Source: Peromyscus leucopus (taxonomy: Eukaryota > Chordata > Mammalia > Rodentia > Cricetidae). From it: DNA of 64,000 nucleotides. This document shows, one piece after another, positions 1-64,000 of this stretch. Position numbers and translations under genes: made by a program. Under the pieces are notes generated by a model. The model was not told the DNA's origin, searched no databases, and saw only the letters and a program-made list of their open reading frames with translations. Where the stretch lies: the NCBI RefSeq assembly GCF_004664715.2, contig NC_051065.1, positions 148,363,596 through 148,427,595 of the forward strand, read 5' to 3'. Position 1 is the first letter of the stretch, and each line of letters begins with the position of its first letter.

Positions 1-13
1 TGCTTCCCTCTAG

Positions 14-88
14 GGTGGTGTTGATGATGAGATTTCCTTGACTGCGTACATCACGGCTGCACTGCTGGAGATGGGAAAGACTGTCGAT
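14..88 (+). CDS. A2ml1: A2ml1 coding exon a (first in window)
   Basis: The exon has 25 codons between acceptor CTCTAG and donor GAT|GTGAGT and reads [12 protein letters not shown]...KTVD. It is part of the helical thioester domain. Both boundaries fall on codon edges. Confidence 0.92.
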
Positions 89-178
89 GTGAGTTTTCTA
101 ACTCCTTGTCTTGCCTGTTCCTAGAGACATTTGTTCTTCTTTGTTCCTATTCACCCTGTCATTATATTTTATATCTTA

Positions 179-237
<59 letters not shown>

Positions 238-1235
238 AGAAGACAACTCACAGGAGTTGGTTGTCTGCTTCCACCACACAGGCTTTGGATATCCAACTCA
301 GGTCATCAAGTTTGCGGGCAAGTGACGTTATCCACTGAACCACTGGCCCGCTATTCACTCTGTTAAAGTCAAGGAAGATATGATGATATCCTTATTGCTT
401 CCCATCTTATGATAGTGCCTTATGAATTCAGTTGTTCATCTTGACCTCTTAGGACTCGATGGTGAGACAAGGTCTGCAGTGCCTCAGGAAATCTGTCACC
501 TCCACTAACAACCTCTACACCCAGGCCCTGTTAGCTTATACCTTCTCTCTGGCTGGAGAAATGGAAATCAGAAGTGCTCTTCTTCACAAGATAGATCAAC
601 AGGCCACTGTCTCAGGTATGTTGGTCATGGTAGGCATTCTTTGGAATTGTTAAGGTGTGCTGTGAGTTAGCCATCATTTTCTGTGCCGTCCTCTGCCTCA
701 CATATGTTCAAATTTAGGGATTATTTTCGTAGAAGTTGAATCACAAGCTCATCATTGGGAGTTGTGAGAGAAAGTCCATTTAAGTCCTCAAAAGACATCA
801 CTGCATATTCGAAACATGGGAATGCATTTGTTGAAGTTGGTCAGGTTTACTGGTGTCATAGAACTATTTTGGAGACATTTGGTCTAAGATCAAGTTGGGT
901 ATATTGAGAATAATATTTGAAGTTATAACAGTCGTAAGTGAAATATCAGTACATTTTCTTTATCTACATATGTAGAATTATATTTCCAGACAGAAATTTA
1001 ATCTCAGCTTCCATCTATATGAACACCAGTCCCACACTGTCCTCTCCTGTGAACTCAGCAACAAGTGCCCCAAGCACATAAAATTCTTATCAGAAGTTTT
1101 TGCCTACTTATTTGCATCAGCATCAGAACCTATAAACTAACAAGAATGCTTCTCACGTATTTCTTCAGCAAGAACATTTATTGACCTTCCAGCTTCACCT
1201 TAGTGAGTTGTATGTGGTTGTTTGCACATATGCAT

Positions 1236-1279
<44 letters not shown>

Positions 1280-2528
1280 CATACATACTTATGGCTAACT
1301 GAATCAGCTGATTCTGAGAAGTGTTCTTGGCTGACACTTCTCCACTTTAAGGTGTGATGTTTTATTAAGTGAAAATGGGAAAGTCTGTCAGCTCTTGGCA
1401 AAACTTTACGGTGATTCTTTCTTCTCTGTAGGAGAATCCATTCACTGGAACCAGAAACCTGACATTGCAGATGCCAGTCCTTGGTCCCAGCCTCAGGCAG
1501 TGGATGTAGAACTTACAGCCTATGTGTTGTTGGCTCAGCTCACCAAGAACTCCCTGACTCAAGAGGAAGTAGCCAAGGCCACTAGCATAGTGGCTTGGTT
1601 GGCCAAGCAACGCAATGCATATGGAGGCTTCTCTTCCACTCAGGTGAGCAGTCTGCTTTTCTGACATAGTCAGGTGCACTGTGGAGATGGAGAAATATCT
1701 CCCTTGCCCTCTGGGTCCTTATATTCTTATAGAGATGGAGAAAAGGCATATGAAAATACAGAAGGATTAATTAGGTCATGTGAATGTGTTGTTTTAAGAT
1801 AAGCCCACCAGAGACTACCACAAAGGCACTCTTAAAATAGAAAAGGAAGTCTTTATTGCTGGCTGGCAGCTGTATTGGGAACTTGCCAGAATCCTGCAGC
1901 TCTGAGCTTACAGCCATTTGCCTTTTATGTACACAAACCATAGCCAGGTTGTCACAATTAGCAAGAAGCAGAAACCATAAAGCAAGGTCAGTACATTTAG
2001 GAACTTTTCTGGAACAGTGGACTAGGTCTTTGATGGATTAGGTCTTTGTTTCCATTTTGGCAGTTATGTGGGGCCTACATGCTGGGTTTTAAGGTCAGAA
2101 TGGTGTCTCTAACATGGCGTCAGTTACGCTAAGGTCTGGAGGCCTGTTACAATGTGAGTGATACCAGATGCATTTGGTTTTCTCTTTGTGGAGTATTTTT
2201 GTATGTGGGCTGGTTAGTTTTTGTCAACTTGACACAAGCTAGAGTCATCTAGGAAGAGGGATCCTCAACTGAGAAAATGCCTCCATCACATTACCCGTAG
2301 GCAAGTCTGTGGGGCATTGGCTTGTATAAATTGATGTGGGAGGGCCCAGCCCACATGGGCAGTGCCATCCCTGGGCTGGTGGTCCTATGTGGTATAAGAA
2401 AGCAGCCTGAAGAGCCAGGCAGATCTCTGTGAGTTCGAGGCCAGCCTGGTCTTCAGAGCAAGATCCAGGACAGGCACCAAAACTACACAGAGAAACCCTG
2501 TCTCGAAAAACCTAAAAAGAAAAAAGAA

Positions 2529-2580
<52 letters not shown>

Positions 2581-2584
2581 AAAA

Positions 2585-2663
<79 letters not shown>

Positions 2664-3394
2664 TAGCCTGAGCCATGCGGTGTCCAGGACCACCGGGGCT
2701 ACACAGAAAAACCATGTCTTGAAAACCAAACCAAAAATAAAGAAAGAAAGAAAAAGAAAGGAAGGAAGGGAAGAAGGAAGGAGGGAGGAAGGAAGGAAGG
2801 AAGGATAGAGAGAAGGAAGCTGAGCAGGCCAGCAGAGCAAGCCAGGAAGCGTCTTGCTCCTTGGCCTCTGCTTCTGTCCCTGCCTCCAGCTTCCTTCCCT
2901 GCTTGAGTTCTTGCCTAATGATGGACTACAATTTGGTCATAAACCAAACAAACCCTTTCCTCCCCAAGTCGCTTTTGGTCATGGTGTTTATCGTGGCAAC
3001 AGAAAGCTAACTAGGACACCATGTAAATAGGAATAGGAATCCATAATTATGGCAAAATTTATGTTAACGAATTATAAAGCTTATTAGGGGATCTGTACAT
3101 ACGAAAATTGAGGGTTCGTGGGCATGTTCCCTTCTATTATTGCAGATATTGGAAAGTTAATAAGATATAATCTCTACTCCAAATATTTACAGTAAAGAAG
3201 GAAAGCTAGGTCGCATTTCATATAAAGGAAGGAATGCACATCTTTAATCTTAGTTCTAGGGAGGCAGAGGCAGAGAACTGATCTCTGAGTTCAAGGCCCA
3301 GCCAGACTCTTTCTCAAAATATCATACAAATGAAGGGGGATCTGGAACCAACACCATAAAGGTGCAAACTTTATCAACTTGAATAGAAAGACTG

Positions 3395-3474
<80 letters not shown>

Positions 3475-4825
3475 ACTACCATTGAGCTACATGCTTAGTT
3501 CAGATTTTAAAAAACAAAAAAATTTTTCAAGAGAATGCTTAGAAGAGAAGGATATAAGTAGATATATAAAATTTTAGTAGGCAACTATTGAAAGGAAAAA
3601 GAAATGATGTGAACAGAGACACCGATCTGTAAAAATGTCGATTGGCTACTGGGAAAACTGTTTTAGTTAGAGCCAATGGAACAGAAGCCACCTTATAGAG
3701 CTTCTGTTCATTATTACGGAGGGCCTTGAGTGGCAGCCTTCAAGCTGGGACATAATTCCAAGAGGTAAATGGTGGCTTGTTTTGATTTTTAAACTTTCTT
3801 CAGAAAGATTAACCTGTTGCTTGGTAATCCAGAGGAAAGAGACCCAGGACTTGGGGACCAGGAGACTGTTTCATTAAACTAGGAGAATAGCAGGAAAAGA
3901 TAAAGGAGAAAGGTAGAATTTGTGGTAAATTTGAATGTATCCAAAATTATCTGAGAGCTCAGGGTAGCTCAGTGGTAGAGCACTTGCCTAGCATGGGCAA
4001 GGCCTTGGGTTCAATTCACATTGCACAAACATACAAGCACACATATGCACATATGTGCATCTTACCATAACAGGATAGTTAGTCATTAGTGCATTGTTCT
4101 GAAAATTAAATATCTAACAGGTGAAAAATTACTCAAATGAAGAAGAAAAGGTATTTCTTGTCTTCATGGAAATTATAAATTGATTTATTGAAATTAGTGT
4201 CAGGCTGGGTGGTGGTAGCTCATGCCTTTAATCCCAGCACTCGAAAGGAAGAGGCAGGTGGATCTCTGGGAGTTCAAGGCCAACTGGTCTACATTTTTTT
4301 TTTTTTTTTTTTTTTTTTGTGACAGGGTTTCTCTGTGTAACAGCCCTGGCTGTCCTGGAACTCCCTCTGTAGACCAGGCTGGCCTTGAACTCCCAGAGAT
4401 CCACCTGTCTCTGCCTCCTAGTGTTAGCATTAAAGGTGTACACCACCACACCCAACCAATTTAATGGATTTTTAAAAAGATAAGGTATTGTGCCTTACTT
4501 CAGAGTAAAGTAAAAACAAAAAAACTTTGTTGTTTTTCCTTAGGAGATTGAAAATGATTTTTATTTATTTTCAATTTTTGCTGCTGGGGATTGAAACCTG
4601 GCCTTGTACCTGCTAAGCGAACAGTCTGCCAGCTGGCTACACGCCAGCCCCTCAGGGACATTCTTAATCCAGAAAGACGTCTTGATGCCTAGCCAGCCCT
4701 AAGTAATTATAATATATATCAATATTTTGCCAAGCAGTGAGAGAAGTCTTTAGAACTGTCAGTGACACATGCCTGTCAAAATTGTTTTTCACTAAAATCC
4801 TTAGTGATTACAAGAAGTCTCTCTC

Positions 4826-4900
<75 letters not shown>

Positions 4901-6448
4901 AACACACACACACACACCACGAATCTGCAGCCCACGGGAAGGTCCTTCTGTTGGATTGCTGCAGTGCTGATGCAGTAACGATCCCACGGTTCCAGCTCAC
5001 AAAGGGTAGACAACTTTACAGGGAAAGCTTGTTTGCAGCCTCCACAGGGTTTTGCCTCATCTTCCTACTTCACAGGGTGGTAATGCTGTCCAAATATGCA
5101 CGCTCTTTTGGTCTCGTTGGGATGTGAAAAGTGAGGTCCTTTATTCTGGAATATGTATTTTACGGTGTCAAGCATGTACAAATTCTCACAGTAGAGAGCA
5201 AAACCTAACAGTTTTGCTTGCCATCTCATTTTCTCCCTCTTTATCGTAATTTATATAAATGGTGTTTTTTTGAAATGGAAAGCTTCAAGCTATACAATAG
5301 GATGTGCTCTGAGTGACAGTCTGTTTTATTCAGAGTTAAAGAAAAGATATCATGTGCCCCAGTAGCTAAGAAGCCTTGGACTGAAAGGAAAGATTGTCCA
5401 AGGGTCCTGGTACCTCTCCAGCTGGACAGAGGTCATCACACAGATGACTGCAGAATAAATAACTGCAGAAGGTATGAATTTCCTAGGACCGTCAAGTTAT
5501 TGCTGGTTCCTCCTCCAACAAGAGAGCTATGAGACATACAATGAGCCATTATTCTCTTGATTCTAGAAATAACCCCTTTGGAGCTAAGTTCTATCTCTAA
5601 GTATGAATTCATCCAAATGGCCAGATGACCTTAAGGCTGTTAGTGACTATTTTCTATAAATGTAAGTTGTCGGGGTTTCCGTATCAGCTTCCCCAGGAGA
5701 GGTGAATATAATTCTCTATATACTTAGGAGTGCTGCTACCCAGGCCAGCTTCAGCCACCAGGCACTGGTTACAGCGTCTTCGGGCTAATTTGCGTGGCTC
5801 GCAGACTGGTAAAGTGTGTGCTTGTTTTACTTCAGGATACTGTAGTTGCCCTCCAAGCGCTTGCCAAGTACGCTGCAGTTGCCTACACGCCCTCGGAGGA
5901 AGTCAGCGTGCTTGTAAAATCCACCGAGAATTTCCAACACACTTTCAACATAGAGTCTGCCAACCGACTGGTACTGCAGCAGGAAGCGCTGCCCAGCATC
6001 CCCGGAGTGTACACTGTGGAGGCCTCGGGCCAGGGCTGCGTCTATGTGCAGGCAAGCAGAGGGCCAAGAGAACGGAGTACATGGAAAAGCAGTGTCAGAG
6101 GATTCCTGCCTCAAAGACAGTTTCTCACTTCCCACCTCCGCCCGCCCTCCCTCCCTCTCTCCTCCCCTTTGTGTGTGTCTCTCTCCCTGGGAAAGTGGTC
6201 TGAGGTGCACAAATTTGAAGTCCTTCCTGATTCTGATCTTGTTATCTCTTTCCACCAGACGGTGTTGAGATACAACGTTTTCCCTCCTAAAATTCCAGAG
6301 ACCTTTAGCCTTCAGGTGGAAACGGGAAAAGCTAGTTGTGAAAAACTCACTTTACCTCTGTCCTTGACTCTCGCTATTCATACCAGGCAAGGAAAACTGA
6401 GGGCACCTGGGTCCTGGGAACTGAATGTGTGTGTGGAGGGGGTGGGTG

Positions 6449-6502
<54 letters not shown>

Positions 6503-6513
6503 AGGGGTGGGTG

Positions 6514-6553
<40 letters not shown>

Positions 6554-6595
6554 AGGGGGTGGGTGGTGTGTGTGTGTGTGTGTGGAGGGGTGGGT

Positions 6596-6628
<33 letters not shown>

Positions 6629-6707
6629 GGGGTGGGTGGAGAGTGTGTGTGTGTGTGTGTGTGGAGGGGGTGGGTGGTGTGTGTGTGTGTGTGTGGAGGG
6701 GGTGGGT

Positions 6708-6751
<44 letters not shown>

Positions 6752-7538
6752 TGTGGATGCGGAGTGTAGCGAGAGTGGAAACAGTAGGTTGACAACAAGT
6801 CTGCTTCTTCCTGCCCTCAGTTACGTGGGGAGCCGCAGCTCTTCCAACATGGCCATTGTGGAAGTGAAGATGCTGTCTGGGTTCAGTCCCGTGGAAGGCA
6901 CCAAGCAGTTAGTAGGTGGCTTCTGTTTTTTCCATTTAGCTGTCTCTTAGAGAACTTAACGTTATTGATGAACCAAAACCCGGTGAAGTTGGCATCATCC
7001 TATGTGTCTATGTACACACATCCACCCGTTTACAACTCAAGACCGGACATCAGAAAGGGTTATTGAGGTGCATTGGATACACAACATGGGAGCAGCATTG
7101 GTTTTGGTTCCTATTCTTATCCTGTGCTGGGGTTGGAACCCAGGGCCTTGCACATGCTAGGCAAATACTTGTACACGTGGCCTAGGTGCCTCACTTTCTT
7201 TATTCTGGAGCACTTGAAACTGGCCAGAAAGAGCAGAGTTGTGTTGGCCATCTACAGTATGTAAAATACTGGAATTCTAAGGTGTAGTGAGAAGGAAAAA
7301 GTATACATCCTTGTTAGTATATGTCTCATGATAAGACTGAAACATTGGGAGTTTAAAGTTGAGTAAAATACTTTACCCCAAGGATAGTGAAGAGCCTGGT
7401 TCTGGCTCCTAATCTTTTTCTCTCCTCCTTTTCAAATCCAGCTTCTGCAGCAACCCCTGGTGAAGCAGGTCGAGTTCAGCAAAGACACACTTAACATTTA
7501 CTTGGAGGAGGTAGGTGTTCAGAACTAACCAAAGAGCT

Positions 7539-7601
<63 letters not shown>

Positions 7602-9663
7602 GCTTCCCTTCATATCTACATGTCCAAGTGTTCTGTACACAGACAAGCAGGACCTGGGCGTGCAGTGTGAGAGGGGTCTGCTCCATGATGGTACACCACG
7701 AGGCAGGTGCTGTCCCTACAAGCAAATACCCTCCCATAGACGGACACCCTGAGCTGTTTACACCATTTGAGATTTCTAATAGATACATTCCAGAAAAGAA
7801 ACAATGTGATGAGAATTAGCATTGTACCAAACATTAGAATAGTGCTAATCCTTGGGAACTTTGAGCTTTGTTGAAATGAAAAGGTAAATATAACATGTTG
7901 ATTTAAATTAAACTTAATAGCACAATAGATAATATGAATATATACATGTATTGAGGTCTCATTTTCCACTGGCAACAGTTCTAAATATTTTTACAGTCTT
8001 AAAAATCTCATTATTTCAGTATTTCTGTGGGCCTCGCATGTAGCTCAGTGCTAGAGTGCTAGAGACTGAACCTAGTAGACACAATCAAGAAAATTTTAGC
8101 TGGGGTGTGGTGGCGCACACCTTTGATCTTCACACTTGGGAGGCAGAGGCAGATGGATCTCTATGAGTTCGAGGCCAGCCTTGTGAGACCTTGTCTCAAG
8201 AAAATGTTTTTTAATTTAACTTTTCAACTTTATAATATATTGAAACATAAAGTGAGATATGTATTGATGAGCGCCTGTGCACATGCATTCCACTTTTGCA
8301 CTCCAGCATGCGTTTTACACGGTCAGCCCATCTCCACTCTTTCTGTTCAGTTTTGAGTGTTCAGTAGCCACAAGCATCCTTGCAACTCTGGATTACAACG
8401 CATGCTTAACAGCAAAGCCTTTCGCCAAAACGGTGCTCTGAACTCTGGGTTTTAGCTATGGGCTGTGTAGCTTTGGGCAAGCTGTTGAAAGTCTTGGTTT
8501 CCTTTTTTTTTGGGGGGGGGGTTCGAGACAGGGTTTCTCTATGTAGCTCTGGAGCCTGTCCTGGACTAGCTCTGTAGACCAGGCTGGCCTCGAACTCACA
8601 GAGATCCGCCTGGCTCTGCCTCCCGAGTGCTGGGATTACAGGTGTGTGCCACCACTGCGCAGCTAGTCTTGGTTTCCTTAACCATGAAATGAGTTATTGG
8701 TAGAAGACAGATAACTATGTCTGTCCTAGAACTATTCTATTTTTATTCATTTATTTGCAGTGCTGAAGGTTGAGCCCAGTGCCCTACCACTGAACTGCAT
8801 GCTAACCCTGCAGCACTCGTGAGAGGATTAAATGATTTAAGACTATAAAAGTGTTTAAAAGTGTTGCTGACACAAAATAAGCCCTCAATATATGTTATAT
8901 GTCCATATTATTTTATTTTAATGCTAAGATTAATTTTAATTGGACTTGTTTTCATTTCAATAAAATTAGAAGTTCCAAGGATCTAGTAACAGTCTAAAAT
9001 TTGATGTGACTCTAATTGGTACACATGGGGAATAAAGTCACCTTTACTTTTTATTTTTTATTTTATTTTTTTGTTTATCAAGACAGGGTTCCTCTGTGTA
9101 ACAGTCCTTCCTGTCCTGGAACTCGCTTTGTAGGCCAGGCTGGCCTTGAACTCACTGAGATCCTCCTGCCTCTGCCTCCCAAAGTACTGGAATTCAAGGC
9201 TGTGCCACCATACTAACCTAAGTCACTTTTATTTTAAAGCCAACAGGAGAGAATGTACCAAACTAAAACTTACTTTTACCATGAATATCCACGTCCCGTT
9301 TTCAGCCCTCTGCCCAGCCTGTCCATCTTCCGGAAAGACACATTGGTTTGTTTGCTTTTTGTAGTGCAGAGGATCACACCCGCGACCTCACGTGTGCTTG
9401 GCAAGCATCTGACCACGGAGCTACAATCCATTCCCTTTTTCACTTTAGTTTTTTTCCCTCCCTCATCTCTTTCTCCCTCCTCCCTTCTTCTCCTCGAAGC
9501 AGGGTCTTGCTGTGTCACCCAGGCTCCCCTTAGACTCTTGATTCTCTTGTCTCAGCCTCCTGAGTGCTTGGACTCTGGGTGGTGCAGGTGCATGTGACCA
9601 TGCTGTTACCCACAGGGTTCATTTTAGTTGTCTTTTAAATGCATTTTTGGTTTTTGTTTGTGT

Positions 9664-9715
<52 letters not shown>

Positions 9716-10736
9716 TGTATGTGCCATGTGCCTGTGGGTGCCTATGAAGGCCAGAAGGGTGCATTGAATCCACTAGAGCTGGAGTGACATGTGGTTGTGA
9801 GACATCCAACATGGCTCTGAGAACACAACTCCGATCCTCTGGAAGAGCAGCAGGGCCTAACCACTGAGCCATCTCTCTGGTCTCCTCATTTTAATGTGCT
9901 TGATCTGTGTTCCCCACAGCTCAGTAAGAAGACTCAGACTTACACTTTGACCATCAGCCAAAGTGTGTTGGTAACCAACCTGAAACCTGCAACCATCAAA
10001 GTCTATGACTACTACCTGCTAGGTGAGTATGGAGAGCCTACATGCATCTCCCAACAGTTTTATCTCACTTTTATGGCCTCTTACTCTTAATTTTACAAAC
10101 ACTTCTTCCCAAGACAAGCAGCATGCAATCATATTACCTGACCTAAAACATTTTTTTTTTAGTCATCTAAAAAGCCATAGCTGACCAGTGGAGTGCTTGA
10201 CTAGTTAGCATTCACAAGGGCCTGTGTTCAATCCCAGTACCCAGCACAGGGGTGGAGGTGAGGGTGAAGGGAGCCAGGCATGGTGGGAGATGCCTGTAAT
10301 CTCAGCACTTAGGAGGCAAAAGCCAAAAGATAAGGGCTAGCTTCAGCTACATAGAGAGTTTGGGGCCATCCTGGGCTGTATAAGACTGTTTCAAAACAAA
10401 CAAATGAAATAAAATCAGTCAATAATAAAAACTCATCTACAGAAGAGGTATTTTACATGCTGTGGTCTTTAGACCAAAGGAACAAGTAGACCGTTGTTCT
10501 CAAGGAGCTGATGAGTTTCTGATGTAGTCAATAATGGATGCAGTTAATAATTCAACCGTAACACACCCAGTGTTAGTGATGGAAAGTGCTTGTAACTCTA
10601 ATGTGCTTGTGATACACGGAGACATCTGAACATGGATAAAGCAGAACTTTTACCTCTGAATTCTCGCACGAATAACATGTCAATCCATTTCACAGATGAG
10701 CAGGCGATGACTCAGTACTCTGACCCTTGTGAATGA
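14..10736 (+). CDS. A2ml1: alpha-2-macroglobulin-like 1, C-terminal part (spliced, nine coding exons, 5' end outside window)
   Basis: This is a secreted broad-spectrum protease inhibitor of the alpha-2-macroglobulin family, which traps proteases through a bait region and a thioester. Both of those lie upstream of the window. The exons are 14-88, 453-615, 1432-1643, 5836-6051, 6259-6386, 6821-6911, 7442-7510, 9920-10022 and 10696-10736. They join in frame with no stop into 365 codons plus TGA. The protein begins [12 protein letters not shown] (late thioester domain), passes through [20 protein letters not shown] and [12 protein letters not shown] (CUB region), and ends in the receptor-binding domain with [12 protein letters not shown] and a final YSDPCE. 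The sequence fits A2ML1 better than A2M or PZP, for example at [17 protein letters not shown] and [20 protein letters not shown]. Exon phases are consistent throughout. Two introns use GC donors. Nothing looks inactivating in this part. Confidence 0.93.
179..233 (+). repeat. (TG)n microsatellite
   Basis: A pure TG dinucleotide tract of about 50 bases lies in the intron after exon a of A2ml1. Confidence 0.95.
453..615 (+). CDS. A2ml1: A2ml1 coding exon b
   Basis: The acceptor is CCTCTTAG and the donor is TCAG|GTATGT. The exon reads [13 protein letters not shown]...[20 protein letters not shown]...QQATVS and ends with one extra base (phase 1). It is a thioester-domain helix region. Confidence 0.93.
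616..1431 (+). other. A2ml1 intron with a (CA)n tract
   Basis: No coding exon or recognisable transposon is seen here. A (CA)n microsatellite spans about 1,239-1,278. The rest is AT-rich single-copy-looking DNA. Confidence 0.6.
1432..1643 (+). CDS. A2ml1: A2ml1 coding exon c
   Basis: The acceptor is TCTGTAG and the donor is CAG|GTGAGC. Two bases complete the split Gly codon. The exon then reads ESIHWNQKP...[17 protein letters not shown]...AYGGFSSTQ. This is the end of the thioester domain with the conserved GGFSSTQ motif. Confidence 0.94.
1788..2151 (-). mobile_element. Solo LTR, antisense (degenerate)
   Basis: Read on the minus strand this runs from TGTAACAGGCC to a TTAAAACAACA end. It has an AATAAAGACTTCC poly(A) signal (minus strand of 1,847-1,857) placed as in an LTR. 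The TG...CA ends and the signal position suggest a rodent retroviral LTR. No internal region is attached and no clear target duplication was seen. Confidence 0.45.
2412..2516 (+). mobile_element. B1 SINE fragment
   Basis: This is the B1 right part: GCAGATCTCTGTGAGTTCGAGG, the CAGCCTGGTCT core, and the CACAGAGAAACCCTGTCTCG tail. The 5' end is missing. Confidence 0.85.
2517..2816 (+). repeat. (GAAA)n and (GGAA)n purine tracts flanking a B1 tail
   Basis: A long GAAA tetranucleotide tract (2,517-2,663) is followed by a short B1 tail (about 2,665-2,735), then GAAA/GGAA-rich purine DNA to 2,816. It probably grew from B1 A-rich tails. Confidence 0.9.
3225..3320 (+). mobile_element. Degenerate B1 SINE
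   Basis: The sequence CACATCTTTAATCTTAG...GGAGGCAGAGGCAGAG...TGAGTTCAAGG...TCTCAAAA is a diverged B1 in forward orientation. Confidence 0.7.
3394..3471 (+). repeat. Compound (TG)n(GA)n microsatellite
   Basis: About 17 TG units run directly into about 22 GA units in an A2ml1 intron. Confidence 0.95.
3958..4032 (+). mobile_element. ID SINE
   Basis: The sequence AGGGTAGCTCAGTGGTAGAGCACTTGCCTAGCATG...CCTTGGGTTCAATTC is a tRNA-Ala-derived ID element with A-box and B-box remnants. Confidence 0.85.
4202..4456. mobile_element. Two B1 SINEs in head-on inverted orientation
   Basis: A forward B1 left part (about 4,203-4,292) meets an antisense, nearly complete B1 (about 4,300-4,456) across a run of T. 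The two halves are complementary over roughly 80-90 bases. Confidence 0.85.
4572..4655 (-). mobile_element. ID SINE, antisense
   Basis: GCTGGGGATTGAAACCTGGCCTTGTACCTGCTAAGCGAACAGTCTGCCAGCTGGCTAC is the reverse complement of a diverged ID element. Confidence 0.65.
4818..4917 (+). repeat. (TC)n(AC)n microsatellite
   Basis: A CT-rich tract runs into an AC tract within the intron before A2ml1 exon d. Confidence 0.95.
5836..6051 (+). CDS. A2ml1: A2ml1 coding exon d, with GC donor
   Basis: The exon has 72 codons starting [20 protein letters not shown] and ending [11 protein letters not shown]. The acceptor is TTACTTCAG. The only boundary that joins in frame to the next exon is CAG|GCAAGC, a non-canonical GC donor. 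The exon covers the end of the thioester domain and part of the CUB region. Confidence 0.9.
6259..6386 (+). CDS. A2ml1: A2ml1 coding exon e, with GC donor
   Basis: The acceptor is TTCCACCAG. The exon reads [20 protein letters not shown]...SLTLAIHT and leaves two bases (AG) that pair with the T opening the next exon to make Ser. The boundary is ACCAG|GCAAGG, again a GC donor. The family sequence around HTSYVGSRS supports this junction. Confidence 0.88.
6387..6820 (+). repeat. A2ml1: G-rich/GT minisatellite filling an A2ml1 intron
   Basis: The 434 bp intron between exons e and f contains, from about 6,426 to 6,752, seven blocks of the type GGAGGGGGTGGGTGG (with small variants). They are separated by (GT)n runs of varying length. 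The top strand of this stretch has almost no C. Confidence 0.92.
6821..6911 (+). CDS. A2ml1: A2ml1 coding exon f
   Basis: The acceptor is CTGCCCTCAG and the donor is TTA|GTAGGT. After the T that completes Ser, the exon reads [20 protein letters not shown] through EGTKQL. It forms the start of the receptor-binding (MG8) domain. Confidence 0.93.
7112..7195 (-). mobile_element. ID-like SINE, antisense
   Basis: GCTGGGGTTGGAACCCAGGGCCTTGCACATGCTAGGCAAATACTTG is a typical antisense ID body. Confidence 0.75.
7442..7510 (+). CDS. A2ml1: A2ml1 coding exon g
   Basis: The exon has 23 codons, [20 protein letters not shown] and then LEE, between acceptor AAATCCAG and donor GAG|GTAGGT. It belongs to the receptor-binding domain. 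Confidence 0.92.
7541..7599 (+). repeat. (GT)n microsatellite
   Basis: A pure GT tract of about 58 bases starts about 30 bases after A2ml1 exon g. Confidence 0.95.
8097..8212 (+). mobile_element. B1 SINE
   Basis: TGTGGTGGCGCACACCTTTGATC, GGGAGGCAGAGGCAGATGGATC and a TTGTCTCAAGAAA tail show a forward B1 shortened in the middle. Confidence 0.85.
8501..8666 (-). mobile_element. B1 SINE, antisense
   Basis: GAGACAGGGTTTCTCTATGTAG, CAGGCTGGCCTCGAACTCACAGAGATCCGCC and GTGCTGGGATTACAGGTGTGTGCCACC mark a full-length antisense B1. Confidence 0.92.
8752..8816 (-). mobile_element. ID-like SINE, antisense
   Basis: GCTGAAGGTTGAGCCCAGTGCCCTACCACTGAACTGCATGCTAACCC is a diverged antisense ID. Confidence 0.55.
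9048..9225 (-). mobile_element. B1 SINE, antisense
   Basis: AAGACAGGGTTCCTCTGTGTAACAG, CCAGGCTGGCCTTGAACTCACTGAGATCC and CTCCCAAAGTACTGG mark an antisense B1. Confidence 0.88.
9470..9600 (-). mobile_element. Degenerate B1-like SINE, antisense
   Basis: GCAGGGTCTTGCTGTGTCACCCAGGCTCCCC and TCAGCCTCCTGAGTGCTTGGACT resemble an old antisense B1. Confidence 0.55.
9667..9715 (+). repeat. (GT)n microsatellite
   Basis: A pure GT tract lies directly next to an antisense B3 element. Confidence 0.95.
9716..9885 (-). mobile_element. B3/B2-type SINE, antisense
   Basis: GTGCCTGTGGGTGCCTATGAAGGCCAGAAGGGTGCATTG and CCACTGAGCCATCTCTCTGGTC are the antisense body and tRNA-like head of a B3 element. Confidence 0.85.
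9920..10022 (+). CDS. A2ml1: A2ml1 coding exon h
   Basis: The acceptor is TCCCCACAG and the donor is CTAG|GTGAGT. The exon reads [20 protein letters not shown], then [14 protein letters not shown], and ends in phase 1. It holds the beta strands of the receptor-binding domain. Confidence 0.93.
10255..10410 (+). mobile_element. Degenerate B1-like SINE
   Basis: GCCAGGCATGGTGGGAGATGCCTGTAATCTCAGCACTTAGGAGGC and the tail GACTGTTTCAAAACAAAC indicate an old forward B1 relative. Confidence 0.65.
10696..10736 (+). CDS. A2ml1: A2ml1 last coding exon with stop codon
   Basis: The acceptor is TTTCACAG. The split Asp codon is followed by [12 protein letters not shown] and TGA. The exon continues one base past the stop, then reaches a perfect donor, G|GTGAGT, so the 3'UTR begins across an intron. 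Confidence 0.9.
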
Positions 10737-11200
10737 GGTGAGTCCAGCAGAGAAAGGAGTCCATTTGGGGGCGGAGTGGTACCATTCGGAAGAGGACTTT
10801 TGGGCAGGGAAGTTTCTACGGAGAGAACTCTCTTTTGAGATACTGTTACTGTCTTTGGAACATTTTTTGGTGAAAGTGTGCTTCCATGAGGTCTTGCTGT
10901 GTGACTCAGGCTGGTGTTTGAACTTGAAAACCTCCTGCCTCAATATCCCAAGTGCCACACTGTCCTTAACTCTTGAAGAGAGCACGATGTCCCCATAGTT
11001 CACACCGGGAAAACCAATAGTGGCATTTATGTGGTGGTTTCTATATGATTATGAGTGTATTGTGAGGGTATGTGTACATATGTCTGTCTGTCTGTCTGTA
11101 TGCCTCCTGTGCGGGAATGGGACAGAGGACAACATTCTGCCTTTTTTTTTTTTTTTTGGAGACATGGTCTGTCACTGGCCTGGCGCTCACCAAGCAGTCT

Positions 11201-11246
11201 AGGTTGGCTAGCCAGTGAGACCCAGGTTGGCTAGCCAGTGAGACCC
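11201..11246 (+). repeat. 23 bp direct tandem duplication in the A2ml1 3'UTR intron
   Basis: The unit AGGTTGGCTAGCCAGTGAGACCC appears twice in exact succession. It contains the palindrome GGCTAGCC. Confidence 0.85.
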
Positions 11247-11659
11247 AGGGACCCTCCCATCTCCACCTTCCCATTCCTGGGAATGCAAGTGTGCAGCACC
11301 ACACCTGGATTGTTTTCACATGAGTTATGGGAAATGAACTCAGTTCCTTATGTCTGAAAGGCAAGCGCTTTCCTGACAGAGCCGTCTTCACAGCCTCCTT
11401 GTACGACTTTTAAAAACAATAATTTTTCCATTGGCTTAGAAAACAGATGGATTTTTCCTAGCTATTTTTACATACTATGTCTTCATTGTATAAAAATACT
11501 GAAAGGAAACATGAGGCAGGCAGAGAAAAAAAGAGAGGGAGCGAGAGTAAGGATGGAAACCCTGAGGTGGCGTGGGTCCTCGGTCTTGGGAGAGCACTCC
11601 TCGCTAAGTAAGACCTTCATGTCGTCTGCTGTTCGTTTACTTGCTTGCTTGCTTTTCAG

Positions 11660-12035
11660 GGTAGAAGCTGGAAGGGGACTAAGTGAACCCTCTGTGACAC
11701 TGTGAACATGACTTTCCTCCTGAAGCAGAATTCATTCAATCACACAGTTTGGTTCTCTGATTGGATGGATGGTAGATGGTTGTGCCTGGACCTCAGACTC
11801 TCTGCTTTCTTATGGAGAGGTGGGGATACTCTCACGCAGGAGGCTCCGCAAGGACAGGTCACAGAGGAAGAGGAAAGGCTCAGCTATTCTTTCATCCATC
11901 ACGGGACTCTCAGAGCGCGGGTGGCGTAGCTGGTGGACGGAAGACGAGCATGTCTCCTGGAGGTGAAATCTGGGGAAGATGGGACTTAAAACTTTGGGAG
12001 TAGGCTAAAAAAATAAAACTTTTGAAAGGCTGTCA
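11660..12035 (+). other. A2ml1: A2ml1 3'UTR exon (predicted)
   Basis: The strong acceptor TTGCTTGCTTGCTTTTCAG ends at 11,659. The exon has no continuing coding frame and runs to an AATAAA at 12,012-12,017 with GT-rich sequence (GTGTGTTCTTTGG) downstream. Together with the donor at 10,738 this indicates a spliced 3'UTR. The exact cleavage site is inferred. Confidence 0.65.
12012..12017 (+). terminator. A2ml1: Poly(A) signal AATAAA of A2ml1
   Basis: A canonical AATAAA lies in the last exon and is followed within about 40 bases by a GT-rich stretch, the usual arrangement of a cleavage and polyadenylation site. Confidence 0.65.
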
Positions 12036-12299
12036 GTGTATCTGGCTCCGTGTGTTCTTTGGATGCTGGGGTGGTTTGAATGAGAATGTCCCCTATGAGG
12101 CAGGCTTATGAAGCCTTGTTTTCCTGTGTGGCTATCCAACTAACTGAACATCATGTATAGAAATACCATTCTTTCCCTGGTACACAAATGCGTTACTTTT
12201 ATAATAAATAAGAAAAACCTGTAAGATTTCTTGATTTTAGTTTTTCAATTGATTTGCATCAATAATATGAACATAAACACACAAAATTAAAAATAGGGC

Positions 12300-12475
12300 C
12301 AGGGGGTTGGGGGGGGCGGTGGTGGCGCACACCTTTAATCCTAGCACTCAGGAGGCAGAGGCAGGTAGATATCTGAGTTCCAGGCCAGCCTGGTCTACAG
12401 AGCAAGTTCTAGGACAGCCAGGGCTACACAGAGAAACCTGTATTGAAAACTTAAAAAAAAAAAAAAAAAAGGTTA
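12300..12475 (+). mobile_element. B1 SINE
   Basis: GGTGGTGGCGCACACCTTTAATCC, GGAGGCAGAGGCAGGTAGATATCTGAG, GCCAGCCTGGTCTACAGAGC and an A-rich tail show a forward B1. Confidence 0.92.
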
Positions 12476-12854
12476 GGTATGTGGCTCAGTGGTTACATTC
12501 AGAAGGCATAGAGATGAACAGAAAATGGGGCATGGCTATAAAACCCCATCCCTCTCCCCAGGGCCCCCATGCTATCTCCACCCCCCAAGTACCACATTCT
12601 CCAATGAGGTTCCATTTTCTAAGGATTTCATGATCTTCACACATGGCACCACTGACTGGAGACCAAATATTCAAATATATGAACCTATGGGGACTTTTCA
12701 TATTCAAATCATAATATGCCTATATATGAATATAATGTCCTAGCTAAGGAATTCTGAGTAAAGAGTCTAACCTACCTACAGCCCAATTTTTCCTTTGTAA
12801 ACCAGGAGAAATGATATTTACCTCCAATAGCAGTGCTAAGAATAAGTAAAATTG

Positions 12855-12962
12855 TATATGAAAGAGCCAATGGTACACTGGGAGACAGAGAGTAGAGGAT
12901 GACTCAAGAGTTTCAGGCCAGCCTGGACTACATAGTGAGTTCTAGGACAGAGACTAGAAGCC
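12855..12962 (+). mobile_element. Degenerate B1 SINE
   Basis: ACTGGGAGACAGAGAG...TTTCAGGCCAGCCTGGACTACATAGTGAGTTCTAGGACAG is a diverged forward B1. Confidence 0.65.
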
Positions 12963-13227
12963 ACATCAGAATGTGTGACTGATTATAGTCTGAGAAACAA
13001 AGAGAGCTGGGATATTTTATCACTCCACCAACTACTCCTCCAGTCTCCAAAAAGCATCTATCATCAGACTCAAAACTTTTCTCTACCATTAGGCTGATCT
13101 TATTTCATCAACTACAACCAAACTGGCTAACAAACTTCTATTAGGAAATTTACAAAAATTATACTAGCAGAGGGTTCATAGAAAGGGTTGCCAGTGATGG
13201 CTAAAGTTATGTTTTAAGTCGTGGTTG

Positions 13228-13403
13228 TGGCTGGAGAGATGGCTCAGAGGTTAAGATCACTGGCTGCTCTTCCAGAGGTCTTGAGTTCAATTCCCAGCAA
13301 CCACATGGTGGCTCACAACCATCTGAAATGAAATCTGGTGCCCTCTTCTGGCGTGCAGGCAGAACACTGTATACATAATAAATAAATTAATTTTTAAAAA
13401 AAT
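13228..13403 (+). mobile_element. B2 SINE
   Basis: GGCTGGAGAGATGGCTCAGAGGTTAAGATCACTGGCTGCTCTTCCAGAGG is the B2 tRNA-derived head. CACATGGTGGCTCACAACCATCTG and an AATAAATAAATTAA tail complete it. Confidence 0.95.
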
Positions 13404-13499
13404 GTTGTGGTTGGATCAATCACCACAACATGAGGAACTGAATTAAAGGGTCACAGCATTAGAAAGGTTGAGACCATCCCATAATCAGTAGGTCATTGT

Positions 13500-14484
13500 A
13501 GGAGATGTTTCCAACTGTTTATGACTTTTACTCTCTTCTCTTTGTTTTCTTCCTTTCTCTTTCCCCATGCCCCATTCCTCCTACCGTTACATCTCCCAAA
13601 GCCCAGAAGCTGGCCTAGTATACAAAATCTGGGTGCATATCTTTACCTCTTCTTTGTAGTCTACCATTAGCCAAAACCCTGCATATCCACCCTATTCCCC
13701 CCGCCGTTTGCCTTGGTCCCCCCCCCCCCCCGCCCCCTTTGTGCATCCCTCTCCTCTACTTCCCATCTAACCACTAATACTCCGGTCTCACCATGACTGC
13801 TCACTTCTTTCCTCATCCTCCCACTCATATCAACATACTAAAGTACACAGGACTATAGTAGTCCCTCCACCCTCTGAAACAATTGGTACTTGACAAGTGT
13901 CTGTTTTGTAGTGTAAGAAACACTAAATATTTATCTTTTCTGTCAAACATGGTAAAGCTTTGATTCGAGACAGGAATTCACCCCCTCCCATAAACCTTTA
14001 TGCAAATGTTTTAATGACCCTCCACCCGGGTAAAGCTTTTGTTTACACCAAGACCCTGCTGCATTCTCAGAACTTGTGACCAACCCCTTCCTGTTTTCCC
14101 TCCTTTCCTTTGAACTGATTCTTTTTAAGTTAGCCAGTCATGAAAGACTGTGAGGTCAGACCCCAGGCAAGAGAGAAAAAACAGCCACCACCTGCATGAG
14201 AATGAAAACCAAGAGCACTCCCTGCCTTAGAGTGCTCATTCTTCTCATTTTGTGGGTAGTGCTCCCTCTTGACCAAGAGTCAAGTTTTGTCCCTTCGTGT
14301 GACATCATGATTATTTCTGTTAATGTACTGCTGGATAGTGACTGCTGCTACAGACAGTGCTCAGCCCACAGGGATGGACTGGAGATAGAACCTGGACATC
14401 AGTTTAACAAATGAGAATATTACTACAACCCCCATCTGTCCTGAACACTGTAAACATGTCCACTTAAAGAAGAAAAGCAACAGG
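13500..14484 (+). other. Intergenic stretch, possibly an old LTR near its end
   Basis: C-rich DNA with a poly(C) tract (about 13,718-13,736) is followed by sequence from about 13,910 to 14,410 with the composition of an old LTR (GTGAGGTCAGACCCCAGGCAAG and similar). I cannot define ends. No coding exon is seen. Confidence 0.3.
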
Positions 14485-14646
14485 TGAAGGGTTTACAACA
14501 CGCCCCCCACGGTCCCATTTACCAGGTGGACACTTCCGCCTAGCCATTTCTGGGTCAAAGCGTCTCTCGTAGCCAGGATACCCGGCGGACCCGGACATCT
14601 CCGCCTAGCAACTTCCGGCCAAGGCATCTCGCGTGACCAGAATCCG

Positions 14647-14716
14647 TGACGTTACATGGCTACGTAAGCGTGCTACGTGACCATGTGATCTACGCACATG
14701 CGTGGAGTAGTGACGT
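14647..14716 (+). promoter_or_regulatory. Cluster of CRE/ATF-like and ACGT-core sites in LTR U3
   Basis: TGACGT occurs at 14,647-14,652 and 14,711-14,716. TACGTAAG and TACGTGACC lie between them. The cluster is 25-95 bases upstream of the TATA-like box, the usual place for enhancer sites. Binding is inferred, and the same sites recur in the 3' LTR. Confidence 0.5.
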
Positions 14717-14740
14717 GACCTGGCCACGCCCCCAGCCGGT

Positions 14741-14748
14741 TTTTAAAG
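14741..14748 (+). promoter_or_regulatory. TATA-like box of the 5' LTR
   Basis: TTTTAAAG lies about 100 bases upstream of the LTR AATAAA, consistent with the U3/R layout of retroviral LTRs. Confidence 0.5.
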
Positions 14749-14930
14749 CGGAGCGCCATATTCCCAGTTCTCCCTCTTCTCCTCTTCCTCTTCCCCACTC
14801 ACATGTCTCTCCCACAGGCCTGCACTCTCTATCCCTGTATCTCTAATAAACTCTTATAAGCGGATTCTGTCGTGTTTCGTGACACTTCCTTGCAGGGTAA
14901 GAACACAACGCAGCTAAATAACTAACATTT

Positions 14931-14948
14931 TGGTGCCGAAACCGAGCG
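14931..14948 (+). other. Primer binding site, tRNA-Phe type
   Basis: TGGTGCCGAAACC begins three bases after the 5' LTR. It matches the primer-site consensus complementary to the tRNA-Phe 3' end for 13 bases, then diverges. Confidence 0.75.
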
Positions 14949-15270
14949 GGCGCTCCCGGGTGCTTTGCGCCTGGAAACCCGCGAACCGGGGAATCTGCTC
15001 CGTACGCAACAGACCGCTTTCCATTCGCCTGAATCGCATCCAAATTGCATCCAACACCGCTTTCTTCGATTGTTGAGTCCCCCCATTTTTCGGCCAGCTT
15101 AAACGGTTTCCTGAATCTGTGAGAACGACCGTTGATTGTCCGGCGCCTCACACGTGTTCTTGAGACCGGGGGAACCCCCGACCACGGTCTTCATTGGCTA
15201 CGGTCGGCCCCTATCGCAGGCCTAACTCTTCTAGCCGTCTCCCATGTCTGCAGCCTGAGATATTTCTTGA

Positions 15271-15730
15271 GTTAGGGCCACCACCGTTGGTGCGTTCTGG
15301 GAGCCACGTGAGGCCGGCACGTCCATCTCCTTGACGAAGGGGCAAACGCTGTCTGGATTCCCGGGGAATCCTTTCCTCACCGTGGAGGGGGCCCCTGCTT
15401 CTGTGGCTGACGAGTCAAGGAGCAGCCTGCGCCCGGTATCCGCCCTTGGCCTTGGGGACGCCTGGGGCCTTGGCTCCGGATCACGTTTATTTTTTATTAT
15501 TGTTAGGGCCACCACCGTTGGTGCGTCCTGGGAGCCACGTGAGGCCGGCACGTTCATCTCCTTGACGAAGGGGCAAACGCTGTCTGGATTCCCGGGGAAT
15601 CCTTTCCTCACCGTGGAGGGGGCCCCTGCTTCTGTGGCTGACGAGTCAAGGAGCAGCCTGCGCCCGGTATCCGCCCTTGGCCTTGGGGACGCCTGGGGCC
15701 TTGGCTCCGGATCACGTTTATTTTTTATTT
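15271..15730 (+). repeat. 231 bp tandem duplication in the ERV leader
   Basis: Two copies of a unit beginning GTTAGGGCCACCACCGTTGG start at 15,271 and 15,502. Over about 228 bases I see only two differences (GTTCTGGG/GTCCTGGG and CGTCCATC/CGTTCATC). It lies between the primer site and the gag start, where packaging signals normally sit. Confidence 0.92.
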
Positions 15731-15749
15731 TTCTGCCTCTGCTGCAGAC

Positions 15750-15905
15750 ATGGGAAACAAGGCTTCCAACCCTGTTAGTCCTTCCTCTCCGTTAGGCTGT
15801 CTTGTTGAAGCTTTAAAACCTCTCAGTTTAATGCCTTATGTAAAGATTTCTAAGCTAACTTGTTTATGTTCAAAAAAGTGGCCAAAGTATGCTTTAAAAA
15901 AATAA
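15750..15905 (+). pseudogene. ERV gag start, truncated by a stop codon
   Basis: An ATG opens a 51-codon frame beginning MGNKAS, which would be a myristoylation-type N-terminus. It contains PLGCLVEALKPL and KISKLTCLCSKKWPKY, like the matrix start of class I Gag. It stops at TAA within an A-rich stretch. The downstream sequence is not in the same frame, so the gene is broken. Confidence 0.65.
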
Positions 15906-16185
15906 AAAAGAGCCGCCGAGCGGCTCCTTAGATCCCGATATTTCACGGGAGCTATCCAATCACTGTCGGCGTTCAGGCAAATGGAAAGAGTTGCTTTCTT
16001 CTTTCTCAACGCTAAACTGTCTCTTCTCGTTTCCTTCTCTCCTGCTCATATGCTCCTAGCTATACATAAAACAGAGGATTCTCTGACTCTGGAATCTCTG
16101 ACTCTAGATCTTGCTAAGGAACTAATAATTAAAATTCATGTTCCATTCTCTCTCTCTAACAGAATATATATACATGATACTTTCT

Positions 16186-16419
16186 AATAATTTACTCCCG
16201 GAGGAACTCAGGCGGGTATGGGAGCAGGCTAGGATTCACGCAGACGAAATTCATCAAACTAACCTTTCACACCCCCCAGGAGCCAAAGCGGTTCCTGATC
16301 GAGAGCCACACTGGGACTACAACACCCAGAGTGGCTGTCTAGCCAGAGATAAGTTTATTACCTGTCTCCTGACAGGCCTCCATAAGGCTGCCCTAAAACC
16401 AGTAAATAGTTCAGGATAA
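16186..16419 (+). pseudogene. ERV gag capsid relic
   Basis: An open stretch includes LLPEELRRVWEQARIHADEI and VPDREPHWDYNTQSG, which resemble the C-terminal half of a class I retroviral capsid. It ends in a stop after ALKPVNSSG. The 5' half of the capsid is not recognisable. Confidence 0.7.
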
Positions 16420-16829
16420 ATACGAAAATCTGTCTCTTGTTCCCCAGACCTACCTGACTAAAACTTAAGCATCTGGAGAGCGAGGCTCCTGACCCCACAG
16501 GCAAAAGAGTCACCTGTGGCATTTAAGATGTGCCAGGGAAGAGATAAAAGCCCGAAAACAAAATTGCCAAGTGCTGGCACTCGCTGACTTCCAAAAGCTG
16601 TTGGGTCCCTGTTTTAAATGAGGAAAAGGCCACGGGCTACCGAATGCTCTGCTAGGCCATCAACAGCCTTGTTAAAAGTGCCGCCTAGAAAGACAGAGTC
16701 AGCTGACTGCCCCCAGGCACCAAGATGCATGGGTACATCAAGCTAAGACCTCCAACAGACCTAGGCTTGGCTACAGACATGACAGGGAACCCAGAACGCA
16801 GCAGGGAAGCGATCCGTTTCTTTCCTTCT

Positions 16830-17045
16830 GGACACCAGAGCCATTCATTGACTCAGTCCTGGGAGTTTTGGGATGCCACCTCTCCTTTATTGTCGGGTAC
16901 AGGGGACAGCCTTATCTACCTCAGCAGACACCGCCATTTAATTGTATTTTCAGAGGCATCCCTCTCACACATACATTCTTAGTGGTGCTAAGTTGCCCTG
17001 TACCTTTAATGGGAAGGATCTCCTAGCTAAGGTAGGAGCGTCCAT
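16830..17045 (+). pseudogene. ERV protease relic
   Basis: Frameshifted fragments near 16,850-17,040 include a CPVPL-like stretch followed by GKDLLAKVGA, resembling the C-terminal end of a retroviral aspartic protease. No intact frame remains. Confidence 0.5.
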
Positions 17046-17109
17046 TTCTTTTCACTCCACACATTTGCCTCCTCCCAGACACGCCAGCAGCTCTCTTACT
17101 TCTTCTCCG

Positions 17110-17275
17110 AGCCACTAACTCTACAGACTCCAAATATGCTTTTCATATCCTCCTGTCTGTCCCACACTGCTATTTGGAGGGAGCGTGGACTTCTCACAGC
17201 AAAAGGAGGATCCGTGTCTAACTCAGGCCATATAATGGCCATGCTGGAGGCTTCCCACCTCACCAGGGCTACAGC
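17110..17275 (+). pseudogene. ERV RNase H relic
   Basis: Fragments reading DSKYAFHIL and, in another frame, ERGLLTAKGG...HIMAMLEASHL resemble the end of a pol RNase H domain. The polymerase domain that should precede it is absent, indicating a large deletion. Confidence 0.5.
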
Positions 17276-17452
17276 TCGATCTTACCCATATGCCATCTCC
17301 TCAGACCAGTTCTAACACCAGGTCTTTTTTCCAAGCCTCCAACTGTTCCAGATAGACTGTTAACTCCTCTTTTATGTCACCTAAGGTCTATTCTATGAAG
17401 CTATGCGGACTGTTCACTGCCTCAGCCGTGTGACAATCCTTGCCCATCTCCA

Positions 17453-17656
17453 ATGCACATTGGGGATCAGGTTCTTCTCTTTCCTCCAGGCCAGCGCCCT
17501 TTACCTCTTTCCCTTAAGTGGCAGGGACCCTTCAAGGTAATTCTTGTAACCCCCACAGCTGCTAAACTCGAGGGCTTTCCTCACTGGGTCCACCTGTCCC
17601 ACCTAAAACCTTTTATCTCACCTCCATCCCAGAAAATCTCTCTTCATATACAGTGA
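17453..17656 (+). pseudogene. ERV integrase C-terminal relic (GPY/F motif)
   Basis: An open frame includes IGDQVLLFPPGQ, LKWQGPFKVILVTPTAAKLE and PHWVHLSHLKPF. These fit the C-terminal domain of class I integrases with the GPF variant of the GPY/F motif. The catalytic core is missing. Confidence 0.75.
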
Positions 17657-18328
17657 AACAAACAGGGCCTTTCATTCTCAAGCTCCAGAGGACATCAGAA
17701 TCCACTGCCTTGTCACCAATTCCAGAGGAATAAGGTATCACCCCTCCCTTTCCCAACCAGGGCCACACAGAGCCGGAGGCAAAAAGGACCATCAAGAATA
17801 TCCAGGTGGTAAGGAATAATGTAATACAACCATTTATCATTGTTCAATACTCAGCAACTGATCACCAGTGTTTCCTAAGTGTTAACCTAATAAGGAAAAC
17901 AGGTGCCTTAAATGAACTACTTCTAATGAGGCTTGTCTCAGATAGAAATTAAGCAGGGTACTAAGACCAGATCTACCTCAGGTAAATGTCACATGCCTCT
18001 ATCTGGACAGGCCAAATCTACCTCAGACAAATGCCAACTTCAAAATAAAATAATAACGATTCTTTCTCTCTAAGCTCTCTCTATGTCAACAGTATCTTGT
18101 TAAATGGGAGGTCCCCAGCAGCAGCACGGATGGACAGCCGCAGAACCAGGAGATTGCAGAACATCATTCCAGGACCTCCACCATCATCCCCGGACTTCAC
18201 AAGATACCCCTCACCCCCCCAAGAGCCAACCAACGCCCACTATTCAGCTGGAAGCAGTTTTTGAGAGAAACGTCGCCCCCGTACCCAGTCAACCACAATT
18301 TTTTCTTTTTAAAAATAAGAGTCGGGAA
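17657..18328 (+). other. ERV 3' region with polypurine-tract-like end
   Basis: The expected env region is short and has no recognisable env domains. It ends in AAAAATAAGAGTCGGGAA (18,311-18,328), a degenerate polypurine tract immediately before the 3' LTR. Confidence 0.5.
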
Positions 18329-18771
18329 TGAAGGGTTTACAACACGCCCCCCACGGTCCCATTTACCAGGTGGACACTTCCGCCTAGCCATTTCTGGGTC
18401 AAAGCGTCTCTCGTAGCCAGGATACCCGGCGGACCCGGACATCTCCGCCTAGCAACTTCCGGCCAAGGCATCTCGCGTGACCAGAATCCGTGACGTTACA
18501 TGGCTACGTAAGCGTGCTACGTGACCATGTGATCTACGCACATGCGTGGAGTAGTGACGTGACCTGGCCACGCCCCCAGCCGGTTTTTAAAGCGGAGCGC
18601 CATATTCCCAGTTCTCCCTCTTCTCCTCTTCCTCTTCCCCACTCACATGTCTCTCCCACAGGCCTGCACTCTCTATCCCTGTATCTCTAATAAACTCTTA
18701 TAAGCGGATTCTGTCGTGTTTCGTGACACTTCCTTGCAGGGTAAGAACACAACGCAGCTAAATAACTAACA
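18329..18771 (+). repeat. 3' LTR of the young ERV
   Basis: This 443 bp copy is read as identical to the 5' LTR (offset 3,844). Its AATAAA is at 18,689-18,694. It is followed by ACAGG, matching the sequence just before the 5' LTR. Confidence 0.93.
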
Positions 18772-19795
18772 ACAGGAATAGAAGGAAAAACCAAAAACCA
18801 AAACAACAACCAACTCCACCTTCAAAAACTGACCCTAGATGGGCAGAAACAAAAGTAATATGAAAAACCAAGACAGCATTTCTCCTTCCCAAATTACCAA
18901 CTGGATCCTCAAAGAAAACAACTTGGACAAAGTTCCAGATGCAGAATTCAAAAGATCATATAAGTATGATCAAACAACTAAAAAAAGGCATGACTATTTT
19001 CCAAGAGAACACAGATAGCTGAATGAAAATATCAAAGTTAATCTATGATATGAAAATAAAACTAAAAAATGAGATAGAAATACTAACTATAGGGAGAGGA
19101 GGAAGCCCTTAGTTGAGTAAAGTCCTGAGTGAATTGGTATCACTGACATGGACATGGTTGTATCAAGGACCCTGATACCTCAGCACCATGGGAGAGGCAG
19201 AGCCTTTCCCCGAAGAGGCTCATTAAAAAAAGGATTCAGAAAGTCCCAAACACCACAAAGTAAACAAAACGACAGGAAGAATGCACAGCTTTCCACGATA
19301 ACTCTGAATATAAATGTTCTCAATTCACCATCAAAAGACAGACTAGGAGACTGGTTTAGAAAACAGAACCTCTCTTTTTGCTTCTTCAAGAAACACGTCG
19401 AAGATAAACACTATTTAAAGGAGAGAGGGTGGGAGGTGGTACAATCAAATGGAAGCAGGAAACACACAGGTGCTGCTATTATAATAATGGGCAAAATAGG
19501 ATTCAAACCAAATCTTGTCATAAGGAATGAAAGAGTTATTTTATACTTATTCAAGAATAAATTATAATTCTAGATACATATGATCTGAATATAGGCTCAC
19601 CTAACTTCACAAGGCAATCACTATTAGGTTTCAAATCACACATTAATGTCAACAAAGTAATAGTGGGTAACTTCAGTATTACACTGTCATCATTAAACAG
19701 ATCAAATGTACAAAAAAGGAATAAAGAAATACTGGAATTATCATAAGTCAAATGTACTTAACTGACATCTATGGTTCTGTCAATATACCAAAGAA

Positions 19796-19950
19796 AAAGC
19801 TGGGTATGGTGGTACACACCTTTAATCCCAGCACTTGGGAGGCAAAGGCAAACAGATCTCTGCATTTGAGGCCAGCCTGGTCTACAGAGGGAGTTCCAAG
19901 TCAGCCAGGGCGACACAAAGAAACCCTGTCTTGAAAAAAGGAAAAATTTA
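19796..19950 (+). mobile_element. B1 SINE in LINE-1 relic
   Basis: GCTGGGTATGGTGGTACACACCTTTAATCCCAGCACTTGGGAGGC and the tail AGAAACCCTGTCTTGAAAAAAGG show a forward B1. Confidence 0.93.
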
Positions 19951-20053
19951 AACAATATCCTTAATTCTATCTAATTACAATGGGATAAGGCTGGAAATTA
20001 ACAAGAAAAGCTACAGAAAACATAGAAACCCATGGAGATTAAACTACATACCA

Positions 20054-20210
20054 TTAGCCGGGCATGGTGGCGCACACCTCTAATTCCTACACTCTGGAGG
20101 CTGAGGCGAGTGGATCTCTGTGAGTTACAGGCCAGCCTGATCTATATAGTGAGTTTTCGGATAGCCAGGGCTACATAGAAAGACCCTGTCTCAAAAAAAC
20201 AAAACAAAAA
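20054..20210 (+). mobile_element. B1 SINE in LINE-1 relic
   Basis: GCCGGGCATGGTGGCGCACACCTCTAATTCC and AGACCCTGTCTCAAAAAAACAAAAC mark a forward B1. Confidence 0.92.
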
Positions 20211-21179
20211 CCCACCCTATTGATGAATGAGTCATTAAAGGAATCAAAAAAGAAAAAATTTAAATCCCTCTAGTTAAAAATGAATACAAAGCATACCTCA
20301 GTCTATGGAATACAATGTCGGCAATCCTATCCGGAAGTTTATAGCACTAAGTGCTATAAACATTAGAAAGTCGGACATATTCAAATAAACAGCCTGAGGA
20401 AGAACCTTAGAGCACCGGAGAAAAAAAACGAGAACAAGCCAACCCCCAAAAGCAGAGATGCAGAGAGCTAATGAAGATCAGAGCAGCTATCAATGCAACA
20501 CAAATATTAGTAACAATAAAAACAGCACAAAGAATCAATGAAACAAAGACTCGGTTCTTTGAAAAGATAAACAAAAATGGACAAACCCTTAGCCTAATCA
20601 ACCGAAAGAAGGGCGTGGTGGTGGACCCAAATTAATAATTTTTAAGATGAAAAGGAGACATTATAATAAATACTGGGGAAATTCCTAAACTCATGAGCAA
20701 ACGCTATAAATTTTATTTTCTACTGATTTGGAAAATCTAAGAGAAACAAGTGAACTCTAGATGCAAATGGCCCACCAAAGTTAAAATGAGACAAACTGAA
20801 AAATATAAACAGATCTGTAACACCTAAAGACATAGAATCAGTAATTAAAATTCCAAGTCTGTGGTAACCAGATGACCTCCAGAGCAGGAAAGGGCCAACG
20901 GGAAGAGGGGAGAGGTAAGTGGCAAGCTCACTGTGTGGCTGGTGAGTATCTGCCCATATCAGGATTCCTAGGGCTCCATCTACTGGCCACCCCACTCAGT
21001 CTGATGGAACTAACTCAGTCTCCGGGAACCTGCTAAGTGGCTAGCCTACGTATGTCCCTGAGGGCCACGTCCAACCTGCAGACTGGGGGGTCCACTGGCA
21101 GTATGAATCTCCCTCTTTTTCTCATGAGGAAGGTCAACTCCATCTAAGCACCTGAAGCCCAGATCAAATCGGAGGAAGG

Positions 21180-21300
21180 AACCAGGCGGTGGTGTCGCAC
21201 ACCTTTAATCCCAGCACTCAGGAGGCTAGTCATCCTGGTCTAAAGAGCAAATTCCAGGACAGCCAGGGCTACATAGAGAAACCTTGTCGTTAAAAAACAA
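21180..21300 (+). mobile_element. B1 SINE with internal deletion
   Basis: CCAGGCGGTGGTGTCGCACACCTTTAATCCCAGCACTCAGGAGGC joins directly to CATCCTGGTCTAAAGAGC, so the middle of the B1 is missing. An AAACAAAC-rich tail follows to about 21,395. Confidence 0.9.
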
Positions 21301-21399
21301 ACAAACAAAAAACAACAACCCCCACAACCCCGCAAACCCCAACAAACAAAAACCTACCAAACCAAGCAAGCAAGCAAACAAACAAACAAACAAAACACC

Positions 21400-23140
21400 T
21401 GAAAAAGTACAAATGCCTTTTCATCATTCCTGAACCATGAGTAGCCCACCAAGGAATGATGACTGACGTCTTGCTTCCTGTTGAATGATCTGACTCTGAG
21501 GCTTATACTGAATCTCGTGATGACCATCTCAATGGATGAGCCTTGGGTTAAACCTAGATGTGACAGGGACCAAAACTACGTTCCTTATTGATGTGGAATA
21601 GCTTTTCCTGCTTAGACCACAGATTCTGGTTTGATCTTCCGGTTTCTGGTTCTCTTCACTGACATCAATGCAAACTCAACCAGCCCATTTACTACCCACT
21701 TATACACCCCTCTCAATCTGTGTGCTAAACATCTTTTCACCCATTCCTTTCTGTCCCTTCTTAGCTTCCCCATTCTCTTCCTGATGAAGGGCATCCTGTC
21801 TAAACCCAGACACATTTATGGCTTTTTGAGAGTTAGCAGGCTCTTTCCGCACTCCCAACGTCAGCAGCAGTGGGAGGAGCCAGAGACGGAGCTGCCTGTG
21901 GCCACCTGCAGCAGCAGTCTGAGGCTTGTCAGAGATATCCACTCAGATGAGGAAATGACTCTTGATTTTGCCAGCGACGAGACTTTTAGAACGAGCCAAT
22001 ATGAGTTAGATTTTATTAGAATGAGAGTTTAACACAGATTTAAGATTATTCATAGAGAAAGCGCTCAGGGAAAGGACGAGACCAATCAAGTGTGGTGTGA
22101 ACTTTTCAAAGAGAACCAGGCACATGTTAGCAGTGGCAATATATAGGACTTTTGGTAGCCTTCAAAGCAAGTCCCAAAGAGTTTTTAAGGACCTCTCCCC
22201 TTCCCCAGTTTTTGCTAAACGAGATCAGGTGGTTCTTCATGGGCTTTGGATTGCAATTTCATAAGGTAAAACCGTGGGCTGTAAGGGTAACTTAAAGGGT
22301 TAAGGAATATCGTCTACTGAAAAGGGGTGCTTGGGAGTCCTAGAAAACTGCAGGTTTATATGTGGAAAAGGAGTAAGGTCCCATATGCTTAGGACTCAAG
22401 CATAGTTTGTTACTATTTTCACATTCTTATTGAAATATATCTATAGAAAACGATTATTTTTCTCTGTGTATGCAACCTTCACAGCAGAAGTTACTCTATA
22501 ATTCTGGCTTTTGTTTGTTTGCTTGTGTTTGTTTTTTAAAAGATGTAGATATAGATTTTTAAGCCAGGGTTGTGAGAAAGAAGGCACTTAGGAAGACCCC
22601 TGAAAGCAAGGGTGTGACCCTCTCGAAGAGAAAGGGTCAGTTGGTGAGACACTTACCAGACTCTTGAACGAGGCTCTCTTCCTTTCCCATGCCCATGTAG
22701 TTTTCCCTGCTTTTCTGTCCTTCCTCACTGTCCTGTAATGACCCAGAGATGTCCGAGACCTCGAACTCCCTCCCCATAGTCTCTACTCTAGACCTCTATA
22801 TTAATAACAAGGTTCCCCTGAAATCTGGGATAGCTCCCTTTCTGGATAATAACAGCTGCTCCCGTCATAACTGCCCTTAAGAATCTCAACAACTTCCCTC
22901 CAAGGCCCCAATATCCTTCAAAGGCTCAAGTGAGGAAACGCTCATTGCTTCTCACTGAGGAATTCCTGGCTACTGGACTACTGTACCCACGTAACTCTCC
23001 ATGTAACTCTCATTTGAGTATTCTAGCCCAAACAACCCTTTGAGATGTGACCTGAGAGCCACCAAAACCCCAGCATTTGGCTACATAAGACCCGTAAGCG
23101 TGACTCCCTTTGAGAAGCTCACCACACTTGGCTGCAGCTT
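21400..23140 (+). other. Intergenic DNA without a recognised gene
   Basis: The longest open frame (21,631-22,032, + strand, 133 codons) matches no family I know and lacks splice or promoter support. Some of the right part may belong to the ERV pol relic that follows. Confidence 0.4.
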
Positions 23141-23149
23141 TTCCTTTCC

Positions 23150-24720
23150 TTGAATATGATAAAAATGTTAGGTGGGTCTGGTAGAATGTTCCAGGACCTG
23201 AGGGCTATAAATGAGACTATAGACCTGGATCCACCCCATAGTCCCCAGAGAGGGCACACACCCTCCAACAATACCTTTTCATTCATGACGCTAGATTTTC
23301 AGGATGCTTTTCTTTTGGATTCCTGTCCATCCTGGCTCTCCATTCCTATTTGCCTTCAAATGACAAGACCCCCTCCACCCAGATTATGTAAGCAGCTTAG
23401 GTGGACCATCTCCACCCTAGAACCTTTGGGACTGCATCCATTGTTTTGGACAGGCTCATCTAAAGACCCATCCTCTCTTGAATTTCTCTGTGGAAGGAAC
23501 CTCCCTCAGTTCATAGATGATTTTTTAATCTGTAGTTCAGAGAAATCCCATCCAGAGCAAACACTGCCCAGACTTCAAAAGCTAGCTACATGTGGATAGG
23601 TTGTTTTCTCTTTCAGAGGTTCAGACCTCCCTCAGGGGGAAAAGAAAGGAGGGGCCTGGTTCTTGGGATTTATACCAACCACAGGCATAATGGGCCTTTC
23701 CAGTCACTCAAGGATTTCATTTTAACTATCGGGACGCTACTTACAAAATAACTAAAGACCTTCTTGGTTATGACAGGGTTTTGCAGAGTCTGGATTTCAC
23801 AGTTTGGCCTGATGCTAACCCTCCTATGGGCCGTTAAAGGGACCAGAAAAGGAAGCGATGGATTGGATTTTTGTGATGACCCTGGCTCTGCTCTTTCCGG
23901 TCTTACTAAACCTTTTCACAGGAGTAAAGAGGAACAGTACTGGGGTTTTGAATCCAATCCAAACTCTGGGGTACTCCCCATGCCAAGGGCTTGTCTTCTC
24001 AAGTCCCTAGACCTGGTAGCACAGGGCTGGTCCCCTTGCCTCAAGGCACTTGGTAGCTATGGCTCTCTTGGTTGAGGAGATCTCTAAATTAACTTTGGGG
24101 CAAGTTTGATGGTTTATGTGCCTTATCAAGTTCTTAAAACTCTCAACTCAGAAAAAAAACAAAAAATAATAATAATAAAAAATTCTCCGCTCGACCTTAT
24201 TCTGGGGCTCATCAGAATGAACAAGTATCACGTGCTTACCAACTCCAGAGCTGTAAAACCTCGTCACAGCAGTGTAGTGGCCAGAGGACAGCTCTGTGAA
24301 GTTGGTTCCTCTCCTACCTTCGCGTGGTCTCCATGGGTCAAGCTAAAAGCCACAAGGTTTGCGTGGCGAGAACCTATCCTGGCCATCTCCCAAGGTTGTC
24401 AAACTTTAAGTCCTACTACTTTGCTGCGGGAGCCTAATCAGAGCCCATCTATGATATTCCTGCATAGAAACATTGACCCTACCTGCAGTACTAGATCAGA
24501 GCTGGAAGAGTCTCTCCACTTCCCCGACCTGTGGCGACCTGGTCCACGGAGGGTGCTAGTTTAAGATATGTAATCACCAGCCTCACAGAGGTCACAGAGT
24601 CTGGATCCCTTCTGGGAAATTCCAGTGTGCCAACTCCAAAAACAGAATTAATTGCCCTCACCTGGGCTCTCCAGCTAGGGACATTTCTACATTCTAATGG
24701 ACCATCGGCCTCATAGCTCT
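23150..24720 (+). pseudogene. Older ERV pol relic (reverse transcriptase to RNase H)
   Basis: In broken frames the order of a class I retroviral pol is visible. MFQDLRAINE and SFMTLDFQDAF (RT fingers/palm) come first, then PQFIDDFLICSSEK, where the YXDD-type box reads FIDD. A connection-domain stretch with SLDLVAQGWSPC and ALLVEEISKLTLG follows. Last is an RNase H start, TWSTEGASL...PKTELIALTWALQLG. Stops and frameshifts are frequent and no LTRs were found beside it, so it is an old fragment independent of the 14.5-18.8 kb element. Confidence 0.7.
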
Positions 24721-24999
24721 TGATCTCCAAGTTGCCCTCAATAACCAGCCCCTCCCTTACCCCTTTCAGGATCTCTTGACCTAAGGGGGCTGTTATATCC
24801 CTCTTAATGGACTAACATTGTGACAGGCATAGGACTGGCTTCTGATGTGTAGCAATTTCTTCTCAGATAAAATCTTCCATCTCAGAAGGAAGCTCCTTTA
24901 GACACGGGGGTATTCTAAAGGGAAGGGAAACTATACTATAGGGAAGCTGGTTATACTCAGGAAGTAGTTTTAGGAAGTCCCTGAAACTGACCAAATCCA

Positions 25000-25764
25000 C
25001 TAGACCTCTTCCCTAAGTGAAAATAAGCTGTAAGTACTGTGGAAAAACAGCACCAGACAAATTGAGCTGCCTATTGAGTGCTCCGGATTCTGGGGTGGGC
25101 TTTGGTGATGCAGCTCTTTATATGTCATTTCTGCTATTATAAGTAACCCCTCGCCCAAATTCCTATAAGAAACCCCAGTAAAGTTCACTGATTCACCAAG
25201 CTGGACTTTGGTGGTGTCCATACTTTGGTAGGTTGTTGGTTCCCTATCTGGGGTAGTGGGGCATTTGTTCATGTCTTCCCCTGAGAATAGTGTCACAGGC
25301 GGCTTCTTATGCTTATTGTACTTATAGGCCAAATTAGCTATGAAATTAGACCACACCTCAGTGGCGCCGGAGGCCCTTGAGGATTCCTTCTCTAGCCTCA
25401 GCAGTACTCCCAAACCGCCATGATCTTGACATGCTGACAGAGGCCCAGGAAGGAAGCTCCTGTAGACACAGGGCTGCTTGACCCTGTTTTGACCTGATTG
25501 ACCCTGGGAGAAGGCTGCATCTGTGCCTGTCAGCTAGGGATAGCATGAGATGCTAAAAGTCTGTCAGAAGAGACACCTGACGTAAGACAGAGTATCTCTG
25601 AGGGATGGCTCCTCAGGAAGGGCATACAGGAGCTTGCTTTTTTGGTTACTAACTCTCTCTTGGTCATCTATTGGCTTAAGTCTCCTTTTCAGCCTTGCCT
25701 TATATACCCTTTCATATAATTGACATCTTCCAGACTGTAGGTCACTGAGCTCCAGCTGTATCAA
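25000..25764 (-). other. Cluster of minus-strand open frames of unknown origin
   Basis: Three open stretches lie on the minus strand: 25,000-25,413 (137 codons), 25,358-25,546 and 25,564-25,764. They are rich in charged residues, for example RLKRRLKPIDDQERVS. I recognise no family. A decayed viral or other retrocopied frame is possible but not shown. Confidence 0.25.
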
Positions 25765-26159
25765 CTATCACCATTGACACTGGCACCTGTCTCCAACCAT
25801 TAAGGACCTTGTGGAGGTTTGAATGAGAATGCCTCCCATAGGCTTGTGACAGGGCAAGACCGAGCAGAGCTTCCTTCATCTTATACTCTTGCTAAGGTCA
25901 CTTTAGGTCTAACTAGAATTTGATCTTCTTGATGGAGAATCCTGTGGAAAATTACCCAAATCTGTTCTAGAAAGCTGAGGTCAAGCTGCTCCAGATAACT
26001 TAGCTTCTGTTACACTGCTTGCTTCCACAAAGCCTCCCCCTGCAGCTAATCAGTGAAAGGCCAGAATGTGGGTTTTGCCTTTTAAAATTCCTTACTCTAA
26101 ACACTAGGCACTACACTTGGTTGGGAAATACTTGAATGTAGTCCTACTCATAGGAATAG

Positions 26160-26770
26160 AGACTTTCAATTGGCTGTAAACTGTCTGAGTGGACATCTCT
26201 GGTGGGCTCTTTGTGACAGGCTTATATATTTGAATGTTTGGTTCCCAGTGTTTAGGATTAGAAAATGTGGCTTTGTTGGAAGAAGAGTGTTACTAGGTCC
26301 AGGTGGTGGTGGCACACACCTTTAATCCCAGCACTTGGGAGACAGAGCAGGGGATCTCTGTGAGTTCAAGGCTAGCCTGGTCTACAAAGCGAGTTCCAGG
26401 AAAGGCGCAAAGCTACACAGAGAAACCCTGGCTCAAAAAACAAACAAACAAACAAACAAACAAACAAAAAAAGAGTGTTACTAGGGATGGGCTTAGAAAT
26501 TTCAAAAGCCTACACCAGGCAGGCCAGTCTCCCCCGCCCCCTTTCATCTCTCATTCCTCTCTCTGTCTCTATCTCTATCTTTGCCTGAAACTTTCAGATC
26601 AGACGTGAGCTCTCAGCTAATGCTCCAGTGCCTACCACCATGCTTTCTGCCATGATAACCATGGACTAACCCTCTGAAACTGTAAGCAAGCCTCCAGTTA
26701 AATGCTTTCTCTTATAAATTGCCTTGGTCCTGACGCCTTCTCACAGCAATAGAACAGTAACTAAGACAGA
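26160..26770 (+). repeat. Rodent interspersed repeat split by a young B1
   Basis: CTTATATATTTGAATGTTTGG...GTGGCTTTGTTGGAAGAAG and GGGCTTAGAAATTTCAAAAGCC...CTAACCCTCTGAAACTGTAAGCAAGCC...AGAACAGTAACTAAGACA belong to a very common rodent repeat. It is interrupted at 26,298-26,470. Related starts (GTTTGAATGAGAATG) are seen at about 12,075 and 25,817. Confidence 0.6.
26298..26470 (+). mobile_element. B1 SINE with perfect 15 bp target duplication
   Basis: This is a forward B1 with an (AAAC)n tail. It is flanked by AAGAGTGTTACTAGG at 26,283-26,297 and 26,471-26,485, identical on both sides. Confidence 0.95.
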
Positions 26771-27377
26771 CCTCTTGACCTCCAAGTGATGTCACAGTCT
26801 GGCCTCGAACTCTTATAGTAACAATTCTCTCCATCCCCTGAAATACCACTGGAACCTTTTATGCTTTATCGTCCTATAATGGTATGACAAATCAATAATG
26901 CTGCTACCCACCCTCAGGTCCCTCCACAGCTCTTATGAAACTCCAGAAGATGATGTTTGCTCCTTGTTGGTGATTTGTCCTTGATGATGTGTCAGAGAAG
27001 GTGAAGCAGGGAGTAGAGCCAAAAGAGCCAAAATCTCCACACTTTAACAGTCTGACCTGACCTCTTGGAGCCTTAATTCAGTCACTTCTGATGTCGCGTA
27101 TAAACATACAGAGTCTAACTCCTAATGACCCTGGGCCTTACCCCAAAGAGCCAACCCCAGGAAAGACAATTGATGCTACAAAACCCACTGTTCAACAAGA
27201 TTCTGAGATGCTCAGTTCTCTGTTCAGATATGGACCCCATACAGATGGTGCACAAGAACAAACTGATTTCACTTAACTGCATAAAACATCTCCCATTCCC
27301 AATGGGAGGAAATGAAATGTAAATGTCAGACAAGGAGAAAATGACATAAAATTTTACTAGTAAAAGCATTTCCATTA

Positions 27378-27532
27378 AGAGCTGGGATACAGCTCAGTGT
27401 TAAAGCTTGTGCTTGCATGGATGAGACCCTGAGTTCATTTCTAGTTCATTCCTTGGAAGGCTGAGAAAAAAAAAAAAAAAAGTCATGAGTTTGAGGCTAG
27501 CTTGGACTACAGAGTGAGATCCTGTCTCACTT
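27378..27532 (+). mobile_element. ID head joined to B1-like tail (B4-type SINE)
   Basis: GAGCTGGGATACAGCTCAGTGTTAAAGCTTGTGCTTGCATGG is ID-like. After an A-run it continues with a B1-like end, GAGGCTAGCTTGGACTACAGAGTGAGATCCTGTCTC. Confidence 0.6.
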
Positions 27533-27699
27533 TGCTTCCCTGCCCATCCCAAGGTCGTTTTCATATGTGTTCTCTGAGTTCTTATGTTAACATTATCTCC
27601 CTTAAGGTGTTACAAACCCAAAATCTCCACCTTAAAATGCAAAGCTGCTATACAAACAGCTGACCGAGTGGTCAGTTCCCTCTTTCCCTTCCTAATGTG

Positions 27700-27852
27700 A
27701 TTTTTGTTTTGTTTTTCGAGAGAGAGTTTCTCTGTGTAGCAGCCCTGCTGTCCTGAACTCGTAGACCAGGTTGGCCTTGAACTCATAGAGATCTGCCTGC
27801 CTTTGACTCCTGAGTGCTGAGATCAAAGGCGTGTGCCACCATGCCCAACTCC
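27700..27852 (-). mobile_element. B1 SINE, antisense
   Basis: GAGAGAGTTTCTCTGTGTAGCAGCCC, GTTGGCCTTGAACTCATAGAGATCTGCC and GGCGTGTGCCACCATGCCC mark an antisense B1. Confidence 0.9.
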
Positions 27853-28479
27853 TATTGTGATCTTGAAAATGCCCACAGACTAGCCCTTGCTACAAATGAC
27901 ATTTGTGACATTACCCACAGCCATGGTTCTAACGCTGGTACCCAGAGTTTACTTTGATCAAAGGAAGAGTGCCTGGGCACTGATTCGGTGATGTAAAGAG
28001 AATATTTGCGAAGCCACTCCTTATTTCTACAGAGATGGCAGGTGACCCAGACCCCTGTGTGTCTCATCCATAAAACCCCTCCCCAGTCCCCAGAGGTAAG
28101 CACTATCTTGACACTGCCTGGAAGCTCATTCTTTGTTCATGTATAGTTATAGTATCTACATACATGCTAACAATCATGGAAGAGTGGTATGGTTTTGAAC
28201 TGGTGTAAGTAAACAAGTCTTCCAGATGATATGGATTCTTTGATTTTGTGTGTTCTTTATTGGATCAAGGCCCTGAGCATGTATGAGAGTGATAACCATT
28301 GAACCAGACTCCAGCACCATGTTCTTTTGTATTGGGTTTTACTTCTTGTGATTCACTTTAATACTCATTCACATTGTTGCATGTCATTATACCTCAATTT
28401 TCACCGTTCATGTGGCCTTATTTCATTGACTGGACCAGATTCTTTCCTTCTTCCTTTCTTTCCTTTCTGCTTTCTTTCT

Positions 28480-28662
28480 TTCTTTAATATATTTTTGTTT
28501 GATGATCAGTGATGTTTTGCCTGCATGTATATCTCTATGAGGGTATCAGAAGCTCTGAAACAGGAAGTTCAGACAGGTGTGAGCTGCCATATGGGCCCTG
28601 GGAACTGAACCCAGGTCCAGCAGCCAGTGCTCTTAACCACTGAGCCATCTCTCCAGCCCCCC
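28480..28662 (-). mobile_element. B3/B2-type SINE, antisense
   Basis: GCCCTGGGAACTGAACCCAGGTCC and GTGCTCTTAACCACTGAGCCATCTCTCCAGCCCC form the antisense head. The upstream part is diverged. Confidence 0.85.
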
Positions 28663-29596
28663 AAACCAGATTCTTTGAATCTGATTTTGCTAGATAATGC
28701 CAAACTCTCAAAAAATATTTTTGAAACATTTTACACTAACACCATCAAAGAAAGTGAGTCACACTCCACTTCGTGCTAAGACTTGGCACTATTATATTTT
28801 TTAATCAGTTAATTTGGAGGATGCACAGTGTTTCACTGATTTGGTATGTGTAGCTCTTTCTTGTAGCACCTTCTCTGTAGTTTTGGTTATTTGGGAGTCT
28901 TGTCATGTTGACTCTTCTACCATGTTCATCTCTGGTGATAAGGGTTATTTTTTCCTTCCTGTTATAGAAAAGGGAAAGCCTTCGTGGGAACTGAAGCTCC
29001 ATTTTCTTGGAGTGGGGGAGGGAGGAGAAGTTGTCTTCTGTTTGCTTTTCCTCAACTACCTTCAGCTCAAAATAGCCTTTATGCCAGATTGGCATATTCT
29101 AGGGTGTCATACTGATTTATTATTGGGCATTGGGCTACTGAACAGTTTTTTGTACTAGGAAGTTAAGAGTGCAACAGTCATTATTTCAGCCTTAGATTTC
29201 TTAATCTAGGCCTGTAGTTTCAAAATGTAGTCAGACTCTAGTCTGTTTTACTCTTCTCGGGTCTGTGCGTCAATAGTTGCGTCCATATTTCTTTCTTTCA
29301 TCATTTAGCTCTTTCTCAACTTAATTCTGGGCATGTCAGGCTTATTAAGCTGCGTAGGAGAGCTATACCTTAAGCCATTTTATCTAAGTATCTACGTGAA
29401 AGGATCTGTTGAGCAACATATTAATCCACTTTGGGTTACAACAAGCAGCATGATGATCGCACTTTGATTTGATCTTACCACAAAGCCACGGTCTAATTAG
29501 ACTTTATCCCTCAAGTCCTTCTCTTCGAACTTGCCTACAAGTCTCCAAATGTGTGGTCTTAATCCCTTCTTGTTCTGACTAAAACTCACTTGATAG

Positions 29597-29690
29597 ACAG
29601 GCGTGGTGGTAAACAAATTGTAATTCTAGCACTAGGGAGATGGAGGCAGGGGAATCATGAATCTGAGGCCAGGAGATCTTATCTGGAAAA
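29597..29690 (+). mobile_element. Degenerate B1 SINE
   Basis: ACAGGCGTGGTGGTAAACAAATTGTAATTCTAGCACTAGGGAGATGGAGGCAGG is a diverged forward B1. Confidence 0.65.
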
Positions 29691-30087
29691 AAATCAAATC
29701 CAAACTAAACCAGACCCAAACAAAACAAAGTGAGCTAGTCTTTGCTAAGGTCATTTCCAAAACAAAATAAACTGAGCTGCTCTTTGCTAAGGTCATTTCT
29801 TTCTTGCAGTCCTTGTCAACTCCAGTCACGTGAGTCCAATTTCTTACCCTTCTCTGGAGCTATAACACCATAAAACACAATAGCTGCCTTGTAAGTTGTG
29901 AGACAAACATAATAAAATTCTTCCCCAGATTTTCAGCCTCCAGTACATTTCCTCATTGATTACTAACTGGCCCTTAGTTAACACTTATTTTTCACTTTTA
30001 TTTCAGGTACTGGAGGCCTACAAACTTTGATAGAAGGTCTACAGTGAGCCATTTTAAAGAACGATTCACTGGCCTAGATGAGAGCAG

Positions 30088-30545
30088 CATTGTCCTTGTT
30101 AGAGTTTCTATTGCTGTGATTTACTTTTTTTTTTTTTTTTAAATTGACTTGGGAGGAAAAGATTTGTTTCAGCTTACAGTTCCATATCACACAGCCCATC
30201 ACGGAAAAGAGTCAGAGCAGCAACTCAAGGCAGGCACCGAAGCAGAAGCCATGGAGGAGTGAAGCTTCTGGGCCTGCTCATCTTGGCTTGCTCAGTTTAT
30301 TTTCTTATTGCCCCCCCACCCCCAACTACCTGTGTGTTAGGTCTCAGCCTGAGACCCTCACACTGCCTATGGGTAGCACCATCTGCAATGGTCTGGGCCC
30401 TCCCACTTCAATCATTAATCAAGAAAATTCTCCATGGGCTTGCCCAAGCTCTATCTTATAGAGGCATTTTTTTTTTTCAATTAAGGTTCTTTTCTCTCAG
30501 ATGATTCTAGCTTGTGTCAAGTTAACAAACAAAATAAAACAGACA
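30088..30545 (-). repeat. Rodent interspersed repeat, antisense
   Basis: It starts TCCTTGTTAGAGTTTCTATTGCTGTGATT and ends GATTCTAGCTTGTGTCAAGTTAACAAAC. The end is the reverse complement of the repeat start at 2,213, so both are copies of one family. Confidence 0.55.
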
Positions 30546-30609
30546 GATTAAGCCAGCACAAGTATCTTATTTCTAGTCCCAAGAAGTCAAGTTTGGTTGG
30601 TTTAAATAG

Positions 30610-30748
30610 GGTTTAGTGGTCAGGCAGGTAAGCTCAGAACTCATGAAGCTGAGATGAGAGGATTACTAGCTCAAGGCCATCCTGAGCTACACAACATTGA
30701 AGGTCAACCTAGATTCCATAGGGTGATCCTGTCTCAAAACACTAATAC
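30610..30748 (+). mobile_element. Degenerate B1-like SINE
   Basis: GGTCAGGCAGGTAAGCTCAG...CTCAAGGCCATCCTGAGCTACACAAC...GATCCTGTCTCAAAACAC is a diverged B1 relative. Confidence 0.5.
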
Positions 30749-30777
30749 AACAAACAAGCAAAAATCAGAGTAAATAG

Positions 30778-30938
30778 AGCTGGAGAGATGGCTCAGAGGT
30801 TAAGAGCATTGACTGCTCTTCCAGAGGTCCTGAGTTCAATTCTCAGCACCCACATGGTGGCTCACAGCCATCTGTAATGAGATCTGGTGCCCTCTTCTGT
30901 ATACATAATAAATAAACAAATCTTTTTAAAAAATCAAA
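30778..30938 (+). mobile_element. B2 SINE
   Basis: AGCTGGAGAGATGGCTCAGAGGTTAAGAGCATTGACTGCTCTTCCAGAGG, CACATGGTGGCTCACAGCCATCTG and an AATAAATAAACAAATC tail. Confidence 0.95.
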
Positions 30939-30949
30939 GTAAATAATCT

Positions 30950-33540
30950 CAAATCTTAGTATGCTAGATTTATGTTGGCATGACAAAAACAGCTGAGAAA
31001 ATCAGCTTTAAGAGAGGAAAGGTTCATTTGGATTCGTGGTTAGTTAGCTTTGGTGTTTTTGGGTCTGTGGCAAGGAGGAATATTACGTCAGGCAACCTGT
31101 TGTAAAGATGTTTACTTTGTTGTAACCTGGAAAACAGAGAAGAAAATCCAGATCCCGATATCTCCTTCAAGGACATGCACTCAATGGCCTAACCTCCTTC
31201 TAATAAGGCCCCATTCCTGAAGGTCTCACAACTTCCCAATAATGCCCAGACTGAAGACTGAACTTTCATTCAACACACAAGTCCAGAAGGACATTTAAAA
31301 TCCAAGCCTTAACACTTAGTGCTTATAGTAAAAACATTTTGTTTCTCATTCTACATGTTTACTGAAGTTTGGATGGAGACTCTGATGTGCATTGTCTCTA
31401 TCTGAGGATGGAAGGTGGACTGAACAGCCATTGTAGGGAATGTGACGTGTCAAGAGAAAGAGGACACCAGGTGACACGTGGATTGACTCCTGTTGCTTCT
31501 GCCAGAAGTGAGATGTCTCATGGTCACTCGTACATGGCTGGACCATCTGTAGGGAGTGGAGGAGTACAATCCCACCATGTGCCCGGAGGGACATCGGTGA
31601 CACGCTTTAAAGCCCTCCTCAGTACAACAAAGGAACAAGAGATTTAGACTTGGTTTAGAAGGACTTTGTTCTTTGTTCTAATCGGACTCAGGGCCTTCAT
31701 CTCTGAAAAGGAGAAAGCACTCCTTCACTCAGTGGAAGCTTGAGAAGCTGAAGCAGGAGCATGAGTGGAGTCACCAGCCCTGTGGTGCTTTCTTTTTAGC
31801 TTCCATTCTCCATCCAGGGACAATGTATCATGGTTTTACTATATTTACCACCAAAACGTGAATGTTGACTTGGCTGCTACAACTGATGATAATAACTTTC
31901 TCTTACCTTACCATAATATAAGCTTTCCAAGGGGAATGCTTCATACATCTCCCACATGCCTACTGCAGTAGTGAAAACTATGTGTGCTAAAAATGTATAT
32001 TGATTATTTTCTCCTCAAAACTGTTTTACTCTTAACTGAAGATTTTGATAAATTTCAATCTTCTTTCCTAGAATCTATAATTTGTTTCCAAACAATTATT
32101 TTATATTCATGATGTCTAGGTTCTATGCAAAGCAGAGGTTACACTCATGTCAACAATTAATGGGTAGAAATCAGGGATGGCTTTATGAGTTTAATTAATA
32201 ATTTACATGGCAGGCAATGGTCAATTTTTACTCAATCAACCTTAGGCACTCACAACCCAAGAAATCACTAGCAGGATCTGGGCTGAGAGGAGAGTCGGTG
32301 ACTTTTGAGTGTCCTGTTGCCCTCTGGGTCTACCTTCTCTTAAGGCTTTCTAGGCAAGCATCTCAGAAGACAGGCTGAAAGTACAGACACATTAACAAAC
32401 TCCGAAGTTGAAGCAGACACGGAAACAATGAGCTCTTAGGACAGATGAGAAAGTGAACGTATAAAAGTGAAAATCTTAGCATAGTTAATTAACATATGAG
32501 ACTGCAAAAGTCATCGTTTGGCAAGTTTGATATTAAGAGATTAGATTCTGGGCTTGGAGATGTGACTTGGTGGAAGAGCCAACAGAGACAGAAATAATAG
32601 AAAGATAATAAGATTTTGAGTTTAATAATTACAGTCTGACCAAACCCCTTCCAGAAGCATCCGGCTTGTGACCCAAAGGCACATGCAGCCACAAAGAGTA
32701 TGAATGCAGATGGCCTAAGTCCTAAATATAAAACATTGTTGTTTCTTTTTCATGATTTATTTATTTGTAACTGGACTGGGAACTTCTCAAGTGTGAAATC
32801 TGTAGATTACAACCATTTCAAAAGGTTGGCCACACCTGCTGGGAACATTCTTTGTCTCCCCACCAGCCTCTTTCAGGGTCAAGACCAGGACCTTGAACAT
32901 GCTAGCCAAGCACTCTACAATGAGCTATGTCCCAGCCCTATTTTTCTTTTTTTTCTAGGCTGGGCAACTGTTTTGTTGGGCTGGTGGGTGGGGGCTGGGG
33001 ATGGAATCCAGGCCCCACACGTTCTCTGAACCCTTGGCCATAAGCAATTCTCTCAGACATCAGATGTGGACACTGGAACCCTGGATAGGTAGCTCTTTCT
33101 CAGCAAACCTGCTTCACAATTGGCTCTTAACACCATAGTTGTTTAATAAGAACAATTTATTGAATGCTTACAGAGGAAAATCAACAGACAAAGTAAATTG
33201 TAGACATTACTTATTTCTCACGTTGACCCTGCTAGATATTGCTTTCATTTTAATGAAACTCTCAGAGACTGTGACTTGTCCAACGTAGGGAAGCAGAGTC
33301 ACTAAGCAGCAGAGTTGGATTCCACCCAAGATCTCACAGTTCATGCTCCAAGCCATAACAGCAGACTCAAGGGATGAAGATTTCCCTTGTCTTAGTATAT
33401 CTATGAATGCCCAGAGCACATCTTAACGGAATTAATTCATGGGAAACATGTATGAACTATCAAGAAGGTATCGTGTTTGTATAAAGAGGTCTACATTCAG
33501 GTATATGAATTCAGCTTTATGGCTGATGAATATGAAGTTA
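30950..33540 (+). other. Intergenic DNA without a recognised gene
   Basis: A rodent repeat remnant lies around 30,960-31,320 (GGACATTTAAAATCCAAGCC). An antisense ID relic is near 32,875-32,942. The rest is AT-rich DNA in which I see no exon or promoter. Confidence 0.45.
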
Positions 33541-33650
33541 AGGAATCAGGTGGGGATGGTGGTGTGTGTTTCTAGTTTTAGCACTTGGGAGTTTGGATGC
33601 AGGAGTACCACAAGATCACAAGGCCAACCTTAGCTACACAGTGAAGTGGT

Positions 33651-33745
33651 ATATAAGAGACAGAGAGGAAGCAGGGAAGAAGGGAGGAAGGAGAGAGGGA
33701 GAGGAGGAAGGAGGAGGGAGGGGAGGAGGGACGAAGGAAGAAGGG
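33651..33745 (+). repeat. Purine-rich (GGA/GGAA)n tract
   Basis: GAGAGGAAGCAGGGAAGAAGGGAGGAAGG and similar sequence forms about 90 bases of nearly pure purine. Confidence 0.9.
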
Positions 33746-33779
33746 GTGAGGAGATGACTCAGTGAGTAAAATACCTGTG

Positions 33780-33942
33780 GAAGCCCGGCAGTGGTGGTGC
33801 ACGCTGTTAATCCCAGCACTTGGGAGGCAGAGCCAGGCGGATCTCTCTGAGTTCAAGGCCAGCCTGGTCTACAAAGTGAGTTCCAGGACAGCTAGGGCTG
33901 TTACACAGAGAAACCCTATCTGGAAAAAACAAACAAACAAAA
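33780..33942 (+). mobile_element. B1 SINE nested in an older B2/B3-type element
   Basis: GCCCGGCAGTGGTGGTGCACGC...ACAAACAAACAAA is a full B1. It is flanked by near repeats AAAATACCTGTGGAAG and AAAATCTTGTGGAAG. It splits a SINE-like host beginning GAGGAGATGACTCAGTGAG and resuming GCAGGAGGACCAGAGTTTGG. Confidence 0.85.
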
Positions 33943-34509
33943 TCTTGTGGAAGCAGGAGGACCAGAGTTTGGATCCCCAGCACTCATGGAGAAATATGCA
34001 TATGGCTGCTGGCTTCTGTCTCCAGTGTTGATGGATAGGGGTGAGAAGGTGGGAGATGGGAGGATTCCTGGGTCTTGCTGACTAGCTGGTCTAGTCAATT
34101 AGTGAGCCAGGTTTAGTGAGAAACCCTGCATCAGAAAGATAAGATGGACAGAGATAGAGGAAGAATACAGCACCAACCTCTGGTCTCCACATGCACACAT
34201 GTGCATACACATACATGTACACATGAACACCACCATAAACACAGCTGGGGACGAGGGAGCTGGGCATGTTGGTGCATGCCTGTGAAATGGAGGTAGGAAG
34301 ATCAGGAGTTAGCATTGGTTATAGAGAAAGTTCAAAGATAGCTCAGATCCTGTCTGAAACAACAAATAAACAGTCACACTACCTGTGTACACTAGTTTGT
34401 TCTGAGCAGGACCACCGGATTTATTAAAGTACAGACACTGTACTCGGCCTAGGATTCCACTGGGACACCTAAAGCTCCTGCTGCTCTTACCAGGGGTCAA
34501 TGAGCAGAG

Positions 34510-34732
34510 GAATTGATTTTTTAAAATATGTATGGTTGTACTGCCTACATGTATGTCTGTGTGCCACATGTATGCTCGGTGCCGTTGAAGGCCAGAAGAG
34601 GACATTGGATTCCCTAGAACTGGAGTTACAGACGGCTGTGATCCACTATGGGGGTGCTAGCACGGAACCTGGGTCCTCTGGAATAACACCAGTGCTCTTA
34701 AACCTCTAAGTCATGTCTCTAGCTCCAGGAAT
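34510..34732 (-). mobile_element. B3-type SINE, antisense
   Basis: TGCCTACATGTATGTCTGTGTGCCACATGTATGC...GAAGGCCAGAAGAGGACATTGGATTCCCTAGAACTGGAGTTACAG is an antisense B3 body. Confidence 0.88.
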
Positions 34733-35199
34733 CGAACCTTCAGGATGCTTTCTATTCAGAGAGCCAGCAGTCTGAGTAGATAACATATCAACACCCAAAG
34801 CTACTGTTTGCATCTCGGTTCCAGCCAGGAGGTTAAGAAACAAGTATGGAATAGGGACGGCCCACAGCAAGGACAATCACTCCAGAGCTCATTCTTGCCC
34901 CTCAGGCCAGGTAGCAACATCTCTGAGACACTTTGTTCTCTCATTGTCTCCCTTGGGTTCTTCCTTCATCCCATGAGGCTCAGGCACTTCTTGAAACACT
35001 GAGTCTAGTTAATGACTCTTGGCATCAACTTTATTTCCCTCCGGCTCCGACCTCATCTCCAGTGCTTCCCGTTGCACTTGGTTTGGTATGGTCCCCTTGT
35101 TTTTTTCCTTTTAGCCCACTGAATATATGACCCTTCTGCCTGGGACAGACACACAGCCCTCTCTCTCAGTCTTGTCATGTTTCTTCTTTAAAAGGTCCT

Positions 35200-35405
35200 T
35201 GTTAGATGCATTTATTAATTTTTGTTTGCTTGAGTGTTTTACCTGCACAGATGTCTGTGTGCCCTGTGTGTGCCTGGTGCCCTCGGAAGTCAGCACAGGG
35301 CCCTGGATCCCCTGGAACTGGGGTTCTAATGGTTGTGAACCACCTGGGTGCTGGGTATGAAACTGGGGTCCTCTGGAAGAGCAAGTGCTCTGAAGTGTTT
35401 GTCAT
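35200..35405 (-). mobile_element. B3-type SINE, antisense
   Basis: ACCTGCACAGATGTCTGTGTGCCCTGTGTGTGCCTGGTGCC, GGATCCCCTGGAACTGGGGTTC and CTCTGGAAGAGCAAGTGCTCTGAA mark an antisense B3. Confidence 0.88.
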
Positions 35406-35737
35406 GTCTTTCCTCAGATGCCACTTTCTCTGTGAGGTCTTCCCGGATCACCTCTTTCAAACACAAAGGCCCAGCCTTCACTTCTCCCAACAACATTCCT
35501 TCCTTCAAGGTTTTTTTTTTTTTTTCTGTTGCGTTGGTCATCCATCACCTAACAGCCTATAGATCTAGGTTCCATTTGTAATTTCTCTCACTCCTACCTC
35601 ACTGCAGCAACACCAACTCCAGGAGGGGAGGAGCCTTTGTGTCTCCTCTATCTTGATGGACATCCACAACCAAGACGCGACTCTATTAGAAGAACTGCAA
35701 CATGGTCTTGCTGACACTGAGTAAAAGGATGGATTCA

Positions 35738-35926
35738 GGGGGCTGGAGAGATAGCTCAGCGGTTAAGAGCACTGACTGCTCTTCCAGAGGACACGGGTTC
35801 AATTCCTAGCACCCACATGGCAGCTGACAACTGTCTGTGACTCCAAGATCTGACACCTTCACACAGACATGCATGCAGGTAAAAGCACCAATGCAAATAA
35901 AATAAAAATAAATAAATTATTTAAAA
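35738..35926 (+). mobile_element. B2/B3 SINE with perfect 15 bp target duplication
   Basis: GGGGCTGGAGAGATAGCTCAGCGGTTAAGAGCACTGACTGCTC starts a complete element. AAAAGGATGGATTCA flanks it at 35,723-35,737 and 35,927-35,941. Confidence 0.95.
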
Positions 35927-36399
35927 AAAAGGATGGATTCAATCTAGCGAGTGATGTATGGACTGAAGTCCCAGGGTTTCTGCCTAGGCAAGTGGGATTG
36001 TCATTTCCTAAGGGGCAGTGGTGGGCAGGAGAGTGCTGCTGCTGCTGCTGCACTTGTTTATTCTCTCTGATTCTGGAAACTTTAACAGTTACTTGGATTT
36101 CTACTTGCTAAAAATTGCCTGGAAGCTAAAACCAGAAGGGGGCAATTGCTCTCCGTTGGTTCTGGACTTCATCTTTGATTTCCTATAGACTCGGTTACTT
36201 CCCAACTTCGAAGCGGGAGAGATTATTTTATAGGTACTAGTGTTTGTCTTCCGATTCCCGTCTAGTGTGAAAAGATGATTTGGAAGGTTATGGTTCGTGT
36301 AGGTCGTTAACCAGTTGTGTCCAGACCAGCAATCTGCCTTTGTCGTCCTTACTAAATTGCTTGGAAACACAGCTTCTCAGATGTGCTCGAGCTAACTTT

Positions 36400-36572
36400 G
36401 TTTTTTTTTGTTTTGTTTTGTTTTTTTGTTTTTCGAGACAGGGTTTCTCTGTGTAGCTTTGCGCCTTTCCTGGGACTCACTTGGTAGCCCAGGCTGGCCT
36501 TGAACTCACAGAGATCCGCCTGGCTCTGCCTCCCGAGTGCTGGGATTAAAGGTGTGCGCCGCCCCCCGGCTC
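36400..36572 (-). mobile_element. B1 SINE, antisense (cricetid type)
   Basis: TTTTCGAGACAGGGTTTCTCTGTGTAGCTTTGCGCCTTTCCTGG...CTCCCGAGTGCTGGGATTAAAGGTGTGCGCC. The TTTGCGCCTTTCCTGG variant is typical of cricetid rodents. Confidence 0.95.
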
Positions 36573-36819
36573 GAGCTGACTTTAATACTGCTTCTTGCAT
36601 AACTAACAGGTGGTATAAAGTCTTTGCCCTTCTTTTTAATTTGCATGACTTAAGAGTCTCCCTTCTTGAAAATAATATTTTAGAATTATTTTCACAAAAC
36701 TGAAAGCTGCCAGAGAAGATGATTCCTGAGTACTCATTGATCAGTACAATCTTATGATTCAAGGAGTGCCCTTGTGGCTGTAGAACAAATGAGATATACG
36801 GTTGCCTATTATTTATTTT

Positions 36820-36902
36820 ATTTTTGGTGGCACAGGGGGTTATCAAACCCAGAGCCTTGTCAAGCAAACATTCTACCACTGAGTGGCACCTAGTCCTAGT
36901 TT
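36820..36902 (-). mobile_element. ID-like SINE, antisense
   Basis: CAGGGGGTTATCAAACCCAGAGCCTTGTCAAGCAAACATTCTACCACTGAG is a diverged antisense ID. Confidence 0.65.
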
Positions 36903-37805
36903 TTAAAAATAAAGTATGGCATTCTTATACATAGGGGAGATGTTTCTGACATTTCATATGTGCCTGAAACCAACTGCAGATAATACAGAACCCTATACAC
37001 ATTTTTTTCCTGATACAGACCTAATATGATAAAGGTTCACTTCCTGACACAGTAAGAGATTAATCATAAAATAGCTCAATTATAACCACATAGTGCAAGA
37101 AAAGTTATGTAAATGTGGTCTGATATGTCTTATTTCACTGTGCTCACCTGTTTCGGATGATTATATGAGACAATACAATACGATGGGGTGAGGTAAGGCT
37201 TAGGCACTGTAACTGGTGTTAGGTCACTGTGTAAGGGTTACTTGAAGACACTTACCAAGGGTGAGAACAGGGTAGTGATACTGGTCAGGCGGGTTCCATT
37301 CTTATCCTGGTCCAGAAGCTCGGAATGCCATTGGTTCATCCTGGCTGGAGACCAGAACACTGGAAGGAACTCTGGCTTCTTGTCACTCTCTTCTTCTAAA
37401 TGGACATCACAGCTGTCTAGAAGCTGTGATGAGGCGACCCAGCCAGTTCAGACACTCCTGTCTCTTTTAGTGAACAACTTTAAAATTGGAGCTCTGGGTT
37501 TTCATGGTGAAAATTGGTTATACCTACTCTCCACTTTCAGCCCATCTTTTAAATGACCTTAGGGTCTCAACCCTTGAAGAGGGAATGCTGGGTATTTAGA
37601 TAGGGATTAATAACCTTGGAGGTCATTGAAGATAAACACTCCCTCATGATCTGCTTTGGATGCTGCCTCCCATTTCTTTAGCAATCCTAGAAAGGAAAAC
37701 ATCACAACTTACCCTCTTTGGGCCCCTTTCTTTTTTTTTTTTTTTTAAAAAAAGGAATATTTCTGGCCCCTCAAGAGTTAATCCAGCTGCTCTCCTCCCA
37801 TCTCC

Positions 37806-37952
37806 CAGAATGGTTGTGTGTGCGTTTAATCCCAGCACTTGGGAGGCAGAAGCAGGCAGATCTCTGTGAGGTCTAGGCCATCCTGATCTACAGAGTAGGT
37901 TCTAAACCAGGGCTACATAATAAGACCCTATCTCAAAAACCAAAAACCAACA
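37806..37952 (+). mobile_element. B1 SINE
   Basis: TGTGTGTGCGTTTAATCCCAGCACTTGGGAGGCAGAAGCAGG...AAGACCCTATCTCAAAAACC is a forward B1 lacking its first bases. Confidence 0.88.
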
Positions 37953-38156
37953 AAAAGGGTACTCCAGCAGGACCTGTCAATCATCTAGCTAGAAGTCTAT
38001 CCCGCCCCCAGGAAAGCTGATTCACTTAAAGATGTGCTATGAAGATGGAATAATTATCCCCTTAAGAGATAATGTGTTTATTTATACTTGCCCAAAGCCC
38101 CTGTCCAGTGCAATAGCTTTTGGATGGATGGATCTTCATTGCTAATCACTGCCAGT

Positions 38157-38368
38157 TTTTTTTTTTTTTTTTTTTTTTGAGACAGGTGTTTTTCTCTGTG
38201 TAGTCCTGGCTCTCTTGGAACTCACTCTGTGGTCCTGGCTGACCTTGAACTCACAGATCTGCCTGCCTTTGTCTCTGCCTGCCAGCTTTTTGAATTGTAA
38301 TTTTTTTTTTTCAGAGCTGAGGACTGAACCCAGGGCCTACCACTGAGCTAAATCCCCAACCCCTTGAG
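38157..38368 (-). mobile_element. Antisense B1 followed by antisense ID
   Basis: GAGACAGGTGTTTTTCTCTGTGTAGTCCTGGC...GCTGACCTTGAACTCACAGATCTGCC is B1. It is followed at about 38,305-38,365 by GCTGAGGACTGAACCCAGGGCC...ACTGAGCTAAATCCCCAACCCC, an antisense ID. Confidence 0.85.
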
Positions 38369-39029
38369 TTGTAAATTTAAAAGCACATTTTTTTTTCTTC
38401 TCTGGCTTTCTGCAAAAGCCAAAGTATGGTTTTCCTGTTCTGCCCACTTTTCCTGGCAGTCTAGGCTTCTCTCTGGTTCTCTGAAACTCCTCACTCCCCC
38501 TGCAGCTGCTTACTGACCTCCTTCTACTGCTGAAAATGCTGCCTTTCTAGACCCCTAACTCAAAAAGCGGGACTTGCTCGGCTCCATTTCCTCCTCCCAC
38601 AGCCACAGAGATTTACAGCTTGCCTGCCTTGTTTTCCTTCCAAACGCTAATAAAATGGTCCTTGAGCTTCCTTTTGAGACTGTTTAAAATTCTTTTATTA
38701 AAGAGACTAATAACTCATGAAAGGGAACCCTGACTTCCTTGGTAAAACCATGACCCGGAGTCATGGTTAAGTTGCTAGGTAAGTTGAGCTAAGTGACTGA
38801 CAGGTGTGTCGTACATTGTGGTACACGTGACAGATGGTTCACGTTCAGGATGGGATGAGGCAAGACTGCATCGTACTACTCAGAGAGTCACACAATGGAA
38901 AGCTTACAGATTATTATTTGTGGAGTACATTTTTCTATTACGTATTTTTGAACAGTGAGTTACTTTACGTAACTGAAAACTCGGAGGGCAAAATCTTGGA
39001 TAAGGGAGGATTACTACATCAGGCAGAGA

Positions 39030-39215
39030 GCGTTCTTAAAATATTTTTATTTATTGTTGTGTTTGTGTGCACAGCACAATGCATGTGCAGAAGAGGATAA
39101 CCTTGTGAAGTTGGTCTTGGTTCCCACCTTTACACGGGTGGGTTCTGCAGATCGAACTGAGGTTGCCAGGCTTCGTGGCAAGCACCTTTACCTTCTGAAT
39201 CACCTCATCAGCCCG
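39030..39215 (-). mobile_element. B3-type SINE, antisense (diverged)
   Basis: TGTGTGCACAGCACAATGCATGTGCAGAAGAGGATAACC...GTTGCCAGGCTTCGTGGCAAGCACCTTTACC is a diverged antisense B3-like sequence. Confidence 0.65.
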
Positions 39216-39756
39216 TTTCTTGAGACTTGATACTGTAATGGACGTGGATAAACTTACTAAGAGAAGCCCATTTCTACTAGCTTTTCTCAATACACTTTCT
39301 GGTCACTGTGCCAGCCAGGAGTTACTGCCTCAGAGCCAAAGCCCAATTGTCTTTCTTGTCCCTGTCACTTATCATCTCTTGTGTAAGGCAGAGGACGTTT
39401 TGGACCGAACCACCTCTTTGGGTCCTCATCTTCCTTCTCAGGATTCCTGTGACTATGTAGAACTATTACACATATTTATCCTGGTAGTCTGTTTCATGTT
39501 GCTTTAATTCTTAAGGGAGTCATAGAACCTAAGAGAATTGAAGGGAAGTTTCCTTCCCTACATTAGCTTGGATGCTAGTTTTGGTGGCGGCTGTAATATT
39601 GTTATAAATTTCCTGGCTTAAGTTGACACAAATTTCTGTAGGTTAGAAATTTGACATGCATTTCACTGGGTGAAAGTCAACACATTAGGAAGGCTGTGTT
39701 CTTTTTGGTCAGAGCTTGGGGAGGATTCGTTTAATTATTTTTTCTAGCTTCCAGAG

Positions 39757-39910
39757 CAATGGTTCTCAACCTTCCTGATGGTTGTAGTGACCCCTCCAAC
39801 CATAAAGTTATTTTGTTGTTACTTCATAACTGTAATTTTGCTACTGTTATGAATTGTCCATGTGATATGCCACCCCTGCAGGGTTGCGACCCATAGACTG
39901 AGAACTGCTG
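39757..39910 (+). mobile_element. Small hAT-type DNA transposon (non-autonomous)
   Basis: The ends CAATGGTTCTCAACC and GACTGAGAACTGCTG are imperfect inverted repeats of the hAT-Charlie kind. Flanks TTCCAGAG (39,749-39,756) and TTCTAGAG (39,911-39,918) form an 8 bp duplication with one mismatch, as hAT insertion requires. The 154 bp body includes CATAAAGTTATTTTGTTGTTACTTCATAACTG. Confidence 0.85.
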
Positions 39911-40244
39911 TTCTAGAGGTTTCTCATATTGCTTGGCTTATCACTGCCTGGCGTCTTCAAAGCCGGCAATGACAGGTTGAGTATCTCTCAGTCATGCCAA
40001 TCACTCTGTCTCCTGTTCCCTATTTCCACTTTCAAATATATCCTCAACGACACTGGAGTTGTTCTGATAATGCATGATCATCTCCTACTATTTGAAGGGC
40101 AGTTAATATGCAACTTTAATTCCCCTTTGCTATGTAACATTTCACAGACTGGAATGAATTTAGGCTCCATTATTCTAATTCTACTAGATAATGCAGGACA
40201 TAAAATTTAGGGAAATCATGTGTACATTATTTCTCTTTCTCTCT

Positions 40245-40393
40245 CTCTCTTTTTTTTTTTTTGGTTTCTCTGCATAGCTTTGCGCCTTTCCTGGAGCTCA
40301 CTTGGTAGCCCAGGCTGGCTAGACTCACAGAGATCGCCTGGCTCTGCTTCCCGAGTGCTGGGATTAAAGGCGTGCGCCACCACCGCCCGGCCT
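40245..40393 (-). mobile_element. B1 SINE, antisense (cricetid type)
   Basis: TGGTTTCTCTGCATAGCTTTGCGCCTTTCCTGG...GTGCTGGGATTAAAGGCGTGCGCCACCACCGCCCGGCC is an antisense B1. Confidence 0.95.
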
Positions 40394-40399
40394 TCTCTT

Positions 40400-43300
40400 T
40401 CTCTCTTGCTAAGACATCTCCCTATTTCTTACCCATACAGTGTCTTTTGGACAGATACCTGGAGGTATTAGCTAAGCCGGAGTGGACCCTCCATTGCAGG
40501 TTTTTTTAAATGGCAAATGCCAGTCTTCTCTAAAACATTCCGAGCTAAGCACTTGAATAGGACTTTTACACTTTTCTTTCATGCTGCGCCCGGGAGGTAG
40601 TTCTGACCTGTGGTGTCACACAGGCTTGAATGGAAATTCTTACCCCAAAACTTAAGGCCCCATGAACAATTTAACTTTCCCAAGCTTTACCTTCTTCTTC
40701 TGAAGACACTATAAACGACCCAAACAATTGTCTGGAGGGTTGAAATCAAGGAGGGCTGGGAAGCTGCAGCAGAGACTTGAGGATTATTTTGAATCCTTCT
40801 CCCTTTACACTTCTTCCCGATGCCTAGCTTTCTTGGCCTGGAGACATATTCCACAGGGTAGAAATCTAGTGTTGGATCTCATCATGAATCTGTATCCTAA
40901 CTTCTGAAACACTGACCAGAAAAGCCTATTTGAAGCCTTAAAAACCCAGTGCCTGGGATAAGTTCATTAATTAAACCCATTGATGTGTGAACTTGTTCAC
41001 GAAATTATGATTAAGTAGTGATGGAAGCTAAATGAACCACAAAGAATGGTTGAGATACATTGGAGAAGACAAACGTTTATTGGGTTAGCTCCAGCCCTGA
41101 AATGCCTTTTTCTCTGCTGAAAACCAATGGACTCGGGTAACACTTTAACATCACAGTCTCAAAATGCTCTTAATGTTCCTTTCCTTTCTTCCAGCTGGAC
41201 CTTAAGAACAGTCACAAGATGGGAGGGGTATGTACGGGGTGATGGGCCATTGACTTGTTTCTTTATACTCACCCCATATTTGCATGAAAATGTGGCCCCT
41301 CATTTTCACTTGGTTAGTTCTCAAGGAAGAACTATCTCCTCTAGGATCAGCTTAAAGACACCATGCCGTGCTCAGTGGATGAGCAGGAGTCCTTTATCTG
41401 ACTTTCTATTTGTTTTCGTTGCTGCCACATCGCCTTGCAAATCGCTGCCCTTCTTGAGGTGGCTAAGTCTGCAGGAGGGCTCAGGTCTCTACAAAACAAG
41501 TGGAACGCATTTCCTTTTCACCTGTTTGGGCTAATGGCCTTGAGTGTCATGTAGAGCAAAGAAATTATCCAGCCTCCATTCAGCTGAACTGTTTGGTTTG
41601 AAAGAGAAAAGACTAACTCCAGAAGAATCATTAAATGAAAATGAGAAAGTTTAGCAAAATAAGAAGGAAAAAATGGGGGAAAAAAAGTCAGCTGAAGATC
41701 CTCTAGGGAACAAAATTGTTGATTTGTTTAGGTGGAGATGAACTGTTTTCAAGGTAATTCAGGGTATGAAATGATTTTCTTGTAAATGGAGGCTTTCTTG
41801 GAAATTCAGGTTGCTGTGGATACTTTTTTTCCCCACTAACTTAAATTTATTTTGGTGGAAATTACTTAGACCTATGACCCGGAAAAGTGACCTGTCTTGG
41901 GGACCTTTACATGAGAATTGAACTCCTGGCCCATAATCAATGCAGCATGTGCTGCAATGAATTATTCCTAGACTAAAGTCAAATCAGAAGCTCAACAAAA
42001 TTGTCATTTTTAATCCCCTAATGTCACCCAGTAGATGAAGAAACCAATGATCCTGGGTTGCAAAATAAATACATAATAAAAAATCTTGAGGTGGAATATA
42101 GCTCTGTGCAGCAGCAGTAAATTCTTCACCATCAAGGGGCTGCAACAACAGGAAAGGCCATGAAAATCTATACACACCCTATAGGTTATTGGGAAAATAA
42201 GGATATAACCTCTGACATCTGGATTCTTCTGAGAACACAGTGCAGGCCATGTCCGGACTCGGTAGAGGTGAAAGTTTTTCACAGGAGTCGTGTTTCTTGT
42301 CCTGAAAGGGTATAATCTGAAAAATCACCTCTATATTTTTCTTCATTGGGGTTAAATACAATGTTGGCTCATAAGCCATTCCTAAGCCTCTGCAAGAAAG
42401 CTTTAACCTTCTTTGACGTACTGAAGACCTAGATTTGAACCAAGCGGGTAACGTTCCAACTGGTTTTTAACCACTGGCTCTTCCTGCCAGAATGTTTCCA
42501 TTCATCCCCAGCCAACACCTATCTTCCATGGCCTGGCAGCAAAACCTTTTCACCTCTCCACACCCTTGTTTCTGCCTCCCCAGTCCTTTGGCTGCCCTTT
42601 GGGGTTTGTATACTTGTTTAACTGGTTCCTAGACGGCTAGTACAGATCTTACCTTACATAAATCTAGCTATAACAAATTAAGAGTGGGAGTCAATACAAA
42701 CACAAATGGATCTAATTTATAATGAGAGTGCTTCGAGTTTTTTTTCTCTCTACAAATTACACATGGGCTTTCAAAGGAGAGAATTGAAGAGTGGGCTTGA
42801 GAAACAACTAATTATGGCTGAGGTTGGCAAAAGACTATGATAGCATCAGATAAAGCATAAATCCCAGCTATTATCACAAGGCAACACCCTTCGGTAAAGG
42901 CAATGGAGAGCAGTTATCTTTGTTATCGGTGCACCGATAAGATTCAAGCTTCCAAGAGAGGCCGGCACACAGTAGGTGTTCTAAGAAGGCAGAAAGACTG
43001 AGAATAACTAAATCCTGATAAATCAGCGTTACCAATAAAACAAGCCTCCCCCACCATATGCTCAGTCTTTCAAAAGGCAGCACCATTGTTCATCTCTTTA
43101 CACCCCGCCTTTTCCATTGTTTTGGGCGTTCTAATTCTTTCACACGTGCATGCGACTTCAGAGATGCACAAGCACACAACCAACCCTGAAATCACCGGCT
43201 TAAATGTTATTCAAAGCAAGTTGCCTCGGGTTCCTGCTTTTTAAATGAATTGCAGCTTCTAATGGGTTCGGTTTCTGTGCAGCTTTCTTTCCCGCCTTCT

Positions 43301-43500
43301 TGGAGTTGAGGCGAGGGATTAAACAATCAGCATTCTCTCGCCGTTCCCTCAACCCCAAAGTTTCTCTTTCCTCCTCTCTCCTTCCCTCTGCTCTATTTCC
43401 TTTCACAGCCCGTCGTTTCTCAAGGGTCTTTGCTCCGCTTCCTCCCTCTCTGCCTGCTAGTCCCTTTGATCCTTTCTTTTGAGCCCCTATTCCCAGAAGC
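40400..43500 (+). other. Intergenic DNA upstream of the Phc1 CpG island
   Basis: This 3 kb stretch has no SINE or exon that I can recognise and low repeat content compared with the rest of the window. It may hold regulatory elements of Phc1, but no specific site is supported. Confidence 0.4.
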
Positions 43501-43559
43501 TGCAGAAAATACCTTCTTTTTCCCCCCCTTTCACGTCACTTCCCTCCCCTCTCCCATCT

Positions 43560-44560
43560 CCCTCTCTTCTCGGAGGTGAGTCCCTCTAGAGGCCGGCTGG
43601 CGCTCTCCGAGCTCCGTCCTTTCAGACGGCGAGAGGAATCCGGAGAGAAAGAAGGGGGGAAGAAAGGAGGAGAAAGAGAACCAGAGCCAGGGGGAAGGAA
43701 AAAAAAAAAACAAAACCCAAACCACTCGGGCCTCGAGCGCAGAGGCCCGGGAGCGGCGTCGCCATGGCAACGGGCGCCGGCAGGAAGCGAGGGACCCGCG
43801 CGAGGGCGGGCGCGGGGAGGGGCGGGCCGGGGGGAGGGGTCGGCTGCCCCGGAAGCACCTCCCCGCAGCCCCCTCCCCGCCTGCCCGCGGCCCCCCGGCC
43901 TAGGCCCCACCCTCGCGGCGGGGCAGGAAGTGACAGGCCCGTGCGAGCCCCCCGGCCTGGCGGAGCCGCGGCGCGGCCGGCACCGGGACGGCGGGAGGGG
44001 CGGGGAGCGGCGGCCGCGCCGGGCACCTCCCACCGCGCCTGGGCCCCCGCCCCTCCAGGAAGGGGAGGAGGCGGCGCGCCGCCGAGGCCGAGCGACCCCC
44101 TCCCTCCCCACCCCCCCGCCCCTGAGGTGGACGCCCCCCGCGAGGACTCGGGTGCGGAGCCCGGCGCGAAGGTAACCGGGCGGCCGCGGGCCGGGGAGGG
44201 GCCGCATCCCGGGGGCTCGGCGGCGCGGGGATGTTTCCTCAGCCACCTCGGCGTGTGCAACGCCCAGGTACCTCCCCCCAGCCGCGCTCCTGCCTCCCGC
44301 TCTGCTGCGCGCTGCGGTGCTGCTTCGGGGCTGCGCGTCCCGGTCTCCGTGCTTTGCGCTCGCCGTGCTCGGTGCTGTCTGTCCGTCACCTCGTTGCCTC
44401 TGGCCGCTCGCTCGTCTTCTCATTCATTTCTCCCTTCCCGACTTCGGTCCCTAACACCCGAGCATGCTGTCTGGTTATTCCCCCTGCTTCTCGCGCCCCG
44501 CCGGGCTCCCCGGGCTCCCCGGGCTCCCGGTCCTTGACTTGTGTGCCCCTCCTGCTTGGC
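43560..44560 (+). promoter_or_regulatory. Phc1: CpG island, presumed Phc1 promoter and first exon
   Basis: About 1 kb is very rich in G, C and CpG, sharply different from its AT-rich surroundings, and lies 2.2 kb before the first coding exon of Phc1. No TATA box is evident. Long open frames on both strands here are GC artefacts. A non-coding first exon probably ends at a donor such as GCGAAG|GTAACC (44,171) or GCCCAG|GTACCT (44,267). The transcription start cannot be fixed from sequence. Confidence 0.75.
43758..43771 (+). promoter_or_regulatory. RFX-type X-box palindrome in CpG island
   Basis: GTCGCCATGGCAAC differs by one base from the palindromic RFX1/EF-C site GTTGCCATGGCAAC. Confidence 0.5.
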
Positions 44561-44567
44561 TCCCTAC

Positions 44568-46758
44568 TATTAGAATGTCCATTTCCCTGCTTACCGAGTC
44601 CGTTCGCTCCGGGCACAGCACGGTATCCACCCCCTTCTCCCGGTGTGTTTGGTTTCTCGTTGGAACTGCGTTTTCATCAGGGTTCTGTGTAGAACAGGAA
44701 CCCCTGGGAGTCTTTCTCCGAGGCACCCCCAAGCCCTGCTTCTCGCTCCATTCTTACTGCAACAGAGTTTTATACTCGGGGACTGGACTTCTTCCAACAC
44801 TTGACCCAATGGGCCCAGTGCCGTATCCACCTCAGTAGTACTTTCTAGTCCCCTCCCATCGGTGTGCATCCTTACACACCCACACTCAAATGGTGGTACC
44901 TTTGAGGATGGCCTTTTTGCTCTTCTCCCAGTTTTTAATTTTTAATTCAGGTTGCCGCCTAAACTGTTGTCTTCATTTTCTATGTTTAATCTGGAACTCA
45001 CAATATGAATTAAAAGACGAGTAGATTTGTGTGCCTGCAAGGTTTTTGATGGCAATTTCCCCAGTGGAAAGACTTTAAATTGGCCCTTTTCTGTTTTACG
45101 ATCTGGGGGAAATGAGGGGGTTGTTGAATTTATGAACATTTTTTAATGCAAGCCTCTATTGCAAGTAACAGGGTCTGATGTCTCTTGAGTTCAGTGAGAT
45201 AAGTCCAGTAATCTATACATATAACTGTGCCATGCTGCCTCTAATCCTTACCCCCTCTTTTTCTTCACATGCTGATATTGAGGATTCATGGGTCTGTATC
45301 TGTTTAGTGCTTTGATATTTTTGGCAAAAGATGTGGGGAGAAAGGTAGACTGGAGGTGAAGCTGATAGAATGTCCTCTGTGTACCTCTTCCATTATATCC
45401 ATGTGTGGAGTGACCTTTGCTTTTCCTAAAATGGGTAGAGTTCTCTGGGGACGGTGGTGTGATGAGATGCTGGGGAAAGAATTAGGAGAAATAGCAACTT
45501 GAATTGCCAAGGCCAAGAGTTTGACTTTTATTTACTTGTCTGCTGGTTTGGGATGCATTCCTGAGATTACTCAGTTCACCTAATGAAACTATAGATAGCC
45601 CTTAGCAGAAATTGTCGTCAGACATTGATATTGCTAAGCCACATAGTGTTTTGGTGACCTGATATTCTAGGAGTCTGGTGTTTCACAAGTGAAGAATATA
45701 CAGTGAAAGTTTAACAAAAGAAAGAAAAAAATAAGGAGAAAAATAATGTCATTTTAGTGCTGCTTTAGAAGAATGTTTCTATTTGCTTCTCATGTCTCTT
45801 TTTCTTTTTTGACTCATATATATTTCTATTTACTTTTGCTAATTTTGATGTCCCCTCTAGAGGGTAAATTCTTACACTTTAATGAAGTTGAATCTTCTTT
45901 GTTTGAGTCGGAATGTTACTTAATGTCACATACTTGGGAGTGTGTAGCATGTTCACTTATTTGCTAATAGGGACACAGAAGTTATATAAGTGACAAGCCT
46001 GAGGCTTTAATTAGTAGCTTGGCCTGGAGCCAGTCAGCTACTTTGGATATGTGGGCAGTAGGCTAGCTCTTCTGTCCCCAGCGTTTATCCCCTTCTATGA
46101 CCTGCCCACTGTCTGCCTCAATAGTATCCGGGCTCTCCTCCGTGAATGAGAATACTCACACTGAATGACACTGCTTTAATGACAGATTTTGTTTGTTTGT
46201 TTGTTTGCTTTTTTGTTTGGGGAAGAGACATGGTAGTATAAAGACTGGATACACAGAAAATCCTTGTTTCCACTATTATAAAATGGGGACACTAATACTT
46301 ACTATACAACACTGTAAAAAAATGGTATAGGTGAAGGGTCTGGGCCAAGGAAAGGAGGCACCTAGAGGCTTCACAGGAAATGCTGTCCATTGTTATGATG
46401 ATAATGGTATGACAGAGATAAAAATAACAGCAAGTTTTAAATGGGTCGATTTTAAACTGTTGAAAAGTGCTGGGGGATGTAAGGTGGCTTGTTATAGTCT
46501 GGTCATTTTATTTAATGCTATCCGGGAGGGGGTATGTAAGGTTCTTTCTTTTGAGACAGTGACTAGTTTGAAAAGATGATGGAGTGAAGAGATTGTGTTG
46601 CAGATTTGGGAGTTCTAAGACCTCAGAGAGGAAGAGTCTTAGATACTTTGTGGACTTACTGTGGTTTTGAATAATGATGATGATGATGATGACGATGATA
46701 TGAAATGTCATTTTTAGCTTCGAGGTATAACTTTAATCCTTTACTGATTCCCATCTAG
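44568..46758 (+). other. Phc1 intron 1, no other features recognised
   Basis: There are few repeats. A (GTTT)n run lies near 46,190-46,217 and an (ATG)n trinucleotide run near 46,674-46,700. No coding exon is supported. Confidence 0.5.
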
Positions 46759-46916
46759 GGCTTGAGTCAGAGCACCATCCTTGGGGACCCTGGACCACGA
46801 TCATGGAGACTGAGAGTGAGCAGAACTCTAGCTCTACCAACGGGAGTTCCAGCTCGGGGGGCAGCTCTCGGCCCCAGATAGCACAAATGTCCCTGTATGA
46901 GCGGCAGGCAGTGCAG
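46759..46916 (+). CDS. Phc1: Phc1 exon with start codon
   Basis: The acceptor CCATCTAG is followed by 44 bases of 5'UTR and ATG at 46,803, then [20 protein letters not shown] to ERQAVQ. The donor is CAG|GTGAGC. There are 38 codons and no upstream ATG in this exon. Confidence 0.95.
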
Positions 46917-49900
46917 GTGAGCTCAGCCAAGTGCTGGGGAGTTCTGGGAGTACTGGCTTGGGTTAGGCGAGGATGCGGAAGACCATCCCCCCAGGGTTTT
47001 CTGGAGTAGGTCAAGAATGAGCTTTCTTCCACTTGAGAGTCTTAGCAGTTTACAGAATCAGAGCAAGCAAACCCAGAAGGAAATTTGGTTATTTTGTTTT
47101 GGTTTTAGCTATGTACCAAGTTCAACACAGCTTGGGCAACTTGGTGAGAACTTGTCTTGAAATAAAAATACTAAAAGACAGAGCTGGAGAATGTGGTTCA
47201 TTGATTGAAACAAAGTATTATAAAGTTCATACATGAATACATAAGGTTTAGTCTATTGAACTAGGTTTTAATTAGCCATTTCTTTTCATTGTTAAAAAAT
47301 ATTTATTATTTACTATTATGTGTGTGTTTATAGTGCTGGATTTGTGGAGGTCAGAGGACAACTTATGGGTTTTGTTTCGGCTCTGCAGTATATGCAGGTC
47401 CAGTTGGTCCATGCATGGAGCTTCTGGCCAGTTCTGTTTCCATCTACCATCATCTCATTTTAAGAGTGTTGGTAGCCGGACAGTGGTGGCACACGCCTTT
47501 AATCCCAGTACCCGGGAGGCAGAGGCAGGTGGATCTCTGAGTTCAAGGCCAGCCTGGTCTATAAAGTGAGTTTTAGGACAGCCAGGGCTACACAGAGAAA
47601 CCCTGTCTCAAACCAAGGAAAAACCAAAACCAAACAGACAAAAAAAGTGCTGGGATTACAGATGTGCAGCACTGCATCTGACCTTTTGTTTTTCATTGTT
47701 CTGGGGTTTGAACTCAGGTCCTTGGGCTTGTGCTGCAAGTGCTCATTCCCAGCGAGCTCTCTTTCCTGCTCCAGTAGTCGAGTTTTCAACTTCGGGCCTT
47801 AGAAATTATTCTGACTAATAGAAATATCATGAACATTTTTAGACATTTACTTTTGGACTGTTTGGAAAATATCACGTTTGGAAATGAAGCATTTTTTTTT
47901 TGGTAGAACAGTTGTAATTATTAAAGAGTAAGAACATAGCAGAATTCAGTAGACACTAAAATGATCACTATCATTTTTATGAGTAGTCATGATATTGTAC
48001 AGTAGTTATTTGAAAATGTCAATTAGTTGACAACTTTGCCTAGTAGAATTGTTCAGAAGTTACCACTGCTTTTCTGTCATCGATCTCCAAAACTCAGGGA
48101 TCTGTATATCTTTGCTGGACACCTACAATATATTGCCTTTTCCTTTTTTTATTAATGTGTATTTATGTATTTGAGATATGGCTTACTCTGTAGCCCTGGT
48201 TGGCCTGGAACTCATCATCTTCCTGCCTCACTCTTTTGAGTGCATCTGCCACATGCCCAGCTTTTTTCCTTCTATTAGTCAGTATCCCATTTATTTGCAG
48301 TTTGTACAGATCTTTTTGCCGTATGTTTCCAGGACTCATTTTGGGAAGTAAAAGTTCATGTGCACTGGTTTGCTTTTCCTTATATGTGAGGACAGATCAT
48401 ATAATCAGTTGTTTATCCTGCTTTAGATGGCTGTATAGACTACTGAACTCAACATAGTAACAACAAATCAGATATGATGATGGTTCCGCCTCCATCTCCT
48501 TTAGTTTATCTCCTTCCTGACTCCCTTACAGTGATGCACATAGGATTAGAAGTGGTTGTTCTTAATTCTGTATCCTGTCTTTTAGGCTCTGCAAGCACTG
48601 CAGCGGCAACCCAATGCAGCTCAGTATTTCCACCAGTTCATGCTCCAGCAGCAGCTCAGTAATGCCCAGCTGCATAGCCTGGCAGCCGTTCAGCAGGTGA
48701 GAGGTCAGCAGCCAGTTGGAAGGGGAGGGAGGGGTTAGGTACTGCAGGTTTGGGGTAGAAGAGCAGTCTGGGGCAAACCTCATCCTACACCAAAGCCTTC
48801 TGTTGCCTCCTGTACTTAAAGGAAAGAGGGTGGTTCTTACATTCTGGACTTGCAGTGTGAACTGTGGAAGACTCTTTAGAGATGGAATGGCTGTGTTGTA
48901 GACCTGCTCTGTCTAATATGTTAGCTACCAGCCATATGTAGCTATTGAGTACTTGAAATGTGGCTAGTTCAAGTTGAGATGACATTATAAGATTATAGAA
49001 GACTTCAGTTGACAAAAAGGTAAGATATCTCTATCATTTCTATATTAGTTTAATGTTGAGGTGATAATATTTGGGGACAGATGGATCTTTGAGGTAAAAG
49101 CATGTGCCTTAAATGTGTGAAACCTGGGTTTAGTCCCATCCCCCCATTCCTCCCAAATGATAATATTTATTTTGTATGTATTGTATTAAATAAGTTACTG
49201 AAATTTATATCATCCCACTTAATGCTTTTTAAATATGCATAGTAGGAAGTTATATATGTGGCTTATTTGATGTTGTACTAGACAACTCTGCATTAGATGT
49301 ATCAGTGACTCATGATGTGACTTGAAGGTGTAGTTCTTCAGCCCAGTAAAGAGTGTGAGAGGGAGAGGACAGGTTGGCTACTGCCCTGGTGTTACTGGGC
49401 AGGCTTATATGGTTGTTTGAGGTTATAGGGATAGTGATGTATTTTTTCCTTACTCCAATATAGAGTCTCTCTGTTCTTACCTGACATTTCTGTTTTATGT
49501 CATGAATTAATACTAGAAGACAGGGAAACACACAGCCTTTTCATTGTTTCTGTTATGCTTCCCCTTTAACAGGCCACAATTGCTGCCAGTCGGCAGGCTA
49601 GCTCCCCAAACAGCAGCACTGCACAGCAGCAGAGCGCTACCACCCAGGCCTCGGTGAGTGCTGTCTCTCCTTGAGGGCAGTGTCTGTCAACGTCTGCTCT
49701 TTGCAACTGATCTGAGAAGGTTTATCGTGTCACCAGTGGTTATTATTGCTCTTATTGGCAATAAAAGAACAGGGAACCTATTTGAGTCTGTCAGAGTCTT
49801 TGTTTTCAGACAGGCTTTCCCTGGCTAGTCTGTGCTGCCTTGTACTTACAGTCATCCACCCGCCTCTCCCTCCTGAGTGCTGGGATTATTAGGCATGCAC

Positions 49901-52900
49901 TCCATGTATGGTTTGCTATATAGGAGTCTTGAAAAGGGCAGGAAGGAGAAAATTTGGGGGAAGAAGAGATAACAAACGAAAAGTTGCTTTTTCAGAGAGC
50001 AACTTTTTGCTTGCTTAAGTGTTGACATTGGTGGTTGTGGGCTTTCTTTTTGATTGTCTTTTGCTTTGGTAATACTCCAAAGGGTATAGGATGACAGTTT
50101 TAGACAGGAAGTTGTTATTATTTCTCCTTGATTTCATGAAAGTAGCATTCTATTCTTGATTGTGCCATGCTAAAGTTGTCAGTTGTGTGTATCCTCTTTG
50201 ATTTCTTCTCAATCCTTAGTCCTGGTTCCTTCATGTACTGTACAGATCAACCTGGCGACCACATCAGCTGCCCAGCTCATCAGCCGATCCCAGAGTGTGA
50301 GCTCTCCCAGCGCTACCACCTTGACCCAGTCTGTGTTACTGGGGAACACCACTTCCCCACCCCTCAACCAGTCCCAGGCCCAGATGTATCTGCGGGTAAG
50401 TCATAGCCGTAGCCTCCGTTGTCCTAGGGCACAGTTCGTAATTGGTCTTCCTGGCGAAGAATGCAAGTATTTCATTTATTTACTTTTGTGGTGTCAGGGA
50501 GAGAACCCAGGGCCTCATGCATACTAGGCAAGTGCTCTGCCCTGAGCGATACCCTTAGCCCGAGAGCTGTTTTATTAAATTCAAGACAAGTTGTTCTATT
50601 CCCTGTGCCTTATGTAGGCTAGAAAAGATGCTTTTAGATAACATTGAGATCTTCTGCTGGAAGATGTGGCCTTGACATTTGATAAATCAGTGTTAGATAA
50701 TAGTCTAACCTTTAAATGTGCAATTTGGGTACCCAGATTCTAAGTATCTCTCAGCTTATCTATTTCTGTGTAGAACTATGTGTCTAACATCCTTGTTGTC
50801 TAAATGTCTTTGATGTTTGACTCTTCATTATCATTCTGTAGTCTTCTGTACATTCTAGGTTTTCTTCTGGATGATTCCTCACATTTGGAGAATGAGAAGT
50901 TCTTGGGTTGGTGTGGAAAGGGGCAGGCTCAGTTGTTTAATATCTGCTGTTTATTTTGTCTTGTGGTCCTTTCCTTCCATTTCTTCTGTCTCTTCTTCTT
51001 CTTTTCCTCTTCTTCCTCTCCTCGCCAGCCACAGCTGGGAAACCTATTGCAGGTTAACCGGACCTTGGGCCGGAATGTGCCTCTAGCCTCCCAACTCATC
51101 CTGATGCCCAATGGGGCAGTGGCTGCAGTCCAGCAGGAGGTGCCACCCGCTCAGTCTCCGGGAGTTCATGCAGATGCAGATCAGGTCAGTGGCAACCACT
51201 CAATGTGGAGCAGCCCGGGAGCATGAAGGGGATGACTGTAGGCCAGGCCCCTTTCCTCAACTCCTTACATCCCTTAAAACTTGTCATTTGATTTGAGATA
51301 AAGAAGGAAGTAGAACTGCCTAAAAGGATCCCTGTGGACCTGGAAGTCTTACAATACAAGTTGATTTTTCTTGGCATCCTTTTGTCCACTGTAGCTTAGT
51401 TTTATTGAATCTTAAGTCCCTCATAGAAATGTCACCTGAAGTTAGGGATATTGGGGGGATTCTGTAGAGTTAGATGTGAACTAGCCCTGGCTGAGTTGCT
51501 GGTGGAATGTTTGGTTCCCTTTGTTCTTGACTTACTATAGTTCTCAACTTTCAGTCTCCTGTCCCTGTTCATGTTTTCAGTAAAGTCTTTCTTCCATTCG
51601 CTTTTTGTGACTTTTTCAAAATACAAATATTTTAATGTTAGCATACTGGTTGTCTCATTCTTTTAATCTGTCAAAAAGTAGATACATATATTCTGCTTGG
51701 GTATGTGTTTAGAGCTTTGGAGGATTAAAAGAGATGAGCCGGGGTTGGGGGTTTAGCTCAGTGGTAGACCATGCAAGTGCAAGGCCCTGGGTTCGGTCTT
51801 CAGCTCTGGAAAAAAACAAAATAGATGAGTCAACTCTTCAAAGAGCCTGGGGTATAGCAGTGTCACAGGAAATGTAACTAACCCTTGAGTGACACGTGAG
51901 TTTCAAGAGCTGGCTGTTACTTTGCAGCATACTCGAGTGGAGACTTGAAGGTAGGCAGCTCTGATCTGGGAGTGAGGAGAAAATTGAAAAAGAAGAGCAA
52001 GTGTGAGGCACAGCTCAGTTATATACGTGGACCCCCGTGGGAGGGTGGGGAGTAGCCACAGCAGGGCTCTGATGTAGCCCTGTGCTAGAGCCTTTGCCTG
52101 GCATGCACAGTGGGTTGGATCTCCAGTTTTGTCAAAAACAAAGCAAGGAGACAATGGACCCAATGGTCAAGATGCCATTATTAGGAAGGAGCCTAAAAGC
52201 CGAGGAAAGGAGGCTGTACTTAAGTTCATGGAGATAACTTCATAATAGCAGAGACCATTGTTGGCTGTTGGACAGCAGATGAACAGAATAAGAAGAATAC
52301 TTCAGAAAGAATCAAGGAGCATGAATGAGCCTGGGGAGGGGAACTGCCAAAAGACTCTTGGGGTCATCTAGTTATAAAACACCTTTGTAGACTCTTCTAG
52401 CAGGAAGGCAAACAGGAGGCTGCTGGTGCTCTCCTAGCAATTCTTTATCCATTATCCATCCATCCATCCATCCATCCATCCATCCATCCATCCCTCCATC
52501 CATCATCTATCCGCTGACACTGAATGTGAGCATAGTGGCTAGAATGTGCACATGGTGTCTGTCTGGTTCAGGCTGCAGCTCTGCATTTAACTATAGCACC
52601 TCGAGTAAGTGATCTAACGTCTTTGTGCTGTGGCCCCTTCATCTGTACAGTAGATAGAGTATATCTAATGCATGGCGTGCTGTGAGGACTAATTGAGTTG
52701 ATTAGAAGTGCTTGTATCATAGCTGAACTTAATGTTTAAGATTATTAACTGTTATCAGTCACTCTGTAGTCTTAGATGCTCAGGAAAGTCATGATACCTA
52801 CTTTTATGGAGACTATAGACCTTTAAAGTACTAGTTATTAAGCAAACAGTTACCTGAGTGGTATAACAATTGCTTCATTAGCAAGAATATGGTGTTCTAA

Positions 52901-55900
52901 GAATAAAGAAAGGCACTTAGTCTTTGGATGGGCTAGAGATCTAGGAGGTGACATTTAAAATGGGCTCTATAGAAGTTAGCAGGTATGGATGTAAGGAGAT
53001 GTTGAGTGACTGGAAAACATGATGTCTGAAGATTTTGAGGAAAGGAAAGTTGCTTTGCTTGATGAGTTACAAGATGGCTTATTTTCCAGGAGGACTAGAC
53101 CTTGGGAAGAACTTTATCTCATAAGGGTTTTGGGGCTGTGTTTAGGACTTTAGGCCTTATATCAAGGGTAATGGGAAGCTACAGTAAGATTTTAAGCATG
53201 AAAGTGACAGGGAGTGTGTCCTTTTTTCTCTTTTAGTTTAAAGGCTGTGTTGAATGTGTTACTAGGGAAAAGAATAATATAGGAGAAAGGTAGTGTTGGG
53301 GTGCATAGCAATAAAGATGGACAGGAATGCGTGGATTTGAGATGAACAAGAATTATTGAAGGTGAGCCGATTCAGTTTGGAGGACTTGAGGGAGGTGCCA
53401 GGTGTGGGGTCTGAAACAGCACTGTAGACTGTTGGTGCTGTATACTGGAGGAATGGGATTAGGTTGAAGTTCACTTTTGGACATGCCAGATTAGAGATGC
53501 TTCTGAGACATGTAAGATATCGAGACAGCAGCTCAGTGCGTGCTCCTGAGTTTAGGAGAGCTACCTTGGAGCTAAACATGGGAAAATGGCAGGCATAGAT
53601 GGCACATCTGTTGAAGTTAAGGAGATGTTTACCATTGTGTGGACTGAAAAGAAGAATGTCTAGTAGAACTCGGAGGGTTGGAATGAGCCCTTAGAAAATC
53701 TGAAGATGATGGCTGACAGGGAAGCAGGAAAGAACAACAGAGAGAGGAGAAAGTCTGTCCTGTGGAGTATCATGAAGACAGGAACAGAAATTACAAGACA
53801 GTGGTGGATATGGGGTGGGACCTCTCAGTTCTTTTCAGTGTAAAAGAGGAAAACAAGGATGGTTTGTTAATTTAGAGGGAGAGCTACTTCAGAGGACTTG
53901 GAGGGGGATTGAACTTGAAGGAGTACTGAGTTTGAAGCCTGTGTGGAGTGTGCATGAGTATAGAGTGGATGCACAAGGGTTTATTTAGCCGAGGGTTAGA
54001 GAGCAGGGAAAGGAGAATGAAGCTGGGGCAGGGGAGTAGACAGGGAAAGGGACCCAGGCAGCTCCCACAGGCAGGAGTGACTGATAGAGCCAAGACTAAG
54101 AGAGAGTTGATAGGGTAAGCTTTGTAGAAAGCAGGAGGGCAAGGATCCAGAGCAGAGGATGCCCATTGTTAGGAGGAAGAGTAGAGAGAAAAAGGGGGTG
54201 ATGTGCCACATGCTGGTAAATGCATAGATGGTAGAAGCCATGAGCAGTGCTTTCACTCTATCTGCAGAGGTAAAGAGGAGAAAAGAGATGGTGCTCTGAG
54301 GTGTAGGGAGAGTAGGAAAATGTGGAATGGCCATTGCGGAAGGGAAGCTGTAATCAGCCTAGTTCTCACTTCTGATGGGAGTTACAGGAGCCTCAGCAAA
54401 GCTGGCCTTCTCTCCACTGTTTTAGATTCAAATTCTCAACTTCACTTGGCTGTACTATGCTGGTTTTCTTTTCTTTTCTTTTTGGTTTTTCGAGACAGAC
54501 TTTCTCTGTGTAGCTTTGTGCCTTTCCTGGATCTCACTCTGTAGCCCAGGTTGGCCTCGAACTCACAGAGATCCGCCTGCCTCTGCTTCCCGAGTGCTGG
54601 GATTAAAGGCGTGCATCACCACTGCCTGGCCTATGCTGGTTTTTCTAAGTGGTTTTCCTGACTTACTCAGGACTGCTTGTAAATCCTCTTCCATGTTTCT
54701 ATCAAGATGACTTTAAAATAACAACAAAATGCTCACCCTGGAAGCATTCATAACCCTTGTTAAAAAAAATAAAACAGGAGGGCAATGGTGGTGCACACCT
54801 TTATTCCCAGCACTTGGGAGGCAGAGGCAGGTGAATTTCTGTGAGTTCGAGGCCAGCCTGGTCTATAAAGTGAGTTCCAGGACAACCAGGACTACACCGA
54901 GAAACCCTATCTCAAAATACCAAAAACTCAACCCAGTCATGTGGTACTTGCTTGTAATTCCAGTGGCAGTGAGGTAGAAACAGATGGATCCTTGGCTCCC
55001 TGTCCAGTTAGTCTAGTCCAATAGGTGAGTTCCAGAGAGTGAGAGATACTATCTCAAAAAAGGTGGTACGTGAGGAATTGCATATTGCTATCTTTTGACC
55101 TGCATATGGATGTGTACACATGTGTATCTATATCCCACACATGAGCATCTGCATATAAATGAACACGCACATATGTACAAAGAAAGCAAGAAAGGTATTT
55201 TGTTACTAACTTAAAAAAATTGTGCCTTTAGTACACAAAATTTGATCAGTCCTAGTGATGTGGTTTATTACCATCTTATCATTGGTCCTCTCATGGCTCA
55301 TTTTTTAAAAAATTCAGTTTTAAATAAAAAATTATTTCTCTCTGTACATATGTGTATGCCTGTGTGAGTTTATGTGTTGCATGTGCATGCAGGGACCTGC
55401 AAAGGCTGTTGGAGCCCTCAGAACTAGATTTCGAGGAGGGTCTGAACCATCATATAGGTTCTGGGAATAGAACTTGGGTCCTCTGCAAGATCAGTAAGTG
55501 CCTTAGTCCCCTGAGCCATCTCTCCAGCTTCTTACTCAGCTGTTGTTAGTAGAAGTAGGAAGCAGGTTGGGGGTGTAGCTCAGTGATGGAGTCCTTGCCT
55601 TGTATGTGAAAGATGCCCCGGATTGAAGCCCCAGTGCTTCAAACCAAAAACATAATGTATTGAGCAGTTTCTCACTGTGTCTAGGACTGCCTTTGTCCAT
55701 GGTATCAAGTATATGTACTGATTTCTAGGATCATCCTTCCCTTGGTCCCTTTTAATATAGCTTCATTGCCTCTTTCATATTTCTGAAATTTACTTTGAAA
55801 ATTAATTTTCATGGGAAATGCAGATATGTGCACAAATTGAATCTGTGTTATTTACCATTGAATTTTAACAATTACCAGTATGTAGCCATTCTATTCAGGC

Positions 55901-58900
55901 TCCTGCCCTCTGACCATGGATTAATTTGAAGCAGAGTCTAGATACCATGTTTTTATATGTATGCATGTATACAATATATAACATGATATATAATTATATA
56001 AATAGCACTATGTAATATAAATATTGTTATGTATTTTGTATATGACGTGTTTTATTTGTATTCAAAGAAACTTAGCTGTATGCAGTCTTTTTGAGAATAC
56101 AGTTTCGTTTGTGTTTTGAGATAGTATCTTGCTATGTTGGCTAGACCAGCCTCAAATACTGGTCTTGCCTCAGCCTCAGCAACATGGATAACAGCAGCTT
56201 GCCTCTGCACCTGGCCTGAGAATATTTTCTTCACAGCATATTACAAGATATATTTGTTTTATAGTCATTATTTATAATTTTAATTTTTATATAATAATCT
56301 GTTTAAATTTAGTACCCTTCTTCTGTGGATGGCAGTTTGGGTTGCTACCTATCTTTTGTTACTCTGTATGGTCCATCCTGCTGCCTGGCAGTGTCTCTTG
56401 TGGAATTACAGTGTGTGTGTATGTATGTGTGTGTATGTGTGTAAAGGTGTGACTAGTCATCATTAGGATATGATGGCAATTTCTTCCTCAAAATGTTTAC
56501 AAAGAAATGGCTTCAGCTTTGGATTTTTATCATGTTTATTCTGATTATTAAGATTAATTGTGATAGTGTTCTGATTAATAGAATCAACTAGGTAGCTATT
56601 TTTCTTTCCCTCTCTGTTCATGCCCAACTGGGTTACATTCTAGGACTGTTAATAGTAAACAAGACAGATTAAATTTGACGTTTGTAAGTTACAATTCAGA
56701 CTGCTTATTTTAATTCTCTTAGTGACCCAGCATAGCCCCAACTACCTTTCTTGTTTCTTATTTTTCTACTCCCTGTAAATCAATACAATGAAATATTTAT
56801 ATTAAAACATGACGTTATGTTTTGGTTCTGTGGCCTTGCAGATGCTTTTAGATATGCCTTTAGATCCTCCCCTTCACCGTCTCTCACCTCTGAGCCTTGG
56901 TACAGACTTCGTCTGTTGAGGAATCTTTGGTCTCCCAGTTGGAGTTGATTTTCATGCTCTGTACTCCTTTAAAACTTGGTTTATATTTGTGTTTATAGTG
57001 CTGTGTTATACTTGCTGATTTTCTACTCTAACAGAAACCATGCAGCAGGGGCATAGAACTCTTATGTTTCCACTGTCCAAGGAAATATGTGAAGTGTAGT
57101 GTATGTATTTAGTAGATGCTAAGTGAATATGAAGAAAGAGAAAGTCAGGGACATATTTTGAAGGAATAAATGTTGAAATTTGATGATAGACTTGATAGTG
57201 AATGACAGACTAAAAATTCAGATGTGTGTACAAAGCTTTTTGGGAGACTGGAAGGAGTTAAGTATATTGGTGTAGAAGTCAGGGTGAAGTCAGATAGGCT
57301 GTGAAGTATTACAGTGTAGCTAGTTTTGTGCTTGTGAGTCAGTCACAGGAATCTACACACACCCGTACATTATATCTTCCAGGTGCAGAACTTGGCAGTG
57401 AGGAACCAGCAGGCCTCAGCTCAAGGACCCCAGATGCCAGGCTCCACTCAGAAGGCCATCCCTCCTGGAGCTTCTCCTGTTTCTGGCCTCTCCCAGGCTT
57501 CTAGCCAGGCCCTAGCTGTGGCCCAGGCTTCTTCTGGGGCCTCAGGCCAGTCACTCAACCTTAGTCAAGCTGGTGGAGGCAGTGGGAATAGCCTCCCAGG
57601 CTCTATGGGCCCAGGTGGAGGTGGCCAGGCGCCTGGGGGCTTGGGTCAGTTGCCATCTTCAGGATTGGGTGGTGGAAGCTGTCCCCGGAAGGGCACAGGA
57701 GTGGTGCAGCCCTTACCCCCAGCTCAAACAGTGACTGTGAGCCAGGGCAGCCAGACAGAGGCGGAGAGTGTGGCTGCCAAGAAGGCAGACGCAGATGGGA
57801 GTGGCCAGCAGAGTGTGGGCATGAACCTGACCCGGACGGCCACGCCAGCCCCCAGCCAGACGCTTATTAGCTCAGGTAAGGTGTCACCTCTCACAGTGTC
57901 ATTAATCTCTCAGAAGTCATTTGAAATACTTAAGAGTCCCCCTCCCTCTTTTTAAAATTCTTGGCAATGGACTGGCAGAAGGAAAGAACATCTTGAACAT
58001 GCAGCTCAGTGACAGGAGAATGAGCGGTTGAAGATCTTACCAGTTTCCTCCGAGCAGCAACCGCCTCTAAAGTGCTCCGTCTGCTTTCATAGGGCTCTGA
58101 GTTTTACAGTTTGTCCTGTTCAGTGGTTCACAGAATTCTAATGGGATTGACAGATGTGCTAGAGGTGAATCTTTGAAGGCAGATTCCCTGTTCTCATGCT
58201 ACTTACAGAGTAGATTCAAGTGTGAATGCTCTCCTCTTTTTAGCTAGAGTGTAAATACCAAAGGTTCTTAAGACCAGCAAGAGGAGCTGTGGCTCAGTGT
58301 GTGTGGTTGACTTGTGATTGCTTATATCAATAGTCAGGACAAACGGAATTAATAAGAACAGTAACCCTAGTTTGTACTTGCTTTCAGGCTGGGTCAAATG
58401 TAGCCAGTGTCTATACTTGGTAATGTTGGTTTTTGTCTTCTTTGTTTCTATCACCTTAATCATTGATGTGTTTGGATAATTTCATCACAAACATGACTGA
58501 TTAGATAGATACCTTAGCCTTCCTGTCCCAGAGTGCTTTCACACCATATGCTTTGTGCATTCTTTGGACAGTCTAATAACATGCAGGGCAGAGACTGTCA
58601 GCTCCAGTTTGCAGCAGAGCAAACAGTCGTCAGAGCCTGTGTCTGCTTTCTTAAGACTTTTTAGATGGTGGCCTCATGTGATGAACTTTAAAATGGAGGC
58701 GTTTGTGCAGGATGTTGATACCTTTACCTCTGGGTATTTATTCTTTCCATGAATATTAAATACATCTTATGTATCAAACACTAGAATGGGTTCTAGCGAT
58801 GTCAAAATGAATAAAACATGGATTCGGTCTTGAGGTAACGAAGGAGGGGTCAACCATTCTTTGCTAAGTACCAAGTGAAAGGGTAGGATGGTTATAGCAA

Positions 58901-59627
58901 AGAAAAAAGAACTGACTGAAGGTGATTAAGGGGCCTCCCTCCATTCATCTCTTCCTTCCACTGTGTGTGTGTGTGCGCACACGCACACACTTCTTGGGGT
59001 TGAATCTAGGCCTTAAACATGCCAAGGCAAATTTCTATCACAGAACAGCCTTAGTCCTGTCTTTCTTTTTAACTTACATTTGGAGAAACTGCTCACTAAG
59101 TTGCTTAGGTAGGCCTTGGACTCGCCTGAGTCACCTGAGTACTTGAGCTTCCAGGCTGTGTCCTTGAGACCTTTGTCCTGGAGGTCGTCAGTAATGTCTA
59201 ACTCAGTGGAAGAGTCTGAATAAAGTGATGTCCTGGAGGTCGTCAGTAATGTCTAACTCAGTGGGAAGAGTCTGAATAAAGTGATGTTGAAATTCTATGA
59301 AGGCTTGATTTCCATTCACTGTCTGATTTCCAAATGATGAGATTTTCATTTATTGATTCCAGCATTGGGTACATCTTAGACAGACGGCTTTGTTTTTAAT
59401 TTAGGATTATTATTTCTGCTTTTTTCCTCTTTGTTCCATTCTGGCTTGTTTCACACATAGCCACATACACACAGATCCAGCCCCATTCACTGATTCAGCA
59501 GCAGCAGCAGATCCACCTCCAGCAGAAACAAGTGGTGATCCAGCAGCAGATCGCCATCCACCACCAGCAGCAGTTCCAGCACCGCCAGTCCCAGCTGCTT
59601 CACACAGCCACACACCTCCAGTTGGCC

Positions 59628-59670
<43 letters not shown>

Positions 59671-62037
59671 CGCAAGCAACAACCCTCACTGCCCCTCAGC
59701 CAGCCCAGGTCCCACCTACTCAGCAGGTCCCACCCTCCCAGTCCCAACAGCAAGCTCAGACCCTGGTGGTCCAACCCATGCTTCAGTCTTCACCCCTGTC
59801 TCTTCCACCTGACCCAACCCCCAAACCACCCATCCCCATTCAGTCCAAACCACCTGTAGCACCCATCAAACCTCCTCAACTCGGAGCTGCTAAGATGTCA
59901 GCTACCCAGCAGCCACCACCACATATCCCTGTGCAGGTTGTCGGTACCCGGCAGCCAGGCACAGCCCAGGCACAGGCTTTGGGATTAGCACAGCTGGCAG
60001 CTGCTGTACCTACTTCCCGGGGAATGCCAGGGGCAGTCCAGCCTGGCCAGGCCCATCTGGCCTCCTCGCCACCTTCATCACAGGCTTCTGGTGCACTTCA
60101 GGAGTGTCCTCCCGCGTTGGCGCCCGGGATGACCCTTGCTCCTGTACAGGGAACGGCACATGTGGTCAAGGGTGGGCCTACAGCCTCCTCCCCTGTCATG
60201 GCCCAAGTCCCTGCTGCTTTCTACATGCAGTCTGTGCACCTGCCGGTGAGTGCTGTTTGATCATTTCAAAGATACTACTACTTACCTGCATCCTTGTGGG
60301 CTTGGGACTGAGTGGAAATAGAACTTAATTTTATAGGTGAATGAAGAGTTGAGAAGGTGAATGCTGGCATGTGTGTGCTCTTTTTTAAGAGAGAGGTTTT
60401 TATATCTATATGTTTATATATGTTAAATATATGTTTACATAAACATAAAAATATAAAATAGCTAAACTTCAAATTCATAAATTTATTACTAAAATCTTAG
60501 GACTTTTATATGTATAGAGTGTCACTGGGTAGTGGTGGCGCACGCCTTTAATCCCAGCACTCAGGAGGCAGAGCCAGGTGGATCTCTGTGAGTTCGAGTC
60601 TAGCCTGGTCTACAGAGCGAGATCCAGGACAGGCACTAAAACTAAATGGAGAAACCCTATCTCGAAAAACCAAAAAAAAAAAAAAAAAAAAAAAGCATGC
60701 TTTAACCAAGTCTGTCTTCGTAATGCCAACAGTTCTTAGTTGCTCTACAATGAGTCTTTCAATCCTCAGTCAGGACTAAGTGGTGTCTTTCTTGTCTTGA
60801 TCCAGAAGTTACACTAATTGGGGATGACCAAGAAGTTTAGTGTATCAAAGGAAATAAATTTGAGCATCTGGAACTAAGAATATTCTCAGGAAGTATGCAG
60901 TTACAGTGTTCCTTTCACACTTAGATCTTAGTTTTCTTGGTTGTTCATCTTTTAGGGTAAACCCCAGACATTGGCTGTGAAACGAAAAGCTGAGTCTGAG
61001 GAGGAGAGAGATGACAGCTCCACGTTGGGCTCTGTGCTTCCCACAAAGGCATCACCAGCATCAGAGAGCCCAAAGGTGCTGGAGGAGAAGAACAGTGTTG
61101 GAGGTGAGTAACACAGGAGCTAAGAGATAAATCTAGTTCAGTGGAAAATGGGCCTGAACTTGGTGAGCAGTAAATAGATACAGAAACATGGGCTCTATGC
61201 TGAATGATCAAATACGAGCATGTTGTGGAAGATCAGACTGCCTCAGTAGTAGGGGAGTTAGTTGTGTCATATCATAGCTGTTCCTTAATGTGTGTTTTTT
61301 TTGTTTTGTTTTCAGAGAAAGCTGAACCAGCGGCCAGTTTGAATGCTAATCCTCCAAGCAGTGACTTAGTAGCCTTGGCCCCTACCCAATCAGTACCACC
61401 TCCTACTCTAGCCTTGGTGTCCAGACAGATGGGTGACTCAAAACCCCCACAGGCCATTGTGAAGCCACAGATTCTCACGCACATCATTGAAGGCTTTGTT
61501 ATCCAGGAAGGAGCAGAGCCTTTCCCGGTGAGGGCAGGGCCTGAAAGTGGGGCTGGGAGGAGAGAAATGATCTTTTTTTCAGATTCCCCTAAGAACAGAA
61601 AGTGCAGAACTACTTAGTCATTAGAGAACGGTTCATTATGCTGCTTACTTAGTTACAGAGGAGGGAAGGAATGCAAGGGGAGCTTTTGGACCAGAAAGTG
61701 AAAATACTGGGAACAGAAGACAGGAAGGTTGTTTAGTTAAGTACACTAGGTGGTCATAACCACAACCGAGTCGTCTTGATTCCTTGCACCTTTGTGGAGG
61801 GAGTAAGTGTAAGAATTTGTTCTTCATTGACTTAGATGGAAAAAGTCATTTAGAGACCCTTGGCTGCCATATTGAAAGAGCCTGGGGCTGGAAAGACGCC
61901 CCAGCAGTTAGCAGCATATATTGCTCTTGCAGAGGACCTGAGTTGCATTCCCAGCCCCCATGTCACACAATTTACAGCCACTTATACTATACTAACTCTA
62001 GCTCTTGAGTGTCCGACTTTGGTTACCTGGCGTACAT

Positions 62038-62089
<52 letters not shown>

Positions 62090-63778
62090 TCACACCCCCC
62101 ACACACACCTGCTGAGTGTGGTGGCACACACTTTTAATTTGAGCCCTTAGGTGGCAGAAGAGCAGGCAGATCACTGAGTTCAAGGCCAGCCTGGTCTACA
62201 TAGCAATTTCTAGGATAGCCAGGGCTACACAGTGAGACTCAGCCCCAACTCCCCCATTTCTTCCCAAAAATATCTTAAGAAAAAAAAAGAAAGAAAGAGA
62301 TCCCCTGTGAGCCAGATTTGGCCTTCAACTCAGGGCTCATCCAGGCAGGGACATGGGAAATGTCATGGAAGGCTGTAGAGGGGAAAAAAGGATTTAGGCT
62401 ACCTTAACTGGTCTTTCTCTGGGACAGGTGGGATGTTCTCAGTTACTGAAGGAATCTGAGAAGCCACTGCAGGCTGGCCTTCTGACAGGGCTGAATGAGA
62501 GTCAGTCAAGTGGCCCTTTGGGAGGAGACAGCCCCTCCATAGGTAAGGAGTGGATGCTCATGGAGATGTCTGATGGGGATGAAGACTGAACCCGGTTCTA
62601 GCACATACTACGCAAAAGTTCTACGACTGAGCCACATCCTGAGAGGTCATTCTTTTGAGACAAGGTCTCACCCTGTAGCCCAGGCTGGCTTTTAACTTCA
62701 CATCCTCCTGAGTCTGGGGATTACAGGCTTGGGTCACCACACCTACCCAGTCTTTATGTATTTAAAGTAGGACATTTAGGGAAAGTCTGTCTTGCACAGA
62801 CGTGTTCTGCTGAGTGTGTGGAACCATACAGAAGGCACTGTAAACATTTTTGCCTACGCTTTTGTAGGTCTTTGTGGAAGAAGAGTGTTGTATCTTTCTC
62901 TGTATTGGTCAGCCTCTTCCATATTCAGAACAGAGTCCTATCTGAAATCTGAGTTGAACCAGAGTAAAAGGAGTAAGAAATAATCTGACTTAAGGTTGAG
63001 AAGATTTTAAAGTCTCCATCTCTTCAGAGTCTTGCCTGCACCTAGATATGTCTCTGACTTGCTGTCTGTGTAGCGAAGGCTGACCTTCACCTTCCTGCCT
63101 CAGTATCCTGTGTGCTGAGATAATAGGCCTGTACTCTTATGCCAAACCATGCACTTCTTGAGGGACAATCCTTTTGGGTGTTTGTTTTTAGGCATTCTCA
63201 GTTAGGTTGTGTAGGTCTTTGCAGAAAACCCTGAGGAAAGTGCGTATCCAGTTCTGAGCCTAATAGTAATCGTGGGGCAGCAGAGCCTCACAGTCGTCAC
63301 TCACGAATGCCTTGTTTTCCAGAGTTAGATAAGAAAGCCAGTCTCCTGAAGTGCGAGTATTGCGGGAAGTACGCCCCGGCAGAGCAGTTCCGTGGCTCTA
63401 AGAGGTTTTGCTCCATGACGTGTGCAAAGAGGTACACTGGGCACCAGCCAGCTAACCCTCATTGAATTTCCCATTGAATGTCTGTCTTTTTCATAACTGG
63501 TGCTTTGTCCCTTTTTGCTTTCATTCTCTTCCCCAAGTCAACTCTTACAATATCAGTTCATATTTGTGAAAGGGCAGTGTGTTGTTTCCATAGCACCGTG
63601 ACATCTTCTGTGTACCCTGACCTGTAGGTACAATGTGAGCTGTAGCCACCAGTTCCGCCTGAAGAGAAAAAAAATGAAGGAGTTTCAGGAAGCCAGCTAC
63701 GCCCGTGTTCGGAGGCGAGGACCCCGCCGCAGCTCTTCTGACATTGCGCGTGCTAAGATCCAGGGCAAGCGCCATCGG
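46759..63778 (+). CDS. Phc1: Polyhomeotic homolog 1, N-terminal and central part (spliced, 3' end outside window)
   Basis: PHC1 is a subunit of canonical Polycomb repressive complex 1 in the nucleus. It helps compact chromatin and bridges PRC1 particles through SAM polymerisation. Twelve coding exons join in frame into 875 codons. The start [15 protein letters not shown] lies at 46,803 in a strong context (A at -3, G at +4). The protein then has Gln/Ser/Thr-rich regions, a Q14 run near 59,628, an HD1 stretch with [20 protein letters not shown], and the FCS zinc finger CEYCGKY...[15 protein letters not shown] basic [13 protein letters not shown] region ends the window part. The last roughly 130 residues with the SAM domain lie beyond the window. 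Splice phases agree at all eleven internal junctions and no disabling change was seen. Confidence 0.96.
47470..47650 (+). mobile_element. B1 SINE
   Basis: GTAGCCGGACAGTGGTGGCACACGCCTTTAATCCC...GAAACCCTGTCTCAAACC is a forward B1 in a Phc1 intron. Confidence 0.94.
48155..48264 (-). mobile_element. Degenerate B1, antisense
   Basis: TTGAGATATGGCTTACTCTGTAGCCCTGGTTGGCCTGGAACTCATC is an old antisense B1. Confidence 0.6.
48586..48696 (+). CDS. Phc1: Phc1 exon, Gln-rich
   Basis: The exon has 37 codons, [20 protein letters not shown] to AAVQQ, between TGTCTTTTAG and CAGCAG|GTGAGA. Confidence 0.95.
49573..49653 (+). CDS. Phc1: Phc1 exon
   Basis: The exon has 27 codons, [20 protein letters not shown] to TQAS, between TTTAACAG and TCG|GTGAGT. 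Confidence 0.95.
49800..49905 (-). mobile_element. Degenerate B1, antisense
   Basis: CCCGCCTCTCCCTCCTGAGTGCTGGGATTATTAGGCATGCACTCC preserves the antisense B1 left part. Confidence 0.6.
50246..50395 (+). CDS. Phc1: Phc1 exon
   Basis: The exon has 50 codons, [20 protein letters not shown] to QAQMYLR, between ACTGTACAG and CGG|GTAAGT. It is Ser/Thr-rich. Confidence 0.95.
50488..50565 (-). mobile_element. ID-like SINE, antisense
   Basis: GTCAGGGAGAGAACCCAGGGCCTCATGCATACTAGGCAAGTGCTCTGCC is an antisense ID. Confidence 0.75.
51029..51184 (+). CDS. Phc1: Phc1 exon
   Basis: The exon has 52 codons, [20 protein letters not shown] to VHADADQ, between CTCGCCAG and CAG|GTCAGT. A long pyrimidine tract precedes the acceptor. 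Confidence 0.95.
51740..51822 (+). mobile_element. ID SINE
   Basis: GGGGTTGGGGGTTTAGCTCAGTGGTAGACC...GCAAGGCCCTGGGTTCGG with an A-rich tail is a forward ID. Confidence 0.9.
52452..52505 (+). repeat. (CATC)n microsatellite
   Basis: About thirteen CATC units, one with a C insertion, lie in a Phc1 intron. Confidence 0.95.
52506..54460 (+). other. Phc1 intron stretch without recognised features
   Basis: The purine-rich DNA (for example around 53,980-54,200) has no recognisable SINE or exon. It may be an old, unrecognised repeat. Confidence 0.35.
54467..54632 (-). mobile_element. B1 SINE, antisense (cricetid type)
   Basis: TTTTCGAGACAGACTTTCTCTGTGTAGCTTTGTGCCTTTCC...GGGATTAAAGGCGTGCATCACCACTGCC is an antisense B1. 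Confidence 0.95.
54776..54928 (+). mobile_element. B1 SINE
   Basis: GGGCAATGGTGGTGCACACCTTTATTCCCAGCACTTGGGAGGC...GAGAAACCCTATCTCAAAATACC is a forward B1. Confidence 0.93.
55330..55532 (-). mobile_element. B3-type SINE, antisense
   Basis: GGAATAGAACTTGGGTCCTCTGCAAGATCAGTAAGTGCC...CTGAGCCATCTCTCCAGCTTC is the antisense head of a B3/B2 element. Confidence 0.85.
55565..55655 (+). mobile_element. ID SINE
   Basis: GTTGGGGGTGTAGCTCAGTGATGGAGTCCTTGCCTTGTATG...ATTGAAGCCCCAGTGC is a forward ID. Confidence 0.8.
56105..56222 (-). mobile_element. Degenerate B1, antisense
   Basis: TTTTGAGATAGTATCTTGCTATGTTGGCTAGACCAGCCTCAAATAC is an old antisense B1. Confidence 0.55.
56223..57382 (+). other. Phc1 intron stretch without recognised features
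   Basis: AT-rich DNA includes a short (TG)n/(TATG)n run at about 56,411-56,442. No exon or SINE is recognised. Confidence 0.4.
57383..57875 (+). CDS. Phc1: Phc1 exon, Gly/Ser/Gln-rich
   Basis: The exon has 164 codons plus one base, starting [20 protein letters not shown] and ending APSQTLISS. The acceptor is ATCTTCCAG and the donor is TCAG|GTAAGG. It includes the glycine-rich stretch GGGSGN...[14 protein letters not shown]. Confidence 0.96.
59175..59285 (+). repeat. 55/56 bp tandem duplication in Phc1 intron
   Basis: The unit beginning GTCCTGGAGGTCGTCAG and ending AATAAAGTGAT occurs at 59,175-59,229 and 59,230-59,285. The copies differ only by one inserted G (GTGGAAG versus GTGGGAAG). Confidence 0.93.
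59461..60245 (+). CDS. Phc1: Phc1 large exon with polyglutamine
   Basis: After two bases that complete Ala, 261 codons run [20 protein letters not shown] to FYMQSVHLP. Fourteen consecutive Gln codons (12 CAG, 2 CAA) lie at 59,628-59,669. A Pro-rich region follows. The donor is CCG|GTGAGT. Confidence 0.96.
59628..59669 (+). repeat. Phc1: CAG/CAA repeat encoding 14 glutamines
   Basis: The codons in order are four CAG, CAA, six CAG, CAA, two CAG, then CCG. The tract lies in frame in Phc1. Confidence 0.95.
60522..60694 (+). mobile_element. B1 SINE with poly(A) tail
   Basis: ACTGGGTAGTGGTGGCGCACGCCTTTAATCC...ATGGAGAAACCCTATCTCGAAAAACC and a pure A-run of about 22 bases suggest a fairly young copy. 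Confidence 0.95.
60956..61103 (+). CDS. Phc1: Phc1 exon
   Basis: [20 protein letters not shown] to NSVG is followed by one base. The acceptor is CTTTTAG and the donor is GGAG|GTGAGT. It contains a basic KRK patch followed by an acidic run. Confidence 0.95.
61316..61527 (+). CDS. Phc1: Phc1 exon with HD1 region
   Basis: The exon reads [16 protein letters not shown]... to [20 protein letters not shown] and ends FP. The acceptor is TTTTCAG and the donor is CCG|GTGAGG. It carries homology domain 1, shared by polyhomeotic proteins. Confidence 0.96.
61878..62040 (+). mobile_element. B2-type SINE (diverged)
   Basis: GCCTGGGGCTGGAAAGACGCCCCAGCAGTTAGCAGCATATATTGCTCTTGCAGAGG is a diverged B2 head, followed by a (CA)n tract. 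Confidence 0.75.
62041..62108 (+). repeat. (CA)n microsatellite
   Basis: A CA tract follows the B2-type element, with a short CCCCCC interruption near its end. Confidence 0.95.
62112..62300 (+). mobile_element. B1 SINE (diverged) with A/G-rich tail
   Basis: GCTGAGTGTGGTGGCACACACTTTTAATTTGAGCCC...GCCAGCCTGGTCTACATAGC...AAAAAAAAGAAAGAAAG is a forward B1. Confidence 0.85.
62428..62542 (+). CDS. Phc1: Phc1 exon
   Basis: [20 protein letters not shown] to GGDSPSI is followed by one base, between GGGACAG and ATAG|GTAAGG. Confidence 0.94.
62570..62755 (-). mobile_element. Antisense ID followed by antisense B1
   Basis: GATGAAGACTGAACCCGGTTCTAGCACATACTACGC is an ID relic. TTGAGACAAGGTCTCACCCTGTAGCCCAGGCTGGC...GGGGATTACAGGCTTGGG is a diverged antisense B1. 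Confidence 0.65.
63323..63431 (+). CDS. Phc1: Phc1 exon with first part of FCS zinc finger
   Basis: [20 protein letters not shown] to RFCSMTCAK and two bases of the next Arg, between TTTTCCAG and AGAG|GTACAC. It contains the CxxC pair and the FCS motif. Confidence 0.96.
63628..63778 (+). CDS. Phc1: Phc1 exon after the FCS finger (last in window)
   Basis: After one base that completes Arg, the exon reads [20 protein letters not shown] through [19 protein letters not shown] to KRHR. The acceptor is CCTGTAG and the donor is CGG|GTGAGC. The preceding intron is only 196 bases. Confidence 0.95.
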
Positions 63779-64000
63779 GTGAGCTGCTGTCACAGAGTCA
63801 GCTAGCCTGTAGAGTGCCCCCCCACCCCCATTCCTTTGCCTGGGTAAAAGCACTGGATACAGAGCTCTGGTTTGACCATATTGTAAGAGACTCTCCTGTC
63901 TCCTTCCATCTGACTACAAGTTTATACGTCCGTGATGAATCCTTCACTGTACTTCAGATAATCCAGGGACAGTCAAAGAAATGATATTTGAACGGTGCTG

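Follow-up and report, generated by a model that had tools for sequence, protein, structure and literature searches.

A recently inserted class I endogenous retrovirus without working genes, probably of ERV-F/H type, between A2ml1 and Phc1 in Peromyscus leucopus

Mouse VL30 elements are described as class I and non-autonomous, measuring 4,075-6,321 bp, with LTRs of 436-681 bp, gag and pol regions filled with stop codons, and no env (PMC4859993). The same description gives identical LTRs for 42 of 86 full-length copies, 4-bp target duplications in 76 of 86, and primer sites of the Gly, Pro, Gln, Met or Thr type (PMC4859993). One human HERV-H element of 5.0 kb, which has a 5-bp duplication, is reported to lack almost all of env and large parts of both gag and pol, and a single deletion group is said to hold 40 of 51 related HERV-H elements (PMC3036903). 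In the deer mouse, mysTR-related ERVK elements are described as non-coding and are thought to rely on coding relatives (PMC10089650). Mobilization in trans has been inferred both for these ERVK elements (PMC10089650) and for mouse VL30 (PMC4859993).

Rev-A is presented as the gammaretrovirus that gives a 5-bp target duplication where the others give 4 bp (PMC4422553), and 5 bp were likewise reported for it in vitro (PMC3790719). SNV, REV, HERV-H and ERV-Fc are named as the 5-bp exceptions among class I (PMC4798954). According to the same source, ERV-Fc has a primer site for tRNA-Phe, duplicates 5 bp of its target, and shows TG..CA ends and a cytosine bias; the group is represented by gag fragments in the Chinese hamster and by capsid sequences in mouse and rat, and its colonization was inferred to date to 10-30 Mya (PMC4798954).

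The locus studied here lies in a stretch of 64,000 bases of the P. leucopus genome (the window), which contains no N. A preliminary description had placed a young ERV between A2ml1 and Phc1, and both neighbors were borne out. Translated exons upstream of the element had human A2ML1 as their top PDB match (7q1y, E 3.6e-82), followed by alpha-2-macroglobulin (E 1.9e-38), and position 10736 is the last base of the A2ml1 stop codon. With human PHC1 as the tblastn query, coding matches to Phc1 started at 46803; there were 12 in all, reaching to 63778, with 11 at 79.6-100% identity and one at 45%. The element begins 3,749 bp past the A2ml1 stop codon and ends 28,032 bp ahead of the first coding match to Phc1; it shares its strand with both genes. 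Among the B1 elements of the window, one non-Mus form had five exact sites, another had one, and the Mus form had none; together with the Peromyscus relative described below, this fits a non-Mus muroid host, probably a cricetid. No papers on this locus were found by locus terms. The features of the element are as follows.

14480..14484, no strand, target site duplication, 5′ copy (ACAGG)
14485..14927, + strand, 5′ LTR, 443 bp
14928..15270, + strand, CpG-rich untranslated leader
14931..14948, + strand, Phe-like primer binding site, behind the LTR after a 3-nt spacer
15271..15732, + strand, tandem duplication of 2 × 231 bp with 3 differences
15750..15905, + strand, gag start codon, with the frame shut after 51 codons
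16177..16407, + strand, gag capsid relic
17103..17267, + strand, RNase H relic
17303..17641, + strand, integrase C-terminal relic
18299..18328, + strand, T-rich stretch and polypurine tract
18329..18771, + strand, 3′ LTR, the same as the 5′ LTR
18772..18776, no strand, target site duplication, 3′ copy (ACAGG)

Direct comparison of 14485-14927 with 18329-18771 showed identity at 443 of 443 positions, as the preliminary description had read, and the identity extended 0 bases further on either side. Both LTRs start with TG and end with CA. The intact target duplication was likewise confirmed, ACAGG forming the end of the 5′ flank and the beginning of the 3′ flank. This word occurs 95 times in the 64,000 bases, giving a probability of about 0.0015 for a chance match at the second boundary. 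The 5′ LTR has AATAAA at 14845 and TTTAAA at 14742, and its U3 region contains two diverged 52-bp repeats. ACGT cores were counted four times in U3, with a mean of 1.4 in shuffled sequences and as many in 87 of 2000 shuffles. No further LTR copy was found in the 64-kb window by blastn, and a 30-base pattern spanning LTR and primer site had no match in the genome contigs searched.

The first 13 nt of the primer site match tRNA-Phe and the remainder matches poorly. Folding of the leader was no better than that of shuffled sequences (z -0.26; 38 of 100 shuffles as good), and we therefore claim no packaging structure. Pyrimidines interrupt the polypurine tract before the 3′ LTR. Cytosine made up 33.0% of the LTR and 28.5% of the internal region, compared with 21.6% and 22.9% of the flanks. 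This bias was uneven, with 24.5% in the gag part and more G than C in the tandem duplication.

Between these ends, only broken remnants of genes were detected. The Pfam scan covered 30 of the 43 plus-strand stretches of at least 28 aa, the remainder lying in the leader or tandem duplication (11) or near the 3′ end (2). The integrase relic matched MLVIN_C with an E-value that passes the cutoff of the model (5.4e-10), and was also recognized by PDB entry 2m9u (E 3e-8) and by tblastn of relatives. The RNase H relic matched MLV-type RNase H chains (E 5.1e-4). The capsid relic, for which 13 relatives were found, matched Gag_p30 under the cutoff of that model (E 4.4e-4), and the gag start had no Pfam match. 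The capsid, RNase H and integrase relics lie in three different frames, and stop codons close the stretches that hold the gag start, the capsid and the integrase. In the 30 plus-strand pieces, no reverse transcriptase polymerase, integrase core or env was detected. Judged by retroviral gene order, the relics are too near one another to hold the missing domains.

No NCBIfam family was assigned to six pieces, the piece at 17222-17395 had no PDB match, and the window held no Rfam match at gathering thresholds and no tRNA gene according to ARAGORN. A protease match (E 0.94) was not counted. FlgK and two DUF models, matched under their cutoffs in a 174-aa frame across the tandem duplication, were taken as chance, as were the remaining weak Pfam matches of the pieces. 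Homology to class I (gammaretrovirus-like) gag and pol is seen in the MLVIN_C, 2m9u and RNase H matches and, under its cutoff, in Gag_p30. The element is accordingly a class I ERV with broken, out-of-frame scraps of genes, and a betaretroviral (IAP-like) origin was dropped, the relics being of gamma type.

Relatives of the remnants were sought in protein collections. The integrase piece gave 21 relatives from 21 candidates and the capsid piece 13 that scored from 15 candidates (E 8.2e-34 to 1.5e-10), while a large protein set offered a single candidate for the RNase H piece, which did not score. The nearest named relative was a Peromyscus protein (P0007), which agreed at 40 of 44 residues; the tail of P0007 has a further match to the window, in another frame, and no match was found for its first 48 residues. 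The break in the capsid stretch was examined in P0022 and six others of the 13 relatives. P0022, itself broken, follows the window beyond the break to DLPD, its own end, whereas P0023, P0024, P0025, P0028, P0029 and P0030 go on at this point as ordinary capsid, with N(Y/F)xKL. That the abnormal break is common to the element and P0022, one of the 13 matches, suggests that a family of defective elements may exist. Three scans of viral contigs yielded no confirmed locus; the last two gave 11 and 2 pattern matches, none of which was upheld by tblastn.

The absence of any difference in 443 bp sets an upper age, at 95%, of 0.16-1.54 My. This range covers substitution rates of 2.2e-9 to 1e-8 per site and year, either with a ten-fold factor for CpG or without it. 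The CpG content of the element is strongly divided. LTR and leader together hold 58 CpG with 57.5 expected (observed/expected: LTR 0.91, leader 1.12), and the flanking DNA is at 0.24 and 0.21 of expectation. The region 16129-18056 holds 29 CpG with 103.9 expected, and its five stretches range from 0.06 to 0.42. An excess of TpG or CpA is the mark of CpG decay. In 300-bp windows of the relic, TpG reached up to 1.65 and CpA up to 1.43, the excess being present in parts and not throughout (capsid stretch: TpG 0.73, CpA 1.05). Low CpG in the middle may be the virus's own composition rather than decay, and the high CpG at the ends could have been preserved because methylation is lacking, not because the ends are young. 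Our reading is that selection preserved the cis-acting ends through many rounds of copying, and that the useless coding part decayed.

Because the LTRs are identical, the target duplication is intact and the CpG of LTR and leader is undecayed, a recent insertion is well supported. Of the preliminary description, which also raised the possibility of a polymorphic insertion, the recent single insertion stands; the broken state of the genes is a further finding. We consider it probable that a non-autonomous class I ERV with internal deletions, probably of ERV-F/H type, recently retrotransposed to this locus in the germ line. The RNA of a parent copy would have carried LTR ends, primer site, leader and polypurine tract and no working gene, and the proteins of a coding relative would have packaged, reverse transcribed and integrated it. 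One template would have served for both LTRs in reverse transcription, so that they would be identical at the start, and integrase would have left the 5-bp duplication. Since the element is without a working gene, the proteins of another element would be needed for packaging, reverse transcription and integration. From this anatomy we infer that it was probably copied in trans; our searches found no coding helper.

The defects could instead be a one-off, in which a coding class I provirus was heavily deleted, either in its own final round of reverse transcription or following a recent insertion, and no defective family exists. Retroviral copying often gives deletions, and a single copy was seen here, both of which fit this account. 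It is unlikely, however, given that P0022 has the same capsid break and that several stop codons, frame changes and low CpG in the remnants contrast with zero LTR differences. Indeed, because the remnants are broken and CpG-poor while the LTRs are without difference, much of the damage is older than the insertion. An older insertion whose LTRs were equalized by gene conversion would also result in identical LTRs with an intact duplication. Conversion would not renew the leader, which lies outside the LTR and yet has undecayed CpG as well, and we regard this origin as very unlikely.

Collapse of repeats can happen during assembly, and one LTR might have been placed twice; with clean ends, a matching 5-bp duplication and no N, such an artefact is highly improbable. 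Membership in VL30 has a number of points in its favor, since elements of that type, as described, share the size class, class I affinity, stop-filled gag and pol and the want of a detected env (PMC4859993). The locus has a 5-bp duplication and a Phe-like primer site, in contrast to the 4 bp and other primers described for VL30 (PMC4859993). A VL30-type element is thus extremely improbable, the grounds being the length of the duplication and the primer site as compared with the published description.

The usual 4-bp target duplication of class I is replaced here by 5 bp, although a 5-bp integrase cannot be proved from a single duplication. The element resembles ERV-Fc in this duplication, as seen in one insertion only, in its TG..CA ends, in its excess of C and in its gamma-like gag and pol. 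The primer site is of Phe type in its first 13 nt and poor in the rest. The element departs from the dates given for ERV-Fc, this copy being at most about 1.5 My old by its LTRs and retaining gene scraps only. The 5-bp duplication and the losses in gag and pol are also like those of deleted HERV-H, a human group likened here by description. Stop-filled gag and pol, and env without a match in the 30 pieces scanned, recall VL30. The element resembles the mysTR-related ERVK of the deer mouse in being a non-coding cricetid LTR element and differs from it in class, ERVK being class II and the relics here class I. An ERV-F/H affinity is likely, on features compared by published description rather than by a tree. 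More tentatively, we put forward the possibility that an ERV-F/Fc/H type with a working copy in cricetids, present now or until very recently, and with a 5-bp-stagger integrase, might be propagating a satellite family without genes, whose cis-acting ends persist as the coding remnant decays.

As a young rodent ERV, the element is ordinary, and identical LTRs by themselves are nothing unusual in rodents, being described for nearly half (42/86) of the full-length mouse VL30 copies (PMC4859993). As a class I element that lacks working genes, moved recently and is probably of ERV-F type, it is somewhat unusual. It is less common for class I relics, a Phe-like primer site and a 5-bp duplication to occur together in a copy at most about 1.5 My old. 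No young ERV-F-like rodent element appeared among the literature titles searched, which is not a claim of absence from print. The insertion also puts an LTR rich in CpG, oriented like the gene, 28 kb ahead of the coding region of Phc1, and any effect on Phc1 is speculation. If the element is ERV-F-like, activity of the ERV-F group would extend nearly to the present, and the partner that mobilized it could be sought in this host.

In the endogenous retrovirus, a spacer of 3 bases separates the end of the 5' LTR from the primer site (14928-14948), where the match to tRNA-Phe becomes poor beyond the first 13 nt. Next to the 3' LTR, the polypurine tract (18299-18328) is broken up by pyrimidines, and the integrated ends of the element are nevertheless clean. 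The region upstream of this LTR (18049-18328) holds three open stretches, one of them starting at 18104; a Pfam scan of the other two returned no convincing match for either.

Within U3, two diverged copies of a repeat (14528-14643; 75% identity over 52 bp) occur in each of the LTRs, an arrangement that is enhancer-like. Immediately 5' of the gag start, a pyrimidine run ends in CTGCAG (15720-15752), and this candidate resembles a 3' splice site.

The leader carries a 231-bp tandem duplication (15271-15732). Its two copies differ at 3 positions, versus 0 of 443 between the LTRs (Fisher p 0.04). Accordingly, the duplication is probably older than this insertion and was inherited from an earlier copy of the element; it could serve as a subfamily marker.
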